Positions 1 through 64,000 of a stretch of DNA of 64,000 bases are shown piece by piece. The stretch's first letter is position 1. Every line of letters starts with the position of its first letter. Below the pieces are notes generated by a model. That model did no database searches and was not told where the DNA came from. It was given only the letters and a program-made list of their open reading frames with translations. The stretch spans positions 186,001-250,000 of the forward strand of contig NZ_PPDK01000002.1 in NCBI RefSeq assembly GCF_003074135.1. Reading direction: 5' to 3'. A program made the translations under genes and the position numbers. Origin of the DNA: Euzebya tangerina. Lineage in GTDB: Bacteria; Actinomycetota; Nitriliruptoria; Euzebyales; Euzebyaceae.

Positions 1-2
1 GT

Positions 3-1520
3 GGTGTGGAGGGCAACCCGACGTCGGCGTTCGCCGACACCCTGGGTGCTGGTGCCCTGGCTGCGATTCGGGGCTGGCCGGTCCTGCTCACCCAGACCGA
101 GGTGCTGACCGGGTCCACTCGTGACTACCTCACGTCCTCGGGAATCACCGAGGTCGTGATCGTGGGTGGGACGGCGGCGGTATCGGCCGAGGTCGAGCAG
201 CAGGTCGCCGACCTGAGCATCGCGGTCCGGAGACTTGAGGGTCCGGACCGCGCTGCGACAGCGATCGCGATCGCAGCAGAGCTCGGCTTCGACACCGCTG
301 CCGCCACCGACGAGGTGATCGTGGTGGATGGGTTCTCCGACGACGCGTGGGCGGCGGGATTTGCCGCGGCTGCCCGCGCCTTCGTCCTGGGCACCCCGAT
401 CGTGCTGGGCAACATCGACTCGCTCCCGCCGGCCACCGAGGGGTACCTGGAGGAGGGGCCGGAGGCCATCACCTGCGCGGTTGCCGCGGTCGTGTGTGAC
501 GCCGCCCGCGTGGAGCTCGGCTTCGCACCTGCCGTGGCACTCCCGACGCCGGCGGGGACCTTCACCTTCGCCGTCAGCGACGGCGACTCGTCTCTTGTCT
601 GGGGTGCCGCCTTCGACGGTTCGGACTCCGGGCTGCGGGCGACCTGCCGACCCGACGGCTGCCCCCTCCTCGACTGGACCGGCGACAGCACCCGGTTGTA
701 CGGCCTCCTGCCGACCGGCGAGCGCACCGTGCGATACGCCTTCGACGTGCAGGCCGACGGCACCCTCGGCGCCGATCCCGGCGACGACAGCGACGCGGGG
801 GGACGGGAGACCTTCCTCGACGCCTTCGGCGGTGACGGCGCCCAGTCGGCGGTCTTCATCCCGTCCCTCGGGGCCGGCGGTGTGTTCCGAACCGCCGGCG
901 GGGTCAGGAGCGGCTTCGGCTCCGGCTTCCGGGGCGCGAGCCCGGTGTCGTTCCAGGCCTACGAGCCGCACGCGGCGAACGCGAACGTCAACGAGGGCCT
1001 CCTCGCCGAGACCTCCGACGGCGGTCTCCGCGTCGACGCCCGACAGGCCGGCGCCTTCGACGCCCAGATCCAGCGCCGCAGTGGCGCGGCCATCATCGGG
1101 GCCGCCCTCAACCCGAACGGCGATGGCGCGATCGCCCTGACTGACGAGATCGCTAACACCGGCGTCCTGCGCATCGCAACCTACCCCGAGGGCGACACCG
1201 TCGAGGTGGAAGGGCTCGACGTGAACTCTCCGCCGTACTGGCTGCCCGACGGCGAGACCGTGGTCGTGCTGGCCGACGTCGCTGACGCGGTCGCGCTCGT
1301 GGCTGTCGACGCCGGGTCCGGCGAATTAGAGGTGCTCGTGGACGACGCCGGCGACGCTGCCGCAGGGCAGCGCATCGAGTCCGACGGCTCCGGTACCCTG
1401 ATCGGCTGGCGGGTCGGTGACGAGGCCATCAGGGTCCTCAACACCGGGGACGGCACGGTCGCCGAACTGACCCCGCCGGAGGGGTACGCAGTCACCGGCG
1501 GCCCCGCCGTGCGACAGTAG
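3..1520 (+). CDS. CWB2 surface protein with beta-propeller-like C-terminus (5' partial)
   Basis: The reading frame is open at the window edge, so the N-terminus lies upstream. The first ~170 residues look like cell-wall-binding repeat 2 (CWB2): alternating beta/alpha segments with the motif VVIVGGTAAVS, followed by the repeat-opening signature LEGPDRAATA. In this family such modules bind anionic wall polymers and hold the protein on the cell surface. The remaining ~330 residues contain blocks such as LLDWTGDSTRLYGLLP and PPYWLPDGETVVVLAD that resemble TolB/WD40-type propeller blades. I infer a secreted, wall-attached protein of unknown ligand. It ends just before a hairpin, so it is transcribed apart from rpsO. 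Family assignment of the CWB2 part is good; the propeller part is tentative. Confidence 0.75.
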   Translation, partial: GVEGNPTSAFADTLGAGALAAIRGWPVLLTQTEVLTGSTRDYLTSSGITEVVIVGGTAAVSAEVEQQVADLSIAVRRLEGPDRAATAIAIAAELGFDTAAATDEVIVVDGFSDDAWAAGFAAAARAFVLGTPIVLGNIDSLPPATEGYLEEGPEAITCAVAAVVCDAARVELGFAPAVALPTPAGTFTFAVSDGDSSLVWGAAFDGSDSGLRATCRPDGCPLLDWTGDSTRLYGLLPTGERTVRYAFDVQADGTLGADPGDDSDAGGRETFLDAFGGDGAQSAVFIPSLGAGGVFRTAGGVRSGFGSGFRGASPVSFQAYEPHAANANVNEGLLAETSDGGLRVDARQAGAFDAQIQRRSGAAIIGAALNPNGDGAIALTDEIANTGVLRIATYPEGDTVEVEGLDVNSPPYWLPDGETVVVLADVADAVALVAVDAGSGELEVLVDDAGDAAAGQRIESDGSGTLIGWRVGDEAIRVLNTGDGTVAELTPPEGYAVTGGPAVRQ

Positions 1521-1548
1521 CCGACACCCACCAGCGCTCATCCCCCGT

Positions 1549-1576
1549 CCCCCGGCCGGTTGTCATCGGTCGGGGG
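1549..1576 (+). terminator. Hairpin downstream of the CWB2 gene
   Basis: The 10-bp arms at 1549-1558 and 1567-1576 pair with one G-U and enclose an 8-nt loop. There is no T-run after the stem, so it may be a Rho-assisted or weak terminator. Nothing else is recognisable between the CWB2 gene and rpsO apart from a purine-rich ribosome site. Confidence 0.45.
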
Positions 1577-1747
1577 GCGCGGCATACTCCGAGGTCGGTC
1601 GCAGGTCGCGGCCGAATGACATCGTGCCCATGCGGGTGAGCCCAGGAGGACCAGGACGGATGCCGCTCCGGCGCCGACCAGGTACCCCGGTCGCAGGATG
1701 TGCGACCCGCCCGATGGGAGACGACCAGACGAGGAGCACGCAGATAC

Positions 1748-2020
1748 ATGGCCAAGGCGCCGATTCCGAACAAAGAAGCCATTCTCGCCGAGTACGCCAC
1801 ACATGAGGGCGACACCGGCTCACCCGAGGTCCAGGTCGCGCTGCTCACCGCACGCATCAACCACCTCACCGAACACCTGAAGACCCACGCCAAGGATCAC
1901 CACTCCCGTCGCGGATTGCTGATGCTGGTCGGTCAACGCCGCAACCTGCTGGGATACCTCCAGCGCAAGGACATCGAGCGCTACCGTGACCTGATCGGTC
2001 GCCTGGGCCTTCGCCGCTAG
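1748..2020 (+). CDS. rpsO: 30S ribosomal protein S15
   Basis: The 90-residue product is full length for S15, which binds 16S rRNA in the platform of the small subunit and nucleates S6/S18 assembly. The family signatures are plain: [14 protein letters not shown] near residue 21, [16 protein letters not shown] centre (here [18 protein letters not shown]) and a C-terminal [13 protein letters not shown] at 1748 follows GAGGAG at 1731-1736. The longer upstream frame has no conserved residues and was discarded. It precedes pnp, the usual bacterial order, and is separated from it by an intrinsic terminator. Confidence 0.97.
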
Positions 2021-2030
2021 ACCATCCCCG

Positions 2031-2066
2031 ACGCCGGACCTCCCCGAGGTTCGGCGTTCGTTCTTT
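2031..2066 (+). terminator. Intrinsic terminator of rpsO
   Basis: The 11-bp stem (2031-2041 with 2047-2057, one G-U pair) has a CCCCG loop and is followed by a T-rich tail, TCGTTCTTT. It lies 11 nt after the rpsO stop. The rpsO-pnp spacer may also host RNase cleavage sites as in other bacteria, but none can be shown here. Confidence 0.75.
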
Positions 2067-2276
2067 GAAACAACTGCATACACCTAGCTAGAAACAACAG
2101 CGATCGGGCGCACGTCCGGTTGTCAGTGGTGACGAGCCAACGTCGGCCAGCCCAGTCTGGAGGCGGTGGAGCGTGGTCACTGGGAACCGGGACCCACGGG
2201 GTTCACTCAAGCACCTGCGCATCGATCGCGTCCCACAACCACCGCACAACCGTGCGGATGAAAGGAACGCGAGCTC

Positions 2277-4724
<2,448 letters not shown>

Positions 4725-4740
4725 CGAACATCAGTCACGA

Positions 4741-4778
4741 CCAGGCGGTGGGGCATCGATGCCTCACCGCCTGGACTG
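4741..4778 (+). terminator. Strong hairpin terminator after pnp
   Basis: Two 15-nt arms (4741-4755 and 4760-4774) pair with one G-U around a TCGA loop, followed by ACTG and a short T pair. It separates pnp from the peptidase gene. Confidence 0.7.
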
Positions 4779-4852
4779 TTCTCAGACCGCCGAGCCGCGG
4801 GTGAGGGTGTGAACGAACGATGTCGATTGAACCGTCTCCGTCCAGGAGCCCC

Positions 4853-6148
4853 GTGAGCACGTCTCTCGAGTCCAGCGCGATGCCGCTACCCGACGGCATC
4901 CGTCTGACCACGCTGCCAAACGGCATCCGCGTGGCCAGCGAGCACCTTCCGGGGGTTCGGAGCGTCAGCGTCGGATTCTGGATCGGGGTCGGGTCGCGGG
5001 ACGAGGTATCGCCACTGGAGGGCGCCACCCACTTCCTCGAGCACCTGCTGTTCAAGGGCACCCGGTCACGGACGCCGCTGGAGATCGCCCAGGTCCTCGA
5101 CCAGGTCGGCGGCGACATGAACGCCTTCACCTCCAAGGAGTACACCGCCTACTACGCCCGCTGTCTTGACCGAGATCTGCCAGCAGCTGTGGACGTCCTG
5201 GGTGACATGTTGACCGCCTCGCTGGTGCTGCCGGAGGAGGTGGAGAACGAGCGAGACGTGGTCCTCGAGGAGATCCGCATGCACCTGGACGACCCCAGTG
5301 ACCTGGTGCACTCCGAGTTCGCGCACGCCGTCTTCGGCGATCACCCCTTGGGGCGCGAGGTGCTGGGGACCAACGAGTCCATGACCGCGATGACCCGCGA
5401 TCAGGTGGCTGGTTGGTGGCAATCCCGCTACACCACCGACGTGATCACGGTCGCCTGCGCCGGCAACGTCGATCACGACGAGTTGGTCGCGTTGGTCACC
5501 GAGGCGATGGGTGCCTACGAGCCTGGAAGCCAGGCGGAGGGTGTGGCAGGGGAGGAGATCACCCGACCGGCGTCTGCGCTGCGCGTGCGGCCGCGGCCGA
5601 CCGAGCAGGCCCACCTGGTCCTGGGTGGGATGGGACTGCCTCGTGGCCATCGGCTGCGGTGGGCCCAGACCGTGCTGAACCAGGCGCTCGGCGGTGGCAT
5701 GGCCAGTCGGCTCTTCCAGGAAGTCCGCGAGAAGCGCGGCATGGCGTACAGCGTGTACTCCTACCCGGCCACCTACGCCGACGTCGGGACGTTCGGCGTG
5801 TACGTGGGCACCGCACCGAAGCGTGCCGGAGAGGTGGTCGACGTCGTCCGTGAGGAGTTGTCTGCGGTGGTCCGCGACAACCTGAGCGAGGACGAGCGTC
5901 GGCGGTCCAAGGGCTACCTGACGGGGGCGACCATCATGGCCCTGGAGGACACCTCGAGCCGCATGACCCGCATCGGACGGGCGCTGACGACGGGGACGCC
6001 GTTGCTGAGCCTTGACGAGATCATGGAGGCGATCGACACCGTCTCGGCGGACGACGTCGCCGAGGTGGCAGAGATCCTGCTCGGTGGCCCGAAGGCGTTG
6101 GCCGTGGTCGGCCCGCTCGAGGCGGGCGACCTCTCCGACGTGGTGTGA
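4853..6148 (+). CDS. M16 family zinc metallopeptidase (PepR/YmxG-like)
   Basis: This is a processing-peptidase-like M16 protein, which cleaves short or unfolded peptides inside a clam-shaped chamber. The inverted zinc motif HxxEH is present as HFLEH near residue 62, with the downstream glutamate region ENERDVVLEEIRMHLDD at ~140. The second, inactive M16 half follows, with the conserved REKRGMAYSVYSY stretch. I chose GTG 4853 because AGGAG lies 4 nt upstream; ATG 4820 would add 11 residues without a good ribosome site. The gene sits between pnp and dapB, as in mycobacteria, where it is called pepR. Its natural substrate is unknown. Confidence 0.9.
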   Translation: MSTSLESSAMPLPDGIRLTTLPNGIRVASEHLPGVRSVSVGFWIGVGSRDEVSPLEGATHFLEHLLFKGTRSRTPLEIAQVLDQVGGDMNAFTSKEYTAYYARCLDRDLPAAVDVLGDMLTASLVLPEEVENERDVVLEEIRMHLDDPSDLVHSEFAHAVFGDHPLGREVLGTNESMTAMTRDQVAGWWQSRYTTDVITVACAGNVDHDELVALVTEAMGAYEPGSQAEGVAGEEITRPASALRVRPRPTEQAHLVLGGMGLPRGHRLRWAQTVLNQALGGGMASRLFQEVREKRGMAYSVYSYPATYADVGTFGVYVGTAPKRAGEVVDVVREELSAVVRDNLSEDERRRSKGYLTGATIMALEDTSSRMTRIGRALTTGTPLLSLDEIMEAIDTVSADDVAEVAEILLGGPKALAVVGPLEAGDLSDVV

Positions 6149-6278
6149 CTCCGGCACCCTCGCTGGCCCCAACCGCAACACGTATTCCGCTCCCGACGGA
6201 GAACCTTCGGGCGTGACGCTGCGGTCGTCCGGGGACGGCAGGTGAAGAGGGGCTCGGCGAACCCGTAGGGTGTTGCCC

Positions 6279-7028
6279 ATGTTGCGCGTCGCCGTTCTCG
6301 GAGCCCTCGGCCGGATGGGGCAGACGACCTGTGCCGCCATCGACGGTGATCCGGACGTCGAGCTGGTCGCCGCACTCGACGCTGACGACAGCCGGGAGAA
6401 GCTGCTGGATGCCGGCGCCGACGTCTGCGTCGACTTCACCCACCCGGACAGCGTGAAGGCCAACGTGCTGTGGTTGCTCCGAGCGGGTGTGCACGCCGTG
6501 GTCGGGACGACCGGGCTGACCGACGAGGACCTGGCGGAGATCGACCAGGCCACGGGGCCTGCCAACGCCCTGGTGGCCCCCAACTTCGCAGTCGGTGCGG
6601 TCCTCTTGATGCGCTTCGCCGAGGAGGCGGCCGTGCACCTGCCGAACGTCGAGATCATCGAGCTGCACCACGACCGGAAGGCCGACGCGCCATCCGGCAC
6701 GGCGCTGCGGACCGCCAAGCTGATTGCAGAGGCGCAGCGGTCAGCTCCCCCGGGGACGGCTGCGGCGGGCGGGACGCCAGCGCCCGTCGGTCCGGACGAC
6801 AACCCGGCACGGGGGCTCCTGGAGAAAAAGATCCCCGTGCACTCGGTCCGGCTCCCCGGGCTGGTCGCCCACCAGCAGGTCATGTTCGGCGGGACGGGCG
6901 AGACCCTGACGCTGACGCACGACTCCCTGGATCGGTCCTCGTTCATGCCGGGCGTTCTTCTTGCGGTCAAGGCGGTTGGGACCCGTCCCGGCCTGACGGT
7001 TGGTCTCGAGCACATCCTGTTCGACTAG
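6279..7028 (+). CDS. dapB: 4-hydroxy-tetrahydrodipicolinate reductase
   Basis: DapB reduces the DapA product with NAD(P)H in the lysine/diaminopimelate pathway. The N-terminal nucleotide-binding loop reads VLGALGRMGQ (family G-x-x-G-x-M-G), followed by the VDFTHPDS segment at ~60, VGTTGLTDEDL at ~85, and the catalytic H-H-D-R-K-x-D-A-P-S-G-T-A motif near residue 130. The C-terminal FGGTGETLTLTHDSLDRSSF is typical. ATG 6279 has AGGG 8 nt upstream; GTG 6270 would add three residues. dapA and dapF lie 6.6 and 51 kb downstream in the same orientation. Confidence 0.96.
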   Translation: MLRVAVLGALGRMGQTTCAAIDGDPDVELVAALDADDSREKLLDAGADVCVDFTHPDSVKANVLWLLRAGVHAVVGTTGLTDEDLAEIDQATGPANALVAPNFAVGAVLLMRFAEEAAVHLPNVEIIELHHDRKADAPSGTALRTAKLIAEAQRSAPPGTAAAGGTPAPVGPDDNPARGLLEKKIPVHSVRLPGLVAHQQVMFGGTGETLTLTHDSLDRSSFMPGVLLAVKAVGTRPGLTVGLEHILFD

Positions 7029-7170
7029 ACCGGCGATCCTGATCGTCCTCCGCCTTCCACGCCCTGGATGAGCCGTTCTGCCTCCAGCCGATCTCGCCAG
7101 CGCCGAGTTCGGAGGCAATCCGGCTCCGGGCACCTCGCCGACATCCTCGCCGTCGATACCATCCGGCCCC

Positions 7171-8793
7171 ATGCACCCCGAGCACTCCCTGACCCCTGAG
7201 GAGCAGGCGTTGCTGGCGCCCCACGTGTCCAACCTGGACGGGAACGTGTTCGCGCTGGCCAACCTGCCGGAGGTGGTCAAGGGCGCGATGTACGCCCGGT
7301 ACTCCCGCTCGCCGAAGTCGCTTCGCCGCCTGCTGCTGGACGAGTTCGCCGACACCCTGGGAGGGGGCGCCACCGACGCCGACGGGTCGTTGACCGTGGC
7401 GGACGAGGGCTCGAAGGCCGCCGCCCTGTACGACCGGGTTTTCCTGCAGTACGGGGACGACTCGGTGGCCCAGCTGGGCGGCGCGCACCTCGCCGTCGAG
7501 CAGGCCTCCAACCTGCTGACCAAGCAACTCGAGTGGGGGCGACTGGCGGCCTACCTGGAGCAGTCCACGCGCTACATCCCGTACGACGACAAGCCGGGCG
7601 GGCGCTACCGCTACCACCGACCAGCCGAGGTCATGGCCGGGCCCCACGCCGACCGCTACATCGCCGACCTCGATCGGATGTTCGGCGCCTACGCCGAGCT
7701 GATCGAGCCCATGCAGGCCTGGGCCCGGGCGACTTATCCCCAAGACGCTCGGACCTCCGACGTCGCCTACCGCAACACCATCCGAGCCAAGGCCCTGGAC
7801 TCGATCCGTGGTCTCCTGCCTGCGGCGACGACATCCAACGTCGGCATCTTCGCCTCGGGGCAGGCGTACGAGAACATGCTGCTGCGCATGGCCGGTCACG
7901 AGCTGGCCGAGGTTCGGGATGCGGCGCAGGCGATGTTGACCGAGCTCCGCACGGTCATCCCGAGCTTCCTCAAGCGGGTCGACCTGCCGGACCGCGGGGT
8001 GGCATGGACGCAGTACCTGCGCGCTGCGCGGCACAGCGCTGCTGAGGCTGCGTCGGCTCTGGATCTCCACCCGCCTCATGGGCGACCGGACGAGCAGGGG
8101 GCTGACGAGGAGGTCACACTGACCGCCTTCGGCCCGCCGGACGCCATGATCGACCTCGTCACCGGCATCCTCGCACCACACACCGCCGCGCCGGAGGCCC
8201 AGGTCCGCACGGCCGTCGACGACATGACCGCCGAGCAGCAGCAGCAGATCCTCTCCGAGTACGTGGGGAAGCGGACCAACCGTCGCCACCGGCCCGGCAG
8301 GGCCTTCGAGCGGCCCTGGTACCGCTTCGAGATCCTGTCGGACTACGGCGGCTTCCGGGACCTGCAGCGACACCGGATGCTCACGATCGAGTGGCAGTTG
8401 CTCACGCCCGCGCACGGATATGAGATGCCGCCGGAGGTGGCCGACGCCGGACTCACGACGCAGTACGACGCGATCATGAGACGCCAAGCCGAACTCCACG
8501 AGGTGCTGGCGGAGGCCCACGGCCCCCACGTCGCCCAGTACGCCGTCGGGTTCGGCTGGCGGATGCGCTACACGATGCAACTGAACGCCCGAGCGGCGAT
8601 GCAGATGCTCGAGTTGCGCACCACGCCGCAGGGCCATCCTGCGTATCGGCGGGTGTGCCAGCGCATGCACCAGTTGATCCGGGCGGTCCACCCCGAGATC
8701 GCGGCTGCGATGTCCTACGTCGACCACTCGACGGGGGAGCTGGAGCGGCTGGCCGCCGAGCAAGCACTGGACGCCAAACGCGCCGCGCAGTGA
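7171..8793 (+). CDS. Double-domain ThyX-like protein (FAD-dependent thymidylate synthase family)
   Basis: ThyX makes dTMP from dUMP with FAD and methylene-folate; the classical protein is ~220-250 residues. This one has 540 residues and looks like two ThyX-like halves. The first half keeps a substrate-binding-like EQSTRYIPYD (near residue 130), but where RHR should precede it there is LEWGR. The second half has QRHRMLTIEWQ (near 395) without the serine expected seven residues after RHR, and a later NARAAMQMLELRT segment like the ThyX C-terminal helix. It occupies the thyX slot between dapB and dapA seen in mycobacteria. Long ThyX-family proteins of this kind occur in other bacteria; whether this one is a thymidylate synthase is open. 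Confidence 0.8.
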   Translation: MHPEHSLTPEEQALLAPHVSNLDGNVFALANLPEVVKGAMYARYSRSPKSLRRLLLDEFADTLGGGATDADGSLTVADEGSKAAALYDRVFLQYGDDSVAQLGGAHLAVEQASNLLTKQLEWGRLAAYLEQSTRYIPYDDKPGGRYRYHRPAEVMAGPHADRYIADLDRMFGAYAELIEPMQAWARATYPQDARTSDVAYRNTIRAKALDSIRGLLPAATTSNVGIFASGQAYENMLLRMAGHELAEVRDAAQAMLTELRTVIPSFLKRVDLPDRGVAWTQYLRAARHSAAEAASALDLHPPHGRPDEQGADEEVTLTAFGPPDAMIDLVTGILAPHTAAPEAQVRTAVDDMTAEQQQQILSEYVGKRTNRRHRPGRAFERPWYRFEILSDYGGFRDLQRHRMLTIEWQLLTPAHGYEMPPEVADAGLTTQYDAIMRRQAELHEVLAEAHGPHVAQYAVGFGWRMRYTMQLNARAAMQMLELRTTPQGHPAYRRVCQRMHQLIRAVHPEIAAAMSYVDHSTGELERLAAEQALDAKRAAQ

Positions 8794-8848
8794 GGCTGGT
8801 ACCAGCCCTCCCCGCCGAGCGCGCAGCCCTCCCCGCTGTCATGAGCGG

Positions 8849-9250
8849 TCAGGCCTCCGCAGGCGTGAGTCGCACCACACCCACCGCCTCGTCCGAGACG
8901 GCCGCAGCCGACGCCCGGCCGCGTGCCGTGGTGTCGAAGCGAGTTGGCACGAACGGCCCGCAGTACCGCCACGTCCCAGACGACCCCGCCCGGACCCACA
9001 CCGGGATCGGCGCGGCCGCCTCCACGATCTCCCGCGCCTCCCGTGCCGGTCGCTCACCCGAACCGACGACCATCACCTGCGGCGCTCGTGGATTGCGCGC
9101 CAGCGTCAGTGCCAGACCGACGATCGGTCCACCGCCAGCTGCACGCAACACCGCAGCACGCCGAGTCCGTGAGCCGGCGATCGCCAACACCTCCTCCCGC
9201 GTGCACTCGGTTCCGATCGGGGGCTGGTCTGTCTGGAGATCTGTGGTCAT
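8849..9250 (-). CDS. Hypothetical protein
   Basis: This frame encodes 133 residues on the minus strand between two plus-strand genes. I do not recognise it. The first half is rich in Ala/Arg (SRTRRAAVLRAAGGGP), the middle has a hydrophobic strand pattern (QVMVVGSGERP), and the end has WRYCGPFVPTRFDTT followed by a beta-rich tail (EAVGVVRLTP). No signal peptide or membrane segment is visible. ATG 9250 is the likeliest start; the track could extend to 9325 but that would run into the hmgA start region on the other strand. It could regulate or be unrelated to hmgA, with which it diverges. Confidence 0.5.
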   Translation of the reverse strand: MTTDLQTDQPPIGTECTREEVLAIAGSRTRRAAVLRAAGGGPIVGLALTLARNPRAPQVMVVGSGERPAREAREIVEAAAPIPVWVRAGSSGTWRYCGPFVPTRFDTTARGRASAAAVSDEAVGVVRLTPAEA

Positions 9251-9303
9251 GCCAGCACGGTGCCAAGACTTCCGCCCCCCGCGAGAGGTATCTTGCTCAC
9301 CCT

Positions 9304-10638
9304 GTGGACAACGCCGACACGCCATCAGCTGAGTCGCCTCAGGAGCCCGAGTACCAGACGGGCTTCGGCAACGAGTTCTCCTCAGAGGCCGTCCCCGGTG
9401 CGCTCCCGCGAGGGCAGAACAACCCGCAGAAGCCCCCGCTCGGCCTGTACACCGAGCAGCTGTCCGGCACCGCCTTCACCGTCCCGAACGACCGCAACCG
9501 ACGCACGTGGATGTACCGGATCCGGCCTTCCGTCCGCCACGCATGGCGGTTCGAGCCGGCGGACCAGGACCAGATCCGCAGCGCACCCTGCCGCGAGCAG
9601 GACCCGCCCATCGGGCAGCTCCGGTGGAACCCGCCCCCGTTCCCCGATCACCCCACGACCTTCCTCACCGGGCTCCACACCATCGCCACGAACGGTGACG
9701 CCCACACCCAGACCGGGATGGCCGCACACATCTACATGGCGACGCGGTCGATGACGGACTCCTACGTCTACAACGCCGACGGTGAGCTGCTGATCGTGCC
9801 CCAGGATGGTGGCCTGCGGGTTCGCACCGAGTGTGGCGTGCTTCACGCCCGGCCCGGCGAGATCCTCCTGGTTCCCCGGGGGATGGTCTTCGCCGTCGAC
9901 CTGCTGGAGGAGACCGCGCGCGGCTACGTCTGTGAGAACTACGGGCGCCTGCTGGAGCTCCCCGAGCGCGGCCCGATCGGCGCCAACGGTCTGGCCAACC
10001 CGCGAGACTTCCGCTCGCCGGTCGCTGCCTTTGAGGACCACGACCGGTCGGGGCAGCTGTTCGTCAAGTTCGACGGAAAGCTGTTCGTGGTCGAGACCGA
10101 CCACTCGCCACTCGACGTCGTGGCGTGGCATGGCAACCACGTCCCCTGGGTCTACGATCTGCGGCTGTTCACCACGATGGGGTCGATCAGCTTCGACCAC
10201 CCCGACCCGTCGATCTTCACCGTCCTGACCTCCCCCTCACCGGATGAGGGCATCGCCAACATCGACGTCGTCATCTTCGGGGACCGCTGGCTGGTCGGCG
10301 AGCACACCTTCCGTCCGCCCTGGTACCACAAGAACATCATGAGCGAGTTCATGGGCATCCTGTACGGGGTGTACGACGCCAAGGAGGAGGGCTTCGAGCC
10401 CGGCGGCATGAGCTTGCACAACAGCTACTTCCCCCACGGCCCGGACCACGACGCGTGGATCAAGGCCACGACCTCCGACCTCGAGCCGCAGAAGCTGGCG
10501 GACACGATGTCGTTCATGTTCGAGACCCGCTACCCGCTGATCCCGACCGCCTACGCCGGCTCGATCCCGGCGCTGCAGGACGACTACCCGAGCGTCTGGC
10601 ACTCCCTCGAGCGCCACTTCGACCGGCGCACGCCCTGA
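9304..10638 (+). CDS. hmgA: Homogentisate 1,2-dioxygenase
   Basis: HmgA is an Fe(II) extradiol-type cupin enzyme that opens the ring of homogentisate to maleylacetoacetate in tyrosine and phenylalanine breakdown. The 444 residues match the family length. The N-terminus has the hallmark YQTGFGNEFSSEA, followed by PRGQNNPQKPPLGLYTEQLSGTAFT. Metal-binding and substrate regions are seen at FRPPWYHKNIMSEFMG (near 340) and in GMSLHNSYFPHGPDHDAW (near 375). GTG 9304 was chosen because conservation begins a few residues later. The other pathway enzymes (maleylacetoacetate isomerase, fumarylacetoacetase, HPPD) are not in the window, so the gene is isolated here. Confidence 0.96.
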   Translation: MDNADTPSAESPQEPEYQTGFGNEFSSEAVPGALPRGQNNPQKPPLGLYTEQLSGTAFTVPNDRNRRTWMYRIRPSVRHAWRFEPADQDQIRSAPCREQDPPIGQLRWNPPPFPDHPTTFLTGLHTIATNGDAHTQTGMAAHIYMATRSMTDSYVYNADGELLIVPQDGGLRVRTECGVLHARPGEILLVPRGMVFAVDLLEETARGYVCENYGRLLELPERGPIGANGLANPRDFRSPVAAFEDHDRSGQLFVKFDGKLFVVETDHSPLDVVAWHGNHVPWVYDLRLFTTMGSISFDHPDPSIFTVLTSPSPDEGIANIDVVIFGDRWLVGEHTFRPPWYHKNIMSEFMGILYGVYDAKEEGFEPGGMSLHNSYFPHGPDHDAWIKATTSDLEPQKLADTMSFMFETRYPLIPTAYAGSIPALQDDYPSVWHSLERHFDRRTP

Positions 10639-10699
10639 ACCGCACGCCCTGACCGGTCAAACGTCAAACCGAGAGGCACCTGTCAGACTGTCGCTCACC

Positions 10700-11257
10700 A
10701 TGAGTCGCCCGACCGCTGACCCGATCCTGTCCGCCATCCTGACCGCCGCGACCGAGGCAACCGGAGCCACGTCTGGCCTGCTGCTCTCGACCGAGGACCG
10801 CCTGATGCGCGTCGTGGCCACGGCTGGCGCCGTCCCAGCCGACATCCTGGGCGAGCCCATCTCCGCGGGGGAGGGGGTGGCCGGGTACGTCGCCGCGTCG
10901 GGCCAGTCGCTGGTCCTGTCCGCCGACTCCGCCGATCCACGTCTGGGTGAGGGCACCGCCTCGCTGATCGGACACAATCCCACGTCGGTCTTGGCCGTGG
11001 CCATCCAGGGCACCGCCCGAACGCTCGGCGTGATCGAGCTGCTCGACGCCCGCAGTGGCGCCTTCAGCGTCGACGACACCGAGCGGGCCACCAGCCACGC
11101 CGCGATCGCTGCCGCTGCGCTCACCGACGAGCGACTGGGCGGCACCCGAGACGTGCCCGAGCCGGCCGAGCTCGCCGCGGAACTCCGTCGTCTCGCCTCC
11201 ACCGACCCGGCCCGCTACGCCACGGTCGCCGCCATCCTGGAGGCCCTGGTCAGGTGA
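10700..11257 (+). CDS. GAF-domain protein
   Basis: The 185 residues are essentially a single GAF domain (residues ~5-150), a small-molecule or redox sensory fold. Visible family features are the ATGATSGLLLS strand, EPISAGEGVAGYVAASGQSLVLSAD, and the LGVIELLDARSGAFSVDD segment. A short helical tail (ELAAELRRLASTDPARYATVA) could contact a partner. No output domain is attached. Its stop overlaps the GTG of the subtilase gene by 4 nt, and the histidine kinase gene begins 11 nt after that, so the three are probably translationally coupled. The ligand is unknown; no clear haem- or zinc-binding residues are visible. Confidence 0.85.
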   Translation: MSRPTADPILSAILTAATEATGATSGLLLSTEDRLMRVVATAGAVPADILGEPISAGEGVAGYVAASGQSLVLSADSADPRLGEGTASLIGHNPTSVLAVAIQGTARTLGVIELLDARSGAFSVDDTERATSHAAIAAAALTDERLGGTRDVPEPAELAAELRRLASTDPARYATVAAILEALVR

Positions 11258-12162
11258 GCGGACCCGAGACGATCCCCGCCTGGGCCAAGGAGTCTCGCGC
11301 CGTGGCGCTGGCGTCGGTGCCGAAGCTGGGAGACCTGACGCCGGAGTGGGCCTGGGGCGGCGCCACGGGCGAGGGGGTCCGGGTGGCTGTCGTCGACTCC
11401 GGCATCGACGCCGATCATCCTGACCTCGGTGAGTGCATCGACGTCGAACGCGGCGTCGCCCTGCGCCTCGACCAGGACGGTGACGTCACCCTCAGCCACG
11501 GCCCGCACCGCGACGACTTCGGTCACGGCACGGCCTGCGCGGGGATCATCCACTCCTTGGCTCCGGCTGCGCGAATCACCAGCGTGAAGGTGCTCGGCTC
11601 GGGTCTGTCGGGGAAGGCGGCGGTATTCCTGCGTGGCCTGGCCTGGTGCGTCGAGCAGGGGTTCGACATCATCAACCTCTCCCTCGGCACAACTCGGGAG
11701 GACTGGGCCCTTCCCTTCTACGAGGTGTGCGACCGCGCGTACTTCTCGGGCTCGCTCATCGTGACGGCGGCCAGCAACGTGAACCGTCCGTCGTGGCCCT
11801 CCCTCATCGCCAGCGTCACCAGCGTGGCCTCGAACCTGTCCGACAACCCCGAGCGCTTCCACTACAACCCCGAGCCGCCCACGGAGTTCCTGGCCCACGG
11901 CGTCAACGTGGACGTCGCGTGGCGGGGCGGCGAGCGGATAAGCGGGACCGGCAACTCCTACGCCGCGCCCCACATCGCCGGCATCGCTGCGCGGATCAAG
12001 TCCAAGCACACCGACCTCCGGCCGTTCCAACTCAAGACGGTCCTGTGGGCCACCGCAGCCAACGTCCAGCAGGCGCCGACGCGGGCGGGCTCGATCAACT
12101 ACCGCGACACCCAGACGATCCGGACGACCGGCGTGTTCAACCTGGCCGACCTCGGCGCGTAG
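11254..12162 (+). CDS. Subtilisin-like serine protease (S8), apparently cytosolic
   Basis: All members of the subtilase catalytic set can be seen: Asp in VRVAVVDSGIDADHPDL (near residue 50), His in DFGHGTACAGII (near 90), oxyanion Asn in VTAASNVNRP (near 172) and Ser in GTGNSYAAPHIAGIAA (near 235). The 302-residue protein starts directly with the protease and has no signal peptide, propeptide or anchor, unlike secreted subtilisins or type VII mycosins. GTG 11254 overlaps the GAF gene stop. Context (GAF protein before it, membrane histidine-kinase-like protein after it) suggests an intracellular regulatory protease; that role is inference. Substrates are not known. Confidence 0.88.
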   Translation: MSGPETIPAWAKESRAVALASVPKLGDLTPEWAWGGATGEGVRVAVVDSGIDADHPDLGECIDVERGVALRLDQDGDVTLSHGPHRDDFGHGTACAGIIHSLAPAARITSVKVLGSGLSGKAAVFLRGLAWCVEQGFDIINLSLGTTREDWALPFYEVCDRAYFSGSLIVTAASNVNRPSWPSLIASVTSVASNLSDNPERFHYNPEPPTEFLAHGVNVDVAWRGGERISGTGNSYAAPHIAGIAARIKSKHTDLRPFQLKTVLWATAANVQQAPTRAGSINYRDTQTIRTTGVFNLADLGA

Positions 12163-12172
12163 CATCCACGCT

Positions 12173-13516
12173 GTGAGCACCACCAGCGACGCGCGGCGCG
12201 TCTACCTGCCCGACGAGCCGCTGTTGCGGCGGTTCGGCATCGTCCGCGCAGTCGGGAGCGCCGCCTACATCATCGCGGTCATCATCCTCGCGCGGATCTA
12301 CGGGCAGGACGCCTGGCCACTCGTGATCGGCGTCCCGGTCCTGGTCGTCGTCACCCTGATGTACTTCATCCGCTCACGGCAGTTCCCGCGCAGCGCCGTG
12401 GCGCTCTCGCTCCTCGCCGACACCATCGTCCTCGGCGGCGCGAGCGCCTTCGTCGGCGGGACCGGCTCGGGCACGGCGGCGCTGTACGTCATCCCGATCG
12501 TCTCCGCCGGGATCATCCTGGGGCCCTTCGCCGCCGGGGCCTCGACGGCCCTGGCCGTCGCCCTCGCCTGGCTGCAGCTGCTGAGTGAGGAGATGGGACT
12601 CGAGCCGACCATCCTCTTCCGGCCGGACATGGGCGACCGCCTGGTGGTGCTGCTGATCATGACGTCGGTGCTGATCAGCGTCGGCTACCTCAGCGGCACC
12701 TATGCCAGCCGACTGCACCTGCACATCGCAGCCGCCGACGTGGAGGCCGAGGCAGTCCGGCAGCGCACCCGCCGTCGTCGCTCGTTCGTCCGCCAGGCCT
12801 CGGTCGACGTTCGTGAGCCGCTGAAGGCGGTCGAGGAGGTGGCGGCCCAGCTGGACGATGACGGCCCGCTGAACGACGAGACCCGACGACAGTTGGCCTC
12901 GCAGCTGCGGATGCGCTCCGCGGAGCTGGAGGGGGAGGTCGAGCAGCTGATCGACGTGGGGCAGCTCGACGAGGCGCGGGATGCCAAGCCCGAGCCGGTC
13001 TTGCTCTCCCGCGTCATCGAGGACTGCCTGGCCGACCTCGGCCCGCGTCTGGCGGCGTACGTCGTCGAGGTCGATGTCCCACCCATCCGCGTGTCCGGGG
13101 ACCGGAGGATGGCCCGTCGCGTGGCCTACAACCTGCTGGAGAACGTCGTCGATCACACCCCGCCGGGCACCCGGGTGTGGATCGAGGGCCGCCAGACGGG
13201 TGGCCAAGGGGTCCTGATCGTGACCGACGACGGTCCCGGGATCCCGCCCAAGGTGGCGCGCAAGCTTTTCGAGTCCAGCGACGTGCGAGCGGTCCGGGCG
13301 GGCACGCGGCGGGTTGGCCTGCCCCTGGTCCGCGAACTGGTCGACGCGATGGGGGCGGAGATGACGTACACCGCGAGGGGAGAGGGCGGCTCGATCATCC
13401 TGGTGGGCTTCCGCTTGGCACCGCGGGATGCCCCCAGCTCGGACGGGCCTCATCCGGACCGTGGGGCGGACGGGGAGCGGCAGCCGGAGGGAGCCGTAAC
13501 CCCTGTTGAGCCGTGA
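12173..13516 (+). CDS. Membrane histidine-kinase-like protein with degenerate H-box
   Basis: The 447 residues comprise an N-terminal membrane domain with about six helices (residues ~20-175), a dimerisation-like helical region and a C-terminal HATPase domain. The HATPase shows the N-box NLLENVVDHTPPG, the D-box DDGPGIPP and a G2-like segment RRVGLPLVRELV. At the position of the phospho-accepting histidine (family pattern A-S-H-E-L-R-T-P-L) the sequence reads ASVDVREPL, so histidine is replaced by valine. It may bind ATP without autophosphorylating. No response regulator is adjacent. GTG 12173 lies 11 nt after the protease gene; an acidic/Pro-rich tail of ~30 residues ends the protein. Confidence 0.85.
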   Translation: MSTTSDARRVYLPDEPLLRRFGIVRAVGSAAYIIAVIILARIYGQDAWPLVIGVPVLVVVTLMYFIRSRQFPRSAVALSLLADTIVLGGASAFVGGTGSGTAALYVIPIVSAGIILGPFAAGASTALAVALAWLQLLSEEMGLEPTILFRPDMGDRLVVLLIMTSVLISVGYLSGTYASRLHLHIAAADVEAEAVRQRTRRRRSFVRQASVDVREPLKAVEEVAAQLDDDGPLNDETRRQLASQLRMRSAELEGEVEQLIDVGQLDEARDAKPEPVLLSRVIEDCLADLGPRLAAYVVEVDVPPIRVSGDRRMARRVAYNLLENVVDHTPPGTRVWIEGRQTGGQGVLIVTDDGPGIPPKVARKLFESSDVRAVRAGTRRVGLPLVRELVDAMGAEMTYTARGEGGSIILVGFRLAPRDAPSSDGPHPDRGADGERQPEGAVTPVEP

Positions 13517-13613
13517 GCGCGGGGCGTCGAGCCTCACGAGCCTCTCTGGCCACATCAATCCCTATGGGCACACTGCCCACGCCAGTACAATCCCTACTCA
13601 GGAGTAACACCTG

Positions 13614-14510
13614 ATGACCTTCCCTGCCCTCATGACGGCCATGGCGACACCCTTCGACGCCAGCGGCGGTCTTGACCTGCCCGGTGCGCAAGCCCTGGCA
13701 GCACACCTCGTGGATCACGGAAGCGGCGGTCTGGTCGTGGCGGGGACGACCGGCGAGTCACCGACGCTGTCCACCTCCGAGACGCTCGACCTGTGTCGTG
13801 CGGTCGTCGAGGCCGTGGGCTCCCGGGCCATGGTCCTCGCGGGCACCGGCAAGAACGACACGGCCGCCACGGTGGCCATGACCGAGCGGGTCAGCGACAC
13901 CGGTGTGGACGGCATCATGCTGGTCGCGCCGTACTACAACCGACCAAACCAGGGCGGGCTGCACGCCCACTTCGCCGCGGCAGCCGGGGCCACGGACAAG
14001 CCGGTGATGCTCTACAACATCCCGTCCCGTACGGCGGTGGAGGTCACACCACAGACGCTGCTCGACCTGGCGACCGAGGTCGACAACATCCTCGCGGTGA
14101 AGGATGCGGTCGGCGACATGGCCAAGGCCTCGTGGCTCGCCTCCCGGGCTCCGGAGGGCTTCCAGATCCTCTCGGGGGACGACAAGAACTGCCTGCCGCT
14201 GCTGGCGGTCGGCGGATCGGGACTGGTCAGTGTTGCCGCACACCTGGTCGGCGACGATCTCGCCGAGATGATCCGCCTCTTCCCCACCGACCCGGCGGCC
14301 GCACGATCGCTCCACCACCGCCTGCTCCCCGTGTTCGACGCCCTGTTCATCGAACCCAGTCCGGCGCCGCTCAAGGCCGCGCTGGGCTGGCTCGGTCTAC
14401 CTGGCGGGCCGCTGCGCCTCCCACTCATCCCCATCGGCGATGACACCGCCGCCCAAGTCGCCGACGCCATGACGGCCGTCGGACTGCACCCCACCATCGA
14501 GGACTCATGA
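13614..14510 (+). CDS. dapA: 4-hydroxy-tetrahydrodipicolinate synthase
   Basis: DapA condenses pyruvate with aspartate semialdehyde, the first committed step to DAP and lysine. The 298-residue TIM barrel shows the substrate loop VVAGTTGESPTLS (near 40), the catalytic tyrosine motif LVAPYYNRPNQGG (near 103), the arginine region LYNIPSRTAVEV and the Schiff-base lysine in ILAVKDAVGDM (near 165). ATG 13614 is preceded by AGGAG at 13600-13604. About 100 nt of non-coding sequence precede it and probably hold the promoter. It overlaps rnj by 4 nt (ATGA), the common actinobacterial dapA-rnj pairing. Confidence 0.96.
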   Translation: MTFPALMTAMATPFDASGGLDLPGAQALAAHLVDHGSGGLVVAGTTGESPTLSTSETLDLCRAVVEAVGSRAMVLAGTGKNDTAATVAMTERVSDTGVDGIMLVAPYYNRPNQGGLHAHFAAAAGATDKPVMLYNIPSRTAVEVTPQTLLDLATEVDNILAVKDAVGDMAKASWLASRAPEGFQILSGDDKNCLPLLAVGGSGLVSVAAHLVGDDLAEMIRLFPTDPAAARSLHHRLLPVFDALFIEPSPAPLKAALGWLGLPGGPLRLPLIPIGDDTAAQVADAMTAVGLHPTIEDS

Positions 14511-16162
14511 CCATCCAATCCGACGCCGCGACCATCTCCTTCTACGGAGGACTCGGGCAGATCGGCGCCAACATGGCCGCCATCGAGACCGACGGCAAGG
14601 CTGTCATCGTCGACGTCGGCGTCACGTTTCCTGACGCCGAGCACCACGGCATCGACCTGATCCTGCCGGACTGGTACGACCTCCGGGAGCGCGCCCCCGA
14701 CATCCAGGCCGTCGTGCTCACCCACGGGCACGAGGACCACATCGGCGCACTGCCCTTCTTCCTGCGCGACTTCCCCGGCATCACCGTCTACTCCGCCAAG
14801 CTGACCCTCGGGCTGCTCGAGGCCAAGCTGACCGAACACCCCGACACCGACGTGAACCTGGTCGAGGTGGAGCCCGGCGAGCGGGTCACCGTCGGCGACT
14901 TCGAGCTCGAGTTCGTCCAGGTCACCCACTCGATCCCCGACTGCATGGCGGTTGCGGTCCACACGCCGCACGGGACCATCCTGCACTCCGGTGACTTCCG
15001 CCTGGACCAGACGCCCATCGATGGCCGGGTGACCGACCTGCCTCACCTGGCGCAACTCGGCGACAACGGTGTCGACTTGCTGCTGTGCGACTCGACGAAC
15101 GCCGACGTCCCTGGTCACGTCAAGAGCGAACGAACGGTCGGCACGACGCTACGGCATCAGTTCGAACAGGCCGAGGGCCGCATCGTCATGACGACGTTCG
15201 CCAGCCACGTGCACCGGGTCCAGCAAGCCATCGACGCTGCCACGACGCTCGGCCGCAAGGTCTGCTTCGTCGGCCGCTCGATGGTGCGCAACATGCCGAT
15301 CGCACGGGACCTCGGCTACCTGCGCTACGACGACGATGACATCATCGAGATCCACGAGACGGCCGAGTACGACCCGCGGCGGGTCCTGATCATCTGCACC
15401 GGATCACAGGGCGAGCCGTACGCCGCGCTGTCCCTGATGGCCGCCGGGCAGCATCGACACGTCACGCTGGTGGAGGGGGACACGGTGGTGATGGCCTCCT
15501 CCCAGATCCCGGGCAACGAGGACGCGATCTCCAAGGCGATCAACGGGTTGGTGCGGCAGGGCGCCCGAGTGGTCCACCGTCGTGAGGAGGGCGTCCACGT
15601 CTCCGGCCATGCCGCTGCGGAGGAGCTGAAGTTCTTCCACAACATCATCCGTCCCAAGGCCGTGGTCCCGGTCCACGGGGAGTACCGCCACCTGGTGGCG
15701 CACGCCCAGCTGGCTGTGGCCACCGGAACGGCGCCCGACCAGGTGATCGTCTGCAGCGACGGGGACCGGGTGATCCTCAAGGGTGGCCGGCTGGAGCGCG
15801 GGGAATCCTTCACCAGCGGCCGGGTGTTCGTCGACGGGCTCGGCGTGGGCGATGTCGGCAACGCCGTGCTCCGCGACCGGTCACGGCTCTCCTCGGAGGG
15901 GGTGTGCATCGCCGTGCTGAAGCTCGACTCGAAGTACCGGCTGGACGGCGAGCCTCAGATCATGCAGCAGGGCCTGATCTATGAGGCCAATGACGCGCAT
16001 CTGCTGGAGCAGGCCGCCAAGGCGCTCGGCGAGGACGTGCGAGGCCTGGGCTCCAGCTCGGAGGACGTGGTTCGCCGGAAGGTCTATGAGTCCCTCAGCC
16101 GGTTCTGGCGTGAGCAGTTGGGCCGCAAGCCCGTCGTCGTGCCCGTCCTGATGGAGGTGTGA
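14507..16162 (+). CDS. rnj: Ribonuclease J
   Basis: RNase J is a metallo-beta-lactamase-fold nuclease with endo- and 5'-exonuclease activity on mRNA and rRNA precursors. The 551 residues are normal for the family. The zinc motif HGHEDH is at residues ~74-79, further metal ligands lie in VTHSIPDCMA and LHSGDFRLD, and the beta-CASP region includes TTFASHVHRVQQ and ICTGSQGEPYAAL. The HVSGHAAAEEL and VPVHGEYRHL motifs close the active site. Its ATG overlaps the dapA stop, and its own stop overlaps the ftsK GTG, so dapA-rnj-ftsK form a coupled unit. Confidence 0.96.
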   Translation: MTIQSDAATISFYGGLGQIGANMAAIETDGKAVIVDVGVTFPDAEHHGIDLILPDWYDLRERAPDIQAVVLTHGHEDHIGALPFFLRDFPGITVYSAKLTLGLLEAKLTEHPDTDVNLVEVEPGERVTVGDFELEFVQVTHSIPDCMAVAVHTPHGTILHSGDFRLDQTPIDGRVTDLPHLAQLGDNGVDLLLCDSTNADVPGHVKSERTVGTTLRHQFEQAEGRIVMTTFASHVHRVQQAIDAATTLGRKVCFVGRSMVRNMPIARDLGYLRYDDDDIIEIHETAEYDPRRVLIICTGSQGEPYAALSLMAAGQHRHVTLVEGDTVVMASSQIPGNEDAISKAINGLVRQGARVVHRREEGVHVSGHAAAEELKFFHNIIRPKAVVPVHGEYRHLVAHAQLAVATGTAPDQVIVCSDGDRVILKGGRLERGESFTSGRVFVDGLGVGDVGNAVLRDRSRLSSEGVCIAVLKLDSKYRLDGEPQIMQQGLIYEANDAHLLEQAAKALGEDVRGLGSSSEDVVRRKVYESLSRFWREQLGRKPVVVPVLMEV

Positions 16163-18657
16163 GCCGCGTGGCCTCCTCCAAGACCAAGCAGAAGACCAAC
16201 AAGAAGCCTGCCTCGCGCGCCGGGTCGGCATCCAAGCGGTCCACCGCCACGCGCGCCAGCACGAAGCCGCCGCCCGAGCCGATGCCGGCCGAGCGGATCC
16301 GCGAGATGTGGGGTGTCGGGCTGATGGTCGTGGCCATCCTGTCCGGACTCGGCCTGTGGATCGAAGCGGCCGGTCCGGTCGGTGAGCTGCTCACCAATGT
16401 GTTCCGCGGCACCTTCGGTGTCTTCGGCCTGGCTGTGCCACTGGTCGTCGCTGCTGGGGCAGTGCTCCTGCTCCGCGATGCCCGGCCCGGCAATCCACGT
16501 CTTGTGGCCGGCTCGGCTGTCTTCCTCGTCAGCGTGATCGGGCTGTGGCACCTGGCCGCCGGCGCCCCCGACGGGGACTCCACCCGGGAGGCGATGCACG
16601 CCGCGGGTGGGGTCGTCGGGATGCTGCTGAGTGTCCCCCTCAGCACGGTGGCCGCTGTGCCCGGGGCGTTCGTGATCCTGATGGGGCTGCTCACCATCGG
16701 GCTGCTCATCCTCACCAACACCCCGGTCCCCGTCGCGGCGCACGCGGTCAAGAGCTTCTTCGTCGGCCATCCCGGGCAGACCACCGCGGGCCCCTTCGAC
16801 CGCTGGTTCGGTGGGGCCGACGAGCCGGTGTTGGATGACGTCGACGAGCCGCCCGCCCAGGACTTCGTCGAGGACTTCGGCGCCGACTCCTCCGACACCG
16901 CGGGCGATACGCTGGTCGACCCGGCCCGCTCAGAGACGGTGGTGCTCGAGGAGGCGACGCCGCCCTCGGACGATGTGGTCGGCGAGAACGCGCCCTCCAC
17001 CGACGCGGGGGACCGGGCGGCCGCCGATGCCGCCGAGCGAGCCGAGCTCGACGGTGGCGAGGAGGCTGACGGCCCCGAGATGATCGGCAGCTACCGCTCG
17101 CCGGCCTCCGGCCAGGCACGCCAGCTGGTCCTCAACCCCGACCACGCCGACTACCAACTGCCCTCGCTCGACCTGCTCCGCACCGGCAAGGCAGCCGGTG
17201 GCAACACCGTGAACATGGAGCGGATGACCCAGGCGCTCGAGACGATGCTCGCCGAGTTCGGCGTCGACGCCCGGGTTGTCGCGGTCCGCCGCGGCCCGAC
17301 AGTCACGCGCTTCGAGCTCGAGCTCGGCACTGGCGTGAAGGTCAACGCGATCACCAAGCTCGAGAAGGACATCTCCTACGCGCTGGCCACACCTGAGATC
17401 CGCATCGTGGCCCCGATCCCCGGCAAGGTCGCCATCGGCATCGAGGTCCCGAACGTGGAGCGCGACCACATCACCTTGGGCGACATCCTCCGCTCGCCTG
17501 AGGCCGCCGCGCAGACCCACCCCCTGACGGCCGGTATCGGGCTGGACATCTCCGGGCGCCCGTTGACGATCAACCTCGCCAAGATGCCCCACCTCCTGAT
17601 CGCCGGCGCCACCGGGTCGGGGAAGTCCGTGGTCATGAACGGCATCGTCACCTCCATCATCATGCGCAACACCCCGGACCAAGTCCGGATGATCCTGATC
17701 GACCCCAAGCGGGTTGAGATGACGACCTACGAGGACATCCCCCACCTGCTCACCCGGGTCGTGACCGACCCCAAGCGGGCCAAGGACGCCCTCGACTGGG
17801 TGGTCGCGGAGATGGAACGCCGCTATGACCTGCTGGCCAAGTACGGCTTCCGCAACATCGACCGGTTCAACGAGGCCGTCGCCAGCGACGAGCTGCGGGA
17901 CATCCCGGTCCTCGAGCAAGATGCCGAGGAGGTCGTGGCCGACCGGCTGGGCGAGGACGAGGGGCCAGCCGAGGAGCTGATGCCCTACATCCTCTGCGTG
18001 ATCGATGAGCTCTCCGACCTGATGATGGTCGCGCCGCGTGACATCGAGGGAGCGATCGTCCGCATCGCCCAGATGGCCCGCGCCGTCGGCATCCACCTCA
18101 TCATCGCCACCCAGCGGCCGTCCGTGAACGTCGTCACCGGGCTGATCAAGGCCAACGTCCCCTCCCGCATCGCGCTGTCGATGGCCACCGGGCACGACTC
18201 CAAGACGATCCTGGACCAGCATGGCGCCGAGAAGCTGATCGGCATGGGCGACATGCTCTACATGCCGGCCAACGCCTCCAAGCCACACCGGCTGCAGGGC
18301 TGCTACGTCGACGAGACCGAGATCGAGAAGGTCGTCGAGCACTGCAAGGCCCAGGCCGAGGTGACGTACGCCGAGAACGTCGTGAAGACCGGTCAGGAGG
18401 CCGTGATGGCCGACGTCACCGGGGACGACGCCACCGACGAGGACCTGACCAAGGCGGCCATGGAACTGGTGGTCCGCTCCGGGCTCGGGTCGACCTCGAT
18501 GCTGCAGCGCAAGCTCAAGGTCGGGTTCGCGCGTGCCGGCCGCCTGATGGACGAGCTGGAGGAGATGGGGATCGTCGGCCCCTCTGAGGGACCGAAGGCC
18601 CGAACGGTGCTGATGACCGTGGAGCAGTTGGAGGAGCAGCAGTCAACCAGCGTCTGA
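16159..18657 (+). CDS. ftsK: DNA translocase FtsK
   Basis: FtsK couples chromosome segregation to septation: a membrane domain sits at the septum and a RecA-type motor pumps DNA. The 832 residues show a basic start, four membrane helices (~residues 50-190), a long acidic linker (~220-310) and the motor. Walker A is GATGSGKS near 485, Walker B is LCVIDELSDL near 614, and the C-terminal winged-helix gamma domain, which reads KOPS-type sequences, begins near 750 (ELVVRSGLGSTSMLQRKLKVG). GTG 16159 overlaps the rnj stop by 4 nt; GTG 16168 is an alternative. Confidence 0.95.
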   Translation: MSRVASSKTKQKTNKKPASRAGSASKRSTATRASTKPPPEPMPAERIREMWGVGLMVVAILSGLGLWIEAAGPVGELLTNVFRGTFGVFGLAVPLVVAAGAVLLLRDARPGNPRLVAGSAVFLVSVIGLWHLAAGAPDGDSTREAMHAAGGVVGMLLSVPLSTVAAVPGAFVILMGLLTIGLLILTNTPVPVAAHAVKSFFVGHPGQTTAGPFDRWFGGADEPVLDDVDEPPAQDFVEDFGADSSDTAGDTLVDPARSETVVLEEATPPSDDVVGENAPSTDAGDRAAADAAERAELDGGEEADGPEMIGSYRSPASGQARQLVLNPDHADYQLPSLDLLRTGKAAGGNTVNMERMTQALETMLAEFGVDARVVAVRRGPTVTRFELELGTGVKVNAITKLEKDISYALATPEIRIVAPIPGKVAIGIEVPNVERDHITLGDILRSPEAAAQTHPLTAGIGLDISGRPLTINLAKMPHLLIAGATGSGKSVVMNGIVTSIIMRNTPDQVRMILIDPKRVEMTTYEDIPHLLTRVVTDPKRAKDALDWVVAEMERRYDLLAKYGFRNIDRFNEAVASDELRDIPVLEQDAEEVVADRLGEDEGPAEELMPYILCVIDELSDLMMVAPRDIEGAIVRIAQMARAVGIHLIIATQRPSVNVVTGLIKANVPSRIALSMATGHDSKTILDQHGAEKLIGMGDMLYMPANASKPHRLQGCYVDETEIEKVVEHCKAQAEVTYAENVVKTGQEAVMADVTGDDATDEDLTKAAMELVVRSGLGSTSMLQRKLKVGFARAGRLMDELEEMGIVGPSEGPKARTVLMTVEQLEEQQSTSV

Positions 18658-19640
18658 GGGACCGGACCCGGCAGGGGGCGATCCGGGTCGTCACCGGGGT
18701 CGTCCTCATCGGGTTGGCGGCGTTCGGCTCCTACACCTACGTCGAGGACAGTCGATCGCCGGACTCGATGCTGGGCCAGCCCTCGGAGACCGAGGCAGCG
18801 CCCAGCGAGTCGCCGTCCCCCGGACCCCAGCCGTCGGAACGGGTCGAGCAGGGGCCGAACACCTTCCTCGCCGAGCTGAACCAACTGCCTCGCTGTGAGG
18901 TGTCGGACCTGGGCCCGTGGGCGCTGGACGTGCTCGGGACGGCGGACGAGATCGAGGACGTGGCCTTGGACGATGTCGCCACGTCGTTGCCGTTGGTGCG
19001 TCGTGACCTGCCGTTGGTCGCCTGCCACATCACGCTGGGGCTGGGGGAGGGGGTGGTGGCGTGGGAGGCTCAGGGTGCGGAGGGCGCGTTGGTCCGCGTC
19101 CTGCGGCAGTTCGATGCCCCTGATGGTGGCCTCGTCCCCGGCGCGCCCGACCTGCCGGAGTACGTCGAGGTGCCACTGGCCAGCGGTCAGGCCTTCGCTG
19201 GCCAGGCCACCGGTGAGCGGGTCGATGGTTCGGTGGTCCTCGATGGCCGGCCCAGCCGGCTGGTGGCCCAGCCGTTCGGCTTCTACGCGGCGCAGTTCGC
19301 CGAGTTGGCCCCAGCGCAGCGGGTCAGCCTGCTGCGGACGACCGGCGTCGAGGCGGGGTCGGCGTTCGGCGTGGCGGTGCCCCTGCCGGAGGAGTGGATG
19401 GCCTGCACGGGACCGCTCGCGGCCACCCGGTCGGGCTTTGCCGCGGTCGGCATCGTGGAGGCGTGCCGGGGGACCGAGCGGGTGGAGGTGTCGATCGTCG
19501 AGGTGCCTCCGGCGACGTTGCCCGCCGGCGGGGTGCGGGTTGGGCCGGCCGTGGTGATTCCACTGGCGGGCGAACCGGGGGACGTCGAGGCGGTTGCGGA
19601 GGAGGTCGACCGGCTGTGGACCGAGGGTGCGGTCGGCTGA
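18654..19640 (+). CDS. Membrane-anchored protein of unknown function
   Basis: I do not recognise a family. The frame encodes an N-terminal basic stretch and one hydrophobic helix (VVTGVVLIGLAAFGSY), a Ser/Pro/Glu-rich linker, and a ~250-residue outer domain with two conserved-looking Cys (RCEVSD, VACHIT) plus later Cys (WMACTG, VEACRG) that could form disulphides. No ATG, GTG or TTG occurs between the frame-opening stop at 18585 and TTG 18714, and TTG 18714 would cut the helix in half. CTG 18654 overlaps the ftsK stop (CTGA) and would give a complete N-terminal anchor, so I place the start there as inference. Confidence 0.6.
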   Translation: MRDRTRQGAIRVVTGVVLIGLAAFGSYTYVEDSRSPDSMLGQPSETEAAPSESPSPGPQPSERVEQGPNTFLAELNQLPRCEVSDLGPWALDVLGTADEIEDVALDDVATSLPLVRRDLPLVACHITLGLGEGVVAWEAQGAEGALVRVLRQFDAPDGGLVPGAPDLPEYVEVPLASGQAFAGQATGERVDGSVVLDGRPSRLVAQPFGFYAAQFAELAPAQRVSLLRTTGVEAGSAFGVAVPLPEEWMACTGPLAATRSGFAAVGIVEACRGTERVEVSIVEVPPATLPAGGVRVGPAVVIPLAGEPGDVEAVAEEVDRLWTEGAVG

Positions 19641-20386
19641 GGTCAGAGATCCTCGAGTCGTGGCCAGACCTGGTCCTCGAACGCCAGGTCGACGGCGGCA
19701 CCCGGAGCCAGGTGTGGCGCGGGCGGATCGACGGCAACCGTGTAGCTGTCCGCCACGCTCGACGGTCGGCGGCGTCGCTGGACTGGGAGTTGGACCTCCA
19801 GGCCCGCCTGGACATGGCCGTCTTCCGGCCACCGCAGATCGTGCCGACCGCCGACGGTGCTCGCCGAGTCGGTCAGGTCGTTGTGACCGAGTGGGTCGAG
19901 GGTCATCAACCGAGGACAGCCGATGAGCGAGGTGCAGTCGCGGCCGGGCTCCGGGCGCTCCACAGCGAATGGGCAGACCACCCGCAACGGCCGGGCTGCG
20001 TGACGGTTCGGGAGCTGACGTGGGCGAGACGGAGCGTCGACGCCGACCTCGACCGGATGCCACCTGACGTTGCATCGCTGGTGGAGGCCGTGTTCGGAGA
20101 GGCCGACGGCCTGCCGACGTCTGTGATCCACGGGGACCCCAGCCCGTCGAACACTCGCCTCCAGCCCGATGGGTCGGTCGTGCTCCTCGACTGGGATGAG
20201 AGCCGTGTGGACGTGCCGCTCCTCGACCGTGCAGGGGTACAAGACCCGTTGCTGGAGGGCGAGGAACTGACCCGGGCGTTGCGTGTCATGCTGGCCTGGG
20301 AGGTTGCGAACGGGTGGCTCGTCGAACCCAGCTACGCCCGAGCTCGGTTGAAGGAGCTTCGCCAGCTCTTGCGTCGTCGAGCCTGA
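19616..20386 (+). CDS. Aminoglycoside phosphotransferase-fold (APH/ChoK-like) kinase
   Basis: The C-terminal lobe has the catalytic loop [11 protein letters not shown] (H-G-D-x4-N) near residue 173 and the metal motif [10 protein letters not shown] near 190, both typical of the APH/choline-kinase family, which phosphorylates small molecules. The N-lobe is short but has an AVRHARR lysine-region equivalent, with Arg where the usual ATP-binding Lys might be. GTG 19616 follows GGAGGAGG at 19598-19605 and is better than the long upstream frame, which is a shadow of the preceding gene. It overlaps that gene by 25 nt. The substrate cannot be told; no resistance role is implied. Confidence 0.75.
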
Positions 20387-20420
20387 GGCTGCCGCGCCGG
20401 CCGTCTCTCGCTTGCGAGCT

Positions 20421-20540
20421 GCCGACGCAGCCGTCGATGGCCTCGCGCAGCAGGTCGGCGTGGCCGTCGTGCCGCGCGTGCTCGTGGACCATGTGGAGGA
20501 GAATCGCTCGCAGGGACGTGTCAGTCTCCCATGCCCTTGA
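20421..20540 (-). pseudogene. Remnant of a DinB/DUF664-family gene
   Basis: On the minus strand about 40 codons read [17 protein letters not shown], then [13 protein letters not shown], which is the conserved C-terminal helix of DUF664 (DinB superfamily, usually 160-190 residues), including the metal-ligand-type His residues. The upstream two-thirds are missing because the HAD gene begins at 20577, and the downstream part drifts into unrelated sequence. It is a fossil rather than a working gene. Confidence 0.6.
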
Positions 20541-20576
20541 TATGAGATCGCTCACCAGGGGAGCCGACCCTGACTG

Positions 20577-21266
20577 ATGGCGCGCTACCGTTCGACCGTG
20601 CACGCCGCCTTCTTGGACCTCGACGGCTGCCTGGTCGACTCCTCCCGTGCGATCCCGTTCGCCATCAACGCAGGTCTGGAGTCCGTCGGGCTCGCCCCCC
20701 AGCCGGTTGACTCGTTGGTGCAGTACGTCGGCCCCCCGCTGTTAGCGACCTACCGTGAACTCCTGAGTCAACAGGGTGAGAGCCCAGGTCGGGCCGAGGA
20801 GGCCGTCCAGGGCTATCGGGCCGTCTACGGTGGGCTGGCGCGGCAGTGGACGACGGTCGTCGAGGGCATCCCGGCCGCACTGCAGTCGCTGCGGAGTGCC
20901 GGCATCCGGCTGGTCGTCGTCACCTCCAAGCCTCGGGTTGTGGCGGTCCCGCTCCTCGAGCACGTCGAGCTGTTGGACGAGTTCGAGGAGGTGGTCGGCC
21001 CCGAGTTGTCGGCGCTGACCGAGCCGAAGCAGGTCGGGCTCGAGCGCGCCCTGCACCTCGTCGGCCGGGCCGACGGCGACCGGGCGGACACCGTCATGAT
21101 CGGGGACACCCGGTACGACATCGAGGCGGGCCACTCGTGCGGGACCCGAACCATCGGTGTGACGTGGGGGAGCGGATCGCCGGAGGAATTGATGGCCCTC
21201 GGGGCCGACCGGGTGGTCCAGCGGCCGCGGCAGATCCCGGTAGCTCTCCACGACCTGGTGGCCTGA
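20577..21266 (+). CDS. HAD-family hydrolase (phosphoglycolate phosphatase-like)
   Basis: The 229 residues fit a Gph/PGP-type HAD phosphatase. Motif I is [11 protein letters not shown] (nucleophile and acid Asp separated by one residue), motif II is VVVTSKP near 115, motif III is the Lys in [11 protein letters not shown], and motif IV is [12 protein letters not shown] near 178. The alpha-helical cap between motifs I and II is of the usual size. ATG 20577 is used; GTG 20598 is possible. It may hydrolyse phosphoglycolate or another small phosphate ester. It stands alone between a decayed DUF664 gene and the HNH nuclease gene. Confidence 0.88.
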
Positions 21267-21361
21267 CCGGGCGGGCTCGCGACGAGGGGCGCCTGGTGGA
21301 AACCAGTCACCAAACACGTCTTCGAAAAAGCTAGACATGGTGGCATTTCAAGGGGCCCTCA

Positions 21362-21383
21362 TGTCACACCCCCTCCCTAGACT
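21362..21383 (+). promoter_or_regulatory. Damage-type promoter of the HNH gene (TGTCACAC-N8-TAGACT)
   Basis: TGTCACAC at 21362-21369 and TAGACT at 21378-21383 are separated by 8 nt. The same arrangement precedes recA, the gene before recA and the LysM gene. The ATG at 21390 is only 7 nt after the -10 hexamer, so the transcript would be leaderless. It resembles the actinobacterial RecA-NDp (PafBC) promoter layout; recognition by PafBC is inference. Confidence 0.65.
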
Positions 21384-21389
21384 GCAGGT

Positions 21390-22757
21390 ATGAAGGTCAC
21401 GGCTGTGGGCACCGACACCACCATCGGTGGTGGGAGTAAGGGGAGGGCGCAGGCGCCGGACCCTTGCCGCACCGCCATCGATGCCCTGGTCCAGGTCGAC
21501 CGCAGCATGGCCACCGTCCTGCGGGCACTGGCTGACGCCCCACCGACGGCAGGGCTGCCCGCCGCCCGGCTGGTCGGGCTGGCGGCCCACCAGACCGGCT
21601 GGGACGTCGCCTACCTCCGCCGCTGCATCGAGACGCTCCAGGCGATGCCATTGACGTGGGCCGCGTTCGACGACGGGCGCATCTCCTGGTCCCAGCTGCG
21701 TCGCATCGTCGGCCCCGCCCGACGCCTCTGCATCGCCGACCGAGCCACCCTCGACCACCAACTGTCAGGCGCCATCGACCAGAATGACCGGGCGGAGCCG
21801 GACCGCATCTGTGAGCTCGCCGAGGACATGGCTTGCCGACTCGACGACCGCCGCACTGCCGAGCGCGAACAGGCCACGGCGGACCGGTCCTACATCCACT
21901 TCCAGCCGCGCCTCACCGGCGGGACCGACTTCCACGGTCACGGCGATGACGACCAGATCGCCACGCTCACTGCCGCACTGGACGCTGCCGCCGACCGACC
22001 CGTAGCCGATGACGAGCAGCCGGTCGACGTCGATGGCAAGCCGATCCCTGCCGCGTGGCTCCGGCACACCGCGCGAGGCGCACAGCGCATGGAGGGGCTC
22101 CGCCGCATCTCCGCCGCCTACCTGGCAGGCGCTGATGGCGGTCCGGCACGACCCTCGGTGACGGTCGTCACCGACCTGACCACGATCACCCAATCAGAGA
22201 ACGACCCAGGTTGTACGCGGGCCGCATCGCGCCTCCTGTGGAACCTGGCCGGAGGTCGACGACCGCTCTCTTCGGCCGCTGTCCGGATGCTGACCTGCGA
22301 TGCCGACCACGTGCCAATGCTTACCGACGGGCCACAGCTGCTCGCCATCGGGGACGCGCACAATCCCATCACGACGTCCCTTCGCCGGGCGGTCATCGCC
22401 CGCGATCAGGGGTGTCGCTTCCCGGGCTGTGGCGCGCCTTCCGCCCACAGCGATCTGCACCACGTCGTCCACCGCGCCGACGGCGGCCCGACCACACCGG
22501 GCAACCTGGTAGCTCTCTGCCGACCGCACCATCGCACAGTCCATCAGCACAACTGGCGACTCACCCTCACGGACGGAGTCCTGACGGTCCGGCACGGACG
22601 CTGGCAGTTCACCAGCCAGCCGCGACTCCGGCCGCCACCGCCCACCCGCGCCGCTGCTCCTCGGGATTCTGGACAGGCGCGCGGTAGTCCTGCAACCGGG
22701 TCAGTTGCCACCCATCGAGAACCGAACCCCAAGATGGCCGATCAGTTGCCATTCTGA
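21390..22757 (+). CDS. DUF222 / HNH endonuclease (13E12 family)
   Basis: The N-terminal ~330 residues are DUF222, an alpha-helical domain found in the 13E12 repeat family of actinobacteria. The C-terminus is an HNH nuclease: CRFPGCGAPSAHSDLHHVVHRADGG, then NLVALCRPHHRTVHQ, with paired Cys and His for zinc and the catalytic His pair. Full length for the family at 455 residues; the Pro-rich tail is variable. In mycobacteria several 13E12 genes are DNA-damage induced, and here the gene carries the same promoter type as recA. No ribosome site is visible, in line with a leaderless message. Its biological role in the family is unresolved. Confidence 0.9.
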   Translation: MKVTAVGTDTTIGGGSKGRAQAPDPCRTAIDALVQVDRSMATVLRALADAPPTAGLPAARLVGLAAHQTGWDVAYLRRCIETLQAMPLTWAAFDDGRISWSQLRRIVGPARRLCIADRATLDHQLSGAIDQNDRAEPDRICELAEDMACRLDDRRTAEREQATADRSYIHFQPRLTGGTDFHGHGDDDQIATLTAALDAAADRPVADDEQPVDVDGKPIPAAWLRHTARGAQRMEGLRRISAAYLAGADGGPARPSVTVVTDLTTITQSENDPGCTRAASRLLWNLAGGRRPLSSAAVRMLTCDADHVPMLTDGPQLLAIGDAHNPITTSLRRAVIARDQGCRFPGCGAPSAHSDLHHVVHRADGGPTTPGNLVALCRPHHRTVHQHNWRLTLTDGVLTVRHGRWQFTSQPRLRPPPPTRAAAPRDSGQARGSPATGSVATHREPNPKMADQLPF

Positions 22758-22813
22758 GTCCGCTCACGCGATCGCTCAGATGGTGCATCCGAGCGGCCCT
22801 GACCGACGGTTCT

Positions 22814-22842
22814 GCCCGTCAGCCAACCTCGCGCTGACGGGC
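22814..22842 (+). terminator. Hairpin downstream of the HNH gene
   Basis: A perfect 9-bp stem, GCCCGTCAG (22814-22822) with CTGACGGGC (22834-22842), encloses an 11-nt loop. There is no T-run. It lies between the convergent HNH gene and the decayed hydrolase gene, so it could serve both. Confidence 0.45.
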
Positions 22843-22971
22843 CTGTCGGCGTGCTCACGACCGACGCCCGTCTTCCGGTCGACGTCACCAGCGTCCTCGT
22901 TCCGCGTCACCTGACGGTCGGGGTCAGGCTCAGTCCGCAGCAGATCCGCGCCTCCGGGTCACACGCGGGAG

Positions 22972-23506
22972 CTACTCGGAACGATCTGGACGCAGCACTC
23001 TGAGGATGTGCGGCCACGCGACGGCTCCGAGTTCCGCATCAGCCTCGGGCGTCCCGCCGCGGGCCATCCGCTGGCCGCCGGCCGGCTTGGCCTCTCCCGG
23101 CAGAACGGCGCGGTGACCGGCGTCCGGGTGCCCGATGACCGTGGTCGGGAGATCCCCCCGCCGCGCACGGATGGCTTCCGCGAAGGGCAGCGCCGGCCAC
23201 CCGCGGCTCGACAGCAGCCGTCAGCAACGCGAGTTCCGCCCCGAACGACGTGCCGATGAGCACAACCCGATCGCAGGAGCGGAGCAGGATCTTCACCTCG
23301 GCGACGACGCTCTCCAATCGAACACGACGGGGGATGGACGGCTGTCCCGGTCCGCCGAACCACCGTGGCGCCCGCACGAGGAGCCCGTGTCGTCGCAGGA
23401 GCGCTGCGCGGCCGTGGTGGGGCACACCACTCGAGCCGTGCAGCAGCACCACGCCGGTCGCTCTGATGGGTCCCATGGTGCCGAAGCGCCCGGCGCCATG
23501 TGGCAT
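22972..23506 (-). pseudogene. Decayed BAAT-type alpha/beta hydrolase (dienelactone/acyl-CoA hydrolase-like)
   Basis: On the minus strand the frame beginning at 23506 gives GVVLLHGSSGV, APRWFGGPGQPS and the nucleophile elbow VLIGTSFGAELALL, typical of BAAT/acyl-CoA thioester hydrolases. Soon after EPRVAGAAL the frame degenerates, while a different minus frame continues with TVIGHPDAGHRAVLPG, GGTPEADAELGAVAWPHIL and a stop at 22972, which is the C-terminal part with the catalytic His. About 80 residues of the fold, including the acid residue region, are missing between the two pieces. A deletion with frameshift explains this. Confidence 0.65.
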
Positions 23507-23517
23507 CGTACGAGGGG

Positions 23518-23979
23518 ATGCGCGACAGCGTCACCTTCCCGGTCACCATCGAGTTCGACACCCATGAGCGCGACGGCTACATGAAGCACTTCATCGTGCT
23601 GCCCGAGACCTTCGCCGCGGTGGAGGGTGACCGGCTGGTCGGCGAGCTGGTCGGCCGCACCTTCAGCCGTGTGGTGTGGGACCACCCGGATGGCTCCCGC
23701 CGTCTCAAGTTCGGCGAGGGATGGCTGGCCGAGCTGGGTCTGGACGTCGGCGACACCATCGAGCTCACACTCCAGACCGACCCCGACCCCGACTACGTCG
23801 AGCTCGCACCCGAGCTGGAAGAGGCGCTGGCCGCCGACCCGGTCGCCGAGCACGCCTGGGAGTCACTCACCCCGGGACGACGGCGGACCCTGGCGTACGG
23901 CGTCACGCGGGCCAAGCGGCCGGAGACCCGCAGGCGCAAGGCGCGGGAGTTGGTCGCCGAGCTCAAGGTCGGCCGCTGA
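23518..23979 (+). CDS. YdeI/OmpD-associated family protein (DUF1905)
   Basis: The first ~95 residues match the DUF1905 barrel: a beta-strand start (VTFPVTIEF), KHFIVLPETF, and GWLAELGLDVGDTIELTLQTD. The remainder carries the helical YdeI/OmdA tail, ALAADPVAEHAWESLTPGRRRTLAYGVTRAK. Members are small cytosolic proteins sometimes linked to bacteriocin protection; the biochemical role is unknown. ATG 23518 is used; GTG 23500 would overlap the decayed hydrolase start on the other strand. It seems intact and stands alone. Confidence 0.8.
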   Translation: MRDSVTFPVTIEFDTHERDGYMKHFIVLPETFAAVEGDRLVGELVGRTFSRVVWDHPDGSRRLKFGEGWLAELGLDVGDTIELTLQTDPDPDYVELAPELEEALAADPVAEHAWESLTPGRRRTLAYGVTRAKRPETRRRKARELVAELKVGR

Positions 23980-24005
23980 CCATCGTGTGATCGAGCAGGA
24001 TGTGG

Positions 24006-24392
24006 TCAGTCCTCAGGCTCCACGACGTGACCCGCACCAGTTACGAACACGGCTCGGCCGGGAGCTCGGGCGCCATCGGTCGGCGGCGATGCAGCAGCCT
24101 CGACAGCGACGTCGTGCTCAGTCAGGTATCCGCTGGCGGCACCGTCGGGGCCGATCGCGAACAAGGTGCAGGAGGACACCCGCATGTTGTTCTCGTACTT
24201 ATTGCTGTAGGACAGCCATGCCCGTTCGGTCGGGCCGCCAAGAAGGCCCGCAATCTGTGTCGGTCCCGACGACTCGTTCCACGCGGTGAGACAGTCCCCT
24301 CGCATCAACCGACTGCCGCCGCACGCCGAGCCCAGGACCACCACCGCCACCAGCAGCCTCGCCACGAGAAGCCTGTGCCGACTGGTCGCCAT
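24006..24392 (-). CDS. Putative lipoprotein
   Basis: The 128-residue product begins with a lipoprotein signal: basic start, hydrophobic LLVARLLVAVVVLG and lipobox LGSAC at residues ~19-23, so the mature protein would be tethered by a lipidated Cys. The mature part has two Cys (RGDCLTAWN and VSSCTLFAIG) that could pair, and an AWLSYSNKYENNMRV segment. No family is recognised. ATG 24392 is preceded by AGGGG; the longer frame to 24548 would bury the signal peptide. It diverges from the next membrane-protein gene. Confidence 0.7.
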   Translation of the reverse strand: MATSRHRLLVARLLVAVVVLGSACGGSRLMRGDCLTAWNESSGPTQIAGLLGGPTERAWLSYSNKYENNMRVSSCTLFAIGPDGAASGYLTEHDVAVEAAASPPTDGARAPGRAVFVTGAGHVVEPED

Positions 24393-24559
24393 GTGATCCC
24401 CTGGTCCGATCGATGCCCAGACTAGGACGCCGCACGTCGTCAGGCGACTCCAAGGAGCCGCCAGAGACGACGACGTGCACCGAACCTCCGGGAAGAGCGC
24501 CGCCAACCCGCACCGAACACCAGACTGACGTCGACGGAGCGGCCCCACACTCCAGACCC

Positions 24560-24976
24560 ATGAGATCCCGACGCCTCGGAGCGGCCCTGCGAGCCATCGC
24601 CTACGTCTGCTCGGTCCCGGTCGGTCTGGTGCTGATCCTGTGGACGGTCAGCTTCATCGTCCAGTTCGGTGCCTACGCCTTCCCGCGGACCGTCCACGTC
24701 TGGCTGGTCCTCCTGACGGCCACGATCCTTCTCCGCGCCAGCAGTCTGGCCCGCGGCCGGGCACGAACGGCACTGCGCACGCACGCCGGTCTGGAACTGG
24801 CCTTGTCGGTTGGCCTGCTCACCTACGCCTGGCTCTTTCCGCAGCCCGACGAACACGTTCCCGGAGCCATCATGACCATCGTCGTCGTCACCGCCGGCAT
24901 CATCCAGCTGCTGGTGGCGATCGCACCCGCCGGGAGTGCGTCGGTCCGCAGTCGGGAAAACCTGAGGCATGAGTGA
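24560..24976 (+). CDS. Small integral membrane protein
   Basis: The 138 residues form four hydrophobic helices: AIAYVCSVPVGLVLILWTVS, HVWLVLLTATILLRAS, LELALSVGLLTYAWLF and IMTIVVVTAGIIQLLVAIA, with basic loops on the inside (RRLGAALR, RGRARTALR). No family is recognised. ATG 24560 was chosen since the longer upstream frame is polar and low-complexity. The stop overlaps the start of the SDR gene by 8 nt, so both are probably co-translated. Confidence 0.65.
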   Translation: MRSRRLGAALRAIAYVCSVPVGLVLILWTVSFIVQFGAYAFPRTVHVWLVLLTATILLRASSLARGRARTALRTHAGLELALSVGLLTYAWLFPQPDEHVPGAIMTIVVVTAGIIQLLVAIAPAGSASVRSRENLRHE

Positions 24977-25670
24977 TCTTGACACCAGAACCGTGCTCGT
25001 GGCCGGCGGAACCGGTCAGGTGGGTGAGCCCATCGTCCGCCAGCTGCTCGACGACGGCGCGACGGTCGTGGTCCCCAGCCGTCGGCCGGAGAAGGCCCGG
25101 GAGCTGCTCCCATCCAACGCCCACGTCATGGAGGGGGACCTGAGCGACCCAGCCAGCGCAGGGGCCGTTCGCGAGTCGATCACCAGCCAAGGGCTCAGCC
25201 CGACCGACGTCATCGCCTCACTCGGCTCGTGGTGGTCCGGACCGGACATCGGTCATCTGGACCCGGAGGAGTGGGATCGTGTCCTGGCCATGGGACTCGG
25301 CGCCCACTTCCACACCGCGAACACGTTCCTGCCGCTGCTCGAGAACACAGCAGACGCCACCTACACCCTCATCAACGGCGGTGGCGGGGTGGACCCGGTG
25401 CCTGGATCTGGAGCCGTCTCGATCTCCGCCGCCGCCCAGCTCATGCTGGGCCGGGTACTCGCACAGCAAGACGGACCGCCTCGCGTCACCACCCTGGTGG
25501 CGATGACGCCCGTCCTCACACGGGACCGACCGGAAGGTCGAGGCGGCTGGCTCCGCGCCGAGACGATAGCCACGATCACCAGTCGCATCGTCGGTGGCGC
25601 CACGCTCGACGAGGTGACCTATCTGACCAACGAGCCCAGCGCAGCCGGGCTGCTCTCATCGATGGAGTAG
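24969..25670 (+). CDS. SDR-fold NAD(P)-binding protein lacking the catalytic Tyr-x3-Lys
   Basis: The 233 residues begin with a Rossmann strand and glycine loop VLVAGGTGQVGEP and continue with VVVPSRRPEKARELL and a MEGDLSDPAS segment, as in short-chain dehydrogenase/NmrA proteins. After TYTLINGGGGVDPVPG, where SDR enzymes place Tyr-x3-Lys, the sequence reads AVSISAAAQLMLGR, so neither residue is evident. It may bind a dinucleotide without classical oxidoreductase chemistry, or act as an atypical reductase. ATG 24969 overlaps the preceding gene. Confidence 0.78.
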   Translation: MSDLDTRTVLVAGGTGQVGEPIVRQLLDDGATVVVPSRRPEKARELLPSNAHVMEGDLSDPASAGAVRESITSQGLSPTDVIASLGSWWSGPDIGHLDPEEWDRVLAMGLGAHFHTANTFLPLLENTADATYTLINGGGGVDPVPGSGAVSISAAAQLMLGRVLAQQDGPPRVTTLVAMTPVLTRDRPEGRGGWLRAETIATITSRIVGGATLDEVTYLTNEPSAAGLLSSME

Positions 25671-25741
25671 TCGATCGAGGAGCGGTCCCGGACAGCTGAA
25701 GCTGTCACCTGGGCCACGCTCGGAGCAGAACCACGACTAGC

Positions 25742-26398
25742 ATGGCGCCGATGCCACCACTCTCGTCTCTGGCGAGCTTCGGCTTGCTCAGCTTGCTCCT
25801 GATCATCGTCCCGGGCCCCTCGGTCATCTTCGTCCTCAGCCGATCAGTCGCTCTCGGCCGCCGCTCCGGCCTGCTCTCGGTCGTCGGCAACACGATCGGC
25901 GTCTCGGTCCTCATCCTCCTCGTCGCCGCGGGGCTCGGCCCGATGCTCGAGCGCTCGGCGACACTGTTCACGGCGATGAAGCTGATCGGTGCCGCCTACC
26001 TCGGGTGGTTGGGGATCCAGGCGATCAGGAACCGTCACGAGGCCGCCCGCGTCGTGGACGTGACGGAGATGGGGAGAACTCGACGTTCACTCTTGGCAGA
26101 GGGCTTCATCGTCGGCGTGTCGAACCCGAAGGCACTGGTGTTCTTCGCGGCGATCCTCCCGCAGTACGTGGACCCCGGCATCGGGCCGGCGGGCACGCAG
26201 ATGGCGGTGTTGGGTGGCCTCTTCGCTGTCATCGCCCTGGTCTGTGACGGCGTCTGGGCGCTGGCTGGCGGCTCGGCACGAGCGTGGCTGCTGCGCTCAC
26301 CCCGCCGTCTCGCCCGGCTGGGCGGCGCCAGCGGTCTTGCCATGATCGGGTTGGGTGTGGGCCTGGCGGTGACGGGCCGCCCCGACTCATCGCGCTGA
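25742..26398 (+). CDS. LysE/RhtB-family amino-acid exporter
   Basis: The 218 residues match LysE-type translocators, which export amino acids or related compounds. The first helix leads into IIVPGPSVIFVLSRS, the family P-G-P motif, and GRRSGLLSVVGNTIGVSVLIL follows. The central loop contains GFIVGVSNPKALVFFAAILPQYVDP, highly typical of the family, and six hydrophobic segments can be counted. ATG 25742 lies just after a non-coding gap of 70 nt. The substrate cannot be inferred. Confidence 0.88.
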   Translation: MAPMPPLSSLASFGLLSLLLIIVPGPSVIFVLSRSVALGRRSGLLSVVGNTIGVSVLILLVAAGLGPMLERSATLFTAMKLIGAAYLGWLGIQAIRNRHEAARVVDVTEMGRTRRSLLAEGFIVGVSNPKALVFFAAILPQYVDPGIGPAGTQMAVLGGLFAVIALVCDGVWALAGGSARAWLLRSPRRLARLGGASGLAMIGLGVGLAVTGRPDSSR

Positions 26399-26430
26399 CG
26401 ATCCGGCTGCAGGGCAGCCGCTGAGCCCGC

Positions 26431-27717
26431 CTACCCCGTCGGCTCGCGGCGCCTCGCGCTCCAGATCCCACCGCCGGCCAACGTGACCACGGCGATGGCC
26501 GCCAGGGCGAGCAACGGCGTGGTTGCGATCGGCACACCACGCAGCATCGAGTCACGGAGCCCGGGGATCGCGTGGTACATGGGCAGCAGCCAGCCCACCG
26601 GTCGAGCCCAGGCGAAGAGCCGCTCGGGTGAGAGCAGCAGTCCGCCGAAGAACACGCTGAGCAGCAGGATCAGCATGGCGCCCTGGACGACCTGCGTCGT
26701 GGTTCGGCTGATCGCCGAGAGCACGAAGCCGACGCCGATGCTCGCCACCAGGGCCAGGCCGAGGACACCCGCCACCGGGAGCACACCGGAGCGCATCGGC
26801 GCTCCCAACACCAACACCACGGCGGCCAGCAGAACCGCACCGAGCACGAGTCCGATGAGGAGGTAGGCCAGGACCTTGCCAGCCAACCGCTCGGCGGGAC
26901 GGAGGGGCGAGACGGCGAGCAACTCGACCGTGCCCTGGCTTCGCTCACGGCTGATCGAGAGGGCGACGAAGGTGATCGTCAGGTGCTGCAGGATCAGCGC
27001 CACTACCGCAGGGGCGTAGAACTCCGACGTCGTGATCGCCCCGCCGGCGGCCTCGGCCTCGCCGTCCAGCGGGGCCGCGAGCAGGGCGGGGTCGCGATCG
27101 AACAACTCCTGGGCCTCCTCGATCCCGGCCTCGACCTGCGCCTGCTCGCGCTCGTCGAGTCCTCCCTCCGCAGCGGCAGCGGCCGCCTCCTCCTGCTGTG
27201 CTGACTCCTCCAGCAGCGCTTCGGCGACACCCTGCACCTCGGCGATCGCCGCCTCGACGATCCGGTCGTTGATGTCGGACACGGCGCCGTCGGTCAGCAG
27301 GCTGATGGCCTGCGCCTCCAGTGGATCGAGGAAGCTGTGCCGAACCCGCAGCACGGGCTGTTCCTCGCTGGAGGTGAGGTCATCGAGGCGTACGTCCGGA
27401 ACGGAGATGATCACCTGCACCTCGTCCCGTCGAAGCGCCGACTCGGCGGCTGCCTCGTTGCTGCCGATGTCGTGCACCAGCAGTCGACCCTCCTGCGCCT
27501 CGGCGAACTCCTCGACCAGGCCCTGCAGGTCAGGGTTGTCCTCGGGCACCACGAAGGCCACGCTGACGGCCGGGTCCACGGGCCGGACGCCGGCACCGAA
27601 GAGCAGCAGGATCGCCAGGGGTCCGATGACCAGGATCGTCAGCAGCCCCGGCTGGCGGAGGAGTTGGACGATTTCCTTGCGAACGACGCCGTAGAGGCGC
27701 TGGAGCAGGTCACGCAT
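26431..27717 (-). CDS. ABC-2 type transporter permease
   Basis: The protein has an N-terminal helix (LLTILVIGPLAILLLFGAG), a large ~180-residue extracytoplasmic domain with a coiled, Glu/Ala-rich stretch (ALLEESAQQEEAAAAAAEGG), then five to six helices ending near the C-terminus, with the SRERSQGTVELLAVSPLRPAERLAGKV motif of ABC-2/DrrB-like permeases. ATG 27717 starts MRDLLQRLYGVVRKEIVQLL and overlaps the ATPase gene by 8 nt. Together they would form an exporter; the substrate is unknown. Confidence 0.9.
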   Translation of the reverse strand: MRDLLQRLYGVVRKEIVQLLRQPGLLTILVIGPLAILLLFGAGVRPVDPAVSVAFVVPEDNPDLQGLVEEFAEAQEGRLLVHDIGSNEAAAESALRRDEVQVIISVPDVRLDDLTSSEEQPVLRVRHSFLDPLEAQAISLLTDGAVSDINDRIVEAAIAEVQGVAEALLEESAQQEEAAAAAAEGGLDEREQAQVEAGIEEAQELFDRDPALLAAPLDGEAEAAGGAITTSEFYAPAVVALILQHLTITFVALSISRERSQGTVELLAVSPLRPAERLAGKVLAYLLIGLVLGAVLLAAVVLVLGAPMRSGVLPVAGVLGLALVASIGVGFVLSAISRTTTQVVQGAMLILLLSVFFGGLLLSPERLFAWARPVGWLLPMYHAIPGLRDSMLRGVPIATTPLLALAAIAVVTLAGGGIWSARRREPTG

Positions 27718-28684
27718 CGTCCTGCTCCAGCAGCGTGACGAAGACATCCTCGAAGGGACGGACGTACCGCTCGGCCAGCGGCCGGTCCAGTCCGGCGTCG
27801 GCCATCACCGAATCGAGGGCCGGCAAGTCGATCTCGGCGTCGGCGACGACCAGCCGGAGCGCATTCTCGCCATTGCGCGACACCTTTCGCACCACGTCGT
27901 TCTGCTGGAGCGCGCCGATGGCCTGTGGTGGGATGCGGCTGGACGTCTGGACGTCCACGACGTCTCCGCCCTCGGCGCGCCGACGCAACTCGGCAGGTGT
28001 CCCGACGGCCACCAGGCGACCCTCGACGATCAGTCCGACCGTGTCGCACATCGTTGCCTCAGAAACGATCTGGGTGGTGACGACGAGTGTGCGCCCGTCA
28101 TCACGCAGGGCCTGGAAGTGCGACCACACCTGCCGGCGCAGACGGGGATCCAGGCCGCTGGTCGGCTCGTCCAGGAAGAGCAGGTCCGGCTCGTGCAGGA
28201 GCGCACCCGCCAGGGCGACGCGCCGCTGCATGCCGCCGGACGTGGAGCCGAGCGCCTGCGACTCGGTGCCGGCCAGGTCGAGGTGGCGCAGCACCTCCTC
28301 GATCCGCGTCGAGGCGTTCCGGACGCCGTACAGGGAGGCGACGAAGAGCAGGTTCTCTCGGACCGACAGCTCGGGGTACAGCACACCGAGTTGCGGCATG
28401 TAGCCGATGCGCTGCCGGGTTGCGGTGTCGTGGGCGTCGACGTCGCTGCCGAAGATCCGCACGGTGCCGGCGTCAGGCTGCAGGTATCCGGTCAGCATCC
28501 GGACGGTGGTCGTCTTCCCGCTGCCGCTCGGGCCGATCAGACCGTGGATCGTTCCCGGTGCGACGGAGAGGTCGAGGTCGTGGATGACGGCAACGTCCCC
28601 GAAGGATCGAGAGACCCCGCTGGCTTCGACGGTGACCGCGGGTGCGCCGTCGGCGGACTGCTGGCTCGGCATCGCCGTGGTCAT
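27710..28684 (-). CDS. ABC transporter ATP-binding protein
   Basis: The nucleotide-binding domain has Walker A GPSGSGKTTTVR (near residue 53), Q-loop YMPQLGVLYPELSV, signature LGSTSGGMQRRVALA (near 145; S-G-G-M in place of S-G-G-Q), Walker B LLFLDEPTSGLD and the H-loop region TLVVTTQIVSEA. The H-loop His appears as Gln in this reading, which may lower ATPase activity. A ~90-residue C-terminal extension, as in DrrA/YbhF-type proteins, follows. It diverges from the coiled-coil membrane protein gene and is coupled with the permease downstream. Confidence 0.92.
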   Translation of the reverse strand: MTTAMPSQQSADGAPAVTVEASGVSRSFGDVAVIHDLDLSVAPGTIHGLIGPSGSGKTTTVRMLTGYLQPDAGTVRIFGSDVDAHDTATRQRIGYMPQLGVLYPELSVRENLLFVASLYGVRNASTRIEEVLRHLDLAGTESQALGSTSGGMQRRVALAGALLHEPDLLFLDEPTSGLDPRLRRQVWSHFQALRDDGRTLVVTTQIVSEATMCDTVGLIVEGRLVAVGTPAELRRRAEGGDVVDVQTSSRIPPQAIGALQQNDVVRKVSRNGENALRLVVADAEIDLPALDSVMADAGLDRPLAERYVRPFEDVFVTLLEQDDA

Positions 28685-28709
28685 ATCCGGTTAGGGTGCG
28701 CAGTAACCC

Positions 28710-29540
28710 ATGGCCGTCTTTCCACTCCCACATGCTGCTGTCGCCACGCTCTTCCGGGCTGTTGCGGTGCTGGGCCTGGTCGCTGCGCTGCTCGGCGGCG
28801 TGGCCGGTTGGCTGCTGCTCTCCCGGACCGGCGACGCCCTGCAGGCGTCGTTGGAGCTGACCAGCGACACCCTGGAGTCCCTCGATGCCTCCGCTGGTGT
28901 GGCGCAGGACACCGTGGCCGCGCTTGCGGCCTCGCTGGTGACGCTGGAGGCGACCGCAGCCGATCTTGATGGCGCCTTCGATGACGGAGAACGCCTGATG
29001 ACCGACCTCGGGGAGGTCGTCCGGACCGATGTGGCCTCCTCCATCCGAGCCGTGGAGGACTCGCTACCGGGCCTGGTCGAGGTGGCCGGCACGGTCGACA
29101 CCACCCTCGGCGCCCTCAGCGATCTCCCGATCGGGCTCAGCTACGATCCCGAGCAGTCCTTCGCCGCCGGTCTGGGGGAGCTGGAGGCGTCGATCGACGG
29201 TCTCCCCGAACGCCTGGAGGAGCAGGCCGACCTGATCGAACAGACCGCGGGGTCGCTGACGGACGTCGGTGACGGGGTCGGGCGCCTGGCCGCCGAGCTG
29301 GCCTCGTTCGACGCAACCCTCACCCAGACCGGCGAGCTGCTCGGCACCTACGACGAGACCATCCAGCAGGGAACGAGCCTGGTCGATCAGGCGACCGCGG
29401 ACCTGGGGCGCCAGTTGGCGCTCTCACGAGTCGCCCTGGTCGTGTTCGTCCTGGCCTTCGCGGGTCTTCAGGCTGTCCCCCTGCAACTGGCTGCGGTCCG
29501 CCGCACGGCCTCCGGCGCGGCGGACGGACCGGCCGCCTAG
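28710..29540 (+). CDS. Two-helix membrane protein with long coiled-coil ectodomain
   Basis: The 276-residue protein has one helix near the N-terminus (LFRAVAVLGLVAALLGGVAGWLLL) and one near the C-terminus (LALSRVALVVFVLAFAGLQAV), with ~190 acidic, heptad-like helical residues between them (for example LEELEQAD-type stretches such as LPERLEEQADLIEQTAG). Both ends are probably inside the cell. No enzymatic motif is present. It diverges from the ABC genes only 25 nt away, so a shared promoter region and a functional link with the exporter, for instance as an adaptor, are possible. No family is recognised. Confidence 0.7.
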   Translation: MAVFPLPHAAVATLFRAVAVLGLVAALLGGVAGWLLLSRTGDALQASLELTSDTLESLDASAGVAQDTVAALAASLVTLEATAADLDGAFDDGERLMTDLGEVVRTDVASSIRAVEDSLPGLVEVAGTVDTTLGALSDLPIGLSYDPEQSFAAGLGELEASIDGLPERLEEQADLIEQTAGSLTDVGDGVGRLAAELASFDATLTQTGELLGTYDETIQQGTSLVDQATADLGRQLALSRVALVVFVLAFAGLQAVPLQLAAVRRTASGAADGPAA

Positions 29541-29986
29541 TAGCGCAACGTCAGGAACACCCCGATCATCGCGGGCTTCTCCTGTCCCTCGATCTCGACG
29601 GTCATCTCCGTCCTGACCAGGATCCCCTCACCCTTCGGCTCCGTCGACAGGATCGTCCCGCGGGCTCTGATCCGGGCACCGGATGGAACCGGGGAGGTCA
29701 GGCGCAGCCGGTCCATCCCGTAGTTCACGCCCATCACGCTGCCCTCGACCGAGAGCATCTGGCCGAGCATCTCGGGGAGCAGCGAGACGGTCAGGAAGCC
29801 ATGGGCGATCGTCTGGCCGAAGGGACCCTGGGCTGCCTTGTCGTGGTCGACGTGGATCCACTGGTGATCCCGGGTTGCGTCGGCGAACAGCTCGATCATG
29901 GCCTGGTCGACTCGGATCCACTCCGAGGTGCCGAGGTCGACGTCGCTGGCTGCCGCCAACTCGTCCTTGGTCATCGTCACTGGCAT
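29537..29986 (-). CDS. MaoC-family hot-dog dehydratase (R-specific enoyl-CoA hydratase-like)
   Basis: The 149 residues carry the hydratase-2 motif: HVDHDKAAQGPFGQTIAHGFLTVSL, in which Asp and His in D-x4-H geometry act on trans-2-enoyl-CoA. The start SEWIRVDQAMIELFADATRDHQWIH is typical of MaoC/NodN-like proteins, and the end has LVRTEMTVEIEGQEKPAMIG. ATG 29986 is used. Its stop overlaps the convergent coiled-coil gene tail by 4 nt. It may serve fatty-acid or acyl-CoA metabolism; no pathway partner is adjacent, though a CaiB/BaiF enzyme is 10 kb away. Confidence 0.9.
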   Translation of the reverse strand: MPVTMTKDELAAASDVDLGTSEWIRVDQAMIELFADATRDHQWIHVDHDKAAQGPFGQTIAHGFLTVSLLPEMLGQMLSVEGSVMGVNYGMDRLRLTSPVPSGARIRARGTILSTEPKGEGILVRTEMTVEIEGQEKPAMIGVFLTLRY

Positions 29987-30035
29987 GGCACGGCTCCTTC
30001 GGTCAGGGCGTCGTCGGTCGTGGTGGACACCGACC

Positions 30036-31286
30036 CTACGAGGTCACAGCGCGCAGCCACGCACCCAGCTCAGCCGGCGACATCACGGCCGGGTCGCCGA
30101 GATTGGTCGGCTCGACGTCCGCCAGCGCCTCCGGCACGCGCGTGATCACCTGCTCGAGCACCGCCGCACGGCCGAACTCGTCCACCAGCGCGGCCATCCC
30201 GGCGTCGTGGTCGGCCCCGCGGGCCCGTGCCGACTGGGTCAGGCCGACGAGCAGGCTCTCCCAGGTGGTCATCGGCCCCTGGGTGATCGAGGCAGACTCC
30301 TCGAAGGAGTCGACGAAGGCGAAGGGGGTCGTCGCGACCTCGTGTCCGCCACCGATGGCGGCGTACAGCCAGTCGGAGTCGAACGAGAACCCGAAGGTCG
30401 ACGGTGCTGCCAGCACCTCGCTCAGCGCGGCGGCGCCGTAGAGCTTGAACGCCGCCTGGGTGTCGGCGATGCCCCGGGAGAACAGCGCCCGCCCGACCAT
30501 CCGCTGCATGTGGCGCAGGACGACGATGCCCGGCCCCCAGCGGGCCTCGGCCTTGCGCAGCACCGAGTCGGGCTGCTTGCGGTCGCCGATGACCACACCG
30601 GCGCCGTCGGCGAACGGTCCCAGCAGCAGACCCAGCTGTCCCAGGTCCACCGACACGTCGGCGTCGGTCAGGACCACGGCGTCGGCTCCACCGTCCACGG
30701 CGACCGAGGCGCCGTACACCATCGCCCCGCCCTTGCGCGAGTCGTCGACGTCGGCCAGACCCGAAAGCGGGCCGTCCGTGGCCGGCACCACGTCGGCCAG
30801 CCGCAGGACCTGCACACGGTCGCCCATGCGGTGGCCGGCAGCCATCTCCTCAGCCACGTCGGCGCTGCCGTCGGGACAGCCGTCGTCGATCGCGACCAAC
30901 CGCCACCGCACGGTCGAGCCGTCGAGCAGCCAGTCCAGCTGATCCAGCTTCACGCCCAGGGCGTCCTCACCCAGGGGGTTGCCCTGGTCGCGCGGTCGCA
31001 AGCGGCGGTGTTCACCCCACATGGCGAACTGGACCGCGACCTCGATCTCGCCCACCGCACGCAGCCGACGTCGGGACTCGGCCAGCTTGGTGGCGATCCG
31101 CACGTCGATCGGCACCTCGGTGGAGCGGCCCAGCGTCCGGAGGAGATCGGTCGCCGCGGTCGGATCCTCGTCCTCGACCAGCGTCAGCAGCTCCTCGGCC
31201 AACCCCCGGACGGCAGGCTGGACAGCTGGATCGGTCAGGTCGAGATCGTCTCGACCGTGGGCGATCACGGCATCGAAGCGTCCCAT
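30036..31286 (-). CDS. Family-2-like glycosyltransferase
   Basis: The central ~230 residues have a GT-A fold pattern: WRLVAIDDGCPDGSADVAEEM (near residue 135), then GGAMVYGASVAVDGGADAVVLTDADVSVDL with a D-x-D metal site (DAD, near 217), then IADTQAAFKLYGAAALSE and FDSDWLYAAIGGGHEV, similar to polyisoprenyl-phosphate glycosyltransferases. A 110-residue helical N-terminal region precedes it. No membrane helix is obvious. ATG 31286 overlaps the metallo-beta-lactamase stop by 1 nt (TGATG), so both are translated together. Donor and acceptor are unknown. Confidence 0.82.
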   Translation of the reverse strand: MGRFDAVIAHGRDDLDLTDPAVQPAVRGLAEELLTLVEDEDPTAATDLLRTLGRSTEVPIDVRIATKLAESRRRLRAVGEIEVAVQFAMWGEHRRLRPRDQGNPLGEDALGVKLDQLDWLLDGSTVRWRLVAIDDGCPDGSADVAEEMAAGHRMGDRVQVLRLADVVPATDGPLSGLADVDDSRKGGAMVYGASVAVDGGADAVVLTDADVSVDLGQLGLLLGPFADGAGVVIGDRKQPDSVLRKAEARWGPGIVVLRHMQRMVGRALFSRGIADTQAAFKLYGAAALSEVLAAPSTFGFSFDSDWLYAAIGGGHEVATTPFAFVDSFEESASITQGPMTTWESLLVGLTQSARARGADHDAGMAALVDEFGRAAVLEQVITRVPEALADVEPTNLGDPAVMSPAELGAWLRAVTS

Positions 31287-31858
31287 CAGCGCGGCACCTC
31301 CGCGGTCACCGCGAAGGCCGGCCCGTGGCCGGGGACGATGCGGTCGGCGATGTCCACCACCCGGGCTCGGTGCTCGTGGAGCAGATCGAGGTCGACGGCT
31401 CGCGGATCCGACTCCGACTCGGCTGTCCACCACAGGTGGGAGAACACGACGACCCCCTCCTCGGTGTCCACGACGGTCGAGATGTCCTCCATCGTGTGGC
31501 CAGGGGTGTGGAGCAGCGTGACACCGGGACAGACCTCGGCACCCTCGGCGGGACGAGCGGTCCACAGGTCCCCGGCGTAGGTCGCCCAGTGGTCGTGGAC
31601 CGTGGCGTGTCCGAACAGGCCCATCCAGCGGGTGTGGTCGGGGTGATGGTGGCTGAGGACGACATCGGTGACGTCAGCGGGGGCGTAGCCGGCGTCCGCG
31701 AGTGGGCCGAGGATCGAATCCGGCCCCGGGCACAGGCCGGGATCGACGACGACGACGTGGTCGCCAGAGACGATCAACGACACGGTCCCTCCCACGTGGT
31801 TCCCGCCCCTGCCCGGTCGGATGTATCCCTCGAACAACACCGAGACACAGGGCTTCAT
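31286..31858 (-). CDS. Metallo-beta-lactamase-fold hydrolase (MBLAC1-like)
   Basis: The 190 residues have the zinc motif SHHHPDHT near residue 70, a later PGHTMEDIS His, DTEEGVVVFSHLWW and a C-terminal PGHGPAF. This is a minimal MBL fold as found in MBLAC1-like or glyoxalase-II-like hydrolases. I chose ATG 31858 since the longer frame to 31951 adds non-conserved residues and overlaps the divergent YbjQ start. It precedes the glycosyltransferase with a 1-nt overlap. Substrate unknown. Confidence 0.83.
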   Translation of the reverse strand: MKPCVSVLFEGYIRPGRGGNHVGGTVSLIVSGDHVVVVDPGLCPGPDSILGPLADAGYAPADVTDVVLSHHHPDHTRWMGLFGHATVHDHWATYAGDLWTARPAEGAEVCPGVTLLHTPGHTMEDISTVVDTEEGVVVFSHLWWTAESESDPRAVDLDLLHEHRARVVDIADRIVPGHGPAFAVTAEVPR

Positions 31859-31925
31859 CGTGGTTCCGATCGCATCGTGGTTCCAGCTGATCTGGGTGCA
31901 GCCTAGGCTCCAGTATCCTGCCCGC

Positions 31926-32333
31926 ATGATCCTGGTGAACACCGAGACCATTCCTGGTCAGCAGATCGTGGCACTCCGTGGGTTGGTCCAGGGGAACACG
32001 ATCCGCGCGAAGAACATCGGCCGGGACATCGGCGCCGGGCTGAAGAACCTCGTGGGTGGTGAGCTCACGGCCTACACCGAGCTGATGACCGAAGCTCGGG
32101 ACGAAGCCGTCAGCCGCATGGTCGCGCAGGCCCAGCAGCTGGGGGCCAATGCCATCGTCAACGTGCGCTTCACCACCTCACAGGTCGCCGGCGGGGCCGC
32201 CGAGCTGTACGCCTACGGGACCGCGGTGACGGTGCAACCGACCGGGGGCGCCCCGCAGCAGGCCGACGCGCAGGGGCAGTTCGGGAGCACACCGCAGCAA
32301 GCCCACCCCCAGGGCTGGAACGCCTCCGCCTGA
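31926..32333 (+). CDS. YbjQ/UPF0145 (DUF74) family protein
   Basis: The first ~105 of 135 residues match YbjQ, a small pentameric protein often called a heavy-metal-binding domain: GLVQGNTIRAKNIGRDIGAGLKN, then VGGELTAYTELM, RDEAVSRMVAQAQQLGANAIVNVRF and YAYGTAVTV. The rest is a Gln/Pro/Gly-rich tail. ATG 31926 sits 68 nt from the divergent MBL start. Its stop overlaps the start of a second YbjQ gene by 1 nt. Metal binding has been suggested from structure in this family, but no clear metal ligand cluster can be seen. Confidence 0.88.
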   Translation: MILVNTETIPGQQIVALRGLVQGNTIRAKNIGRDIGAGLKNLVGGELTAYTELMTEARDEAVSRMVAQAQQLGANAIVNVRFTTSQVAGGAAELYAYGTAVTVQPTGGAPQQADAQGQFGSTPQQAHPQGWNASA

Positions 32334-32764
32334 TGGAGTTCGTCCTCTCGATCCTGATCCTCGCGCTCCTCGTCGGGATCGGCTTCCTCGTCGGCAGCTG
32401 GCGCGAGAGGCGTCACCTGGCCGAGCTCGCCCAACGAGAACAGGCCATGGCCCACGTGCTCGTCACCGACTTGCGGTCCTTGCCTCTCGGCCTCGACGCC
32501 TCCGCCGGCACGATGGTGATGGGTGAGGTCGTGATCGCCAGCGACTACTTCAAGCAGTTCGCTGCACAGCTGCGCAACCTCGTCGGAGGTGAGGTGACCA
32601 GCTTCCGCACGGTCATGGACCGGGGCCGCCGTGAGGCCCGGCAGCGGATGGTCGAGCAGGCCGACCGCATCGGCGCCCGGACGGTCATCAACGTCCGCTT
32701 CGAGACCTCGACGGTCGCCGCGCTCGGCACCGAGGTGCTGTGCTACGGGACGGCGGTCCGCTAG
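32333..32764 (+). CDS. Membrane-anchored YbjQ-like protein
   Basis: The 143 residues start with a single hydrophobic helix (EFVLSILILALLVGIGFLVG) followed by a YbjQ core: MGEVVIASDYFKQFAAQL, VGGEVTSFRTVMDRGRREARQRMVEQADRIGA, INVRFETSTVAALGTEVLCYGTA. It is a paralogue of the preceding gene and is translationally coupled to it (TGATG), which suggests a mixed soluble/membrane oligomer. The role is unknown. The following formate dehydrogenase gene is 72 nt downstream. Confidence 0.85.
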   Translation: MEFVLSILILALLVGIGFLVGSWRERRHLAELAQREQAMAHVLVTDLRSLPLGLDASAGTMVMGEVVIASDYFKQFAAQLRNLVGGEVTSFRTVMDRGRREARQRMVEQADRIGARTVINVRFETSTVAALGTEVLCYGTAVR

Positions 32765-32790
32765 GCGGCATAATCCCGTAGACTGGAACC

Positions 32791-32808
32791 GGGACCCGAA
32801 CGGGTCCC
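32791..32808 (+). other. Perfect inverted repeat upstream of the formate dehydrogenase gene
   Basis: GGGACCC (32791-32797) and GGGTCCC (32802-32808) form a 7-bp stem with a GAAC loop in the 72-nt spacer between the YbjQ pair and the formate dehydrogenase gene. No T-run follows. It may be a weak terminator for the YbjQ pair, an operator, or a leader element. Confidence 0.4.
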
Positions 32809-32836
32809 TCACGAACTCACCGCCGAGGTGTCCACG

Positions 32837-34738
32837 ATGCGCAACAAGACCCGCCTGACCACGCCACTGATCCGCCGGGATGGCGTCCTCGAACCGGCCT
32901 CATGGGAGGACGCGCTCGCCACAGCGGCCACCGGGCTCGGGGCGATCCGAGACACCCACGGTGGTCGGGCGCTCGGCATGTTCTCGTGCTCGAAGGCCAC
33001 CAACGAGACCAACTTCATGGCCCAGAAGTTCGCCCGGGTCGTGCTCGGGTCGAACAACATCGACAGCTGCAACCGAACTTGACACGCGCCTAGCGTCGTC
33101 GGTCTGGCGACAGCGTTCGGTGCCGGAGGCGGCACCAGTTCCTATGAGGAGGCGGAGCACGCCGACCTCATCATCCTGTGGGGCTCAAACGCCCGGAACG
33201 CGCACCCGATCTTCTTCCACCACGTCCTCAAGGGTGTCCACAACGGGGCCAAGCTGTACTGCGTCGACCCCCGTCGCAGCGAGTCCGCCCAGTGGGCCGA
33301 GGTCTGGCTGGGCCTGGACGTCGGCACCGACATCGCGCTCGCCAACGCCGTCGGCCGTGAGATCATCCAGGCCGGTCTTGCCGACCCCGAGTTCATCGGT
33401 CGGGCCACCAGCGGCTACGAGGCCTACGCGGCATCGGTCAAGCCCTACACCTTGGAGCACGCCAGCCGGATCACGGGCGTGCCCGCCGGGACCATCCAGG
33501 CCCTGGCCCACGACTACGCCACCGCGGGGCGTGCGCAGCTGTGCTGGACCCTCGGCATCACCGAGCACCACAACGCCACCGACAACGTCTTCGCGCTGAT
33601 CAACCTGGCGCTCCTGACCGGCCACGTCGGCCGGTACGGCTCCGGCCTGGTTCCCGTCCGCGGGCAGAACAACGTGCAGGGCGGCGGCGACATGGGTGCC
33701 TTGCCCAACAAGCTGCCCGGCTTCGCCGACCTCGCCGACGACGAGCGACGCGGCAAGTTCGAGGCCGAGTGGGGGACGGAGATCCCCGCCACGCCCGGCC
33801 GGCACCTCAGTCAGATGTTCGAGGACATCGAATCCGGAGCGATCAAGGGCCTGTACGTCATCGGCGAGAACCCCGCGCAGGCCGAGGCCGACGCCGGCCA
33901 CACCCGGGAGCTCCTCGACGCCGTCGACTTCCTGCTGGTCCAGGACATCATGCTGACCAAGACGGCTGAGATGGCCGACGTCGTGCTCCCCGCGGCGGCC
34001 GACTGGTGCGAGTCCAGCGGCACGGTCACCTCCAGCGAACGGCGGGTCCAGCTGACCCGCAAGGCTCTCGAACCACCGGGGGAGGCGCGGGCCGACCGCG
34101 ACATCATCGCCGACCTCGCCCGGGCCTTCGGTCACGACTGGGGCCGGCCGAGTGCCGAGGAGGTGTGGGACGAGCTGCGCAGCCTCTCGCCGATGCACGC
34201 CGGCATGAGCTACCGCCGACTGGAGGCCGAGGGTGGCCTGCAGTGGCCCTGCTACGACGAGGACCATCCCGGCGAGCTGTTCCTCCACGCCCGGCTGTGG
34301 GAGGACCCGATCCAAGGTGCGCGGGCGCCGTTCACCCCCGTCGAGTTCGCGCCGCCGGTCGATGAGCTGACGAGCGAGTTCCCGCTGCGCATGACGACCG
34401 GGCGGCATCTGGACAGCTACAACACCGGGGTGCAGACCGCCGGCTACGCCTCTCCGCTTCGCGAGTCCGGGCGGACCGGGGCGATGGTCGACCTCTCACC
34501 GGAGGACGCCGAGCGTCTGGGTCTTGCGACCGGCGACCTGGCCACCGTCACCAGCCGGCGTGGCTCGATCGAGGCGATGGTCAACGTCGCGCCAGGCCTT
34601 CGCGAGGGCCTGGTCTTCATGGCCATGCACTATCCCGACTCGACCGATGTCAACCAGCTGACGATCGAGGCGTGGGACCCTCAGAGCGGCACGGCCGAGT
34701 TCAAGGCCACGGCGGTCCGGGTGGAGCACGCCGGGTGA
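32837..34738 (+). CDS. fdhA: Formate dehydrogenase catalytic subunit, Mo/W-bis-MGD, selenocysteine-containing (UGA at 33080-33082)
   Basis: The frame is open for 633 codons except for one TGA at 33080. Residues before it read NNIDSCNRT and after it HAPSVVGLA, so the TGA sits exactly where formate dehydrogenases have Sec (or Cys) before the catalytic His; E. coli FdhF has Sec-His-Gly-Pro-Ser. A hairpin right after it matches a bacterial SECIS. The rest is molybdopterin oxidoreductase (HPIFFHHVLKGVHNGAKL, VVPVRGQNNVQGG-like region VPVRGQNNVQGGGDMG) and the C-terminal MGD-binding domain (LRMTTGRHLDSYNTG). Its own [4Fe-4S] N-domain is missing and lies on the third gene. Start ATG 32837 has GAGG 8 nt upstream. 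Confidence 0.9.
33080..33115 (+). promoter_or_regulatory. SECIS-like hairpin after the UGA selenocysteine codon
   Basis: The 18 nt after the TGA are followed by GGTCT in a hairpin loop; the upper stem is 33095-33100 (GTCGTC) with 33106-33111 (GGCGAC), including one G-U, and a looser lower stem can form between 33085-33087 and 33113-33115. From memory, the E. coli fdhF SECIS has the same GGUCU loop with the same 18-nt offset. In bacteria SelB binds this hairpin to decode UGA. SelA, SelB, SelC and SelD genes are not in the window. Confidence 0.78.
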
Positions 34739-34766
34739 CCAGCCTCTGCCCAACGGAGGGCGTCCG

Positions 34767-36623
34767 ATGGATCTGACCTTCTCCGACGCCGAGCCCACCG
34801 CCGCAGAGCGCGCCGTGATCGACGGACTGCTGGGTGCGCCCGACTCCGTCTGGACCGGTGCCGAGCAGCGCTCCGAGCAGGATCTCCGCGTTGCCCGGAC
34901 CGGGCGAAGCAGGGAGCGGCGGGACGAGCTGCTGCCGGCGTTCGACGCCGTGCAGTCCGCCATCGGGTGGATCAGCGAGGGTGCGCTGATGCACATCTGT
35001 CGGCAGCTCGGGGTACCTCCGGCAGAGGCCTACGGCGTGGCCACCTTCTACGAGCTCCTCAGCGTCACCGAGCAGCCGCCCCGGGTTCTGCACGTCTGCG
35101 ATGACGTCGGCTGTCGCGGCTTCGGCGGCACCGAGCTGATCGCGGGGGTCGAGGAGCACTTCGGGCCGGAGGGTGCCGTGGTGCAGACGTCCGACGGAGA
35201 GTCAGCGACCTGGCACCGCTCACCCTGCATCGGCCAGTGCGACCGGGCACCCGCCTGCTACGCCCAGCTGGCCGGCACCGACGACGCGGTCCTGGTGGAG
35301 ACCGGAACTGACGAGGCGGTGGCCGTGCTGACCGGCTCCTCGCCGGGCGGTGCGCCCGACGTCCTCCCGCCACAGGTCGAGGGCATGCGCCTCCTCCGCC
35401 GCGTCGGGGTGGTCGACCCGACCGACCTGGATGCCTACCGCGACGCCGGTGGGTACGCCGCCCTCCGCCGCGCCGTCGAACTCGGCCCTGATCGGGTGAT
35501 CGAGGAGGTCAAGGCATCCGGCCTGCGCGGCCGCGGTGGCGCCGCCTTCCCGGCACACGTGAAGTGGTCCGCTGTCGCCGCGCACGCCGAGGGGCCGCGC
35601 TACCTGATCTGCAACGCCGACGAGTCCGAACCCGGCACGTTCAAGGACCGCACGATCATGGAGGGGGACCCCTTCGCGCTGATCGAGGCCATGACCATCG
35701 CCGGCTTCGCCGTCGGTGCCGAGCAGGGGTACATCTACATCCGTGGCGAGTACCCCATCGCCACCGCCCGGCTCCGCGGCGCCATGCAGGCGGCCCGCAC
35801 CGCCGGCATGCTGGGCGAGGACGTGCTGGGCGAGGGGTTCAGCTTCGACATCGACCTCCGCCGCGGCCAGGGTGCCTACATCTGTGGCGAGGAGACGGCC
35901 CTGATGAACTCCATCGAGGGATATCGGGGCGAGCCGCGCAGCAAGCCACCGTTCCCCACCGATGTGGGCTTGTTCGGTCGCCCGACCGTGGTCAACAACG
36001 TCGAGACGTTGGTGAACGTCCTGCCGATTCTGGAGGAGGGCGGCGCCGCGTTCGCCCGGATCGGCACCGACGACTCGACCGGCACGCGGCTGTTCTGCCT
36101 CTCCGGTGCCGTCGACACACCCGGGGTGTACGAGGTGGAGTCGGGCATGATCCTGCGCGATCTGATCAGCCTGGCGGGTGGGGAGCCGGCCCAGGTCAGC
36201 GCCGTTCTCCTGGGCGGGGCCGCCGGGGCCTTCGTCGGGCCGGGGGACCTGGACCTGCCGCTGACGTTCGAGGACGCCAGGTCGGCCGGGCTGGGCCTGG
36301 GATCCGGTGTGGTCATGGTCTTCGGGCCGAGCGCCGACCTGGGTGATGCCACCACCCGGATAGCCCGGTTCTTCCGCGACGAGTCATGCGGTCAGTGCGT
36401 CCCCTGTCGCGTGGGAACGGTTCGGGTCGAGGAGGCGCTCGGTCGCTTCCTCGCCGCCGGCCCACGGGCGAACGGGGCCGGGACGCGCGAACGACGACTG
36501 ATCGAGGAGTTGGACCTGGTGATGAAGGACGCATCGATCTGCGGACTGGGCCACACCGCTGGCACCGCGATCCGCTCGGCGCTCGATCTCGGACTGCTGG
36601 GCAAGAGCGAGGTCCCGGCGTGA
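34767..36623 (+). CDS. fdhB: Formate dehydrogenase NAD(H) subunit: NuoE-NuoF fusion
   Basis: The 618 residues join two diaphorase parts. The NuoE-like N-terminus (~1-190) has HICRQLGVPPAEAYGVATFYELL and [2Fe-2S] cysteines in CDDVGC and CIGQCDRAPAC. The NuoF-like part has the FMN site ASGLRGRGGAAFP (near 250), CNADESEPGTFKDR, the NADH region and the [4Fe-4S] ligands ESCGQCVPCRVGT (near 545) plus a late CGLGH. It would pass electrons between formate-derived reductant and NAD+. ATG 34767 is 28 nt after fdhA; the stop overlaps the next gene by 4 nt (GTGA). Confidence 0.92.
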   Translation: MDLTFSDAEPTAAERAVIDGLLGAPDSVWTGAEQRSEQDLRVARTGRSRERRDELLPAFDAVQSAIGWISEGALMHICRQLGVPPAEAYGVATFYELLSVTEQPPRVLHVCDDVGCRGFGGTELIAGVEEHFGPEGAVVQTSDGESATWHRSPCIGQCDRAPACYAQLAGTDDAVLVETGTDEAVAVLTGSSPGGAPDVLPPQVEGMRLLRRVGVVDPTDLDAYRDAGGYAALRRAVELGPDRVIEEVKASGLRGRGGAAFPAHVKWSAVAAHAEGPRYLICNADESEPGTFKDRTIMEGDPFALIEAMTIAGFAVGAEQGYIYIRGEYPIATARLRGAMQAARTAGMLGEDVLGEGFSFDIDLRRGQGAYICGEETALMNSIEGYRGEPRSKPPFPTDVGLFGRPTVVNNVETLVNVLPILEEGGAAFARIGTDDSTGTRLFCLSGAVDTPGVYEVESGMILRDLISLAGGEPAQVSAVLLGGAAGAFVGPGDLDLPLTFEDARSAGLGLGSGVVMVFGPSADLGDATTRIARFFRDESCGQCVPCRVGTVRVEEALGRFLAAGPRANGAGTRERRLIEELDLVMKDASICGLGHTAGTAIRSALDLGLLGKSEVPA

Positions 36624-37579
36624 GCACGCATCCGGTCATCCCCCGACGTCCGCCCGCACCGCCTGAGCCGCCTCCGGTCAGCCTCACCATCGACGGCCAG
36701 CAGGTCGACGTGCCTGCCGGGACGACGCTGCTCGACGCCTGCCACCGCCAGCAGATCGACACACCGACGTTGTGCTACTCCGACGTGCTCGAGCCGGCTG
36801 CCGCCTGCCGGGTCTGTGTCGTCGAGGTGGAGGGATCCCGGACCTTGGTGCCGTCGTGTGCCAGGAAGGTCGAGGACGGCATGGTCGTCCAGACCAACTC
36901 CGAGCGCGTCCGCCACAGCCGGCGCATGGTCCTGGAGCTGCTCGGGTCGTCGGTGGACATGTCCTACGCCTCGTCGGAGATCATCGACTGGACGCAGCGC
37001 TATGAGGCCGACCCCGACCGCTACGGCGAGGCGGCCCGGACCGTCGAGCAGCCGGCGAAGATCGACAACGCGCTGTACATGCGGGACTACAGCCGCTGCA
37101 TCACCTGCTACAAGTGCGTCGACGCGTGCGGCGAGCAGGCACAGAACACCTTCGCCATCACGGTTGCCGGTCGGGGCTTCGAGGCCGGCGTGTCGACGGA
37201 GTACGACGTGGCACTCGGCGACTCCGCCTGTGTGTTCTGCGGCAACTGCATCGCCGTCTGCCCCACCGGAGCGATCATGTTCTCCTCCGAACATCAGTTG
37301 CGTGAGGAAGGGCTGTGGGACGAGGACGTGCAGGAGGTGACGCGGACGGTCTGCTCGTTCTGCGGGGTGGGCTGCAACCTCGAACTGCACGTGCAGGACA
37401 ACCGGATCGTCAAGGTCACCTCACCCCAGGACCACGAGGTCACCAGCGGCCACCTGTGCATCAAGGGCCGGTTTGGCTACGACTACGTCCAGAACTTGCC
37501 GGACCCGATGACGACGCCGATCGACGACGTGCTGGCCGCGGCCCGGGCGAGTGGCCGGGACGGCGGTCCTACTCGTTGA
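36620..37579 (+). CDS. Formate dehydrogenase iron-sulphur subunit (detached N-terminus of FdhA)
   Basis: The 319 residues correspond to the N-terminal third of fused FdhA proteins. In order: [2Fe-2S] plant-ferredoxin domain (CYSDVLEPAAACRVCVVEV ... PSCARK), two [4Fe-4S] ferredoxin motifs (CITCYKCVDAC, CVFCGNCIAVCP), and the N-terminal Fe4S4 domain of molybdopterin oxidoreductases (CSFCGVGCN ... GHLCIKGRFG). The His-Cys3 [4Fe-4S] motif usually found after the 2Fe-2S domain is missing: the stretch LELLGSSVDMSYASSE has no cysteine. It ends DPMTTPIDDV, just where the catalytic protein begins TRLTTPLIRRD. GTG 36620 overlaps the fdhB stop. The last 11 nt overlap the convergent copper gene. Confidence 0.88.
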   Translation: MSTHPVIPRRPPAPPEPPPVSLTIDGQQVDVPAGTTLLDACHRQQIDTPTLCYSDVLEPAAACRVCVVEVEGSRTLVPSCARKVEDGMVVQTNSERVRHSRRMVLELLGSSVDMSYASSEIIDWTQRYEADPDRYGEAARTVEQPAKIDNALYMRDYSRCITCYKCVDACGEQAQNTFAITVAGRGFEAGVSTEYDVALGDSACVFCGNCIAVCPTGAIMFSSEHQLREEGLWDEDVQEVTRTVCSFCGVGCNLELHVQDNRIVKVTSPQDHEVTSGHLCIKGRFGYDYVQNLPDPMTTPIDDVLAAARASGRDGGPTR

Positions 37580-39353
37580 CCGTGACCGAGATGGTCTCGG
37601 AGACGATGTCGAACCGTGTGAGCGCCACCTCCGTCGTGATCTCCCACACCCCCGGCTGGTTGAGTTCCGGTCCGGCCAGGAGGTAGTGGCCGGGGCCGGC
37701 GATCGTCGGCTCCCGCTCGATCGGCCCGATGTCCAGCTCGGGATGGGAGAGCAACAGGGTCACCGACTCGGCCACGTCGACCGGCCGACCGGTCTCACCC
37801 AGCAGGTAGATGTGGATCTCGTTCTGCCCGGCCACGTTGGGGTCGACGGTGAACGTCATCTGACCGATGCCGTCGAACTCGACCGTCTCGGAGTAGGCCC
37901 CGGTGACACCGGCAGCTTCCGCTGCGGGTTGGAGCGCCACCAGCGCGCCGGTCAGGGCCAGCACCGCGACGATGGCCCCGAGCTCGGTGAAGACGGTCAT
38001 GCCGAGGTGTGCCCACGCCCGGTCCCGCTCGGTCGCCTTGTCGGCCACCTCGTCCGATCCACCCGCGATGACCGGCTGCTTGCCGGCCCGTTGCCGGGCC
38101 CGTCTGGCGGTCAGTACGGGCACCAGCCGCCGGTTGTTGTATGCCCCGATGGCAACCAGGACTCCGACCAACGCGACCTTGGCGACCAGCACCAGTCCGT
38201 AGGAGGTGGAGAACAACGCCCGGGCCGCGCGGACCTCGACCCAGGACAGCGCCGCCCCCGCGCCGAGCACGGCGACGACGGAGACGGTGAACAGGGCAGA
38301 GAACCGCGCGATGGTCCGGCCGGCACCGACGGGGTCGTCCGCACGACGACGGATGCGGAGCACCACGAAGAGCAGCACCAGTCCGCCGGTCCACAGGGCG
38401 GTCGTGGCCAGGTGGATCGCTGCGGCCGACCACACCACGGCGGCCGGTTCGGTGGTCAGCGTGTGCCCCTCGAACAGGAACGAGCCGAGGGCAACACCTG
38501 CTCCGACGGCAGCCAGGCCACTGACGCCGACGGCGCCCTCATCGGTCCAGCGACGCAAGGCCATCCACACCAGCGCCCCGCCGACGGCCCGGGCGGCCGC
38601 CGACCAGCCGACGAAGCTGGTCAGCGTGGCTGACAGCGAGGCGGTGTCGGCCAGGGATCCCAAGCCATCCCCGCCGACCAGGATGGTCTGCCACACCACC
38701 GTCAGCACCGCGGTGACGACCACGGCGATCGCCCCGCGCCTGAGCCACGAGGTCAGGGCGACCAGCGCGTCGCGGGCAGTCCCGGAGAGCCACCAGGCCG
38801 CCGCCAGGACCCCGGCCACGACCAGCACCGCGACGTACCCGACCCACCGGGTGATCATGGCGGCGATGGCATAGGCCTGTTCGCTGTCGCCACCGAAGAC
38901 CTGCTCGAGCAGATCCTCGGCCCCGCTGGCCTCCTGACCGACGCTGAAGATCATGGCGCCGTCGATCGGGTGGCCGTCGGCCGACGTCACGCGGTAGGTG
39001 ACGGCGTAGGTGCCGTTCGCCAGATCACGATCCAGCTCGACACGAACGAGATCCGGGGCGTCCGCCGTCTGGAACGTCCCGCCCTGATCGACGCGCTCCC
39101 CGCCAGTTGCGAAGACCCGCAGACCGGAGGTGGTTGCCTCCACCGGCTCGTTGAACTCGAGGAACAGCTCCTCCGGGGCCACGTCGAGGACCTGCCCATC
39201 GGTGACCGACCCGCCCTCCAGCGAGGCGTGCGCCAGCGCCGGGGGCGCCAGCGCCAGCATCACCGCCAGGGTCAACGCCGCCAGACCGCCCAGACGCAGC
39301 AGGACACGCCGACCACGGTCGGGGCGGCGGCCTGCCAGCGAGACGCGAAGCAT
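37569..39353 (-). CDS. CopC-CopD fusion, copper resistance/uptake membrane protein
   Basis: The 594-residue protein has a signal-like start (LLRLGGLAALTLAVMLALAPPALAHA), a CopC beta-sandwich (HASLEGGSVTDGQ ... LFLEFNEPVEAT ... VTSADGHPIDGAMIFSVG), where the mature N-terminal His and the D-x-H-x-x-x-G pattern bind copper in the family, then about eight membrane helices of CopD, and a C-terminal extracytoplasmic beta domain (MTFTVDPNVAGQNEIHIYL) as in FixH/YtkA-type proteins. ATG 39353 puts the signal peptide first. It converges with the formate dehydrogenase operon. Confidence 0.9.
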   Translation of the reverse strand: MLRVSLAGRRPDRGRRVLLRLGGLAALTLAVMLALAPPALAHASLEGGSVTDGQVLDVAPEELFLEFNEPVEATTSGLRVFATGGERVDQGGTFQTADAPDLVRVELDRDLANGTYAVTYRVTSADGHPIDGAMIFSVGQEASGAEDLLEQVFGGDSEQAYAIAAMITRWVGYVAVLVVAGVLAAAWWLSGTARDALVALTSWLRRGAIAVVVTAVLTVVWQTILVGGDGLGSLADTASLSATLTSFVGWSAAARAVGGALVWMALRRWTDEGAVGVSGLAAVGAGVALGSFLFEGHTLTTEPAAVVWSAAAIHLATTALWTGGLVLLFVVLRIRRRADDPVGAGRTIARFSALFTVSVVAVLGAGAALSWVEVRAARALFSTSYGLVLVAKVALVGVLVAIGAYNNRRLVPVLTARRARQRAGKQPVIAGGSDEVADKATERDRAWAHLGMTVFTELGAIVAVLALTGALVALQPAAEAAGVTGAYSETVEFDGIGQMTFTVDPNVAGQNEIHIYLLGETGRPVDVAESVTLLLSHPELDIGPIEREPTIAGPGHYLLAGPELNQPGVWEITTEVALTRFDIVSETISVTVNE

Positions 39354-39422
39354 GAGGCCATGCTGGCACGGGATGGCGGCCCGGTCAGGTGGCACGCCCT
39401 TGGCCACGGGGGGCGCCCGACC

Positions 39423-39818
39423 TCAGTCGACGGGCAGTGCCCGATCCGACGTACCGACCGCACCGAGCAGCGCCTGGGCCAACGGCTCGATGTCGCCGCT
39501 CTTCAGGACCAGATCGATGCCGAGACGCGACATCTCCTCGCGCACGTACTCACCGGCGACGGCGGTGTAGGCGACGACCGCGATGTCCGGATGGTCACCC
39601 GTCAGCATGGCGATGCCCTCGAACCCGCTGGTCCCGGGCATCAACAGGTCCATGACGACCACGTCGGCGGCGCCTTCGACGGCTTCGGTTACCGCCTCGT
39701 CGCCGTCGGCCGCCTCGCCCACGACGGTGAAGTCCGGCCGACCCCCCAACTGCATCCGCAGCAGCAGACGCATGTCGGGTTCGTCATCGGCGATGACCAC
39801 GCGGATGGGCTCGCTCAT
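39423..39818 (-). CDS. Stand-alone receiver-domain response regulator
   Basis: The 131 residues are one REC domain and nothing else: acid pocket ADDEPDMRLLL, phospho-accepting Asp in DVVVMDLLMPG (near 54), Thr/Ala region VAYTAVAGE and Lys in DLVLKSGD. There is no output domain, so signalling would be by protein contact, as in CheY-like or Spo0F-like proteins. ATG 39818 shares one nucleotide with the stop of the kinase gene (TGATG), a clear cognate pair. It lies 69 nt from the copper gene, in the same direction. Confidence 0.93.
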   Translation of the reverse strand: MSEPIRVVIADDEPDMRLLLRMQLGGRPDFTVVGEAADGDEAVTEAVEGAADVVVMDLLMPGTSGFEGIAMLTGDHPDIAVVAYTAVAGEYVREEMSRLGIDLVLKSGDIEPLAQALLGAVGTSDRALPVD

Positions 39819-40513
39819 CAGGTGCCGACCACCCACACGTCCGTGACCAGGGTGTCCTGTCCGTCACGCGAGAGTTCGAGCCGACCACCGATGTGCCGCA
39901 GCACCTGATCGGCCACCGCCAGTCCCAGACCAAGCCCGGGACGGGTCGTCACCGCGTACTCGCCGCGGAAGAAGGGCTGCGTGGCAAGTCGCAACTCGTC
40001 ATCGGTGATCCTCCCGCCGGTCGAGGCAATCGTGACCCGCGCACCCCGGTCGGTGCTGGCCACCTGCACGGCCGTGTCGGTACCGTACTGCGCGGCATTG
40101 TGCAGGACGGCGTCGAGGGCCAGCACCACCGACTGTGGCAGCAGGTTCATCGTCTGGACGTCCCCACCGAGCGCGAGTGACCGGTCCGACATGCCTGACC
40201 AGCGCTCGGCGATCAACGCCGCAAGATCAACCGGTGCCGGATCCTCCGTCGGCACGGCCGTGCTGATCCCGGAGGCGACCAGCAGATCGTCGAGCAGCCG
40301 AGTCAACCGCCGCGTGTTGCGGAGCAGAGCCGGAGCGATCTCCTCGGTCACGGCGTCCAGCTCCGTGGCGCGGGCGAGTTGCTCCGCCAACCCGTGGATG
40401 ACGGTGACGGGCGTGCGCAGCTCGTGCCCCACGACGTTGATCACACGGCTGCGGATCGCAGCCAGGTCCTCGACCCCGGTCTCGGTCGAGGAGGCACCTA
40501 TGTCATCACTCAC
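39818..40513 (-). CDS. Cytosolic histidine kinase
   Basis: The 231-residue protein lacks membrane segments and sensor domain. The H-box VINVVGHELRTPVTVIHGL (His near residue 32) is intact, and the HATPase shows a N-box-like VLHNAAQYG and a G2-box PGLGLGLAVADQVLRHIGG; the D-box is weak (IASTGGRITDDE). It probably gets its signal from a partner or from its short N-terminus. GTG 40513 is 4 nt after the CoA-transferase-family gene, and the stop overlaps the receiver gene. In contrast to the kinase at 12173, this H-box is canonical. Confidence 0.9.
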   Translation of the reverse strand: MSDDIGASSTETGVEDLAAIRSRVINVVGHELRTPVTVIHGLAEQLARATELDAVTEEIAPALLRNTRRLTRLLDDLLVASGISTAVPTEDPAPVDLAALIAERWSGMSDRSLALGGDVQTMNLLPQSVVLALDAVLHNAAQYGTDTAVQVASTDRGARVTIASTGGRITDDELRLATQPFFRGEYAVTTRPGLGLGLAVADQVLRHIGGRLELSRDGQDTLVTDVWVVGT

Positions 40514-40517
40514 CCGC

Positions 40518-41684
40518 TCAGTTCGCCTCCGTTGCGATCGCCCCAGCACGAGCCAAGGCCCGTATCTCATCGAGGTCGAATCCTATCCGGGCGAGAACCG
40601 CTTCGGTGTCAGCACCCCGACCGGGAGGGGCCGACGGACGGCCGGAGGGGGTTCGGGAGAACCGAGGTGCGGGGGCAGCCTGGGACACGCCGTCGACCTC
40701 GATGAACGTCTCGCGATCGGCCAGGTGCGGGTGGGTGGCAGCCTCCGCCATGGTCAGAGCTGGGGCGACGCAGGCGTCGGTTCCCTCGAAGACCTCCTCC
40801 CAGTGGCGTCGGGGCGCAGCGGCGAACCGCTCGGCCAGCGCACGCGCAAGATCAGGCCACCGCGTCCGGTCGAACTGCGGCCACTCCGCGGGGTCCAGAT
40901 CCAGCAACGAGAGCAGTTCGGCGTAGAACTGCGGCTCCAGCGCGCCCACGGCGACGTAGCCGCCATCAGCGCAGACGTAGTTGCGGTAGAAGGGCGCGCC
41001 ACCATCCAGCAGGTTCGCGGCACGACGTGTCTCGTCCCACGACCCCATCGACCGCATGCCGTGGAACATGTTCATCAGCAGCGCTGACCCGTCGACCATG
41101 GCGGCGTCGACCACCTGGCCCTGACCGCTGCCCTGCCGCTCGACGAGCGCGGCCAGCACGCCGACGACCAGCAGCATGCCACCCCCACCGAAGTCGCCGA
41201 TCAGGTTGAGAGGCACGGGGGGCGGCTTGCCCTCCTCACCCATGGGCTGCAACGCGCCGGCCAACGCGATGTAGTCCAGGTCGTGGCCGGCCATCGTCGC
41301 CCACGGGCCGGTCTGCCCCCACCCGGTCATGCGCCCGTAGACCAGTCCCGGGTTGACCGCCGCGCACGGGTCGGGTCCGATGCCGAGGCGCTCGGCCACC
41401 CCCGGCCTGAAGCCCTCGATCAGCACGTCGGCGGTCCGGACCAGGGCCAGCAGCACCTCGACGCCCTTCGGGTCCTTCAGGTTGATGGCCACCGATTGAC
41501 GGCTGCGGCTCATCACGTCGTGGCCCTGCGGTCCCTCGCCGATGCTCAGCCCGCCGGCCGATGTCCGGTCGACGCGGATGACCTCGGCGCCCAGGTCCGC
41601 CAGGACCATCGCCGCGAAGGGTCCGGGACCGATCCCCTGGATCTCGATCACACGCAGGCCGTTCAGGGGGCCGGGTCGGGACAC
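40518..41684 (-). CDS. CaiB/BaiF family protein, alpha-methylacyl-CoA racemase-like
   Basis: The 388 residues match the AMACR branch of family III CoA transferases, which interconvert (R)- and (S)-2-methylacyl-CoA. Visible features: GLRVIEIQGIGPGPFAAMVLADLGAEVIRVDR at the start, the VAINLKDPKGVEVLLAL and DVLIEGFRPGVAERLG blocks, then GRMTGWGQTGPWATMAGHDLDYIALAGAL with the His and Asp of AMACR enzymes near residues 125-155. GTG 41684 starts with SRPGPLNG. It lies 4 nt upstream of the kinase gene, so the three genes may be one operon. It may help degrade branched fatty acids. Confidence 0.88.
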   Translation of the reverse strand: MSRPGPLNGLRVIEIQGIGPGPFAAMVLADLGAEVIRVDRTSAGGLSIGEGPQGHDVMSRSRQSVAINLKDPKGVEVLLALVRTADVLIEGFRPGVAERLGIGPDPCAAVNPGLVYGRMTGWGQTGPWATMAGHDLDYIALAGALQPMGEEGKPPPVPLNLIGDFGGGGMLLVVGVLAALVERQGSGQGQVVDAAMVDGSALLMNMFHGMRSMGSWDETRRAANLLDGGAPFYRNYVCADGGYVAVGALEPQFYAELLSLLDLDPAEWPQFDRTRWPDLARALAERFAAAPRRHWEEVFEGTDACVAPALTMAEAATHPHLADRETFIEVDGVSQAAPAPRFSRTPSGRPSAPPGRGADTEAVLARIGFDLDEIRALARAGAIATEAN

Positions 41685-41767
41685 GTCATCGCCTCGTTGG
41701 GTCGTCGGGCTGCAGTTGCGCGCCCACCGTATGCTCCGGCCCGCTGCACGATCCAACTGGTGCTTGA

Positions 41768-42718
41768 ATGGGGACGAATGTGACCGCTTCACGTGGCCCG
41801 ACCGGAGCCGACCTGGATGTCGTGGTCGAGCAGGTCGCCCAGGATGTGGCCGGACTGGCTGACCAGGGCGCCGTCGCGACCTACATCCCGGCGCTCGCCC
41901 GGGTCGACCCGGCCCACTTCGCCCTGGCCGTCGCACCGCTGGACGGGCCGCCGGCCGCGGTCGGGGATGCCGACACCACCTTCAGCATCCAGTCGATCAG
42001 CAAGGTGTTCACCCTGACGCTGGCGATGCAGCGGTTCGCCGGTGACATCTGGGAGCGGATGGGGCGTGAACCCTCCGGCGACCCGTTCAACTCGCTGGTC
42101 CAACTCGAGTACGAGAACGGCAAACCTCGCAATCCCTTCATCAACGCCGGCGCGATCGTGCTGGCCGACATCCTGCGGACGTGCCTCGACGATCCACTCT
42201 CCGAACTCGTGCAGTTGGTGTCCGAGCTCTGCGGCGAGCCGGTGACCGTCGACGGGGAGGTCGCCCTGTCCGAAGCGGAGACCGGCTTCCGCAACCGGTC
42301 GCTGGCCAACCTGATGACGGGCTTCGGCAACATCCACGGCGACCCGCAAGCCGTGCTCGACATCTACTTCGCCCAGTGCTCCATCGCCATGACGCCGGCC
42401 CAGCTGGCCCGGTCGCTGGGCTACCTGGCCAACGACGGCGTCGATCCGCGGTCGGGCGCCCGGGTGCTCTCCGCCGAGAAGGCCCGCCGGGTCAATGCGC
42501 TGATGTTGACCTGTGGTACCTACGACGCCGCCGGCGAGTTCGCCTTCCGCGTCGGCATCCCCTGCAAGTCGGGCGTCGGAGGGGGCGTCGTGGGAATCGT
42601 CCCGCATCACCTCTCGGCCTGCGCGTGGTCGCCTCGCCTGGACCAGACCGGGAACTCGGTTCAGGGACGAGCAGCACTGGAGGCCCTGATCGACCGGACC
42701 GGGCTGTCGGTCTTCTGA
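41768..42718 (+). CDS. glsA: Glutaminase
   Basis: This serine-beta-lactamase-fold glutaminase hydrolyses glutamine to glutamate and ammonia. The catalytic S-x-x-K is in FSIQSISKVFTLTL near residue 77, followed by GREPSGDPFNSLVQLEYENGKPRNPFINAGA, which is the family hallmark, then FRNRSLANLM and CKSGVGGGVVGIVP at the end. 316 residues is normal for the single-domain form without STAS. ATG 41768 is used. It diverges from the CaiB/BaiF gene with 83 nt between them and is followed by the rodZ-like gene at 107 nt. Confidence 0.95.
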   Translation: MGTNVTASRGPTGADLDVVVEQVAQDVAGLADQGAVATYIPALARVDPAHFALAVAPLDGPPAAVGDADTTFSIQSISKVFTLTLAMQRFAGDIWERMGREPSGDPFNSLVQLEYENGKPRNPFINAGAIVLADILRTCLDDPLSELVQLVSELCGEPVTVDGEVALSEAETGFRNRSLANLMTGFGNIHGDPQAVLDIYFAQCSIAMTPAQLARSLGYLANDGVDPRSGARVLSAEKARRVNALMLTCGTYDAAGEFAFRVGIPCKSGVGGGVVGIVPHHLSACAWSPRLDQTGNSVQGRAALEALIDRTGLSVF

Positions 42719-42825
42719 GCGCGTCCCTCGGGCCAGGACCTGTGACGCCGGGACGCGCGCGTCCGTCGTCTGACCAGGGTGGTGGGGTCGGGCTGTCCTC
42801 GGTCGCCGCTACCCTCGGGCACGAC

Positions 42826-43647
42826 ATGGCCGGGATAGGCGAGACCCTCAGCAGCGAGCGGCGGCGGCAAGGACGCACGCTGGCCGATGCTGCTGCCGAG
42901 ACACGGGTGCGGGAGTCCTACCTGGCGGCCCTCGAGACCGAGGACTTCGACGTCCTGGGCGGCGATGTCTACGCGCGCGGGTTCATCCGGCTGTACGGCA
43001 AGTACCTGGGGCTCGACGCCGAGGCGCTGGTCCAGGAGTTCCGGGACAATCACGAGAAGCCCGCCGAGGTCACCGCGATCCCGGGGGCCACGATCGACGA
43101 GGTGCTGCCCGCCCGACCGCCCGGCATCGCCCAGCTGCTGAACCAGCCGGCGGTGGCCGGCGTCGCCATCGTGTTGGTGATGGCCGTGCTGTTCCTGCTC
43201 TTCCGTGGCGGTGGCGATGACGCCGCCGAGCTCGACGAGGACGCGCCCGGCCCGGTCCCGGCAGCGACCCAGGAGGTCGCGGAGACCGAGGACGCGGCGG
43301 CCGGCGACGCGGCCACGGTGCCCTCCGAGCCCTCCGCCGCGCCGGCGCCGGCGCCCGACGCCGTGGTCTTCGAGACCCTGGCGGTGCAGATCGATGCCAC
43401 CACACCCGTCCGCGTGAACGTCCTGCAAGGTCAGCCGGTGGTGGATCGGGAGTTGGCGGCGGCCGAGTCGGTGGAGCTCGCACCGAGCGGCGACCGGGTG
43501 TCCTTCGTGGTCGGGGACTACGGGTCGGTCGAGGTGCTGGTCAACGGGCTGATGCTGCCGGCTCCGGCGCAGTTCCTCGGTGCCCCGGTGCAGATCACCT
43601 GTGTGATCGGGGCCACGGAGTGCTCGGCCGAGGCGGTCTCGTCGTGA
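42826..43647 (+). CDS. RodZ-like helix-turn-helix membrane protein
   Basis: The N-terminal HTH (residues ~1-75: GETLSSERRRQGRTLADAAAETRVRESYLAALE) is the RodZ type and is followed by GGDVYARGFIRLYGKYLGLD, a strong match to RodZ/YmfM. A helix (AGVAIVLVMAVLFLLF near 115), an acidic/Pro linker and a C-terminal beta domain (DUF4115-like) complete it. In rod-shaped bacteria RodZ links MreB to the wall machinery. ATG 42826 is used; the long upstream frame is a shadow of glsA. It starts the conserved rodZ-like/rimO/pgsA stretch. Confidence 0.85.
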   Translation: MAGIGETLSSERRRQGRTLADAAAETRVRESYLAALETEDFDVLGGDVYARGFIRLYGKYLGLDAEALVQEFRDNHEKPAEVTAIPGATIDEVLPARPPGIAQLLNQPAVAGVAIVLVMAVLFLLFRGGGDDAAELDEDAPGPVPAATQEVAETEDAAAGDAATVPSEPSAAPAPAPDAVVFETLAVQIDATTPVRVNVLQGQPVVDRELAAAESVELAPSGDRVSFVVGDYGSVEVLVNGLMLPAPAQFLGAPVQITCVIGATECSAEAVSS

Positions 43648-43671
43648 GCCTCACCGCATGAGCAGGGCAGC

Positions 43672-45081
43672 GTGAGTCAGGTGGACGCGGGGCAGATCCG
43701 GCCCAGTGACGGCAAGGGCAAGGTCGCGATCATCACCCTCGGCTGTGGGCGCAACGACGTCGACAGCGACAACGTCGGTGGCCTGCTGACGGCCGACGGG
43801 TACGACATGGTCACCGAGCCCGACGACGCCGACCTGCTGGTCGTCAACACCTGCACCTTCATCGCACCCGCCCGCGAGGAGTCCGTGGACGTGGTGCTCG
43901 GTGCAACCGACACCACCAAGCCCGTCGTCGTGGTGGGCTGCATGGCCGAGCGGTACGGGCAGGAGTTGGCCGACGCCGTCCCCGAAGCCGCCGCCGTCGT
44001 TGGGTTCGACCGGTATCGCGAGTTGCCCCAGATCGTCGGGTCGGCCCTCGGGGTCCGCGACCCGAACGGGGACGCCGTTGCGTCCGATGAGGCTCCAGCC
44101 AGCAGGCGTGGATTGCCGCTGTTCGGCACCGGACCATCCGGCCCCGACGCACCACCCACCGCCTCGTTCCCGCTCCGAACCGTGCCGAAGGGCCCCTGGG
44201 CGTACCTCAAGATCGCGGGTGGCTGCGACCGGGTCTGCACGTTCTGCTCGATCCCGTCGTTCCGTGGTCGGTTCGGCTCGCGGACGGTGACCGAGCTCGA
44301 GGCGGAGGTCCGCTGGCTGGTGGAGCAGGGCGTGCGCGAGCTGGTGTGCGTCAGCGAGAACACCACCTCCTACCACAAGGATCTGCCGGGCGGCCGGCGC
44401 GGTCAGGCTGACCTGATCGAGATGTTCGACCGCGTCGAGGGCCTCGAGATGGTTCGGCTCATGTACCTCCAGCCCGCCGAGATCACGCCACTGCTGCTCG
44501 AGTCCATGGCGGCCAGCGACACGGTCGTGCCCTACTACGACCTGTCGCTCCAGCACGCCTCGGCTCCGGTGCTCGACCGGATGGCCCGGTCGGGGAGTCC
44601 CGAGCGGTTCCTGAGGCTGATCGAGGGCATCCGGCAGCGCGATCCGGGCGCAGTCTTCCGCTCCTCGTTCATCACCGGCTTCCCGGGCGAGACCGACGAG
44701 GACGTCGACACCCTGGCGTCGTTCGTCGACGCCGCGGGCCTCGACTGGTCGGGGGTCTTCACCTACTCCGCGGAGGACGGCACCCCGGCGGCGACCATGC
44801 CGGACCAGGTGCCCCATGACGAGGCGCGGGCACGGGCCGAGGAGATCACCCAGATCATCGAGGCGGTGGCGCTCGAGAAGGCCGAGGCGTTCGTCGGGCG
44901 GCGCCTCGAGGTGCTGGTGGAGGACCACGAGGCCGAGACGGCGATCGGACGCAGCTACCGGGAGGCGCCGGAGACCGACGGCGAGATCCGGGTCGAGGGT
45001 CTTGGCACCCCCGTCGGACGTCTCGCGCCGGTCGTGGTGACCAGCACGGACGGGGTGGACCTCCTGGCTCGCCCGGCCTGA
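43672..45081 (+). CDS. rimO: Ribosomal protein S12 methylthiotransferase RimO
   Basis: RimO is a radical-SAM enzyme that adds a methylthio group to Asp of ribosomal protein S12. The UPF0004 domain (TLGCGRNDVDSD, NTCTFIAPAREES, VVGCMAERYG) carries three Cys for the auxiliary cluster; the SAM motif is GGCDRVCTFCSIPSFRGRF near 185 (C-x3-C-x2-C); the TRAM domain ends the protein. A 50-residue insertion-like stretch before the radical SAM domain is Ala/Pro-rich. It is distinguished from miaB (54845) by S12-type FCSIPSFRG. GTG 43672, 24 nt after the rodZ-like gene. Confidence 0.94.
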   Translation: MSQVDAGQIRPSDGKGKVAIITLGCGRNDVDSDNVGGLLTADGYDMVTEPDDADLLVVNTCTFIAPAREESVDVVLGATDTTKPVVVVGCMAERYGQELADAVPEAAAVVGFDRYRELPQIVGSALGVRDPNGDAVASDEAPASRRGLPLFGTGPSGPDAPPTASFPLRTVPKGPWAYLKIAGGCDRVCTFCSIPSFRGRFGSRTVTELEAEVRWLVEQGVRELVCVSENTTSYHKDLPGGRRGQADLIEMFDRVEGLEMVRLMYLQPAEITPLLLESMAASDTVVPYYDLSLQHASAPVLDRMARSGSPERFLRLIEGIRQRDPGAVFRSSFITGFPGETDEDVDTLASFVDAAGLDWSGVFTYSAEDGTPAATMPDQVPHDEARARAEEITQIIEAVALEKAEAFVGRRLEVLVEDHEAETAIGRSYREAPETDGEIRVEGLGTPVGRLAPVVVTSTDGVDLLARPA

Positions 45082-45199
45082 CCAGCGGTCCCCAGGACCT
45101 CGGTCGGCGATTGAACGTCGCGGGGGGCTGCTGCGTACACCCCTGTACGACCCGACCGAGCTCGGCCGGGTGTCGCAGCCAACCACAGGAGCTCTCCGC

Positions 45200-48100
45200 A
45201 TGTCCCGAACACTGCCGATCCACAGGCCCGGGCTGGTGATCACCACGCTCGGCGTCGCCCTGATGGCGCTGGTGTGGCTCGCCACCCCCGCCGCCGCCGC
45301 CACCTTCGACGTCGACACCGCACTGGACACGGTGGACGCCAGTCCAGGCGACGGTGACTGCGCCGACGCCATGGACAACTGTTCGCTGCGCGCGGCCATC
45401 CAGGAAGCCAACGCCCTGCCTGGCGCAGACACGGTCACGCTGGGCGAGGATGAGACCTACGCGCTCACGATCATCGGCAGCGGCGAGGAGATCGCTGGGA
45501 CCGGCGACCTCGACATCACCAGCGAGATCACCCTGACGGGCAACGGCTCGACCATCGACGCGACGGTCATCGGCGACCGTGCCGTCGACCTGATCGCCGG
45601 CGATGCGGTCATCACCGACCTCACCATCACCGGTGGCGCGGCAGGTGTTGCACCTGACGATCGCGGCGGTGCCATCCGAGCGGACGCCGACTCCACACTG
45701 GACATCTCCGCCTCGACCCTCATCGGGAACACCGCGCCGCTGGCCGGTGGCGGCATCGAGAACACCGGCGGCACGGTCACCGTGACCGACACGGACTTCA
45801 GCGACAACGTCGCGACCGGCGTCCCGGCGGCCGGCAACGGCGGGGCCGTCCACGCAGCCGGTGGGTCCACCACGATCACGGGCGGCACCGTGCAGGACAA
45901 CACCGCCGTGGAGGGCGCTGGCCTCTGGCTGGCAGCCGGCACGATGGACGTCGATGGCGTGACGTTCACGCAGAACACCACAACCGGGACCGAGGCTGAC
46001 ATGGGCGGCGGTGCGATCTTCAACCAGGCCGGCGGCACGATCTCGGTGACTGACTCGAGCTTCGACTCGAACACCGCAACCAACGGCGCCGCCTCCGGTG
46101 GCGCGATCATCCTGGTCGACGACGGAACGTCGATCACGGTCACCGACTCGAGCTTCGACGACAACGCAGCCAACCGCGCGGGTGGTGCGATCGAGGTCGC
46201 TGCTGGCACCAGCGCCACGATCATCGACTCCGACTTCACCGCGAACGATGTCGCTGCGGGAGCGAACCCCGGCAACGGCGGTGCGATCCACAGCGGCAAC
46301 GGCACGGTCAGCGTGACCGGCGGCACCGCAGCGGGCAACACCGCGACCGAGGGGGGCGCCTTCTGGAACAGCACGGGCGATTTCGTGGTGGAGGCGGTCA
46401 CCTTCGACGGCAACACCACCGCCGGGACCGCGGCCGACATGGGCGGCGGCGCGATCTTCAACCAGGGCGCCGGCACGGTGGCCGTGGAGGGCTCCAACTT
46501 CACGGGCAACACCGCGACCGAGGGCGCGGCCTCCGGTGGCGCCATCATCGTCGTCGACGACGGCTCGACGGTGACCGTCGAGGGCTCCACATTCGACGGC
46601 AACAGCGCAAACCGCGCTGGTGGCGCGATCGAGGTGGCGGCCGGTTCGATCCTCGACGTCTCGAACTCCACCTTCGACAGCAACGACGTCGCCGTGGGCG
46701 CGAACCCGGGCAACGGGGGCGCCATCCACAGCGGCGGAGGCACCGTCTCGGTCTTCGGCGGCAGCGCCGATGACAACACGGCGATCGAGGGCGGTGCGTT
46801 CTGGAACGCCGCGGGAACCTTCGCCGTGGACGCGGTCATCTTCACCGGCAACGTCGGAACGGGTGACGAGGCGGACAACGGCGGTGGCGCACTCTTCAAC
46901 CAGGGCGCCGGCACGATGACCGTCGTGAACTCGACCTTCGACGCCAATCTGGCGACCGGTGCAGCCGGCTCCGGTGGTGCCGTCCTCAACCTCAACAATG
47001 AGGGCCAGGAGGGCGACTCCGTCATGAGCATCGAGGACTCGAGCTTCGACGCCAACGTCGCCGCCCGTGCCGGTGGGGCCATCGAGAACGCCGGCTCGGT
47101 GATGGACATCTCCGACACCGACTTCTCCGGCAACGATGTGGCCGAAGCGGCCGCGCCGGGCAACGGCGGCGCCATCCACGACGGCGGCGGCACCGTCACG
47201 GTCACCGGTGGGAGCGCCGACGGCAACACGGCCGTCGAGGGCGGCGGGTTCTGGACCAGCGGGACCATGGTCGTGACCGGCACCACACTCACCGGCAACA
47301 CCGGTGCGGCCGGTGGCGCCCTCTACATCGAGGAGGGCGGCCAGTTGACCCTCGACGGCGTGCGCGCCTCGGCCAACGACGCCACGGACGGCGACGGCAA
47401 CGCGCTGTTCGACGCCGGTGGCAACGACACGGCCACCGACACCGTCCTGACCTCGCAGGCGCCGGCGACCGGCCTCACCTGCAACGAGCTGGTCGAGACC
47501 GATCTCGGCGGCAATGCCGATGACGACGGCAGCTGCTTCGATCAGGCCATCGTCGTGGACCGGGTCCAGGGCGAGGATCGGATCGCGACCGCGATCGCAG
47601 CCTCGCAGGCCAGCTTCGACGACGGCGAGGCCAGTGCGGTCGTGCTCACGAGGGCCGACGTGTTCGCGGACGCCCTCGCCGGGACGCCGCTGGCGGTCCA
47701 GGAGAACGGCCCGCTGCTCCTGTCCGGTCAGGACAGCCTGGACTCGGCGACCGAGACCGAGATCCAGCGGGTGTTGGACTCCGACGGCACCGTCTACCTG
47801 CTCGGCGGCACCGACGCGCTGAGCGAGCAGGTGGAGGCCGACGTCACGGCCCTGGGCACCGACGTGGTGCGCTACGGCGGACTCAACCGGTTCGACACCG
47901 CGGTCATCATCGCCTCCGACGGCCTGGACGAGCCTGACCTCAACCTGCTGGCCGACGGTGAGGGGTTCGCCGACGCGGTGTCCTCAGGTGCCGCCGCAGC
48001 CGCGAACGACGGTGCGGTGCTGCTGACCTCGGGCGACGTGCTGCCGCCCGAGACCGAGGCGTACCTCGCCACGATCGACCCCGGCTCGGACAGCGACACC

Positions 48101-48472
48101 GACACGAGCAACGACACGCTGTTCGCGATCGGTGGTCCGGCCGTGGCGGCCGTCCCGGGTGCCACTCCGGTCCAGGGAGCGAACCGGGTGGACACCGCAG
48201 TCGAGGTCGCCACGACGTTCTTCGAGGCGCCACCCGTCGCGGGCATCGCCACGGAGGGTGCCTTCCCGGACGCCCTTGCCGGCGGCGTTGTCGTCTCGGC
48301 CCAGGGTGGCCCGCTGCTCCTGTCGGGCAGCGAGGCGCTCAGCGCGTCGGTCGCCGCCTACTTCGAGGCGACGCCGAGCATCGGGACGGTCACCATCTTC
48401 GGTGGGGTCGATGCGCTGTCTGAAGCGGTGCAGGACGGAGTGCGGGAGAGCTTCCCGACCAGCTCCCCGTAG
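45200..48472 (+). CDS. Secreted beta-helix protein with C-terminal CWB2 repeats
   Basis: The 1090-residue protein has a signal peptide ending ATPAAAA, then a CSLRAAIQEAN motif that begins many right-handed beta-helix surface proteins, then ~600 residues of repeats rich in Gly, Asn, Thr and Asp (GNGGAIHSG, GGAIFNQGAG). Three CWB2 modules (residues ~785-1090) close it, each opened by a motif such as VQGEDRIATAIA, GLNRFDTAVIIA, or GANRVDTAVEVA, which tie it to the cell wall. ATG 45200 is preceded by AGGAG at 45187-45191. No catalytic residues are evident; adhesion or polysaccharide binding is possible. Confidence 0.88.
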   Translation: MSRTLPIHRPGLVITTLGVALMALVWLATPAAAATFDVDTALDTVDASPGDGDCADAMDNCSLRAAIQEANALPGADTVTLGEDETYALTIIGSGEEIAGTGDLDITSEITLTGNGSTIDATVIGDRAVDLIAGDAVITDLTITGGAAGVAPDDRGGAIRADADSTLDISASTLIGNTAPLAGGGIENTGGTVTVTDTDFSDNVATGVPAAGNGGAVHAAGGSTTITGGTVQDNTAVEGAGLWLAAGTMDVDGVTFTQNTTTGTEADMGGGAIFNQAGGTISVTDSSFDSNTATNGAASGGAIILVDDGTSITVTDSSFDDNAANRAGGAIEVAAGTSATIIDSDFTANDVAAGANPGNGGAIHSGNGTVSVTGGTAAGNTATEGGAFWNSTGDFVVEAVTFDGNTTAGTAADMGGGAIFNQGAGTVAVEGSNFTGNTATEGAASGGAIIVVDDGSTVTVEGSTFDGNSANRAGGAIEVAAGSILDVSNSTFDSNDVAVGANPGNGGAIHSGGGTVSVFGGSADDNTAIEGGAFWNAAGTFAVDAVIFTGNVGTGDEADNGGGALFNQGAGTMTVVNSTFDANLATGAAGSGGAVLNLNNEGQEGDSVMSIEDSSFDANVAARAGGAIENAGSVMDISDTDFSGNDVAEAAAPGNGGAIHDGGGTVTVTGGSADGNTAVEGGGFWTSGTMVVTGTTLTGNTGAAGGALYIEEGGQLTLDGVRASANDATDGDGNALFDAGGNDTATDTVLTSQAPATGLTCNELVETDLGGNADDDGSCFDQAIVVDRVQGEDRIATAIAASQASFDDGEASAVVLTRADVFADALAGTPLAVQENGPLLLSGQDSLDSATETEIQRVLDSDGTVYLLGGTDALSEQVEADVTALGTDVVRYGGLNRFDTAVIIASDGLDEPDLNLLADGEGFADAVSSGAAAAANDGAVLLTSGDVLPPETEAYLATIDPGSDSDTDTSNDTLFAIGGPAVAAVPGATPVQGANRVDTAVEVATTFFEAPPVAGIATEGAFPDALAGGVVVSAQGGPLLLSGSEALSASVAAYFEATPSIGTVTIFGGVDALSEAVQDGVRESFPTSSP
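45833..47270 (+). repeat. Intragenic tandem repeats, period 438-450 nt
   Basis: The codons for GNGG-A-(I/V)-H recur at 45833, 46271, 46709 and 47159, that is at spacings of 438, 438 and 450 nt (146, 146 and 150 codons). Each unit repeats the same order of GGAIFNQ-, ASGGAI- and NRAGGAIE-type strands. The long open frame on the opposite strand is a by-product of this repetition. Confidence 0.8.
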
Positions 48473-48505
48473 CGCCGGCCGCTGACTGAGCGACCGACGC
48501 AAGCC

Positions 48506-48534
48506 GACGGCCCACCGGCAACCGGTGGGCCGTC
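48506..48534. terminator. Bidirectional hairpin between the beta-helix and anti-sigma genes
   Basis: A perfect 13-bp stem (48506-48518 with 48522-48534) with a CAA loop lies 34 nt after the beta-helix gene and 40 nt after the end of the anti-sigma gene on the other strand. No T-run on the plus strand. It fits a shared terminator for the two convergent genes. Confidence 0.7.
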
Positions 48535-48573
48535 GTGCGTGGTCGCCCTGGTGCGAGCCCTCCCGGGGTTCGC

Positions 48574-49263
48574 TCAGCTCAGCTCGCTGCGGAGCACGGT
48601 CGCGCCGTCGGGACCCTGAACCACCAGGCCCGTGACGGCCTCGCGGAGGATGGCGGCGTTCATCCGGCAGATCACCGGCTCCTCGGCGCCGAGGAACGAG
48701 CCGGCCTCGACCGGCTGCCCGTCCTGGTCGAGGAACGCGACCTGGTACACGCCACCGGGGGCGACGTCGGTGACGGTCATCACGAGCTCGGTCCCCCAGG
48801 TGTGGTTGATCAGATCCGCCTCGACCACCTCGATGTCCTCGATGACCGTGAAGGAGATGGCTTCCAGGGGCGGCTCGGCCGGAGCGGGTGCGCTCAGCCG
48901 GCCAGCGCCGAACACCACCACGATCGCCGCGGCTGCAGCGGCGGTCGCCGCAAGCCTCCGCCAGCCTTGGCGGCGCTCGTATCGGCGGATGGTCGCCATC
49001 ACCCGCTCCTCCGCACCAGCCGGGGGTTGAGGCGGCTCCTGGCCGATCATCGCGGGATCGGCGAGCGGAAGCGCGGCGGCAGCCTCTTCGGTCTGGCGGA
49101 GCAGGATCTCGACGAGTTCGGAGTTCTCGACGGCAAGTCGGACGCGGGCTTCATCGGCAGGGTCGAGCTTGCCCAAGGCGTACAGGCCGAGCAGATCGAC
49201 CACCTCGCGGACGTCCTGGGACAGGAACGGCGGCTCCTCCGAGGGGGGTGGCACGTCGTTCAC
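48574..49263 (-). CDS. Anti-sigma factor (RskA-like, without zinc motif)
   Basis: The N-terminal ~85 residues (REVVDLLGLYALGKLDPADEARVRLAVEN) follow the anti-sigma domain pattern but lack the H-x3-C-x2-C zinc ligands of ZAS proteins. A single membrane helix (LAATAAAAAAIVVVFGAGR, ~residues 105-125) leads to an extracytoplasmic RskA-type beta domain (AISFTVIEDIEVVEADL ... GGVYQVAFLDQDGQPVEAG). The GTG at 49263 overlaps the sigma gene stop by 4 nt (GTGA), the typical arrangement. It would hold the sigma factor at the membrane until regulated proteolysis. Confidence 0.85.
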   Translation of the reverse strand: MNDVPPPSEEPPFLSQDVREVVDLLGLYALGKLDPADEARVRLAVENSELVEILLRQTEEAAAALPLADPAMIGQEPPQPPAGAEERVMATIRRYERRQGWRRLAATAAAAAAIVVVFGAGRLSAPAPAEPPLEAISFTVIEDIEVVEADLINHTWGTELVMTVTDVAPGGVYQVAFLDQDGQPVEAGSFLGAEEPVICRMNAAILREAVTGLVVQGPDGATVLRSELS

Positions 49264-49760
49264 TCCCGCCACCCCATCTCCTCGAGCGCGAGGCGCAGGG
49301 CGCGCAGCCCGTAGAAGACCCGACTACGAACCGTACCGACCGGCAGGCTGAGTTCGTCGGCAACTGCCTTCGCGGGTCGGTCCCGGTAGTAGACCTCGAC
49401 CAGTGCCTCCCGGTGGGCGGGAGACAGTCGAGCCAGGGCCTCCTCGACCTGGAAGGACCGGAGCACCGAATCGGCGTGGTCCTCGATGGATTCGGCCCGG
49501 TCGGTCAGGTCCACGATCTGGTCGCGCACGGAGCGTCGGCGGAGGGTGTCGATGATGACGTTGCGAGCGATGGAGAAGAGCCAGGTCCGCAGCGAGGCGA
49601 GGTTCGGGTCGAAGCGGTCTCTGGCCCTCCAGGCGCGGAGGAAGGTCTCCTGCACCACCTCCTCGGCCACTCCCACATCGCTCAGCTGACGATACGCCAG
49701 CCGGTACAGCTCTGCGCCGTGGGCTGCCACAGCCTGCCGCAGGTCCTTGGAGGAGGACAT
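49260..49760 (-). CDS. ECF RNA polymerase sigma factor
   Basis: The 166 residues contain sigma region 2 (AYRQLSDVGVAEEVVQETFLRAWRARDRFDP and LRTWLFSIARNVIIDTLRRR) and region 4 (LARLSPAHREALVEVYYRDRPAKAVADELSLPVGTVRSRVFYGLRALR), with nothing between them, so it is a minimal ECF factor close to the SigK/RskA-associated group. ATG 49760 begins MSSSKDLRQAV; no strong ribosome site precedes it, and the frame remains open to 49982, so a longer start is possible. It is coupled to the anti-sigma gene. The sensed stress is unknown; the neighbouring surface protein is a possible target. Confidence 0.88.
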   Translation of the reverse strand: MSSSKDLRQAVAAHGAELYRLAYRQLSDVGVAEEVVQETFLRAWRARDRFDPNLASLRTWLFSIARNVIIDTLRRRSVRDQIVDLTDRAESIEDHADSVLRSFQVEEALARLSPAHREALVEVYYRDRPAKAVADELSLPVGTVRSRVFYGLRALRLALEEMGWRE

Positions 49761-50089
49761 GACCGGTTTTCCGGCCGGGCGCGGCCGAGCCGGTGGATCC
49801 GGTGCCGATTGATCCGCGCGTGCAGCGTCGGCGGTTTCCTCAGCTCTCGAGGCTGCCGGCCCGTGGATGGCATGCAGGGTCCAGGCGTGTTTGGACGTGA
49901 CCACGAGGGGCGAGCTCCGTTCCTGTCGACTCCCGGCAGGCAGCGCGCTGGTCGCGCGGGTGCACCACTGGGTTCGGTGCACGGGGCCACCCGGATTGCC
50001 GAAGGTTCCCCCCGTCAGAGCGACGGGTATTCAGTGGCGTCAGGCATCGGGCCGCCGCGCGGCCGGACTGGCGGGCACACTACGGCGTC
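49761..50089. other. 329-nt region between sigma and pgsA genes
   Basis: The region holds the divergent promoters of the sigma gene (minus) and pgsA (plus). Next to the sigma ATG is an inverted repeat, CCGG-TTTT-CCGG, at 49763-49774, which could be an operator. I found no convincing ECF-type -35/-10 pair. Nothing else recognisable is seen. Confidence 0.35.
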
Positions 50090-50674
50090 GTGGCGGACCA
50101 ACCCTCACCCTTCAACCTCGCGAACGCGTTCACGTTCCTGCGGGTGCTGCTGGTCCCCGTCATCGGCTACCTGCTCTTCGTCAGCGCTGCCGACGATCCC
50201 GGCACGACATCGTCGGCCCGCTGGTGGGCCTTCGGGATCTTCGTCTTCGCCGCCCTCACCGACTCGATCGACGGCTGGCTGGCCCGCCGGCTCGTCGGCG
50301 TCACCGACTGGGGGAAGCTGGCCGACCCTCTGGCCGACAAGCTGCTCATCATCGGGTCACTGGCGATCCTGGCCTTCTTCCGCGAGCTGCCCTGGTGGGC
50401 GGTCGTGGTCATCGTCCTGCGCGAGGTGGCGGTGACGGTCCAGCGCACGCAGCTCCTCCGCAATCACGGCGTGGTGGTGGCCGCCTCGATCTGGGGGAAG
50501 GTCAAGACGGTCACGCAGGTCGTCGCCGTGACGCTGTACCTGTATCCCGACGTGCCTGCGATCGCCCGGCAGACCTCGCTCGCCATCGCCGTGCTGGCGA
50601 CCATCGTCAGCGGCGCCGAGTACTTCCGCCGCGTCCGTCGGCTGCAGGCCAACCTGCCCTCCGCCACGGCGTGA
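50090..50674 (+). CDS. pgsA: CDP-diacylglycerol-glycerol-3-phosphate 3-phosphatidyltransferase
   Basis: The 194-residue protein carries the CDP-alcohol phosphotransferase motif D-G-x2-A-R-x8-G-x3-D-x3-D (DGWLARRLVGVTDWGKLADPLADK near residues 63-87) and several helices (LVIIGSLAILAFF-type, WWAVVVIVLREVAV). It makes phosphatidylglycerol phosphate or a related phospholipid in the membrane. GTG 50090 is used. It lies next to cinA, the usual actinobacterial order; the rimO-pgsA neighbourhood is split here by the surface protein and sigma genes. Confidence 0.93.
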   Translation: MADQPSPFNLANAFTFLRVLLVPVIGYLLFVSAADDPGTTSSARWWAFGIFVFAALTDSIDGWLARRLVGVTDWGKLADPLADKLLIIGSLAILAFFRELPWWAVVVIVLREVAVTVQRTQLLRNHGVVVAASIWGKVKTVTQVVAVTLYLYPDVPAIARQTSLAIAVLATIVSGAEYFRRVRRLQANLPSATA

Positions 50675-50726
50675 CGCCACGTCCAGCCGACCACCCTGCC
50701 GATCAACCAGCCGAAAGCCGTCCCCT

Positions 50727-51983
50727 GTGAGAGCCCACATCATCGCCATCGGCAACGAGTTGCTGCTCGGCGACAACACCGACACCAACTCCGCCTGGAT
50801 CTCCCGACGGCTCGCCGAGATCGGGATCGAGGTCGTCCGGCACACCTCGGTCAGCGACGGGATCGACGACATGCGCGAGGTGATCAGTTCGGCGGTTGCG
50901 TCAGCGGACGTGGTGCTGACCACCGGCGGGCTGGGCCCGACCCAGGACGACCTGACGAAGGTGGCCCTGGCCCAGGTCGGGGGTGTGTCGTCGCACCTCG
51001 ATGAGGCGATGGCCGACGAGATCGCCGCCTACTTCGCCTCGCGTGGCTACGAGATGACCGCCAACAACCTGCAGCAGGCTGAGCTGCCGGAGGGTGCCTG
51101 GTGGCTGACCCGTGTCGGCACCGCGCCCGGTGTGGGGATGGAGGTCGGGGAGGCGGTGGTCTTCTGCATGCCCGGCGTGCCTCGTGAGATGAAGGAGATG
51201 ATGGATCAGGACGTCATCCCGGACCTGGTCAGGCGGGCCGACGCGGCCGTCACCGTCACCCGCATCGTGCGGACCAGCGGCATCGGAGAGGCGACGGTCG
51301 CCGCCACGCTGGCCGACCTGGCGGAGGAGATCGAGCGGGACGGCCAGGTGACGCTGGCCTTCCTGGCCTCGCGGGGGGAGACCCGGGTCAAGCTCACGGC
51401 CACGGCCGGGACCCGTGAGGCAGCCTCGGCCATGGTGGTCCCGCTGGCGGATCGGGCGGCTGGCCTGCTCGGGGAGGCCGCCATCGGCTTCGACGACGAG
51501 GGCGTGGAGTTCGACATCGGTCGACGGCTGGTCGCGGCCGAGATGACGGTCGCCGTGGCCGAGTCGATGACCGGCGGGGGAGTTGGGACCCGTCTGGTCA
51601 CCGTCCCCGGTGCCTCGAATTGGTTCCGGGGCGGGCTGATCACCTACGCCACGGCGACGAAGGTGTCCCTGGCCGGGCTGGACGGTGCGCGCGTGGAGCG
51701 GGAGGGGCCGGTGTCGGAGTGGACCGCTCGGTCCCTCGCCGCGGCCGCGGCCGATCGTCTCGGTGCCGACCTCGGGTTGTCGATCGTCGGTGTCGCCGGT
51801 CCTGACCCGCAGGGCGGCCAGCCGGTTGGGACCATCTGGATCGGGACGGCCGGGCCGGATGGCCTCGCCCGGGCCAAGGCGATCACCGTCCCGGGTCGGG
51901 GGCGCACCGATGTCCAGGAGTTCGGGGTGGCGGTTGCACTGAACGCGCTGCACCGATTCGTGCGGCGGTTGACCGCCGGCTGA
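50727..51983 (+). CDS. cinA: CinA family protein, nicotinamide-nucleotide amidohydrolase
   Basis: The protein has an N-terminal MoaB/MogA-like competence domain (IGNELLLGDNTDTNSAWISRRL, TGGLGPTQDDLTKV, FCMPGVPREM) and a C-terminal deamidase domain (VAVAESMTGGGVGTRLVTVPGASNWFRGGLITYATATK, GVAGPDPQGGQPVGTIWIG) that hydrolyses NMN to nicotinate mononucleotide. 418 residues is full length. GTG 50727 follows pgsA at 52 nt. It is usually close to recA, as here. Confidence 0.94.
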   Translation: MRAHIIAIGNELLLGDNTDTNSAWISRRLAEIGIEVVRHTSVSDGIDDMREVISSAVASADVVLTTGGLGPTQDDLTKVALAQVGGVSSHLDEAMADEIAAYFASRGYEMTANNLQQAELPEGAWWLTRVGTAPGVGMEVGEAVVFCMPGVPREMKEMMDQDVIPDLVRRADAAVTVTRIVRTSGIGEATVAATLADLAEEIERDGQVTLAFLASRGETRVKLTATAGTREAASAMVVPLADRAAGLLGEAAIGFDDEGVEFDIGRRLVAAEMTVAVAESMTGGGVGTRLVTVPGASNWFRGGLITYATATKVSLAGLDGARVEREGPVSEWTARSLAAAAADRLGADLGLSIVGVAGPDPQGGQPVGTIWIGTAGPDGLARAKAITVPGRGRTDVQEFGVAVALNALHRFVRRLTAG

Positions 51984-52014
51984 CGCACCGGCTGACGCCC
52001 GGAGGTCGAGGAGA

Positions 52015-52036
52015 TGTCACAGGGGACCAGTATCGT
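52015..52036 (+). promoter_or_regulatory. Damage-type promoter upstream of 52092 gene (TGTCACAG-N8-TATCGT)
   Basis: TGTCACAG at 52015-52022 and TATCGT at 52031-52036 are 8 nt apart, as in the recA and HNH promoters. A start of transcription near 52043 would give a leader of ~50 nt for the next gene. Confidence 0.55.
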
Positions 52037-52091
52037 CATGTGCCACGACGAACTACAGTGATGTGACTACACTTCTGGAAGGCGATCATTG

Positions 52092-52490
52092 ATGGCACTG
52101 GGAACCCTCACCGCACCGTCTCGACCGGAGCGGTTGCCGGTTGGCTCCGATGGGCAGCTCAGCGCGCTGGAGGAGCAGCTCCGCTGGTGCCGGCGCGCAC
52201 TCCAGGCCGCGATGCAGGACACCTCGAACGCGATGCGCAGCGAGCAGCTCAGCGATCGGGAGCGGTGGTCCCACGTCCGAGGTCTCCGGACACTGGCCTG
52301 GAAGGTGGTGCGGGAGGTCTTGCCGCTCACGGAGCGAATCCCCACAGGACTTCGTGGCAGCACGGCCCACACCGAGTGCCTGCGCGTGGCACACGCGCTG
52401 CGTCGTGACGCCGAGGCGGCGCTGGCCACCAACACCAACTTCACGGTCGACCTGCTGAACGGGCACACCCTCCCCGGTCGGACCTGGTGA
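52092..52490 (+). CDS. Hypothetical protein upstream of recA
   Basis: The 132-residue protein is largely helical (QLSALEEQLRWCRRALQAAM; RERWSHVRGLRTLAWKVVREVLPLTERI; ECLRVAHALRRDAEAAL) and soluble. I do not recognise a family. ATG 52092 has GGAAGG 9 nt upstream. In many actinobacteria this slot between cinA and recA holds the XRE-type regulator ClgR; this protein lacks an obvious helix-turn-helix and is not ClgR. It carries the damage-type promoter shared with recA, so I infer a role in the DNA-damage response or its regulation. Confidence 0.7.
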   Translation: MALGTLTAPSRPERLPVGSDGQLSALEEQLRWCRRALQAAMQDTSNAMRSEQLSDRERWSHVRGLRTLAWKVVREVLPLTERIPTGLRGSTAHTECLRVAHALRRDAEAALATNTNFTVDLLNGHTLPGRTW

Positions 52491-52524
52491 ACCCATCGAC
52501 GGTACGACATCGGTTGCTCGCCAT

Positions 52525-52540
52525 TCGAACAATTGTTCGA
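52525..52540. promoter_or_regulatory. LexA box in the recA promoter
   Basis: TCGAAC-AATT-GTTCGA is a perfect palindrome and a full match to the actinobacterial SOS box TCGAAC-N4-GTTCGA. It lies 144 nt upstream of the recA ATG, upstream of the damage-type promoter at 52596, so recA has LexA-dependent and LexA-independent control. Confidence 0.9.
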
Positions 52541-52595
52541 TAGGCTGTTGACGACCGACGCTCGTCCACAGGCGGACGCTCCGCCGAGGGCCTGA

Positions 52596-52617
52596 TGTCA
52601 CACCCCGCTCGTACTGT
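52596..52617 (+). promoter_or_regulatory. Damage-type promoter of recA (TGTCACAC-N8-TACTGT)
   Basis: TGTCACAC at 52596-52603 and TACTGT at 52612-52617 are separated by 8 nt. The layout matches the mycobacterial recA P1 (RecA-NDp) architecture; the -33 element differs from the classical TGTCAGTG in its last three bases. Confidence 0.65.
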
Positions 52618-52683
52618 CCCTCACACGCGTTCATCCGGCTAGACCAGACCCACACACCAGCCACACACCAGGAGACACCGGCA

Positions 52684-53724
52684 ATGGCAGCATCAGATCG
52701 TGAGAAGGCGCTCGACGTCGCACTCGGGGCCATCGAGAAGCAGTTCGGCAAGGGCGCGATCATGCGCATGGGAGAGGGCGTGACCCAGAAGGTCGCCACC
52801 ATCCCCACCGGCGCGATCGGCCTGGACGTGGCCCTGGGGATCGGCGGCTTCCCGCGCGGCCGCGTGTGCGAGATATACGGTCCGGAGAGCTCGGGGAAGA
52901 CGACCGTCGCGCTCCACGCCATCGCCGAGGCACAGAAGCAGGGTGGCATCGCCGCCTTCGTGGACGCCGAGCACGCCTTGGACCCGGTCTACGCGGCGGC
53001 GCTCGGCGTGGACGTGGATGCCCTGTTGGTCTCCCAGCCGGACACCGGTGAGCAGGCGCTCGAGATCACCGACACCCTCGTGCGGTCGGGCGCCATCGAC
53101 CTGTTGGTCGTCGACTCGGTTGCTGCGCTCACGCCCCGTGCCGAGATCGAGGGGGAGATGGGCGACACCCACGTCGGTCTTCAGGCTCGTCTGATGAGCC
53201 AGGCGCTCCGGAAGCTGGCGGGGCACCTCAGCAAGTCCCGCACCTGCTGCATCTTCATCAACCAGCTGCGCGAGAAGATCGGGGTTATGTTCGGTTCACC
53301 TGAGACCACCCCGGGTGGTCGGGCGCTGAAGTTCTACTCCTCCGTGCGGATGGACATCCGCCGGATCGAATCGCTCAAGGACGGGCAGGAGTTCGTCGGC
53401 AACCGCGTGCGCGTGAAGGTCGTGAAGAACAAGCTCGCTCCGCCCTTCCGCAAGGCCGAGTTCGACATCATGTTCGGGGAGGGCATCTCCAAGGAGGGGT
53501 CGCTGCTGGACATGGGCGTCGAGCACGGGCTGATCCGGAAGGCCGGTGCCTGGTACACCTACGACGGCGAGCAGCTGGGGCAGGGACGGGAGAACGCCCG
53601 CAGCTTCCTCCGCGAGCACGCCGACGTCGCCGACGAGATCTACAAGAAGACCACCGAGCTGCTCGGCATGGTCCAGACGGATGTCACCGGCGACGACGCG
53701 CTCGCCGCGCAGGACGAGGAGTAG
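52684..53724 (+). CDS. recA: Recombinase RecA
   Basis: The 346-residue protein has the RecA hallmarks: Walker [10 protein letters not shown] near residue 66, [33 protein letters not shown] (Walker B), loop L2 [22 protein letters not shown] and [16 protein letters not shown]. It forms filaments on ssDNA, exchanges strands and triggers LexA self-cleavage. The C-terminus is acidic. No intein is present, unlike M. tuberculosis. ATG 52684 has AGGAGA 6-12 nt upstream. recX follows at 18 nt. Confidence 0.98.
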
Positions 53725-53742
53725 GTCGGCCGGCGCCGCTGG

Positions 53743-54333
53743 ATGCCGATGGGCGACGTCGACTTGGACGAGCTCCGCGCGCTGGTCGCGGGGGCCGGGA
53801 CCGCGGAGCAGGCCCGGGAGGGCCAAGAGGGCGAGGAGCAGCAGTCCGATCTGCCTGAGGGCGGCTCGAAGGCGCTGTCCTTCCTCATCCGATCAGCATC
53901 CCGTCGGCCGCTGACCACCGCAGAGGCTCGGGACAAGCTCATCGGGCGTGACCACCCCGCCGAGGTCGCCGATGCGGTCGTCCGGCGGGCTATTGCCATG
54001 AAGGTCCTGGACGACCACGCATTCGCGCAGGCCTGGGTGAACGATCGGGGGGTGAACCGCGGGTACGGTCGTCGCCGCCTCGAGCGAGAGCTGCGCAAGC
54101 GCAAGCTCGACGACGCGGTGATCGACCAGGCCCTCGCGCTGCTCGACGAGGTGGATGAGACCGCGCAGGCCACCGAGCTCGCCCGGAAGCGGGCGCAGGG
54201 CATGCCGGCCACCCTCGAGCCGGCCAAGGTGGCGAACCGGCTGGTGGGCTACCTGGTGAGACGGGGTTTCGCCAGCGACATCGCTCACCAGGTCGCCCGG
54301 CGGGTGACCGCCATGGACCGCGACTGGGACTGA
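53743..54333 (+). CDS. recX: Regulatory protein RecX
   Basis: RecX binds and limits RecA filaments. The 196 residues have an acidic, variable N-terminal ~45 residues, then three three-helix repeats: ALSFLIRSASRRPLTTAEARDKLIGR, HAFAQAWVNDRGVNRGYGRRRLERELRKRKLDD, and a final VANRLVGYLVRRGFASDIAHQVARRV. Start ATG 53743 is used; ATG 53749 is equally likely. Co-transcribed with recA. Confidence 0.93.
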   Translation: MPMGDVDLDELRALVAGAGTAEQAREGQEGEEQQSDLPEGGSKALSFLIRSASRRPLTTAEARDKLIGRDHPAEVADAVVRRAIAMKVLDDHAFAQAWVNDRGVNRGYGRRRLERELRKRKLDDAVIDQALALLDEVDETAQATELARKRAQGMPATLEPAKVANRLVGYLVRRGFASDIAHQVARRVTAMDRDWD

Positions 54334-54530
54334 AGCGCTCCAACCGGCCCAGAGCGTCGCGGCCCGGGGTGGGGCCAAGCGGTCAGGGGTGTGGTCGTGG
54401 CGCTGCTCGGTCGTGGTGGGTGCACTTCTCGCTCCTCAGAGGTGGGCAGTCCACCCACTGGTGTTGGGCCCCGGCTGTGCAGGGCGTATCCTGCGACAAC
54501 GCCTCACCCGCTCGAGAAGGACTCCCGAAC

Positions 54531-54824
54531 GTGACTGTCTTCCAGGTCTGGATGCTCATCGGACTGCCTGCGCTGGCGCTGGCTGCCGCCATGTTCATCC
54601 GCCGTTCCTCGTGGCGCGCCTACGTCGGCTACGCCGCGCTCCTGCTCGGGTTTGCCGGCGTCGCGGTCTACGACCGGATGAGCGCCGGCGTCTTCGGCGG
54701 GCTGGCTGCGTTGTTCTTCGCCGCCGGTCGCGGCGGCAGCATGGAGCGGATCGATCTCCGCGAGAACGAGGAGGGTGTCCCAGACGCCTCCCTCACCCCC
54801 GCCCGTCGGAGCGGCAACGCCTGA
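54531..54824 (+). CDS. Small membrane protein
   Basis: The 97-residue protein has three hydrophobic segments (QVWMLIGLPALALAAAMFI, YVGYAALLLGFAGVAVYD, GVFGGLAALFFAAG) and a polar acidic tail. Small proteins of this type sit between recX and miaB in several actinobacteria; no function is known. GTG 54531 is preceded by GAAGGA 11 nt upstream; the longer frame upstream is not conserved-looking. miaB follows 20 nt downstream. Confidence 0.7.
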   Translation: MTVFQVWMLIGLPALALAAAMFIRRSSWRAYVGYAALLLGFAGVAVYDRMSAGVFGGLAALFFAAGRGGSMERIDLRENEEGVPDASLTPARRSGNA

Positions 54825-54844
54825 GGCCACCTACCGTCTAGTCC

Positions 54845-56257
54845 ATGTCCCAGCGCACCTACTTCATCAAGACCTTCGGGTGCCAGATGAACGAACACGA
54901 CTCCGAGCGGGCCGCCGGGGTCCTCGAGATGATGGGGTACCGCAAGGCCGCCGATGCCGACTCGGCCGGGCTGGTGCTGTTCAACACCTGCGCCATCCGC
55001 GAGAACGCCGATAACAAGCTGTACGGCCAGCTCAGCCAACTGAAGCCGCTGAAGCTGGCCGACCCGTCCAAGACCATCGTCGTCGGGGGCTGCTTGGCCC
55101 AGAAGGACCAGGACGTCCTGGCCGCCAAGGCCCCTTACGTCGACGTCGTCTACGGCACGCACAACATGGGTCGTCTGCCGCAACTGCTGGCGCAGGCCGA
55201 CTCGGCGTCCCTCCCGGTGATCGAGATCCTCGAGCACACCGAGATGTTCCCCTCCGCCCTGCCGGCGCGACGGGACGTCCCCCATCACGCCTGGGTCTCC
55301 ATCTCCATCGGCTGTGACAACACCTGCGCCTTCTGCATCGTCCCCGCCCTTCGCGGTCCTGAGAAGTCCCGCAAGATGGGCGACATCGTGGCCGAGGTCC
55401 GTGCGCTCGTGGCCGACGGCGTCATTGAGGTCACCCTCCTCGGCCAGAACGTCAACAGCTACGGCCGCGACCTGGTCCGCGACGGGCTGGTGCCCAGCGT
55501 TGAGGGCCAGCGCCGCAACCGCACGCTGTTCGCCGAGTTGCTGCACCTGCTGGGGGAGATCGACGGGCTCCAGCGCGTGCGCTTCACCTCGCCCCACCCG
55601 AAGGACTTCACGACCGACGTCTTCGAGGCGATGCGTGACATCCCCAACGTCTGCGAGCAGCTCCACCTGCCGCTGCAGTCCGGGAGCGACCGGATCCTCA
55701 AGCTGATGCAGCGCAGCTATCGGTCACGCCGCTTCCTCGACCTCGTCGTCGAGGCCCGCGAGACCATCCCCGGCCTGGCCATCTCCACCGACATCATCGT
55801 CGGCTTCCCGGGGGAGACCGAGGACGACTTCGAGGGCACCCTGACCGTCACGGAGCAGGCGGCGTTCGACTCGGCCTTCACGTTCAAGTACTCCAAGCGT
55901 CCGGGAACCAGCGCCGTCGACCTGGACGGGCACATCGACACCACGACCATGGATGAGCGGTTCATGCGCCTCTCGACGGTGACCAACCGCCTGAGCGCGC
56001 AGTCGCACCAGCGGCAGGCGGGCACCGTCCAGGAGGTGCTCTTCGAGGGGCCGTCCAAGACCGACCCGTCGCGCATCAGCGGTCGGACCCGCCAGAACCG
56101 CCTGGTCCACGTCGACGCGACCTCGGTGACCGTGCCGGCAACGATGCACGCGGTGGAGATCACACGGGCGGCGGATCACTACCTGCTGGGACGGGTCACC
56201 GACCAGCCGGCCGGCCCGGCCGTGCCCACCCCGGTTGTCCAGCCCGTCGCGGGCTGA
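54845..56257 (+). CDS. miaB: tRNA-2-methylthio-N6-dimethylallyladenosine synthase MiaB
   Basis: MiaB is a radical-SAM methylthiotransferase that modifies i6A37 of tRNA, using the product of MiaA, whose gene lies 0.9 kb downstream. The N-terminal domain has TFGCQMNEHDSERAAG, NTCAIRENADNKLYGQL and VGGCLAQKD (three Cys), the SAM motif ISIGCDNTCAFCIVPALRGPEKSR (C-x3-C-x2-C near residue 156) and a C-terminal TRAM domain. 470 residues is normal. ATG 54845 is 20 nt after the membrane-protein gene. Confidence 0.96.
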   Translation: MSQRTYFIKTFGCQMNEHDSERAAGVLEMMGYRKAADADSAGLVLFNTCAIRENADNKLYGQLSQLKPLKLADPSKTIVVGGCLAQKDQDVLAAKAPYVDVVYGTHNMGRLPQLLAQADSASLPVIEILEHTEMFPSALPARRDVPHHAWVSISIGCDNTCAFCIVPALRGPEKSRKMGDIVAEVRALVADGVIEVTLLGQNVNSYGRDLVRDGLVPSVEGQRRNRTLFAELLHLLGEIDGLQRVRFTSPHPKDFTTDVFEAMRDIPNVCEQLHLPLQSGSDRILKLMQRSYRSRRFLDLVVEARETIPGLAISTDIIVGFPGETEDDFEGTLTVTEQAAFDSAFTFKYSKRPGTSAVDLDGHIDTTTMDERFMRLSTVTNRLSAQSHQRQAGTVQEVLFEGPSKTDPSRISGRTRQNRLVHVDATSVTVPATMHAVEITRAADHYLLGRVTDQPAGPAVPTPVVQPVAG

Positions 56258-56274
56258 GCCGCGCACAAGACGCC

Positions 56275-57117
56275 ATGATCGGCCCGGTCGTCGTGGTGCC
56301 GTCAACGCCATTGGCCCTCCCCGGCCACCCCGGACGCACGCACCCCGAGATCGAGACACTCCGGGGGCAGATCGCGCGGGCGGTGGCTGAGTTGGCCGGC
56401 CAGACGCACGTCCTGGTCGTGGCCGGGGGACCGGCCGGGTCAGGAACCCGACTCAGGATGCCGGCTGGCCTCGATGAGGAGGAGGGCCGGCTTCGCCGCG
56501 CGTACGGCCTCATCACCAGGGTCACCCGAACCGGGGACACCTCACCAGGACGGGGCACGCAGCAGGGCGGAGTTCCCGATGACGGGGTCATCCGGGATCT
56601 GACGACCGCCGTACGCAGTGAGTTGGGCCCCGGTGAGCTGACCAGCCAGTCAGCCGAGGTGAACGATGTCGGTTGGGTCGATGCCCAGGTCCTGGCCGCC
56701 CACGCGGCGACAGCCGCTCCCGACGCGGTGACCGTGCTCCTCAGCGTCGCCAGCGACGTCCCCTGGCCGGTCGCAGCGCGGCTGGGTCGGGTCATCGGCA
56801 GCCTCCGGACGGCCGGTCAGCTGTCGGTCATGGTCGCCGGCGATCTCTCCGCCGGTCACGGTCCCAAGCCGCCTCGGCCCGGCGCCGACACCACACTGGA
56901 CGAGCACGTGGTGGCCGCGCTCGACGGGGGCCGTCCTGAGCGGCTCCTCACCCTGGATCCCGAGCAAGCAGCCGCGAGCCACGCCCGCGCAGTCGGCGCG
57001 CTGCGCGTCCTGGGAGCGACGCTCTGCACCCCAACCGGCACGGCCTCGATGGGCACCGTCGTGCGCTGGAGCGGGGCCCCGCTGGGTGTCGGCTACGTGG
57101 TCGCCGTCGGACGCTGA
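56275..57117 (+). CDS. Class III extradiol dioxygenase subunit B-like protein
   Basis: The 280-residue protein starts IGPVVVVPSTPLALPGHPGRTHPE and includes HVLVVAGGPAGSGTRL, ADTTLDEHVVAALDGG and APLGVGYVVAVGR. Position between miaB and miaA and the pattern correspond to the mycobacterial Rv2728c-type family, which is annotated as LigB-like. Metal-binding His residues of true extradiol enzymes are not clearly conserved (few His overall), so enzymatic function is doubtful. ATG 56275 is 17 nt after miaB; the gene precedes miaA at 22 nt and probably shares its operon. Confidence 0.7.
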   Translation: MIGPVVVVPSTPLALPGHPGRTHPEIETLRGQIARAVAELAGQTHVLVVAGGPAGSGTRLRMPAGLDEEEGRLRRAYGLITRVTRTGDTSPGRGTQQGGVPDDGVIRDLTTAVRSELGPGELTSQSAEVNDVGWVDAQVLAAHAATAAPDAVTVLLSVASDVPWPVAARLGRVIGSLRTAGQLSVMVAGDLSAGHGPKPPRPGADTTLDEHVVAALDGGRPERLLTLDPEQAAASHARAVGALRVLGATLCTPTGTASMGTVVRWSGAPLGVGYVVAVGR

Positions 57118-57139
57118 CGGTCCCGCCGCGCTCCCCGCC

Positions 57140-58039
57140 ATGGTTCTGACCGCACTCATCGGGCCCACCGGCTCCGGCAAGTCGCAACTCGCGATGCAGG
57201 CTGCCCGGGCCACCGGGGCAGCCATCGTCGCGATCGATGCCTTCACGGTCTACCGGGGGATGGACGTCGGCACCGCCAAACCCACGCGCGAGGAGCAGGC
57301 TGCGGTCGACCACCACATGATCGATCTGCTCGGGGTGGAGGAGGAGTGCACCGTCCAGTGGTTCCAGCAGCGGGCGCGTGCCGTCATCGCCGACCTCCGC
57401 GAGCAGGAACGGCCGGTCCTGCTCGTCGGCGGCTCGGGGCTGTACTTCCGTGCTGTCGTCGACCCTCTGGAGTTCCCGCCCACCGATCCCGACACGCGAG
57501 CGCGAATTCAGGTCGAGGTGGAGGCCGACGTCCTCGGCGGGCATGCCCGACTGCAGGCCATCGACCCGGCTGCCGCAGACCGGATGGACCCCTCCAACAG
57601 TCGGCGCATCATCCGGGCGCTCGAGGTCATCGAGTTGACCGGTCGGCCCTTCTCCTCATACCGGACGGCGTGGGACGATCACACCTCGATCTATCGCGAC
57701 CTGACCGTCCTCGGCACTGCAGTCGGCCCGGACCAGTTGCGCGACCGCATCGCCGCCCGCACACAGCGAATGCTGGACCGGGGTTGGGTCGAGGAGTGTC
57801 GCAGCCTGATCGGTCGCGACCTCTCGAGCACGGCTGCCCAGGCCATCGGCTACGCCGAGCTCATGGCGTGGTTGGCCACCGATGAGCAGCTGCCCCTTGC
57901 CCCGGTGGCCGAGCGCATCGCCATCCGCACCCGCCAGTTCGCACGCCGGCAGCGACGATGGTTCGCAGCAGACCCACGAGTACAGTGGCTCGACCCCTCC
58001 GAGAGGCCCCACAACGTGATCACGGCGCTCAAGCGATAG
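57140..58039 (+). CDS. miaA: tRNA dimethylallyltransferase MiaA
   Basis: MiaA transfers the dimethylallyl group to A37 of tRNAs reading UNN codons. The P-loop LIGPTGSGKSQLAMQAA starts at residue ~5, the substrate region has VAIDAFTVYRGMDVGTAKP, HHMIDLLGVEEECTVQWFQQRARAVI and VGGSGLYFRAVVD, and DPSNSRRIIRALEV, QAIGYAELMAWL and TRQFARRQRRWF follow. 'IDAFTVYRGM' replaces the usual DS-x-Q-V-Y-R-x-M; the Gln position is Thr. ATG 57140 puts the P-loop near the N-terminus. Confidence 0.96.
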   Translation: MVLTALIGPTGSGKSQLAMQAARATGAAIVAIDAFTVYRGMDVGTAKPTREEQAAVDHHMIDLLGVEEECTVQWFQQRARAVIADLREQERPVLLVGGSGLYFRAVVDPLEFPPTDPDTRARIQVEVEADVLGGHARLQAIDPAAADRMDPSNSRRIIRALEVIELTGRPFSSYRTAWDDHTSIYRDLTVLGTAVGPDQLRDRIAARTQRMLDRGWVEECRSLIGRDLSSTAAQAIGYAELMAWLATDEQLPLAPVAERIAIRTRQFARRQRRWFAADPRVQWLDPSERPHNVITALKR

Positions 58040-58051
58040 GACTCCTCCACC

Positions 58052-59005
58052 GTGACCCTCCCCACAGCAGGCCTGCCGTTCGTCAAGGTGCACGGCGCCG
58101 GAAACGACTTCGTCCTCATCCCCGATCTCCAGGATCAGGTCACGCTAGATGCCGCACTGACCGCCGCGCTGTGCGATCGGCGGTTCGGGCTCGGGGGCGA
58201 TGGGGTGATCCGCCTCGGCGCTCCCCGCGAGGGCGTGGACGCCGAGGTGTTCATGGACTACCGCAACGCCGATGGCTCTCTGGCGGAGATGTGCGGAAAT
58301 GGGGTTCGCACCGTCGCCAAGTACGTCGCCGACCGACGGGTCCATCAGGCCCAGTCGGATCGGGACGCCGACCGCAGCAAGGGCACCCGGACCGACATGG
58401 TCCGGATCGACACCCGTGCCGGCGTCAAGCAGGTCGAGTGCACCCTCGGGCCGGATGGCCTCGTCCACACCTGCCGGGTTGACATGGGCCCGCCCGTGAT
58501 CGAGGACCTGCGTCGGATCATCACCCTCGACACCGGTCCCGTCACGGTCACCACCCTCTCGATGGGCAACCCCCACGCCGTCGTCGTCACCGACGATGTC
58601 GACGACGCTCCCGTGGAGGCAGTCGGTCCCGGGCTGCAGGCCCACCCGGCGTTTCCTGAGGGTGTGAACGTCGAGTTCATCGCCCCACGCGCGGGTGGTG
58701 GGATCTGCGGCCGTATCGTCGAACGTGGCGTCGGTGAGACGCTGGCGAGCGGGACCGGCGCCTCGGCCATGGGGGTTGCCGCTGCGCTGACCGGCCTCTC
58801 CGACCGCACGGTCGACGTGCATCTCCGCGGCGGCGTGCTGACCGTCGAGTGGACCGCTGCCACCCTCTACGTCACCGGTCCCGCCGTCGAGGTCGGGAGT
58901 GGCACGGTGGACGGGCAGTGGCTCGACCAGGTCACCCGCGGCGAGGGTGGCCGGGCGGGCGCAGCCAACCATCCGGAGCGTGCGTCGGCCATGTCGACGT
59001 CGTGA
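58052..59005 (+). CDS. dapF: Diaminopimelate epimerase, second catalytic Cys replaced by Ser
   Basis: DapF interconverts LL- and meso-diaminopimelate with two Cys acting as acid and base. The first, in LAEMCGNGVRTVAKYV (near residue 78), is present with its family context. The second motif, normally A-C-G-T-G-A, reads ASGTGASAMG (near 235), so a Ser occupies the usual catalytic position (codon AGC). The remaining fold is intact: FVKVHGAGNDFVLIPD at the start, VTTLSMGNPHAVV, GVNVEFIAP, RIVERGVGETLAS. The protein is 317 residues, longer than many. GTG 58052 is 12 nt after miaA; the stop overlaps hflX by 4 nt. Confidence 0.92.
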   Translation: MTLPTAGLPFVKVHGAGNDFVLIPDLQDQVTLDAALTAALCDRRFGLGGDGVIRLGAPREGVDAEVFMDYRNADGSLAEMCGNGVRTVAKYVADRRVHQAQSDRDADRSKGTRTDMVRIDTRAGVKQVECTLGPDGLVHTCRVDMGPPVIEDLRRIITLDTGPVTVTTLSMGNPHAVVVTDDVDDAPVEAVGPGLQAHPAFPEGVNVEFIAPRAGGGICGRIVERGVGETLASGTGASAMGVAAALTGLSDRTVDVHLRGGVLTVEWTAATLYVTGPAVEVGSGTVDGQWLDQVTRGEGGRAGAANHPERASAMSTS

Positions 59006-60429
59006 ACGAGCACCACGGACCGGACGGAGCGAGCGACCTCGATGAGGATGCCTCGTTGGTGCTCACGCGCGCCCAACGCCGCCGCAGTGAGGCCGAGCGC
59101 ATCGAGGAGGGCGCCCCGCAGGAGGGCGTCGACATCTTCCGACCGGTCGACAACGCGGTGCTCGTCGCCTTGGCGCTGCCCGGCACCTCCAGCCACGAGG
59201 TCGAGGCCTCCATGGACGAGATGGAGCAGCTGCTCGAGACAGCCGGTGGCGCCACGGTCGGACGAATCGTCCAGCGGCGTCATGCCCCTGACGTCGCCAC
59301 CTTCATCGGGCGCGGGAAGGTCAGTGAGCTCAAGGATCTGGTGCAGGCCCTGGACGCCGACGCGGCTGTCTTCGACGACGACCTCTCACCCGCGCAGCAA
59401 CGCAACCTGGAGGAGAAGCTCGGCGTCAAGGTCCTCGACCGGACCATCGTTATCCTGGACATCTTCGCCCAGCACGCGTCCTCCTCCGAGGGCACCGCCC
59501 AGGTGGAGTTGGCCCAGCTCACCTACCTGCTGCCGCGCCTCCGCGGCTGGGGTGCGGCTTTGTCCCGTCAGGCCGGCGGCATCGGCAGCCGTGGTCCGGG
59601 GGAGAGCCAGCTCGAGGTCGACCGTCGCAAGCTGAACCGCCGGATCACGAAGCTGCGGCGCGACCTGAAGGACTTCGCCAAGGTGCGCCAGACCAAGTCG
59701 AAGTGGCGGCGTCAGAACCAGGTGCCGACGGTTGCGCTCGTCGGCTACACCAACGCCGGCAAGTCCACGCTGATGAACGCCATGACCGACGCGGGCGTGC
59801 TGGTCGCTGACCAGCTGTTCGCCACCTTGGACACGACGGCTCGGCAGCTGGAGCTCCCGGACTCCCGGCAGGTGGTCCTGACCGACACGGTTGGCTTCGT
59901 GCGCAAGCTGCCGACTGCGCTGGTCGAGTCGTTCAAGTCCACGCTCGAGGACACCCTCCAGGCCGACCTGCTCCTCCACGTCGTCGACGCCGCCCACCCG
60001 GAGGCGCAGGCGCACGTGATGGCGGTCGATGACGTCCTGGCCGAGATCGGGGCCGGTGAGCTGCTGCGGCTGATCGTGCTGAACAAGGCCGACCTGGCCG
60101 ACCCGGACGACCTGCACGACCTCGCCTCGGCCGTGGAGAGCCGCGCAATGCCGGGCGGCGTGATCGTGGTGTCGGCAGCGACCGGTGAGGGTGTGGACGA
60201 GTTGATCGACCTGGTCGCCGACCGGGTGCCGCCTCGCCGCCGCATCGTCGAGGGGCTGGTGCCCTACGCCAGCGCCGACGTCGTTGCGGGGGCGTACGAG
60301 GGTGGCGAGGTCCTGAAGCGGGAGGACCGGCAGGAGGGGACCTGGGTCTCGGTCTCGATCACGCGCCGCAACGCCCAGGACCTGCTGCGCTTCGCCGACG
60401 TCGACCCGTGGGCTGACGAGGAGGCGTAG
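59002..60429 (+). CDS. hflX: GTPase HflX
   Basis: HflX is a ribosome-associated GTPase that rescues or splits stalled 70S. The 475 residues include the N-terminal HflX domain (TFIGRGKVSELKDL, DDDLSPAQQRNLEEKLGVKVLDRT), the glycine-rich linker GGIGSRGPGESQLEVDRR and the G domain: G1 GYTNAGKSTLM near 255, G3 DTVGFVRKLP, G4 NKAD near 358. It ends with a short C-terminal domain. GTG 59002 overlaps the dapF stop. The order dapF-hflX-lexA (divergent) matches mycobacteria. Confidence 0.96.
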   Translation: MNEHHGPDGASDLDEDASLVLTRAQRRRSEAERIEEGAPQEGVDIFRPVDNAVLVALALPGTSSHEVEASMDEMEQLLETAGGATVGRIVQRRHAPDVATFIGRGKVSELKDLVQALDADAAVFDDDLSPAQQRNLEEKLGVKVLDRTIVILDIFAQHASSSEGTAQVELAQLTYLLPRLRGWGAALSRQAGGIGSRGPGESQLEVDRRKLNRRITKLRRDLKDFAKVRQTKSKWRRQNQVPTVALVGYTNAGKSTLMNAMTDAGVLVADQLFATLDTTARQLELPDSRQVVLTDTVGFVRKLPTALVESFKSTLEDTLQADLLLHVVDAAHPEAQAHVMAVDDVLAEIGAGELLRLIVLNKADLADPDDLHDLASAVESRAMPGGVIVVSAATGEGVDELIDLVADRVPPRRRIVEGLVPYASADVVAGAYEGGEVLKREDRQEGTWVSVSITRRNAQDLLRFADVDPWADEEA

Positions 60430-60438
60430 GCCCGCCCA

Positions 60439-61068
60439 CTAGAGCTTGCGCAGGACCGCCACCACCTTGCCCATGATCGCCCCCTGCGCGTCGGGCGGGA
60501 CCGGGATCGGGTCGTAGCTCTCGTTCGCCGGGTCCAGCCACACCTCGCCCGCCTTCGTCCGCCGGAAGAACTTCACCGTCGCCTCGTCCTCGATCAGGGC
60601 GGCGCACATCTCACCCTGCTCGACCGTCGGCTGCTGCCGGACGACCACCGTGTCGCCGGGCATGACCCCAGCGTCGATCATCGACTCACCACGGACGGTG
60701 AGGGCGAAGATCGTCCCGCTGCCGACGAAGGACTCGGGCAGGACCAGGTGCTCATCGATCTGCTGGTCGGCCAGGATCGGCCCACCGGCCGCGATCTCAC
60801 CGACGACGGGGACCGTGCGCGTGGGCGAGGTGTCAGGGGCGTCCTCGTCGAACTCGGCCAGGACTTCGATGGCACGCGGCCGGGAGGGGTCTCGGCGGAT
60901 GTAGCCGAGGTCCTCCAGCGTCTTCATCTGGGAGTGGACGCTGGAGGGGGAGCGGAGCCCGACGGCGTCGCCGATCTCCCGGACGCTGGGCGGGTAGCCG
61001 CGCTCGGCGACGGTGGACTGGATCATGTACAGGATGCGCTGCTGCCGCAGGCTGAGGGGCTTGGCCAT
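60439..61068 (-). CDS. lexA: SOS repressor LexA
   Basis: LexA represses damage genes and cleaves itself on contact with RecA-ssDNA. The N-terminal winged helix (LSLRQQRILYMIQSTVAERGYPPSVREIGDAVGLRSPSSVHSQMKTLEDLGYI) is intact. The cleavage Ala-Gly lies in EIAAGGPIL near 88, the Ser nucleophile in VRGESMIDAG near 125 and the Lys in EATVKFFRR near 162. The 209-residue length is normal. ATG 61068 begins MAKPLSLRQ. Two LexA boxes lie upstream in the region shared with the LysM gene, so the gene is probably autoregulated. Confidence 0.96.
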   Translation of the reverse strand: MAKPLSLRQQRILYMIQSTVAERGYPPSVREIGDAVGLRSPSSVHSQMKTLEDLGYIRRDPSRPRAIEVLAEFDEDAPDTSPTRTVPVVGEIAAGGPILADQQIDEHLVLPESFVGSGTIFALTVRGESMIDAGVMPGDTVVVRQQPTVEQGEMCAALIEDEATVKFFRRTKAGEVWLDPANESYDPIPVPPDAQGAIMGKVVAVLRKL

Positions 61069-61086
61069 GGGGCTCTCCAATCGGGA

Positions 61087-61108
61087 TGTCACACCCCCTC
61101 CCTACCGT
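61087..61108 (+). promoter_or_regulatory. Damage-type promoter facing the LysM gene (TGTCACAC-N8-TACCGT)
   Basis: TGTCACAC at 61087-61094 and TACCGT at 61103-61108 are separated by 8 nt. The 19 nt starting at 61086 are identical to those starting at 21361 before the HNH gene. It points toward the LysM gene, with both LexA boxes lying downstream of the putative start site. Confidence 0.6.
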
Positions 61109-61149
61109 CTGGAGGGTGACCGGTGTGACCTCGATACCAGGTGTTGACA

Positions 61150-61165
61150 TCGAACAGATGTTCGC
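61150..61165. promoter_or_regulatory. LexA box 1 between lexA and the LysM gene
   Basis: TCGAAC-AGAT-GTTCGC differs from the perfect palindromic SOS box by one base. It lies 82 nt before the lexA ATG (minus strand) and 83 nt before the LysM ATG. Confidence 0.88.
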
Positions 61166-61181
61166 TTACCGTGGCTATCAA

Positions 61182-61197
61182 GAGAACACGTGTTCGG
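61182..61197. promoter_or_regulatory. LexA box 2 between lexA and the LysM gene
   Basis: GAGAAC-ACGT-GTTCGG keeps the GAAC-N4-GTTC core and is 32 nt from box 1 centre to centre, about three helical turns. Such spacing allows two LexA dimers on the same face. Confidence 0.75.
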
Positions 61198-61247
61198 TCT
61201 AGAAGTCAAGCATACGGCCCCAAACCGAGCGCATCAGGAGATGAGTC

Positions 61248-61592
61248 ATGTCAGCCATCAGCGTTCCTTCCCCCGCTGTCTCGACCGCCGCTGCCGCCCG
61301 AGTCCGATACCGCGTCCGCTGGGACCGGATTGCCGGACTGGTGATTGCCGGCCTGATCGCGGCCATCGTCATGATGGGCCTGGGTGCGCAACCCTCGCAG
61401 GCCGACGCCGTTCCGCCGGCGCCCATCCACGTCGTCGTCCAGCCGACGCACACGCTGTGGGACCTGGCCACGACACACGCACCACCGGGAATGGCCACGA
61501 TGGAGTACGCCGCGGTCGTGGCGGAGCTCAACGGCGTGCGCGCCGGGCAGTTGGTTCCCGGCTCCCTCCTGGTGCTGCCACAGGACCTGTGA
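61248..61592 (+). CDS. LysM-domain membrane protein, SOS-type cell-division suppressor-like
   Basis: The 114-residue protein has a cytoplasmic start, one helix (IAGLVIAGLIAAIVMMGLGA, residues ~25-47) and an outer LysM-like domain (VVVQPTHTLWDLATTHAPPGM ... LNGVRAGQLVPGSLLVLP). Size, topology and divergence from lexA match YneA/DivS/ChiZ-type proteins, which delay division during the SOS response; identity with one of these is inference. AGGAG at 61236-61240 precedes ATG 61248. Two LexA boxes and the damage-type promoter lie upstream. Confidence 0.85.
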   Translation: MSAISVPSPAVSTAAAARVRYRVRWDRIAGLVIAGLIAAIVMMGLGAQPSQADAVPPAPIHVVVQPTHTLWDLATTHAPPGMATMEYAAVVAELNGVRAGQLVPGSLLVLPQDL

Positions 61593-61598
61593 CGCAGC

Positions 61599-62063
61599 TC
61601 ACTCGGCGTTGGTCTCCTCGTCCATGCGCCGCAGTTCGCGCGCGAAGTCGTCGGCTGAGGTGAAGACCTTGTGGACGCTGGCGAACCGCATGTAGGCGAC
61701 GGGATGCAGGGAACGCAGCGCCTCCAGGACGTGTCCGCCGATGACGTCGGTGCCGATCTCGGTGCTCCCCATGGCCCGCAGGTGGGCCTCCACACGGGCG
61801 GCGGCGTACCGGACGTCCTCGGGCTCGATGTCCAGGTTGGCCGTCGCCTTGCTCATGCCGCTGTGCAGCCGGTCAGGGTCGAAGGGCTGGATGGAGCCCG
61901 AGCGCTTCCTCACCGCCAGTGGCGCGTGATCGACTCGCTCATAGGTGGAGAAGCGCTGCTGGCACGCCGTGCACTCGCGTCGCCGACGGATGCTGCGGCC
62001 GTCATCGGCCGGTCGCGAGTCGACGACCTTGTCGCGGTCGGCCGCGCAGTAGGGGCATCGCAT
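61599..62063 (-). CDS. nrdR: Transcriptional repressor NrdR
   Basis: NrdR is the zinc-finger/ATP-cone repressor of ribonucleotide reductase genes. The finger MRCPYCAADRDKVVDSR ... RRECTACQQRF (C-x2-C and C-x2-C) starts the protein, and the ATP-cone follows (VRKRSGSIQPFDPDRLHSGM, RYAAARVEAHLRAMGSTEIGTDVIGGHVLEALRSL, VAYMRFASVHKVF). The 154 residues are normal. ATG 62063 is used; the longer frame is not conserved. It diverges from nrdJ, and box-like sites are present between them. Confidence 0.95.
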   Translation of the reverse strand: MRCPYCAADRDKVVDSRPADDGRSIRRRRECTACQQRFSTYERVDHAPLAVRKRSGSIQPFDPDRLHSGMSKATANLDIEPEDVRYAAARVEAHLRAMGSTEIGTDVIGGHVLEALRSLHPVAYMRFASVHKVFTSADDFARELRRMDEETNAE

Positions 62064-62106
62064 CCTTTTTCTTTTTCCTCTCGTCCGGGCGATGTCGTCC
62101 ACGGGC

Positions 62107-62156
62107 CTGTCCACAACACAGCCGGCAGATCCACACCTGTCCACAGGTTGTCCACA
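62107..62156. promoter_or_regulatory. Cluster of DnaA-box-like sites
   Basis: TTGTCCACA (62148-62156) equals the high-GC actinobacterial DnaA box; CTGTCCACA occurs at 62107-62115 and 62137-62145 with one mismatch. CCACAC (62131) and GTGTGG (62157) bracket the cluster as an inverted repeat. They are upstream of nrdR on its template side. Confidence 0.55.
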
Positions 62157-62171
62157 GTGTGGATTCACGCC

Positions 62172-62191
62172 GGGCACAACATGTTGTGCCC
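62172..62191. promoter_or_regulatory. Perfect 20-bp palindrome, NrdR-box-like
   Basis: GGGCACAACATGTTGTGCCC is self-complementary. Its central 16 nt agree with the NrdR box consensus acaCwAtATaTwGtgt, as I remember it, at 12 of 16 positions, including the CACWA and TWGTG arms. Confidence 0.6.
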
Positions 62192-62283
62192 ATCGTCACG
62201 TCTGGCGTGTCCACTCCACAACTTGCCGCACAGGACGTCACTGCGGATGGTGCGGGAAGTGTGCACGTCTACGCTGGGGTTGA

Positions 62284-62299
62284 CCACTACATCTTGTGG
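62284..62299. promoter_or_regulatory. Second NrdR-box-like site
   Basis: CCACTACATCTTGTGG also matches the NrdR consensus at 12 of 16 positions. Its centre is 110 bp from the centre of the palindrome at 62172. Usual pairs are about three turns apart, so the spacing is atypical. Confidence 0.5.
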
Positions 62300-62502
62300 T
62301 TTGGCTCTGGTGCACGCCCTTGATGTTGGGGTTGCCCCCTTGACGTGGCGGACAACTTCGCGCAAGGTACTCAAGCCGCGTAATTACAGACACGTAACTC
62401 CCACAGCCAGAACGTCGCGCCGGGGGAGTCCATCACGGAAGCACACGCGGTCGGAACGCGTTGTACACAACGGTCACGAAGTCGCTGGAGGAATCGCACC
62501 AC

Positions 62503-64000
62503 ATGGTCATCGCACGAGGAGAGACAGGACAGGCACTCCGCACGGTCATCGACGGGGAGAAGGCTGGTCTGAAGTTCGACCGCTACTTCACCGCCGAGGG
62601 CGTCCACCCCTACGACGAGGTCCAGTGGGAGCTGCGTGACGCGGTCATCAGCGACTGGAAGACCGGCGATGTCGCGTTCGAGCAGCGTGGGGTCGAGTTC
62701 CCGACGCAGTGGTCGATGATCGCCACCAACATCGTCAGCCAGAAGTACTTCCGTGGACCGCTGGGCACCCCGGAGCGCGAGTCGTCGGTCAAGCAGATGC
62801 TCGACCGGGTCGCCAACACGATCACCCGCTGGGGTCTGAAGGACGGCTACTTCGCCGACGACCAGTCCGCCGAGGTGTTCAACGTCGAGCTGAAGCACCT
62901 GCTGGTCAACCAGAAGGCTGCGTTCAACTCACCGGTGTGGTTCAACTGCGGCGTCGAGGACAAGCCCCAGTGCTCCGCCTGCTTCATCCTCTCGGTCGAG
63001 GACAAGATGAGCTCGATCCTCAACTGGTACGTGGAGGAGGGGACGATCTTCAAGGGCGGCTCGGGCTCCGGGGTGAACCTGTCGGGCATCCGCTCCTCCG
63101 CGGAGACGCTCCGCGGTGGTGGGGAGGCCAGCGGGCCGGTGTCGTTCATGCGCGGGGCGGACGCCTCGGCCGGGACGATCAAGTCCGGTGGGAAGACCCG
63201 TCGTGCCGCCAAGATGGTGATCCTCAACGTCGATCACCCCGACATCGAGGAGTTCATCTGGTGCAAGCAGCGTGAGGAGGACAAGTCCCGCGCACTGCAG
63301 GCTGCTGGGTTCGACATGTCCCTGGATGGCCGTGATGCCGCCAGCGTGCAGTACCAGAACGCCAACAACTCCGTTCGGGTGAACGACGAGTTCATGCAGG
63401 CGGTCGTCGACGATGCCGAGTTCACGCTCAAGGCCGTCACCGACGGATCGGACGTCAAGACCCTCCGGGCGCGCGACCTGATGAACCAGATCTCCGAGGC
63501 CGCGTGGGCCTGTGCCGACCCGGGCATCCAGTACGACACCACGATCAACGACTGGCACACCACGCCGAACGCCGGCCGGATCAACGGCTCGAACCCGTGC
63601 AGTGAGTACATGCACCTGGACAACTCCGCCTGCAACCTCGCGTCGCTGAACCTGCGCAAGTTCGAGAGCGGCGGCGTGTTCGACGTCGAAGCGTTCCAGC
63701 GCGCTGTCGAGGTCGTGTTCACCGCCCAGGAGATCATCGTCGGCAACTCCTCCTACCCGACGGAGAACATCGGCGCCAACGCCATTAAGTACCGCCAGCT
63801 CGGCATGGGGTACGCCAACCTCGGCGGGCTGCTGATGAGCCTCGGTCTGGCCTACGACTCCGACGAGGGTCGCGCCTGGGCTGGTGCGATCACGGCGCTG
63901 ATGACCGGGCACGCGTACCGGACCTCCGCGGAGATCGCCAAGGTCACCGGGCCGTTCGAGGGCTACCACGACGACGCCGACGGCATGAAGCGGGTGCTGC
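62503..64000 (+). CDS. nrdJ: Adenosylcobalamin-dependent ribonucleoside-diphosphate reductase (3' partial)
   Basis: Class II reductase makes deoxyribonucleotides using a B12-derived radical, with or without oxygen. About 499 codons are in the window and the frame runs off the edge. Visible features: NSPVWFNCGVE and QCSACFILS (active-site Cys of the N-terminal part), GGSGSGVNLSGIRSS, GGKTRRAAKMVILNVDHPDIEEFI, then GRINGSNPCSEYMHLDNSACNLASLNL with the radical Cys, and NIGANAIKYRQLGMGYANLGGLLM. ATG 62503 is preceded by GGAGGA at 62487-62492. The gene diverges from nrdR. No cobalamin riboswitch is evident upstream. Confidence 0.95.
   Translation, partial: MVIARGETGQALRTVIDGEKAGLKFDRYFTAEGVHPYDEVQWELRDAVISDWKTGDVAFEQRGVEFPTQWSMIATNIVSQKYFRGPLGTPERESSVKQMLDRVANTITRWGLKDGYFADDQSAEVFNVELKHLLVNQKAAFNSPVWFNCGVEDKPQCSACFILSVEDKMSSILNWYVEEGTIFKGGSGSGVNLSGIRSSAETLRGGGEASGPVSFMRGADASAGTIKSGGKTRRAAKMVILNVDHPDIEEFIWCKQREEDKSRALQAAGFDMSLDGRDAASVQYQNANNSVRVNDEFMQAVVDDAEFTLKAVTDGSDVKTLRARDLMNQISEAAWACADPGIQYDTTINDWHTTPNAGRINGSNPCSEYMHLDNSACNLASLNLRKFESGGVFDVEAFQRAVEVVFTAQEIIVGNSSYPTENIGANAIKYRQLGMGYANLGGLLMSLGLAYDSDEGRAWAGAITALMTGHAYRTSAEIAKVTGPFEGYHDDADGMKRVL

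Follow-up and report, generated by a model that had tools for sequence, protein, structure and literature searches.

A conserved GAF-subtilase gene pair as a probable cytosolic peptide-maturation module

The window analysed here (the whole stretch of DNA under study, 64,000 nucleotides) was found to carry, on the plus strand, a gene for a GAF-domain protein of 185 aa (10700..11257) and a gene for an S8 subtilase of 302 aa (11254..12162), the stop and start codons of which overlap by 4 nt (GTGA, 11254..11257, read in the sequence). This pair is probably a two-protein peptide-maturation module, in which the S8 protein would act as a cytosolic precursor-peptide protease in the manner of QhpE or ElxP and the GAF protein as its dedicated partner. 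What is new here is the occurrence of the GAF-S8 pair, with its motif peptides, across phyla, and the claim made for the genus of the window is weaker than that made for the family. In the production of ribosomal peptides, the step that is lacking is often the protease which removes the leader. A protease that is easily recognised, and that comes with a constant partner gene and a simple motif at the junction, would help to find unannotated precursors in several phyla (including peptides with DVEGH repeats), and GAF-S8 could supply the protease for their maturation. The GAF partner itself would be an unusual means of controlling an intracellular subtilase.

The S8 assignment of the window protein is given by Pfam (PF00082, E 6.3e-29), with which the Foldseek matches agree, the structure model being a moderate one built on 9 sequences (pLDDT 72). 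The Asp-His-Ser triad and oxyanion Asn which define this class within the S8 fold are present as Asp48, His91, Asn175 and Ser235 and are invariant in 74 out of 74 S8 homologues; in the same set, Asn234, which precedes the catalytic Ser235 in a GNS sequence, is likewise invariant. The first-pass annotation had described a subtilase with a full Asp-His-Asn-Ser set and no secretion signal, and this description holds, as the N-terminus is not hydrophobic (the best 15-residue Kyte-Doolittle mean within the first 60 aa is 0.85). Secretion of the protease, which had been named beforehand as a finding against the three-gene proposal, is not indicated, given the lack of an N-terminal hydrophobic stretch and a start at 11254 that is backed by alignment with relatives. 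Approximately 30 residues precede the catalytic core, which therefore leaves little room for a pro-domain. On these features the window S8 is predicted to be cytosolic, to lack a signal peptide and to carry a minimal pro-domain or none.

The neighbouring protein had been identified as a lone GAF protein, in agreement with Pfam matches above the cut-off to GAF_2 (E 5.8e-10) and GAF (E 9.3e-10) and with its predicted fold; its C-terminal tail is short and helical. Orthologues of both genes are present in all four genomes of the genus at 68–78% identity, with none in the other sampled genomes of the window's order. By profile search (E <= 1e-60), the S8 family was detected in 10 of 396 sampled genomes of the phylum, in 27 of 251 genomes of the phylum of a Thermomicrobiales MAG and in 40 of 246 genomes of the order of genome G228 (probably Streptomyces-like, judging from genome size and gene content). 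A genome-contig scan found homologues from Acidimicrobiia and Thermomicrobiales, and in every case a GAF gene lay immediately upstream. The GAF gene was a same-strand neighbour of S8 in 58 of 59 newly found loci. When earlier and new loci (all found by S8 alone) were combined and repeats removed, it directly adjoined S8 in 71 of 72 distinct loci, the lone exception being located at a contig end. Gene order varies (GAF before S8 or S8 before GAF), with a 4-nt overlap being the commonest spacing. These data support a tightly coupled unit which is conserved far beyond the window and is often translationally coupled. From the constancy of the partner and from its protein family we infer that GAF regulates S8, most likely by binding to it and keeping it inactive, activating it or presenting its substrate. 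This binding could possibly respond to a small ligand. Literature searches on GAF plus S8, on aroma-sacti and on the motif letters returned nothing relevant, and the library searched held no paper on the S8-GAF pair.

The gene neighbourhoods of relatives point to precursor-peptide processing, the role favoured here. Of 22 loci fetched from the Streptomyces-like order, 21 share a cassette of radical SAM, haem-oxygenase-like, ~60-aa peptide, cyclase/ATPase, S8 and GAF genes; the exception (L204) has neither the radical SAM nor the haem-oxygenase-like gene, and the nucleotide-cyclase/ATPase gene is found in all 22. The peptide that was tested from these loci possesses the NCBIfam aroma-sacti domain (76.8 bits, cut-off 30), and further peptides near the pair in this order carry EVEAH or EVVAH. 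Within Acidimicrobiia, an FHA-ABC exporter gene is positioned upstream of GAF-S8 in four of four loci. One of these loci, L073, is a RiPP-like cluster, the exporter of which has a C-terminal cNMP-type (cNMP-binding) domain. Three Cys-rich peptides of ~100 aa are also encoded in L073 (12004-14350), each with EVE(A/T)F ahead of the Cys-rich part, and its SPASM radical-SAM enzyme is related to TIGR04463, under the cut-off of that model. Loci of the Thermomicrobiales phylum have repeat peptides adjoining the pair (for example, DDDDVEGHGVRKGLT units), and in this phylum and related loci the pair is adjoined by MFS exporters and by small acidic peptides, many of them repetitive (e.g., DDDDVEGHGVRKG). 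A CRP-type gene was present in 18 of 29 loci outside the Streptomyces-like order.

Most of the small acidic peptides were observed to repeat units of the DDDVEGH or DDTEGH type (L209, L212, L215, L216, L218, L220, L221, L222, L077 and L273-L277), and they adjoin S8-GAF, often together with a CRP-type gene. No NCBIfam match was obtained for the acidic repeat peptides tested. It is possible that these are multi-core precursors. The peptides of L207 and L120 gave weak, sub-threshold matches to NHLP-type leaders.

Peptides near the pair were found to share the motif [D/E]-[V/T]-x-[G/A/T]-[H/Y/F]. When small genes up to six genes away from the pair were scanned (with x restricted to eight residues in the script), motif peptides were identified in 42 of 51 loci, against a mean of 2.9 for shuffled sequences (maximum 7 in 200 shufflings) and 1 for reversed sequences. 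The motif was originally derived from the same loci, for which a hold-out test is a partial safeguard. With the pattern frozen, 12 more loci were fetched, and seven of the nine with a called S8 gene had motif peptides (0.4 by shuffling). For other kinds of S8 protease with no GAF gene, the figure was 2 of 11 loci, compared with 0.7 by shuffling. The motif is situated either before a variable C-terminal part or recurrently within repeats, a position that would be expected of a leader/core junction, and we infer that it is a cleavage or recognition site. In the mechanism proposed, S8 would probably recognise this acidic junction in small precursor peptides and would free the core, or the many short cores of repeat precursors, ahead of export. 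A leader peptidase is characterised by the lack of a secretion signal, as found for the window S8, and by an associated precursor, which was seen in relatives; in the genus genomes, the parts read showed none.

It is also conceivable, but rather unlikely, that the pair is primarily a ligand-gated regulatory protease, in which GAF would sense a small molecule (e.g., a cyclic nucleotide) and switch an S8 protein acting on regulatory proteins, with the peptide clusters as a specialised use. Such a role would fit the constant GAF partner, the frequent cyclase/ATPase and CRP-type neighbours, the cNMP-binding domain of the L073 exporter and the pair of the window genus with no linked peptide. The Foldseek matches of the GAF fold include cAMP- and cGMP-binding domains, but these are found among many others and do not foretell the ligand. 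Furthermore, the CRP protein may merely regulate transcription, and most relatives have motif peptides beside the pair. Precursor processing and ligand sensing could be combined. Since a nucleotide cyclase or CRP/cNMP protein accompanies the pair, cyclic nucleotides are candidate GAF ligands; the recurrence of these neighbours leaves room for a nucleotide as the ligand without being evidence of binding. The combined scheme, which we regard as speculative and doubtful in its full form, would have cross-phylum peptide systems made up of single-core or multi-core precursors with a [D/E][V/T]x[G/A][H/Y/F] junction and a two-component protease with a ligand-switched GAF subunit, the window genus having a stand-alone version with an unlinked substrate.

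Among known systems, the best NCBIfam match of the window S8 is QhpE (NF049966), a subtilisin-like leader peptidase of quinohemoprotein amine dehydrogenase biogenesis with which it has the S8 fold in common. QhpE acts on QhpC in the cytoplasm, cutting the leader of this radical-SAM-modified peptide before export (PMC7876137). However, the match of 114 bits is below the curated cut-off of 165 and membership was rejected. The window S8 also differs in being paired with GAF, with no qhp genes and with different peptides, and neither a QhpD-type radical-SAM gene nor a QhpC-type substrate is found among the neighbours of the window pair. The second-best match, to the mycosins (TIGR03921), which are S8 proteases of type VII secretion, was likewise rejected as it reached 99 bits (cut-off 278.75); the window S8 differs from these in having no N-terminal hydrophobic segment. 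Two further S8 leader peptidases, ElxP and AmyP, belong to lanthipeptide pathways according to an excerpt of PMC10885120, in which ElxP is described as cytoplasmic and AmyP as requiring a (T/S/A)EVE motif. One form of the motif in the GAF-S8 peptides, EVE(A/G), is similar to it. That excerpt describes no GAF partner for ElxP and AmyP. A check for defence systems (PADLOC) gave only generic subtilase/IetS-type matches.

The aroma-sacti RiPP cluster of Streptomyces (NF045560; related to StsA sactipeptides) contains the same S8-GAF pair in the Streptomyces-like order, and no paper on this cluster turned up in the library searched. The genus of the window differs in having no linked radical-SAM gene and no aroma-sacti domain over the cut-off in any of its genomes, with sub-threshold matches in G000 (the window genome) and G001 and none in G002 and G003. 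A cluster of this identity was rejected for the genus, a peptide with the NF045560 domain being sub-threshold only.

In the window genus itself, no precursor, exporter or maturase linked to the pair was found, and no motif peptide was detected either in the window (64 kb) or around the pair, the ABC exporters and the lone SPASM protein in the genus regions read. In half of G003, ~40 places with the motif were sampled, and none yielded a convincing precursor. A SPASM radical-SAM protein is encoded once in the window genome and not in G001-G003, the radical-SAM enzyme of L073 has no orthologue in the genus, and the strongest genus matches to the FHA-ABC exporter cover the ABC domain only (up to ~39% identity), with no FHA part. 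With no recognisable substrate, exporter or modifying enzyme linked to it, the pair would have to work in trans, its target being a peptide or protein encoded apart from it. It is possible that the precursor is encoded elsewhere in the genome. Protease genes outside clusters have been reported for lanthipeptides (excerpt of PMC8960859). Three ORFs of G003 that otherwise differ (L301, L308 and L322) share, at their C-terminal end, a short repeated sequence that encodes VVEVEGHRS; this may be a repeat dispersed in the DNA rather than a set of peptides.

In a midpoint-rooted S8 tree, the sequences of the genus form one clade (100/99) nested inside exporter-linked sequences of Acidimicrobiia (100/100 for the 8-row set). 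Because of this nesting, the window pair was probably derived from an exporter-linked system, the linkage of which was subsequently lost. This origin, along with the failure to find exporter and maturase genes in the genus, could also mean that the pair is a relict of such a peptide system, and that it now has only some residual function or a general one, for instance in intracellular protein turnover. We consider this improbable, since all four members of the genus keep both genes with the catalytic residues intact and the pair stays together even though the locus has moved in G001. All three window genes, furthermore, are under purifying selection (dN/dS 0.08-0.35). The values of the pair are similar to those of dapA and the kinase-like gene in more distant comparisons, and both genes of the pair are therefore maintained.

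The surroundings of the window pair consist of hmgA, thyX, a kinase-like gene, dapA, rnj and ftsK. The kinase-like gene (12173..13516, +) encodes a protein with a strongly hydrophobic N-terminal part and an HATPase_c domain (E 8.9e-19) with no Pfam match to HisKA. A histidine kinase is defined by a phospho-acceptor His in the dimerisation helix; at this position the window protein has Val, and His is found in none of 21 orthologues, so that the earlier report of a kinase-like end lacking this residue was accurate. The orthologues (in 21 of 60 relatives searched, ~48-72% identity; a tally of 22 counts the window genome itself) keep the N-box Asn and the DxGPG motif, with the second glycine box being altered. 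The protein is predicted to be a conserved pseudokinase-like protein, and as a His-less membrane histidine-kinase-like protein found across the order it is a testable pseudokinase.

The first-pass annotation had placed this gene with the pair in a three-gene signalling unit (GAF sensor, protease and membrane pseudokinase), which is now highly improbable and was ruled out by synteny. The three ORFs (10700-11257, 11254-12162 and 12173-13516, +) are all present on the same strand, and the 4-nt overlap was read correctly, with the gap between S8 and the kinase-like gene being 10 nt and not the 11 nt given. However, none of the three other genomes of the genus has the kinase-like gene next to the pair: in G001 it directly follows thyX on a different contig from the pair, and one and four genes intervene in G002 and G003, respectively. 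It lies beside dapA in 20 of 21 orthologue loci (L049-L069), usually followed by rnj and, in wider regions, ftsK, and is not a neighbour shared by any other pair locus that was examined. Thus, the proposed coupling of GAF with S8 stands but the membership of the pseudokinase does not, and conservation of gene order in relatives, the check named beforehand, is passed by the pair and failed by the triple. The gene appears from its synteny to be an ancestral dapA-rnj neighbour across the order, outside the protease module. Directly upstream of GAF in the window is a homogentisate dioxygenase gene (9304-10638), this place being taken by other genes in G001-G003. The ThyX protein of the window (7171-8793, 540 aa) has two Thy1 stretches, and its gene adjoins the kinase-like gene in several relatives.

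Follow-up and report, generated by a model that had tools for sequence, protein, structure and literature searches.

Within the 64,000-nucleotide window of the Euzebya tangerina genome analysed here (the whole stretch of contig NZ_PPDK01000002.1 from 186,001 to 250,000), three genes of one operon very probably encode a cytoplasmic, Mo- or W-dependent selenocysteine (Sec) formate dehydrogenase (FDH) of the FdsABG type, with its alpha subunit made as two polypeptides. The product would be an NAD-linked, Sec-dependent FDH of three proteins. An in-frame TGA at 33080-33082 in the first gene is predicted, with very good support from sequence comparison, to be read as Sec. NAD-linked Sec-FDHs encoded next to NuoEF(G) are already known from Sulfobacillus and Planctomycetes; we found no published description of a split alpha subunit in the open-licence literature.

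Domain architecture of the three-gene operon

The first gene (32837..34738, + strand) encodes the catalytic Sec/Mo-bisPGD chain of 633 aa. This chain matches the curated FDH alpha model TIGR01591 over positions 50-672 (E=6.6e-191), contains PF00384 and PF01568, and aligns with residues 306-931 of FdsA (6tg9_A) among PDB sequences. Superposition of its AF2 model (pLDDT 88) gave TM scores of 0.93 against E. coli FdhH and 0.92 against FdsA. In a domain search the chain lacked PF04879 (Molybdop_Fe4S4), which was found in the product of the third gene instead. The first-pass annotation had called this an FDH gene, and as a Sec FDH the assignment stands; the gene is not, however, a complete alpha subunit, as the N-terminal [4Fe-4S] domain normally found on the same chain is encoded by the third gene of the operon.

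The second gene (34767..36623, + strand) encodes a fused NuoE-NuoF diaphorase subunit (PF01257, PF01512, PF10531, PF10589; NuoF model E=1.5e-125) with 2Fe-2S thioredoxin-like, FMN/NAD and 4Fe-4S domains. Cysteines C111/C116/C154/C158 and C541/C544/C547/C592 are present, and the fusion retains the NuoE and NuoF cluster ligand sets of an FdsABG-type subunit. The third gene (36620..37579, + strand), whose GTG start at 36620 overlaps the NuoEF stop, encodes the Fe-S chain (PF13510, Fer4 families, PF04879), comprising a 2Fe-2S domain, two 4Fe-4S domains and, at the C-terminus, the Mo-proximal Molybdop_Fe4S4 domain. It corresponds to FdsA residues ~21-305 (phmmer against 6tg9_A 21-305, E=6.6e-46); its AF2 model, with a pLDDT of 63, was too poor for structure search. 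Since the catalytic chain corresponds to FdsA residues ~306-931, the two chains together tile FdsA. The catalytic chain scores 635.8 bits against the TIGR01591 cut-off of 666.25 because the first 49 model positions lie on the other gene, which matches positions 1-58 with 60.4 bits. Neither chain alone passes, and both together cover the model. Standard annotation would miss the enzyme twice, once because gene calling stops at the UGA and again because neither chain reaches the curated FDH alpha cut-off.

We built a profile from eight relatives and collected 80 loci in named genome contigs, the best 80 of 557 confirmed matches; adding the window itself and seven relatives belonging to its order brings the total to 88 loci. 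Two of them (L054 and L060) share a contig, leaving about 87 independent loci, and one of this pair, deposited as a Nitriliruptorales MAG, is the top match among the named contigs. The query patterns of the scan exclude the Sec codon, and there was therefore no selection for TGA. A plasmid collection held only relatives below 60% identity. The gene order catalytic-NuoEF-FeS was found in 75 of the 88 loci (best 80 of 557 matches plus 8), and a further 12 are cut off by the edge of their contig. The last, L136, was considered as a locus without the FeS gene and rejected, as the start of that gene is seen before the sequence runs into an N gap. No in-frame CxxCxxxC motif was found upstream of the catalytic gene in any of the same 88 loci (best 80 of 557 matches plus 8). 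In one locus (L118) fdhD directly follows the FeS gene.

The residues U82-H83 and R275-G276-Q277 of the catalytic chain are conserved across the subfamily. A Mo-ligating Cys or Sec followed by His, together with RGQ or RGH, is the pattern of an FDH alpha subunit, and this motif class comprises the canonical FDHs (PMC8808070). The substrate is assigned from homology only, and the related FdsABG and HDCR enzymes can run toward CO2 reduction (PMC7171172; PDB 7qv7 match). There is accordingly a small chance that this split Sec molybdoenzyme has a physiological substrate other than formate, or works mainly in CO2 reduction with NADH; we consider it improbable given that the closest families are all FDHs and that both motifs fit the canonical enzymes. 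Less probable still is an arrangement in which the catalytic chain uses another Fe-S partner while the Fe-S chain of the operon serves a separate diaphorase. Separate chains could in principle swap partners, and the gap between the catalytic gene and NuoEF widens to 0.5-3 kb in five loci, but the two pieces are exactly complementary to FdsA, they co-occur and are arranged the same way in nearly all loci, and on its own the catalytic chain would be without its proximal cluster.

We favour an FdsABG-type FDH with a two-chain alpha subunit, and infer how the complex assembles, the path of its electrons, its substrate and metal, and the direction in which it works. SelB bound to the GGTCT hairpin would bring Sec-tRNA-Sec to the UGA at 33080, placing the Mo ligand U82 beside His83. 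Formate would then be oxidised at the Mo-bisPGD of the catalytic chain, and the electrons would first reach the [4Fe-4S] cluster in the separate Fe-S chain (C245, C248, C252, C280), on through two [4Fe-4S] and one [2Fe-2S] clusters of that chain to NuoEF, and finally through the NuoF-type [4Fe-4S] cluster and FMN to NAD+. The four cluster ligand sets of the Fe-S chain, 16 cysteines in all, are invariant in 28/28 homologues. The A4 motif, a His-Cys3 set around FdsA Cys121, is missing from the Fe-S chain and from all 28 homologues aligned. In FdsABG the A4 cluster is located near Cys121, where two FdsA protomers meet (PMC7171172). As A4 is the only ligand set missing, the on-path chain appears complete and the putative inter-protomer wire absent. 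Because the two chains divide FdsA into complementary parts, they allow a direct test of how subunits assemble around the Mo-proximal cluster.

The in-frame TGA and its predicted reading as selenocysteine

As the first-pass annotation described, the frame 32837-34738 is open for 633 codons but for one TGA at 33080-33082 (+ strand), between NNIDSCNRT and HAPSVVGL. Its placement of this codon at the catalytic Sec/Cys position was borne out by the relatives, as the same codon is TGA in 88/88 loci (the best 80 of 557 matches, the window and seven relatives from its order) and Cys in four relatives. A conserved UGA at the catalytic redox position that is replaced by Cys in some orthologues is characteristic of bacterial selenoproteins.

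The alternative that the TGA is an ordinary nonsense mutation in a decaying pseudogene is refuted by this conservation. Gene callers would indeed stop the ORF at the TGA, and the in-frame remainder is only a 428-aa ORF from an internal TTG; against this very improbable reading stand the presence of TGA in every one of the 88 loci (best 80 of 557 matches plus 8), spread over many phyla, purifying selection on both halves (dN/dS ~0.09-0.35 on either side of the TGA) and the sel genes of the genome. Homologues in which the position is part of a frameshifted pseudogene, named beforehand as one observation that would count against Sec, did not turn up. An organism-wide reassignment of UGA, for example to Trp or Gly, has even less to recommend it and is rejected: it would accommodate the one gene whose internal TGA is read through, but TGA is also the stop codon of the catalytic gene, of NuoEF, of the FeS gene and of several neighbours, the relatives substitute Cys rather than Trp or Gly, and tRNA-Sec and SelB are present.

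The SECIS-like hairpin following the TGA (33086..33123, + strand; GGTCT loop at 33101-33105, 18 nt after the TGA) folds at -21 kcal/mol, as proposed from the window alone. The likeness to E. coli also proved correct, with the K-12 fdhF sequence that we fetched carrying GGTCT 18 nt after its TGA. Such a G-U-containing loop just 3' of the UGA at E. coli-like spacing is a further feature of bacterial selenoprotein genes. As stand-alone evidence the hairpin had been overstated. Its shuffle z-score as a single sequence is -1.27, which is not significant, and GGTCT falls in the apical loop in 6.8% of synonymous-codon resampled versions; an Rfam search of 32500-35000 returned no SECIS-like family, the sole match being a chance hit to ybhL (E=3.2). 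Significance comes instead from comparative data. GGTCT occurs at +18 in 86/88 loci (best 80 of 557 matches plus 8), and the strongest synonymous-site constraint of the whole gene falls in windows covering codons 76-101 (starting at codons 76-87), where same-residue pairs at codons 87-91 agree at synonymous sites 95-100% of the time, the expectation being 35-40%. Pairwise covariation within the hairpin is weak because the hairpin is nearly invariant, and we therefore rely on synonymous constraint and on the Cys-containing relatives. The two exceptional loci (L093 and L116, both Rokubacteria) keep the TGA with GGGCT in place of GGTCT, which may represent a naturally occurring alternative form of the SECIS loop or the beginning of its loss.

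The Cys-containing relatives provide a natural control. In a sample of 396 genomes of the phylum, the same split operon occurs with TGC or TGT replacing TGA in four genomes, all from a single large-genome genus. All four lack GGTCT and have GGACT or GGGCT instead, although the peptide C-HAPSVAGL is retained in each; this loss in the face of a conserved peptide ties the loop to Sec decoding, not to protein sequence. tRNA-Sec is absent from three of these four genomes and present in 11/11 TGA genomes tested alongside them. The split family, having both Sec members and Cys members whose SECIS element is eroded, allows the exchange of Sec and Cys to be compared cleanly in nature.

The decoding machinery that an expressed Sec gene implies was found in full, with selA, selB, selC and selD all present in the E. 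tangerina assembly (4.78 Mb, 98% complete), as expected of a genome that makes selenoproteins. A lack of sel genes, the other observation named beforehand as counting against Sec, was thus not seen. The tRNA-Sec has the anticodon UCA, selB lies close to selA, the catalytic position of SelD is Cys (GCGCK), and fdhD is also present. The suggestion that selenoproteins are rare in Actinomycetota was too strong: tRNA-Sec scored above the Rfam cut-off in 22/30 genomes of the order and in 8/8 of those having the Sec FDH gene, per-genome counts that are not independent of relatedness. Two genomes (G036 and G138) have, beside a strong match, a second tRNA-Sec match barely above that cut-off (49-50 bits).

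Comparison with known formate dehydrogenases

Methylorubrum extorquens FDH1 contains tungsten with a Cys ligand and has, as here, a beta subunit that is a NuoE-NuoF type fusion. Its structures (PDB 7vw6, 8j83) show the same fold of the catalytic part, but its alpha subunit is a single chain. FdsABG of Rhodobacter capsulatus (PDB 6tg9; PMC7171172) combines NuoE-, NuoF- and NuoG-like modules with a Mo-bisPGD chain, and its on-path ligand sets A1, A2, A3, A5 and B6 are matched here, as is G7 in the NuoE part. In contrast, FdsA is one chain with Cys, whereas here alpha is cut at ~305/306, the catalytic gene comes first and the predicted ligand is Sec; NuoE and NuoF are fused, and the off-path A4 motif is absent (28 homologues). 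E. coli FdhF (FDH-H) resembles the catalytic chain in fold (TM 0.93), in having Sec followed by His and in the GGTCT placed 18 nt after the UGA, but it carries a [4Fe-4S] domain on its own chain, is part of formate hydrogenlyase and has no NuoEF partner.

Among bacterial selenoproteins, FDH alpha is the most widespread (PMC5029168), and a 2023 survey of the superfamily noted that UGA truncates FDH gene calls (PMC10100899). In Sulfobacillus, a cytoplasmic Sec FDH adjoins NuoEFG-like genes and coupling to NADH has been proposed; its description makes no reference to the Fe4S4 domain being split off (PMC4378227). A horizontally spread Sec fdhA-nuoEF operon has been reported from planctomycete P1 and Plesiocystis pacifica, where it was described as conserved only in those two genomes, with no mention of a split alpha subunit (PMC4807772). 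The Sec fdhA of these two organisms likely belongs to the same family as the split FDH of the window.

Phylogeny, distribution and neighbouring genes

A tree of 75 rows places every split row in a single clade (support 100), implying a single change between the split and fused states, and groups the four Cys rows in one subclade; the tree came from a quick search, has three long branches outside the split clade and is not securely rooted. The nearest fused relatives (50-52% identity) retain both TGA and GGTCT, and fused to split is therefore the more likely direction of change, the rooting being insufficient for proof. The named loci are assigned, as deposited, to about ten phyla (Actinomycetota, Acidobacteriota, Chloroflexota, Planctomycetota, Rokuibacteriota, Bacillota, Gemmatimonadota, Myxococcota, Spirochaetota and Thermomicrobiota), with nearly all of them being MAGs in which single assignments may be binning errors. 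Aquisphaera insulae JC669 (L127) is a cultured member. The phyla are interleaved in the tree, which suggests horizontal transfer. Uncultured Actinomycetota, Acidobacteriota and Chloroflexota commonly have the split family, and the extent to which these groups oxidise formate and use selenium is therefore probably under-counted.

We raise, as a tentative idea, that these loci represent a widespread, undescribed FDH clade in which the Mo/Sec chain and the Mo-proximal [4Fe-4S] domain became separate proteins once, spread between phyla and came with an altered assembly. If so, the split together with the loss of A4 would give a different mode of assembly, such as a complex that does not dimerise, or a Sec chain made independently according to selenium supply.

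Several neighbouring genes were recorded alongside the operon. In a Chloroflexota MAG, a PIN-domain gene with a weak Phd/YefM-like neighbour lies between the Sec gene and NuoEF, on the strand opposite to them (L122:8034-9142, - strand). Some members of the window's order (loci L053 and L056) have another FDH-like gene that also contains an in-frame TGA; it lies ~3.5-5 kb beyond the split catalytic gene, on the downstream side, and around the Sec codon the identity is 34% across ~145 residues. No such second gene was seen in the window's own genome. In the window itself, the FDH operon is directly preceded by two adjoining YbjQ-family genes (31821-32764, + strand), and a CopC-CopD fusion associated with copper resistance (37569-39407, - strand) is convergent with the operon and overlaps its last 11 bases.
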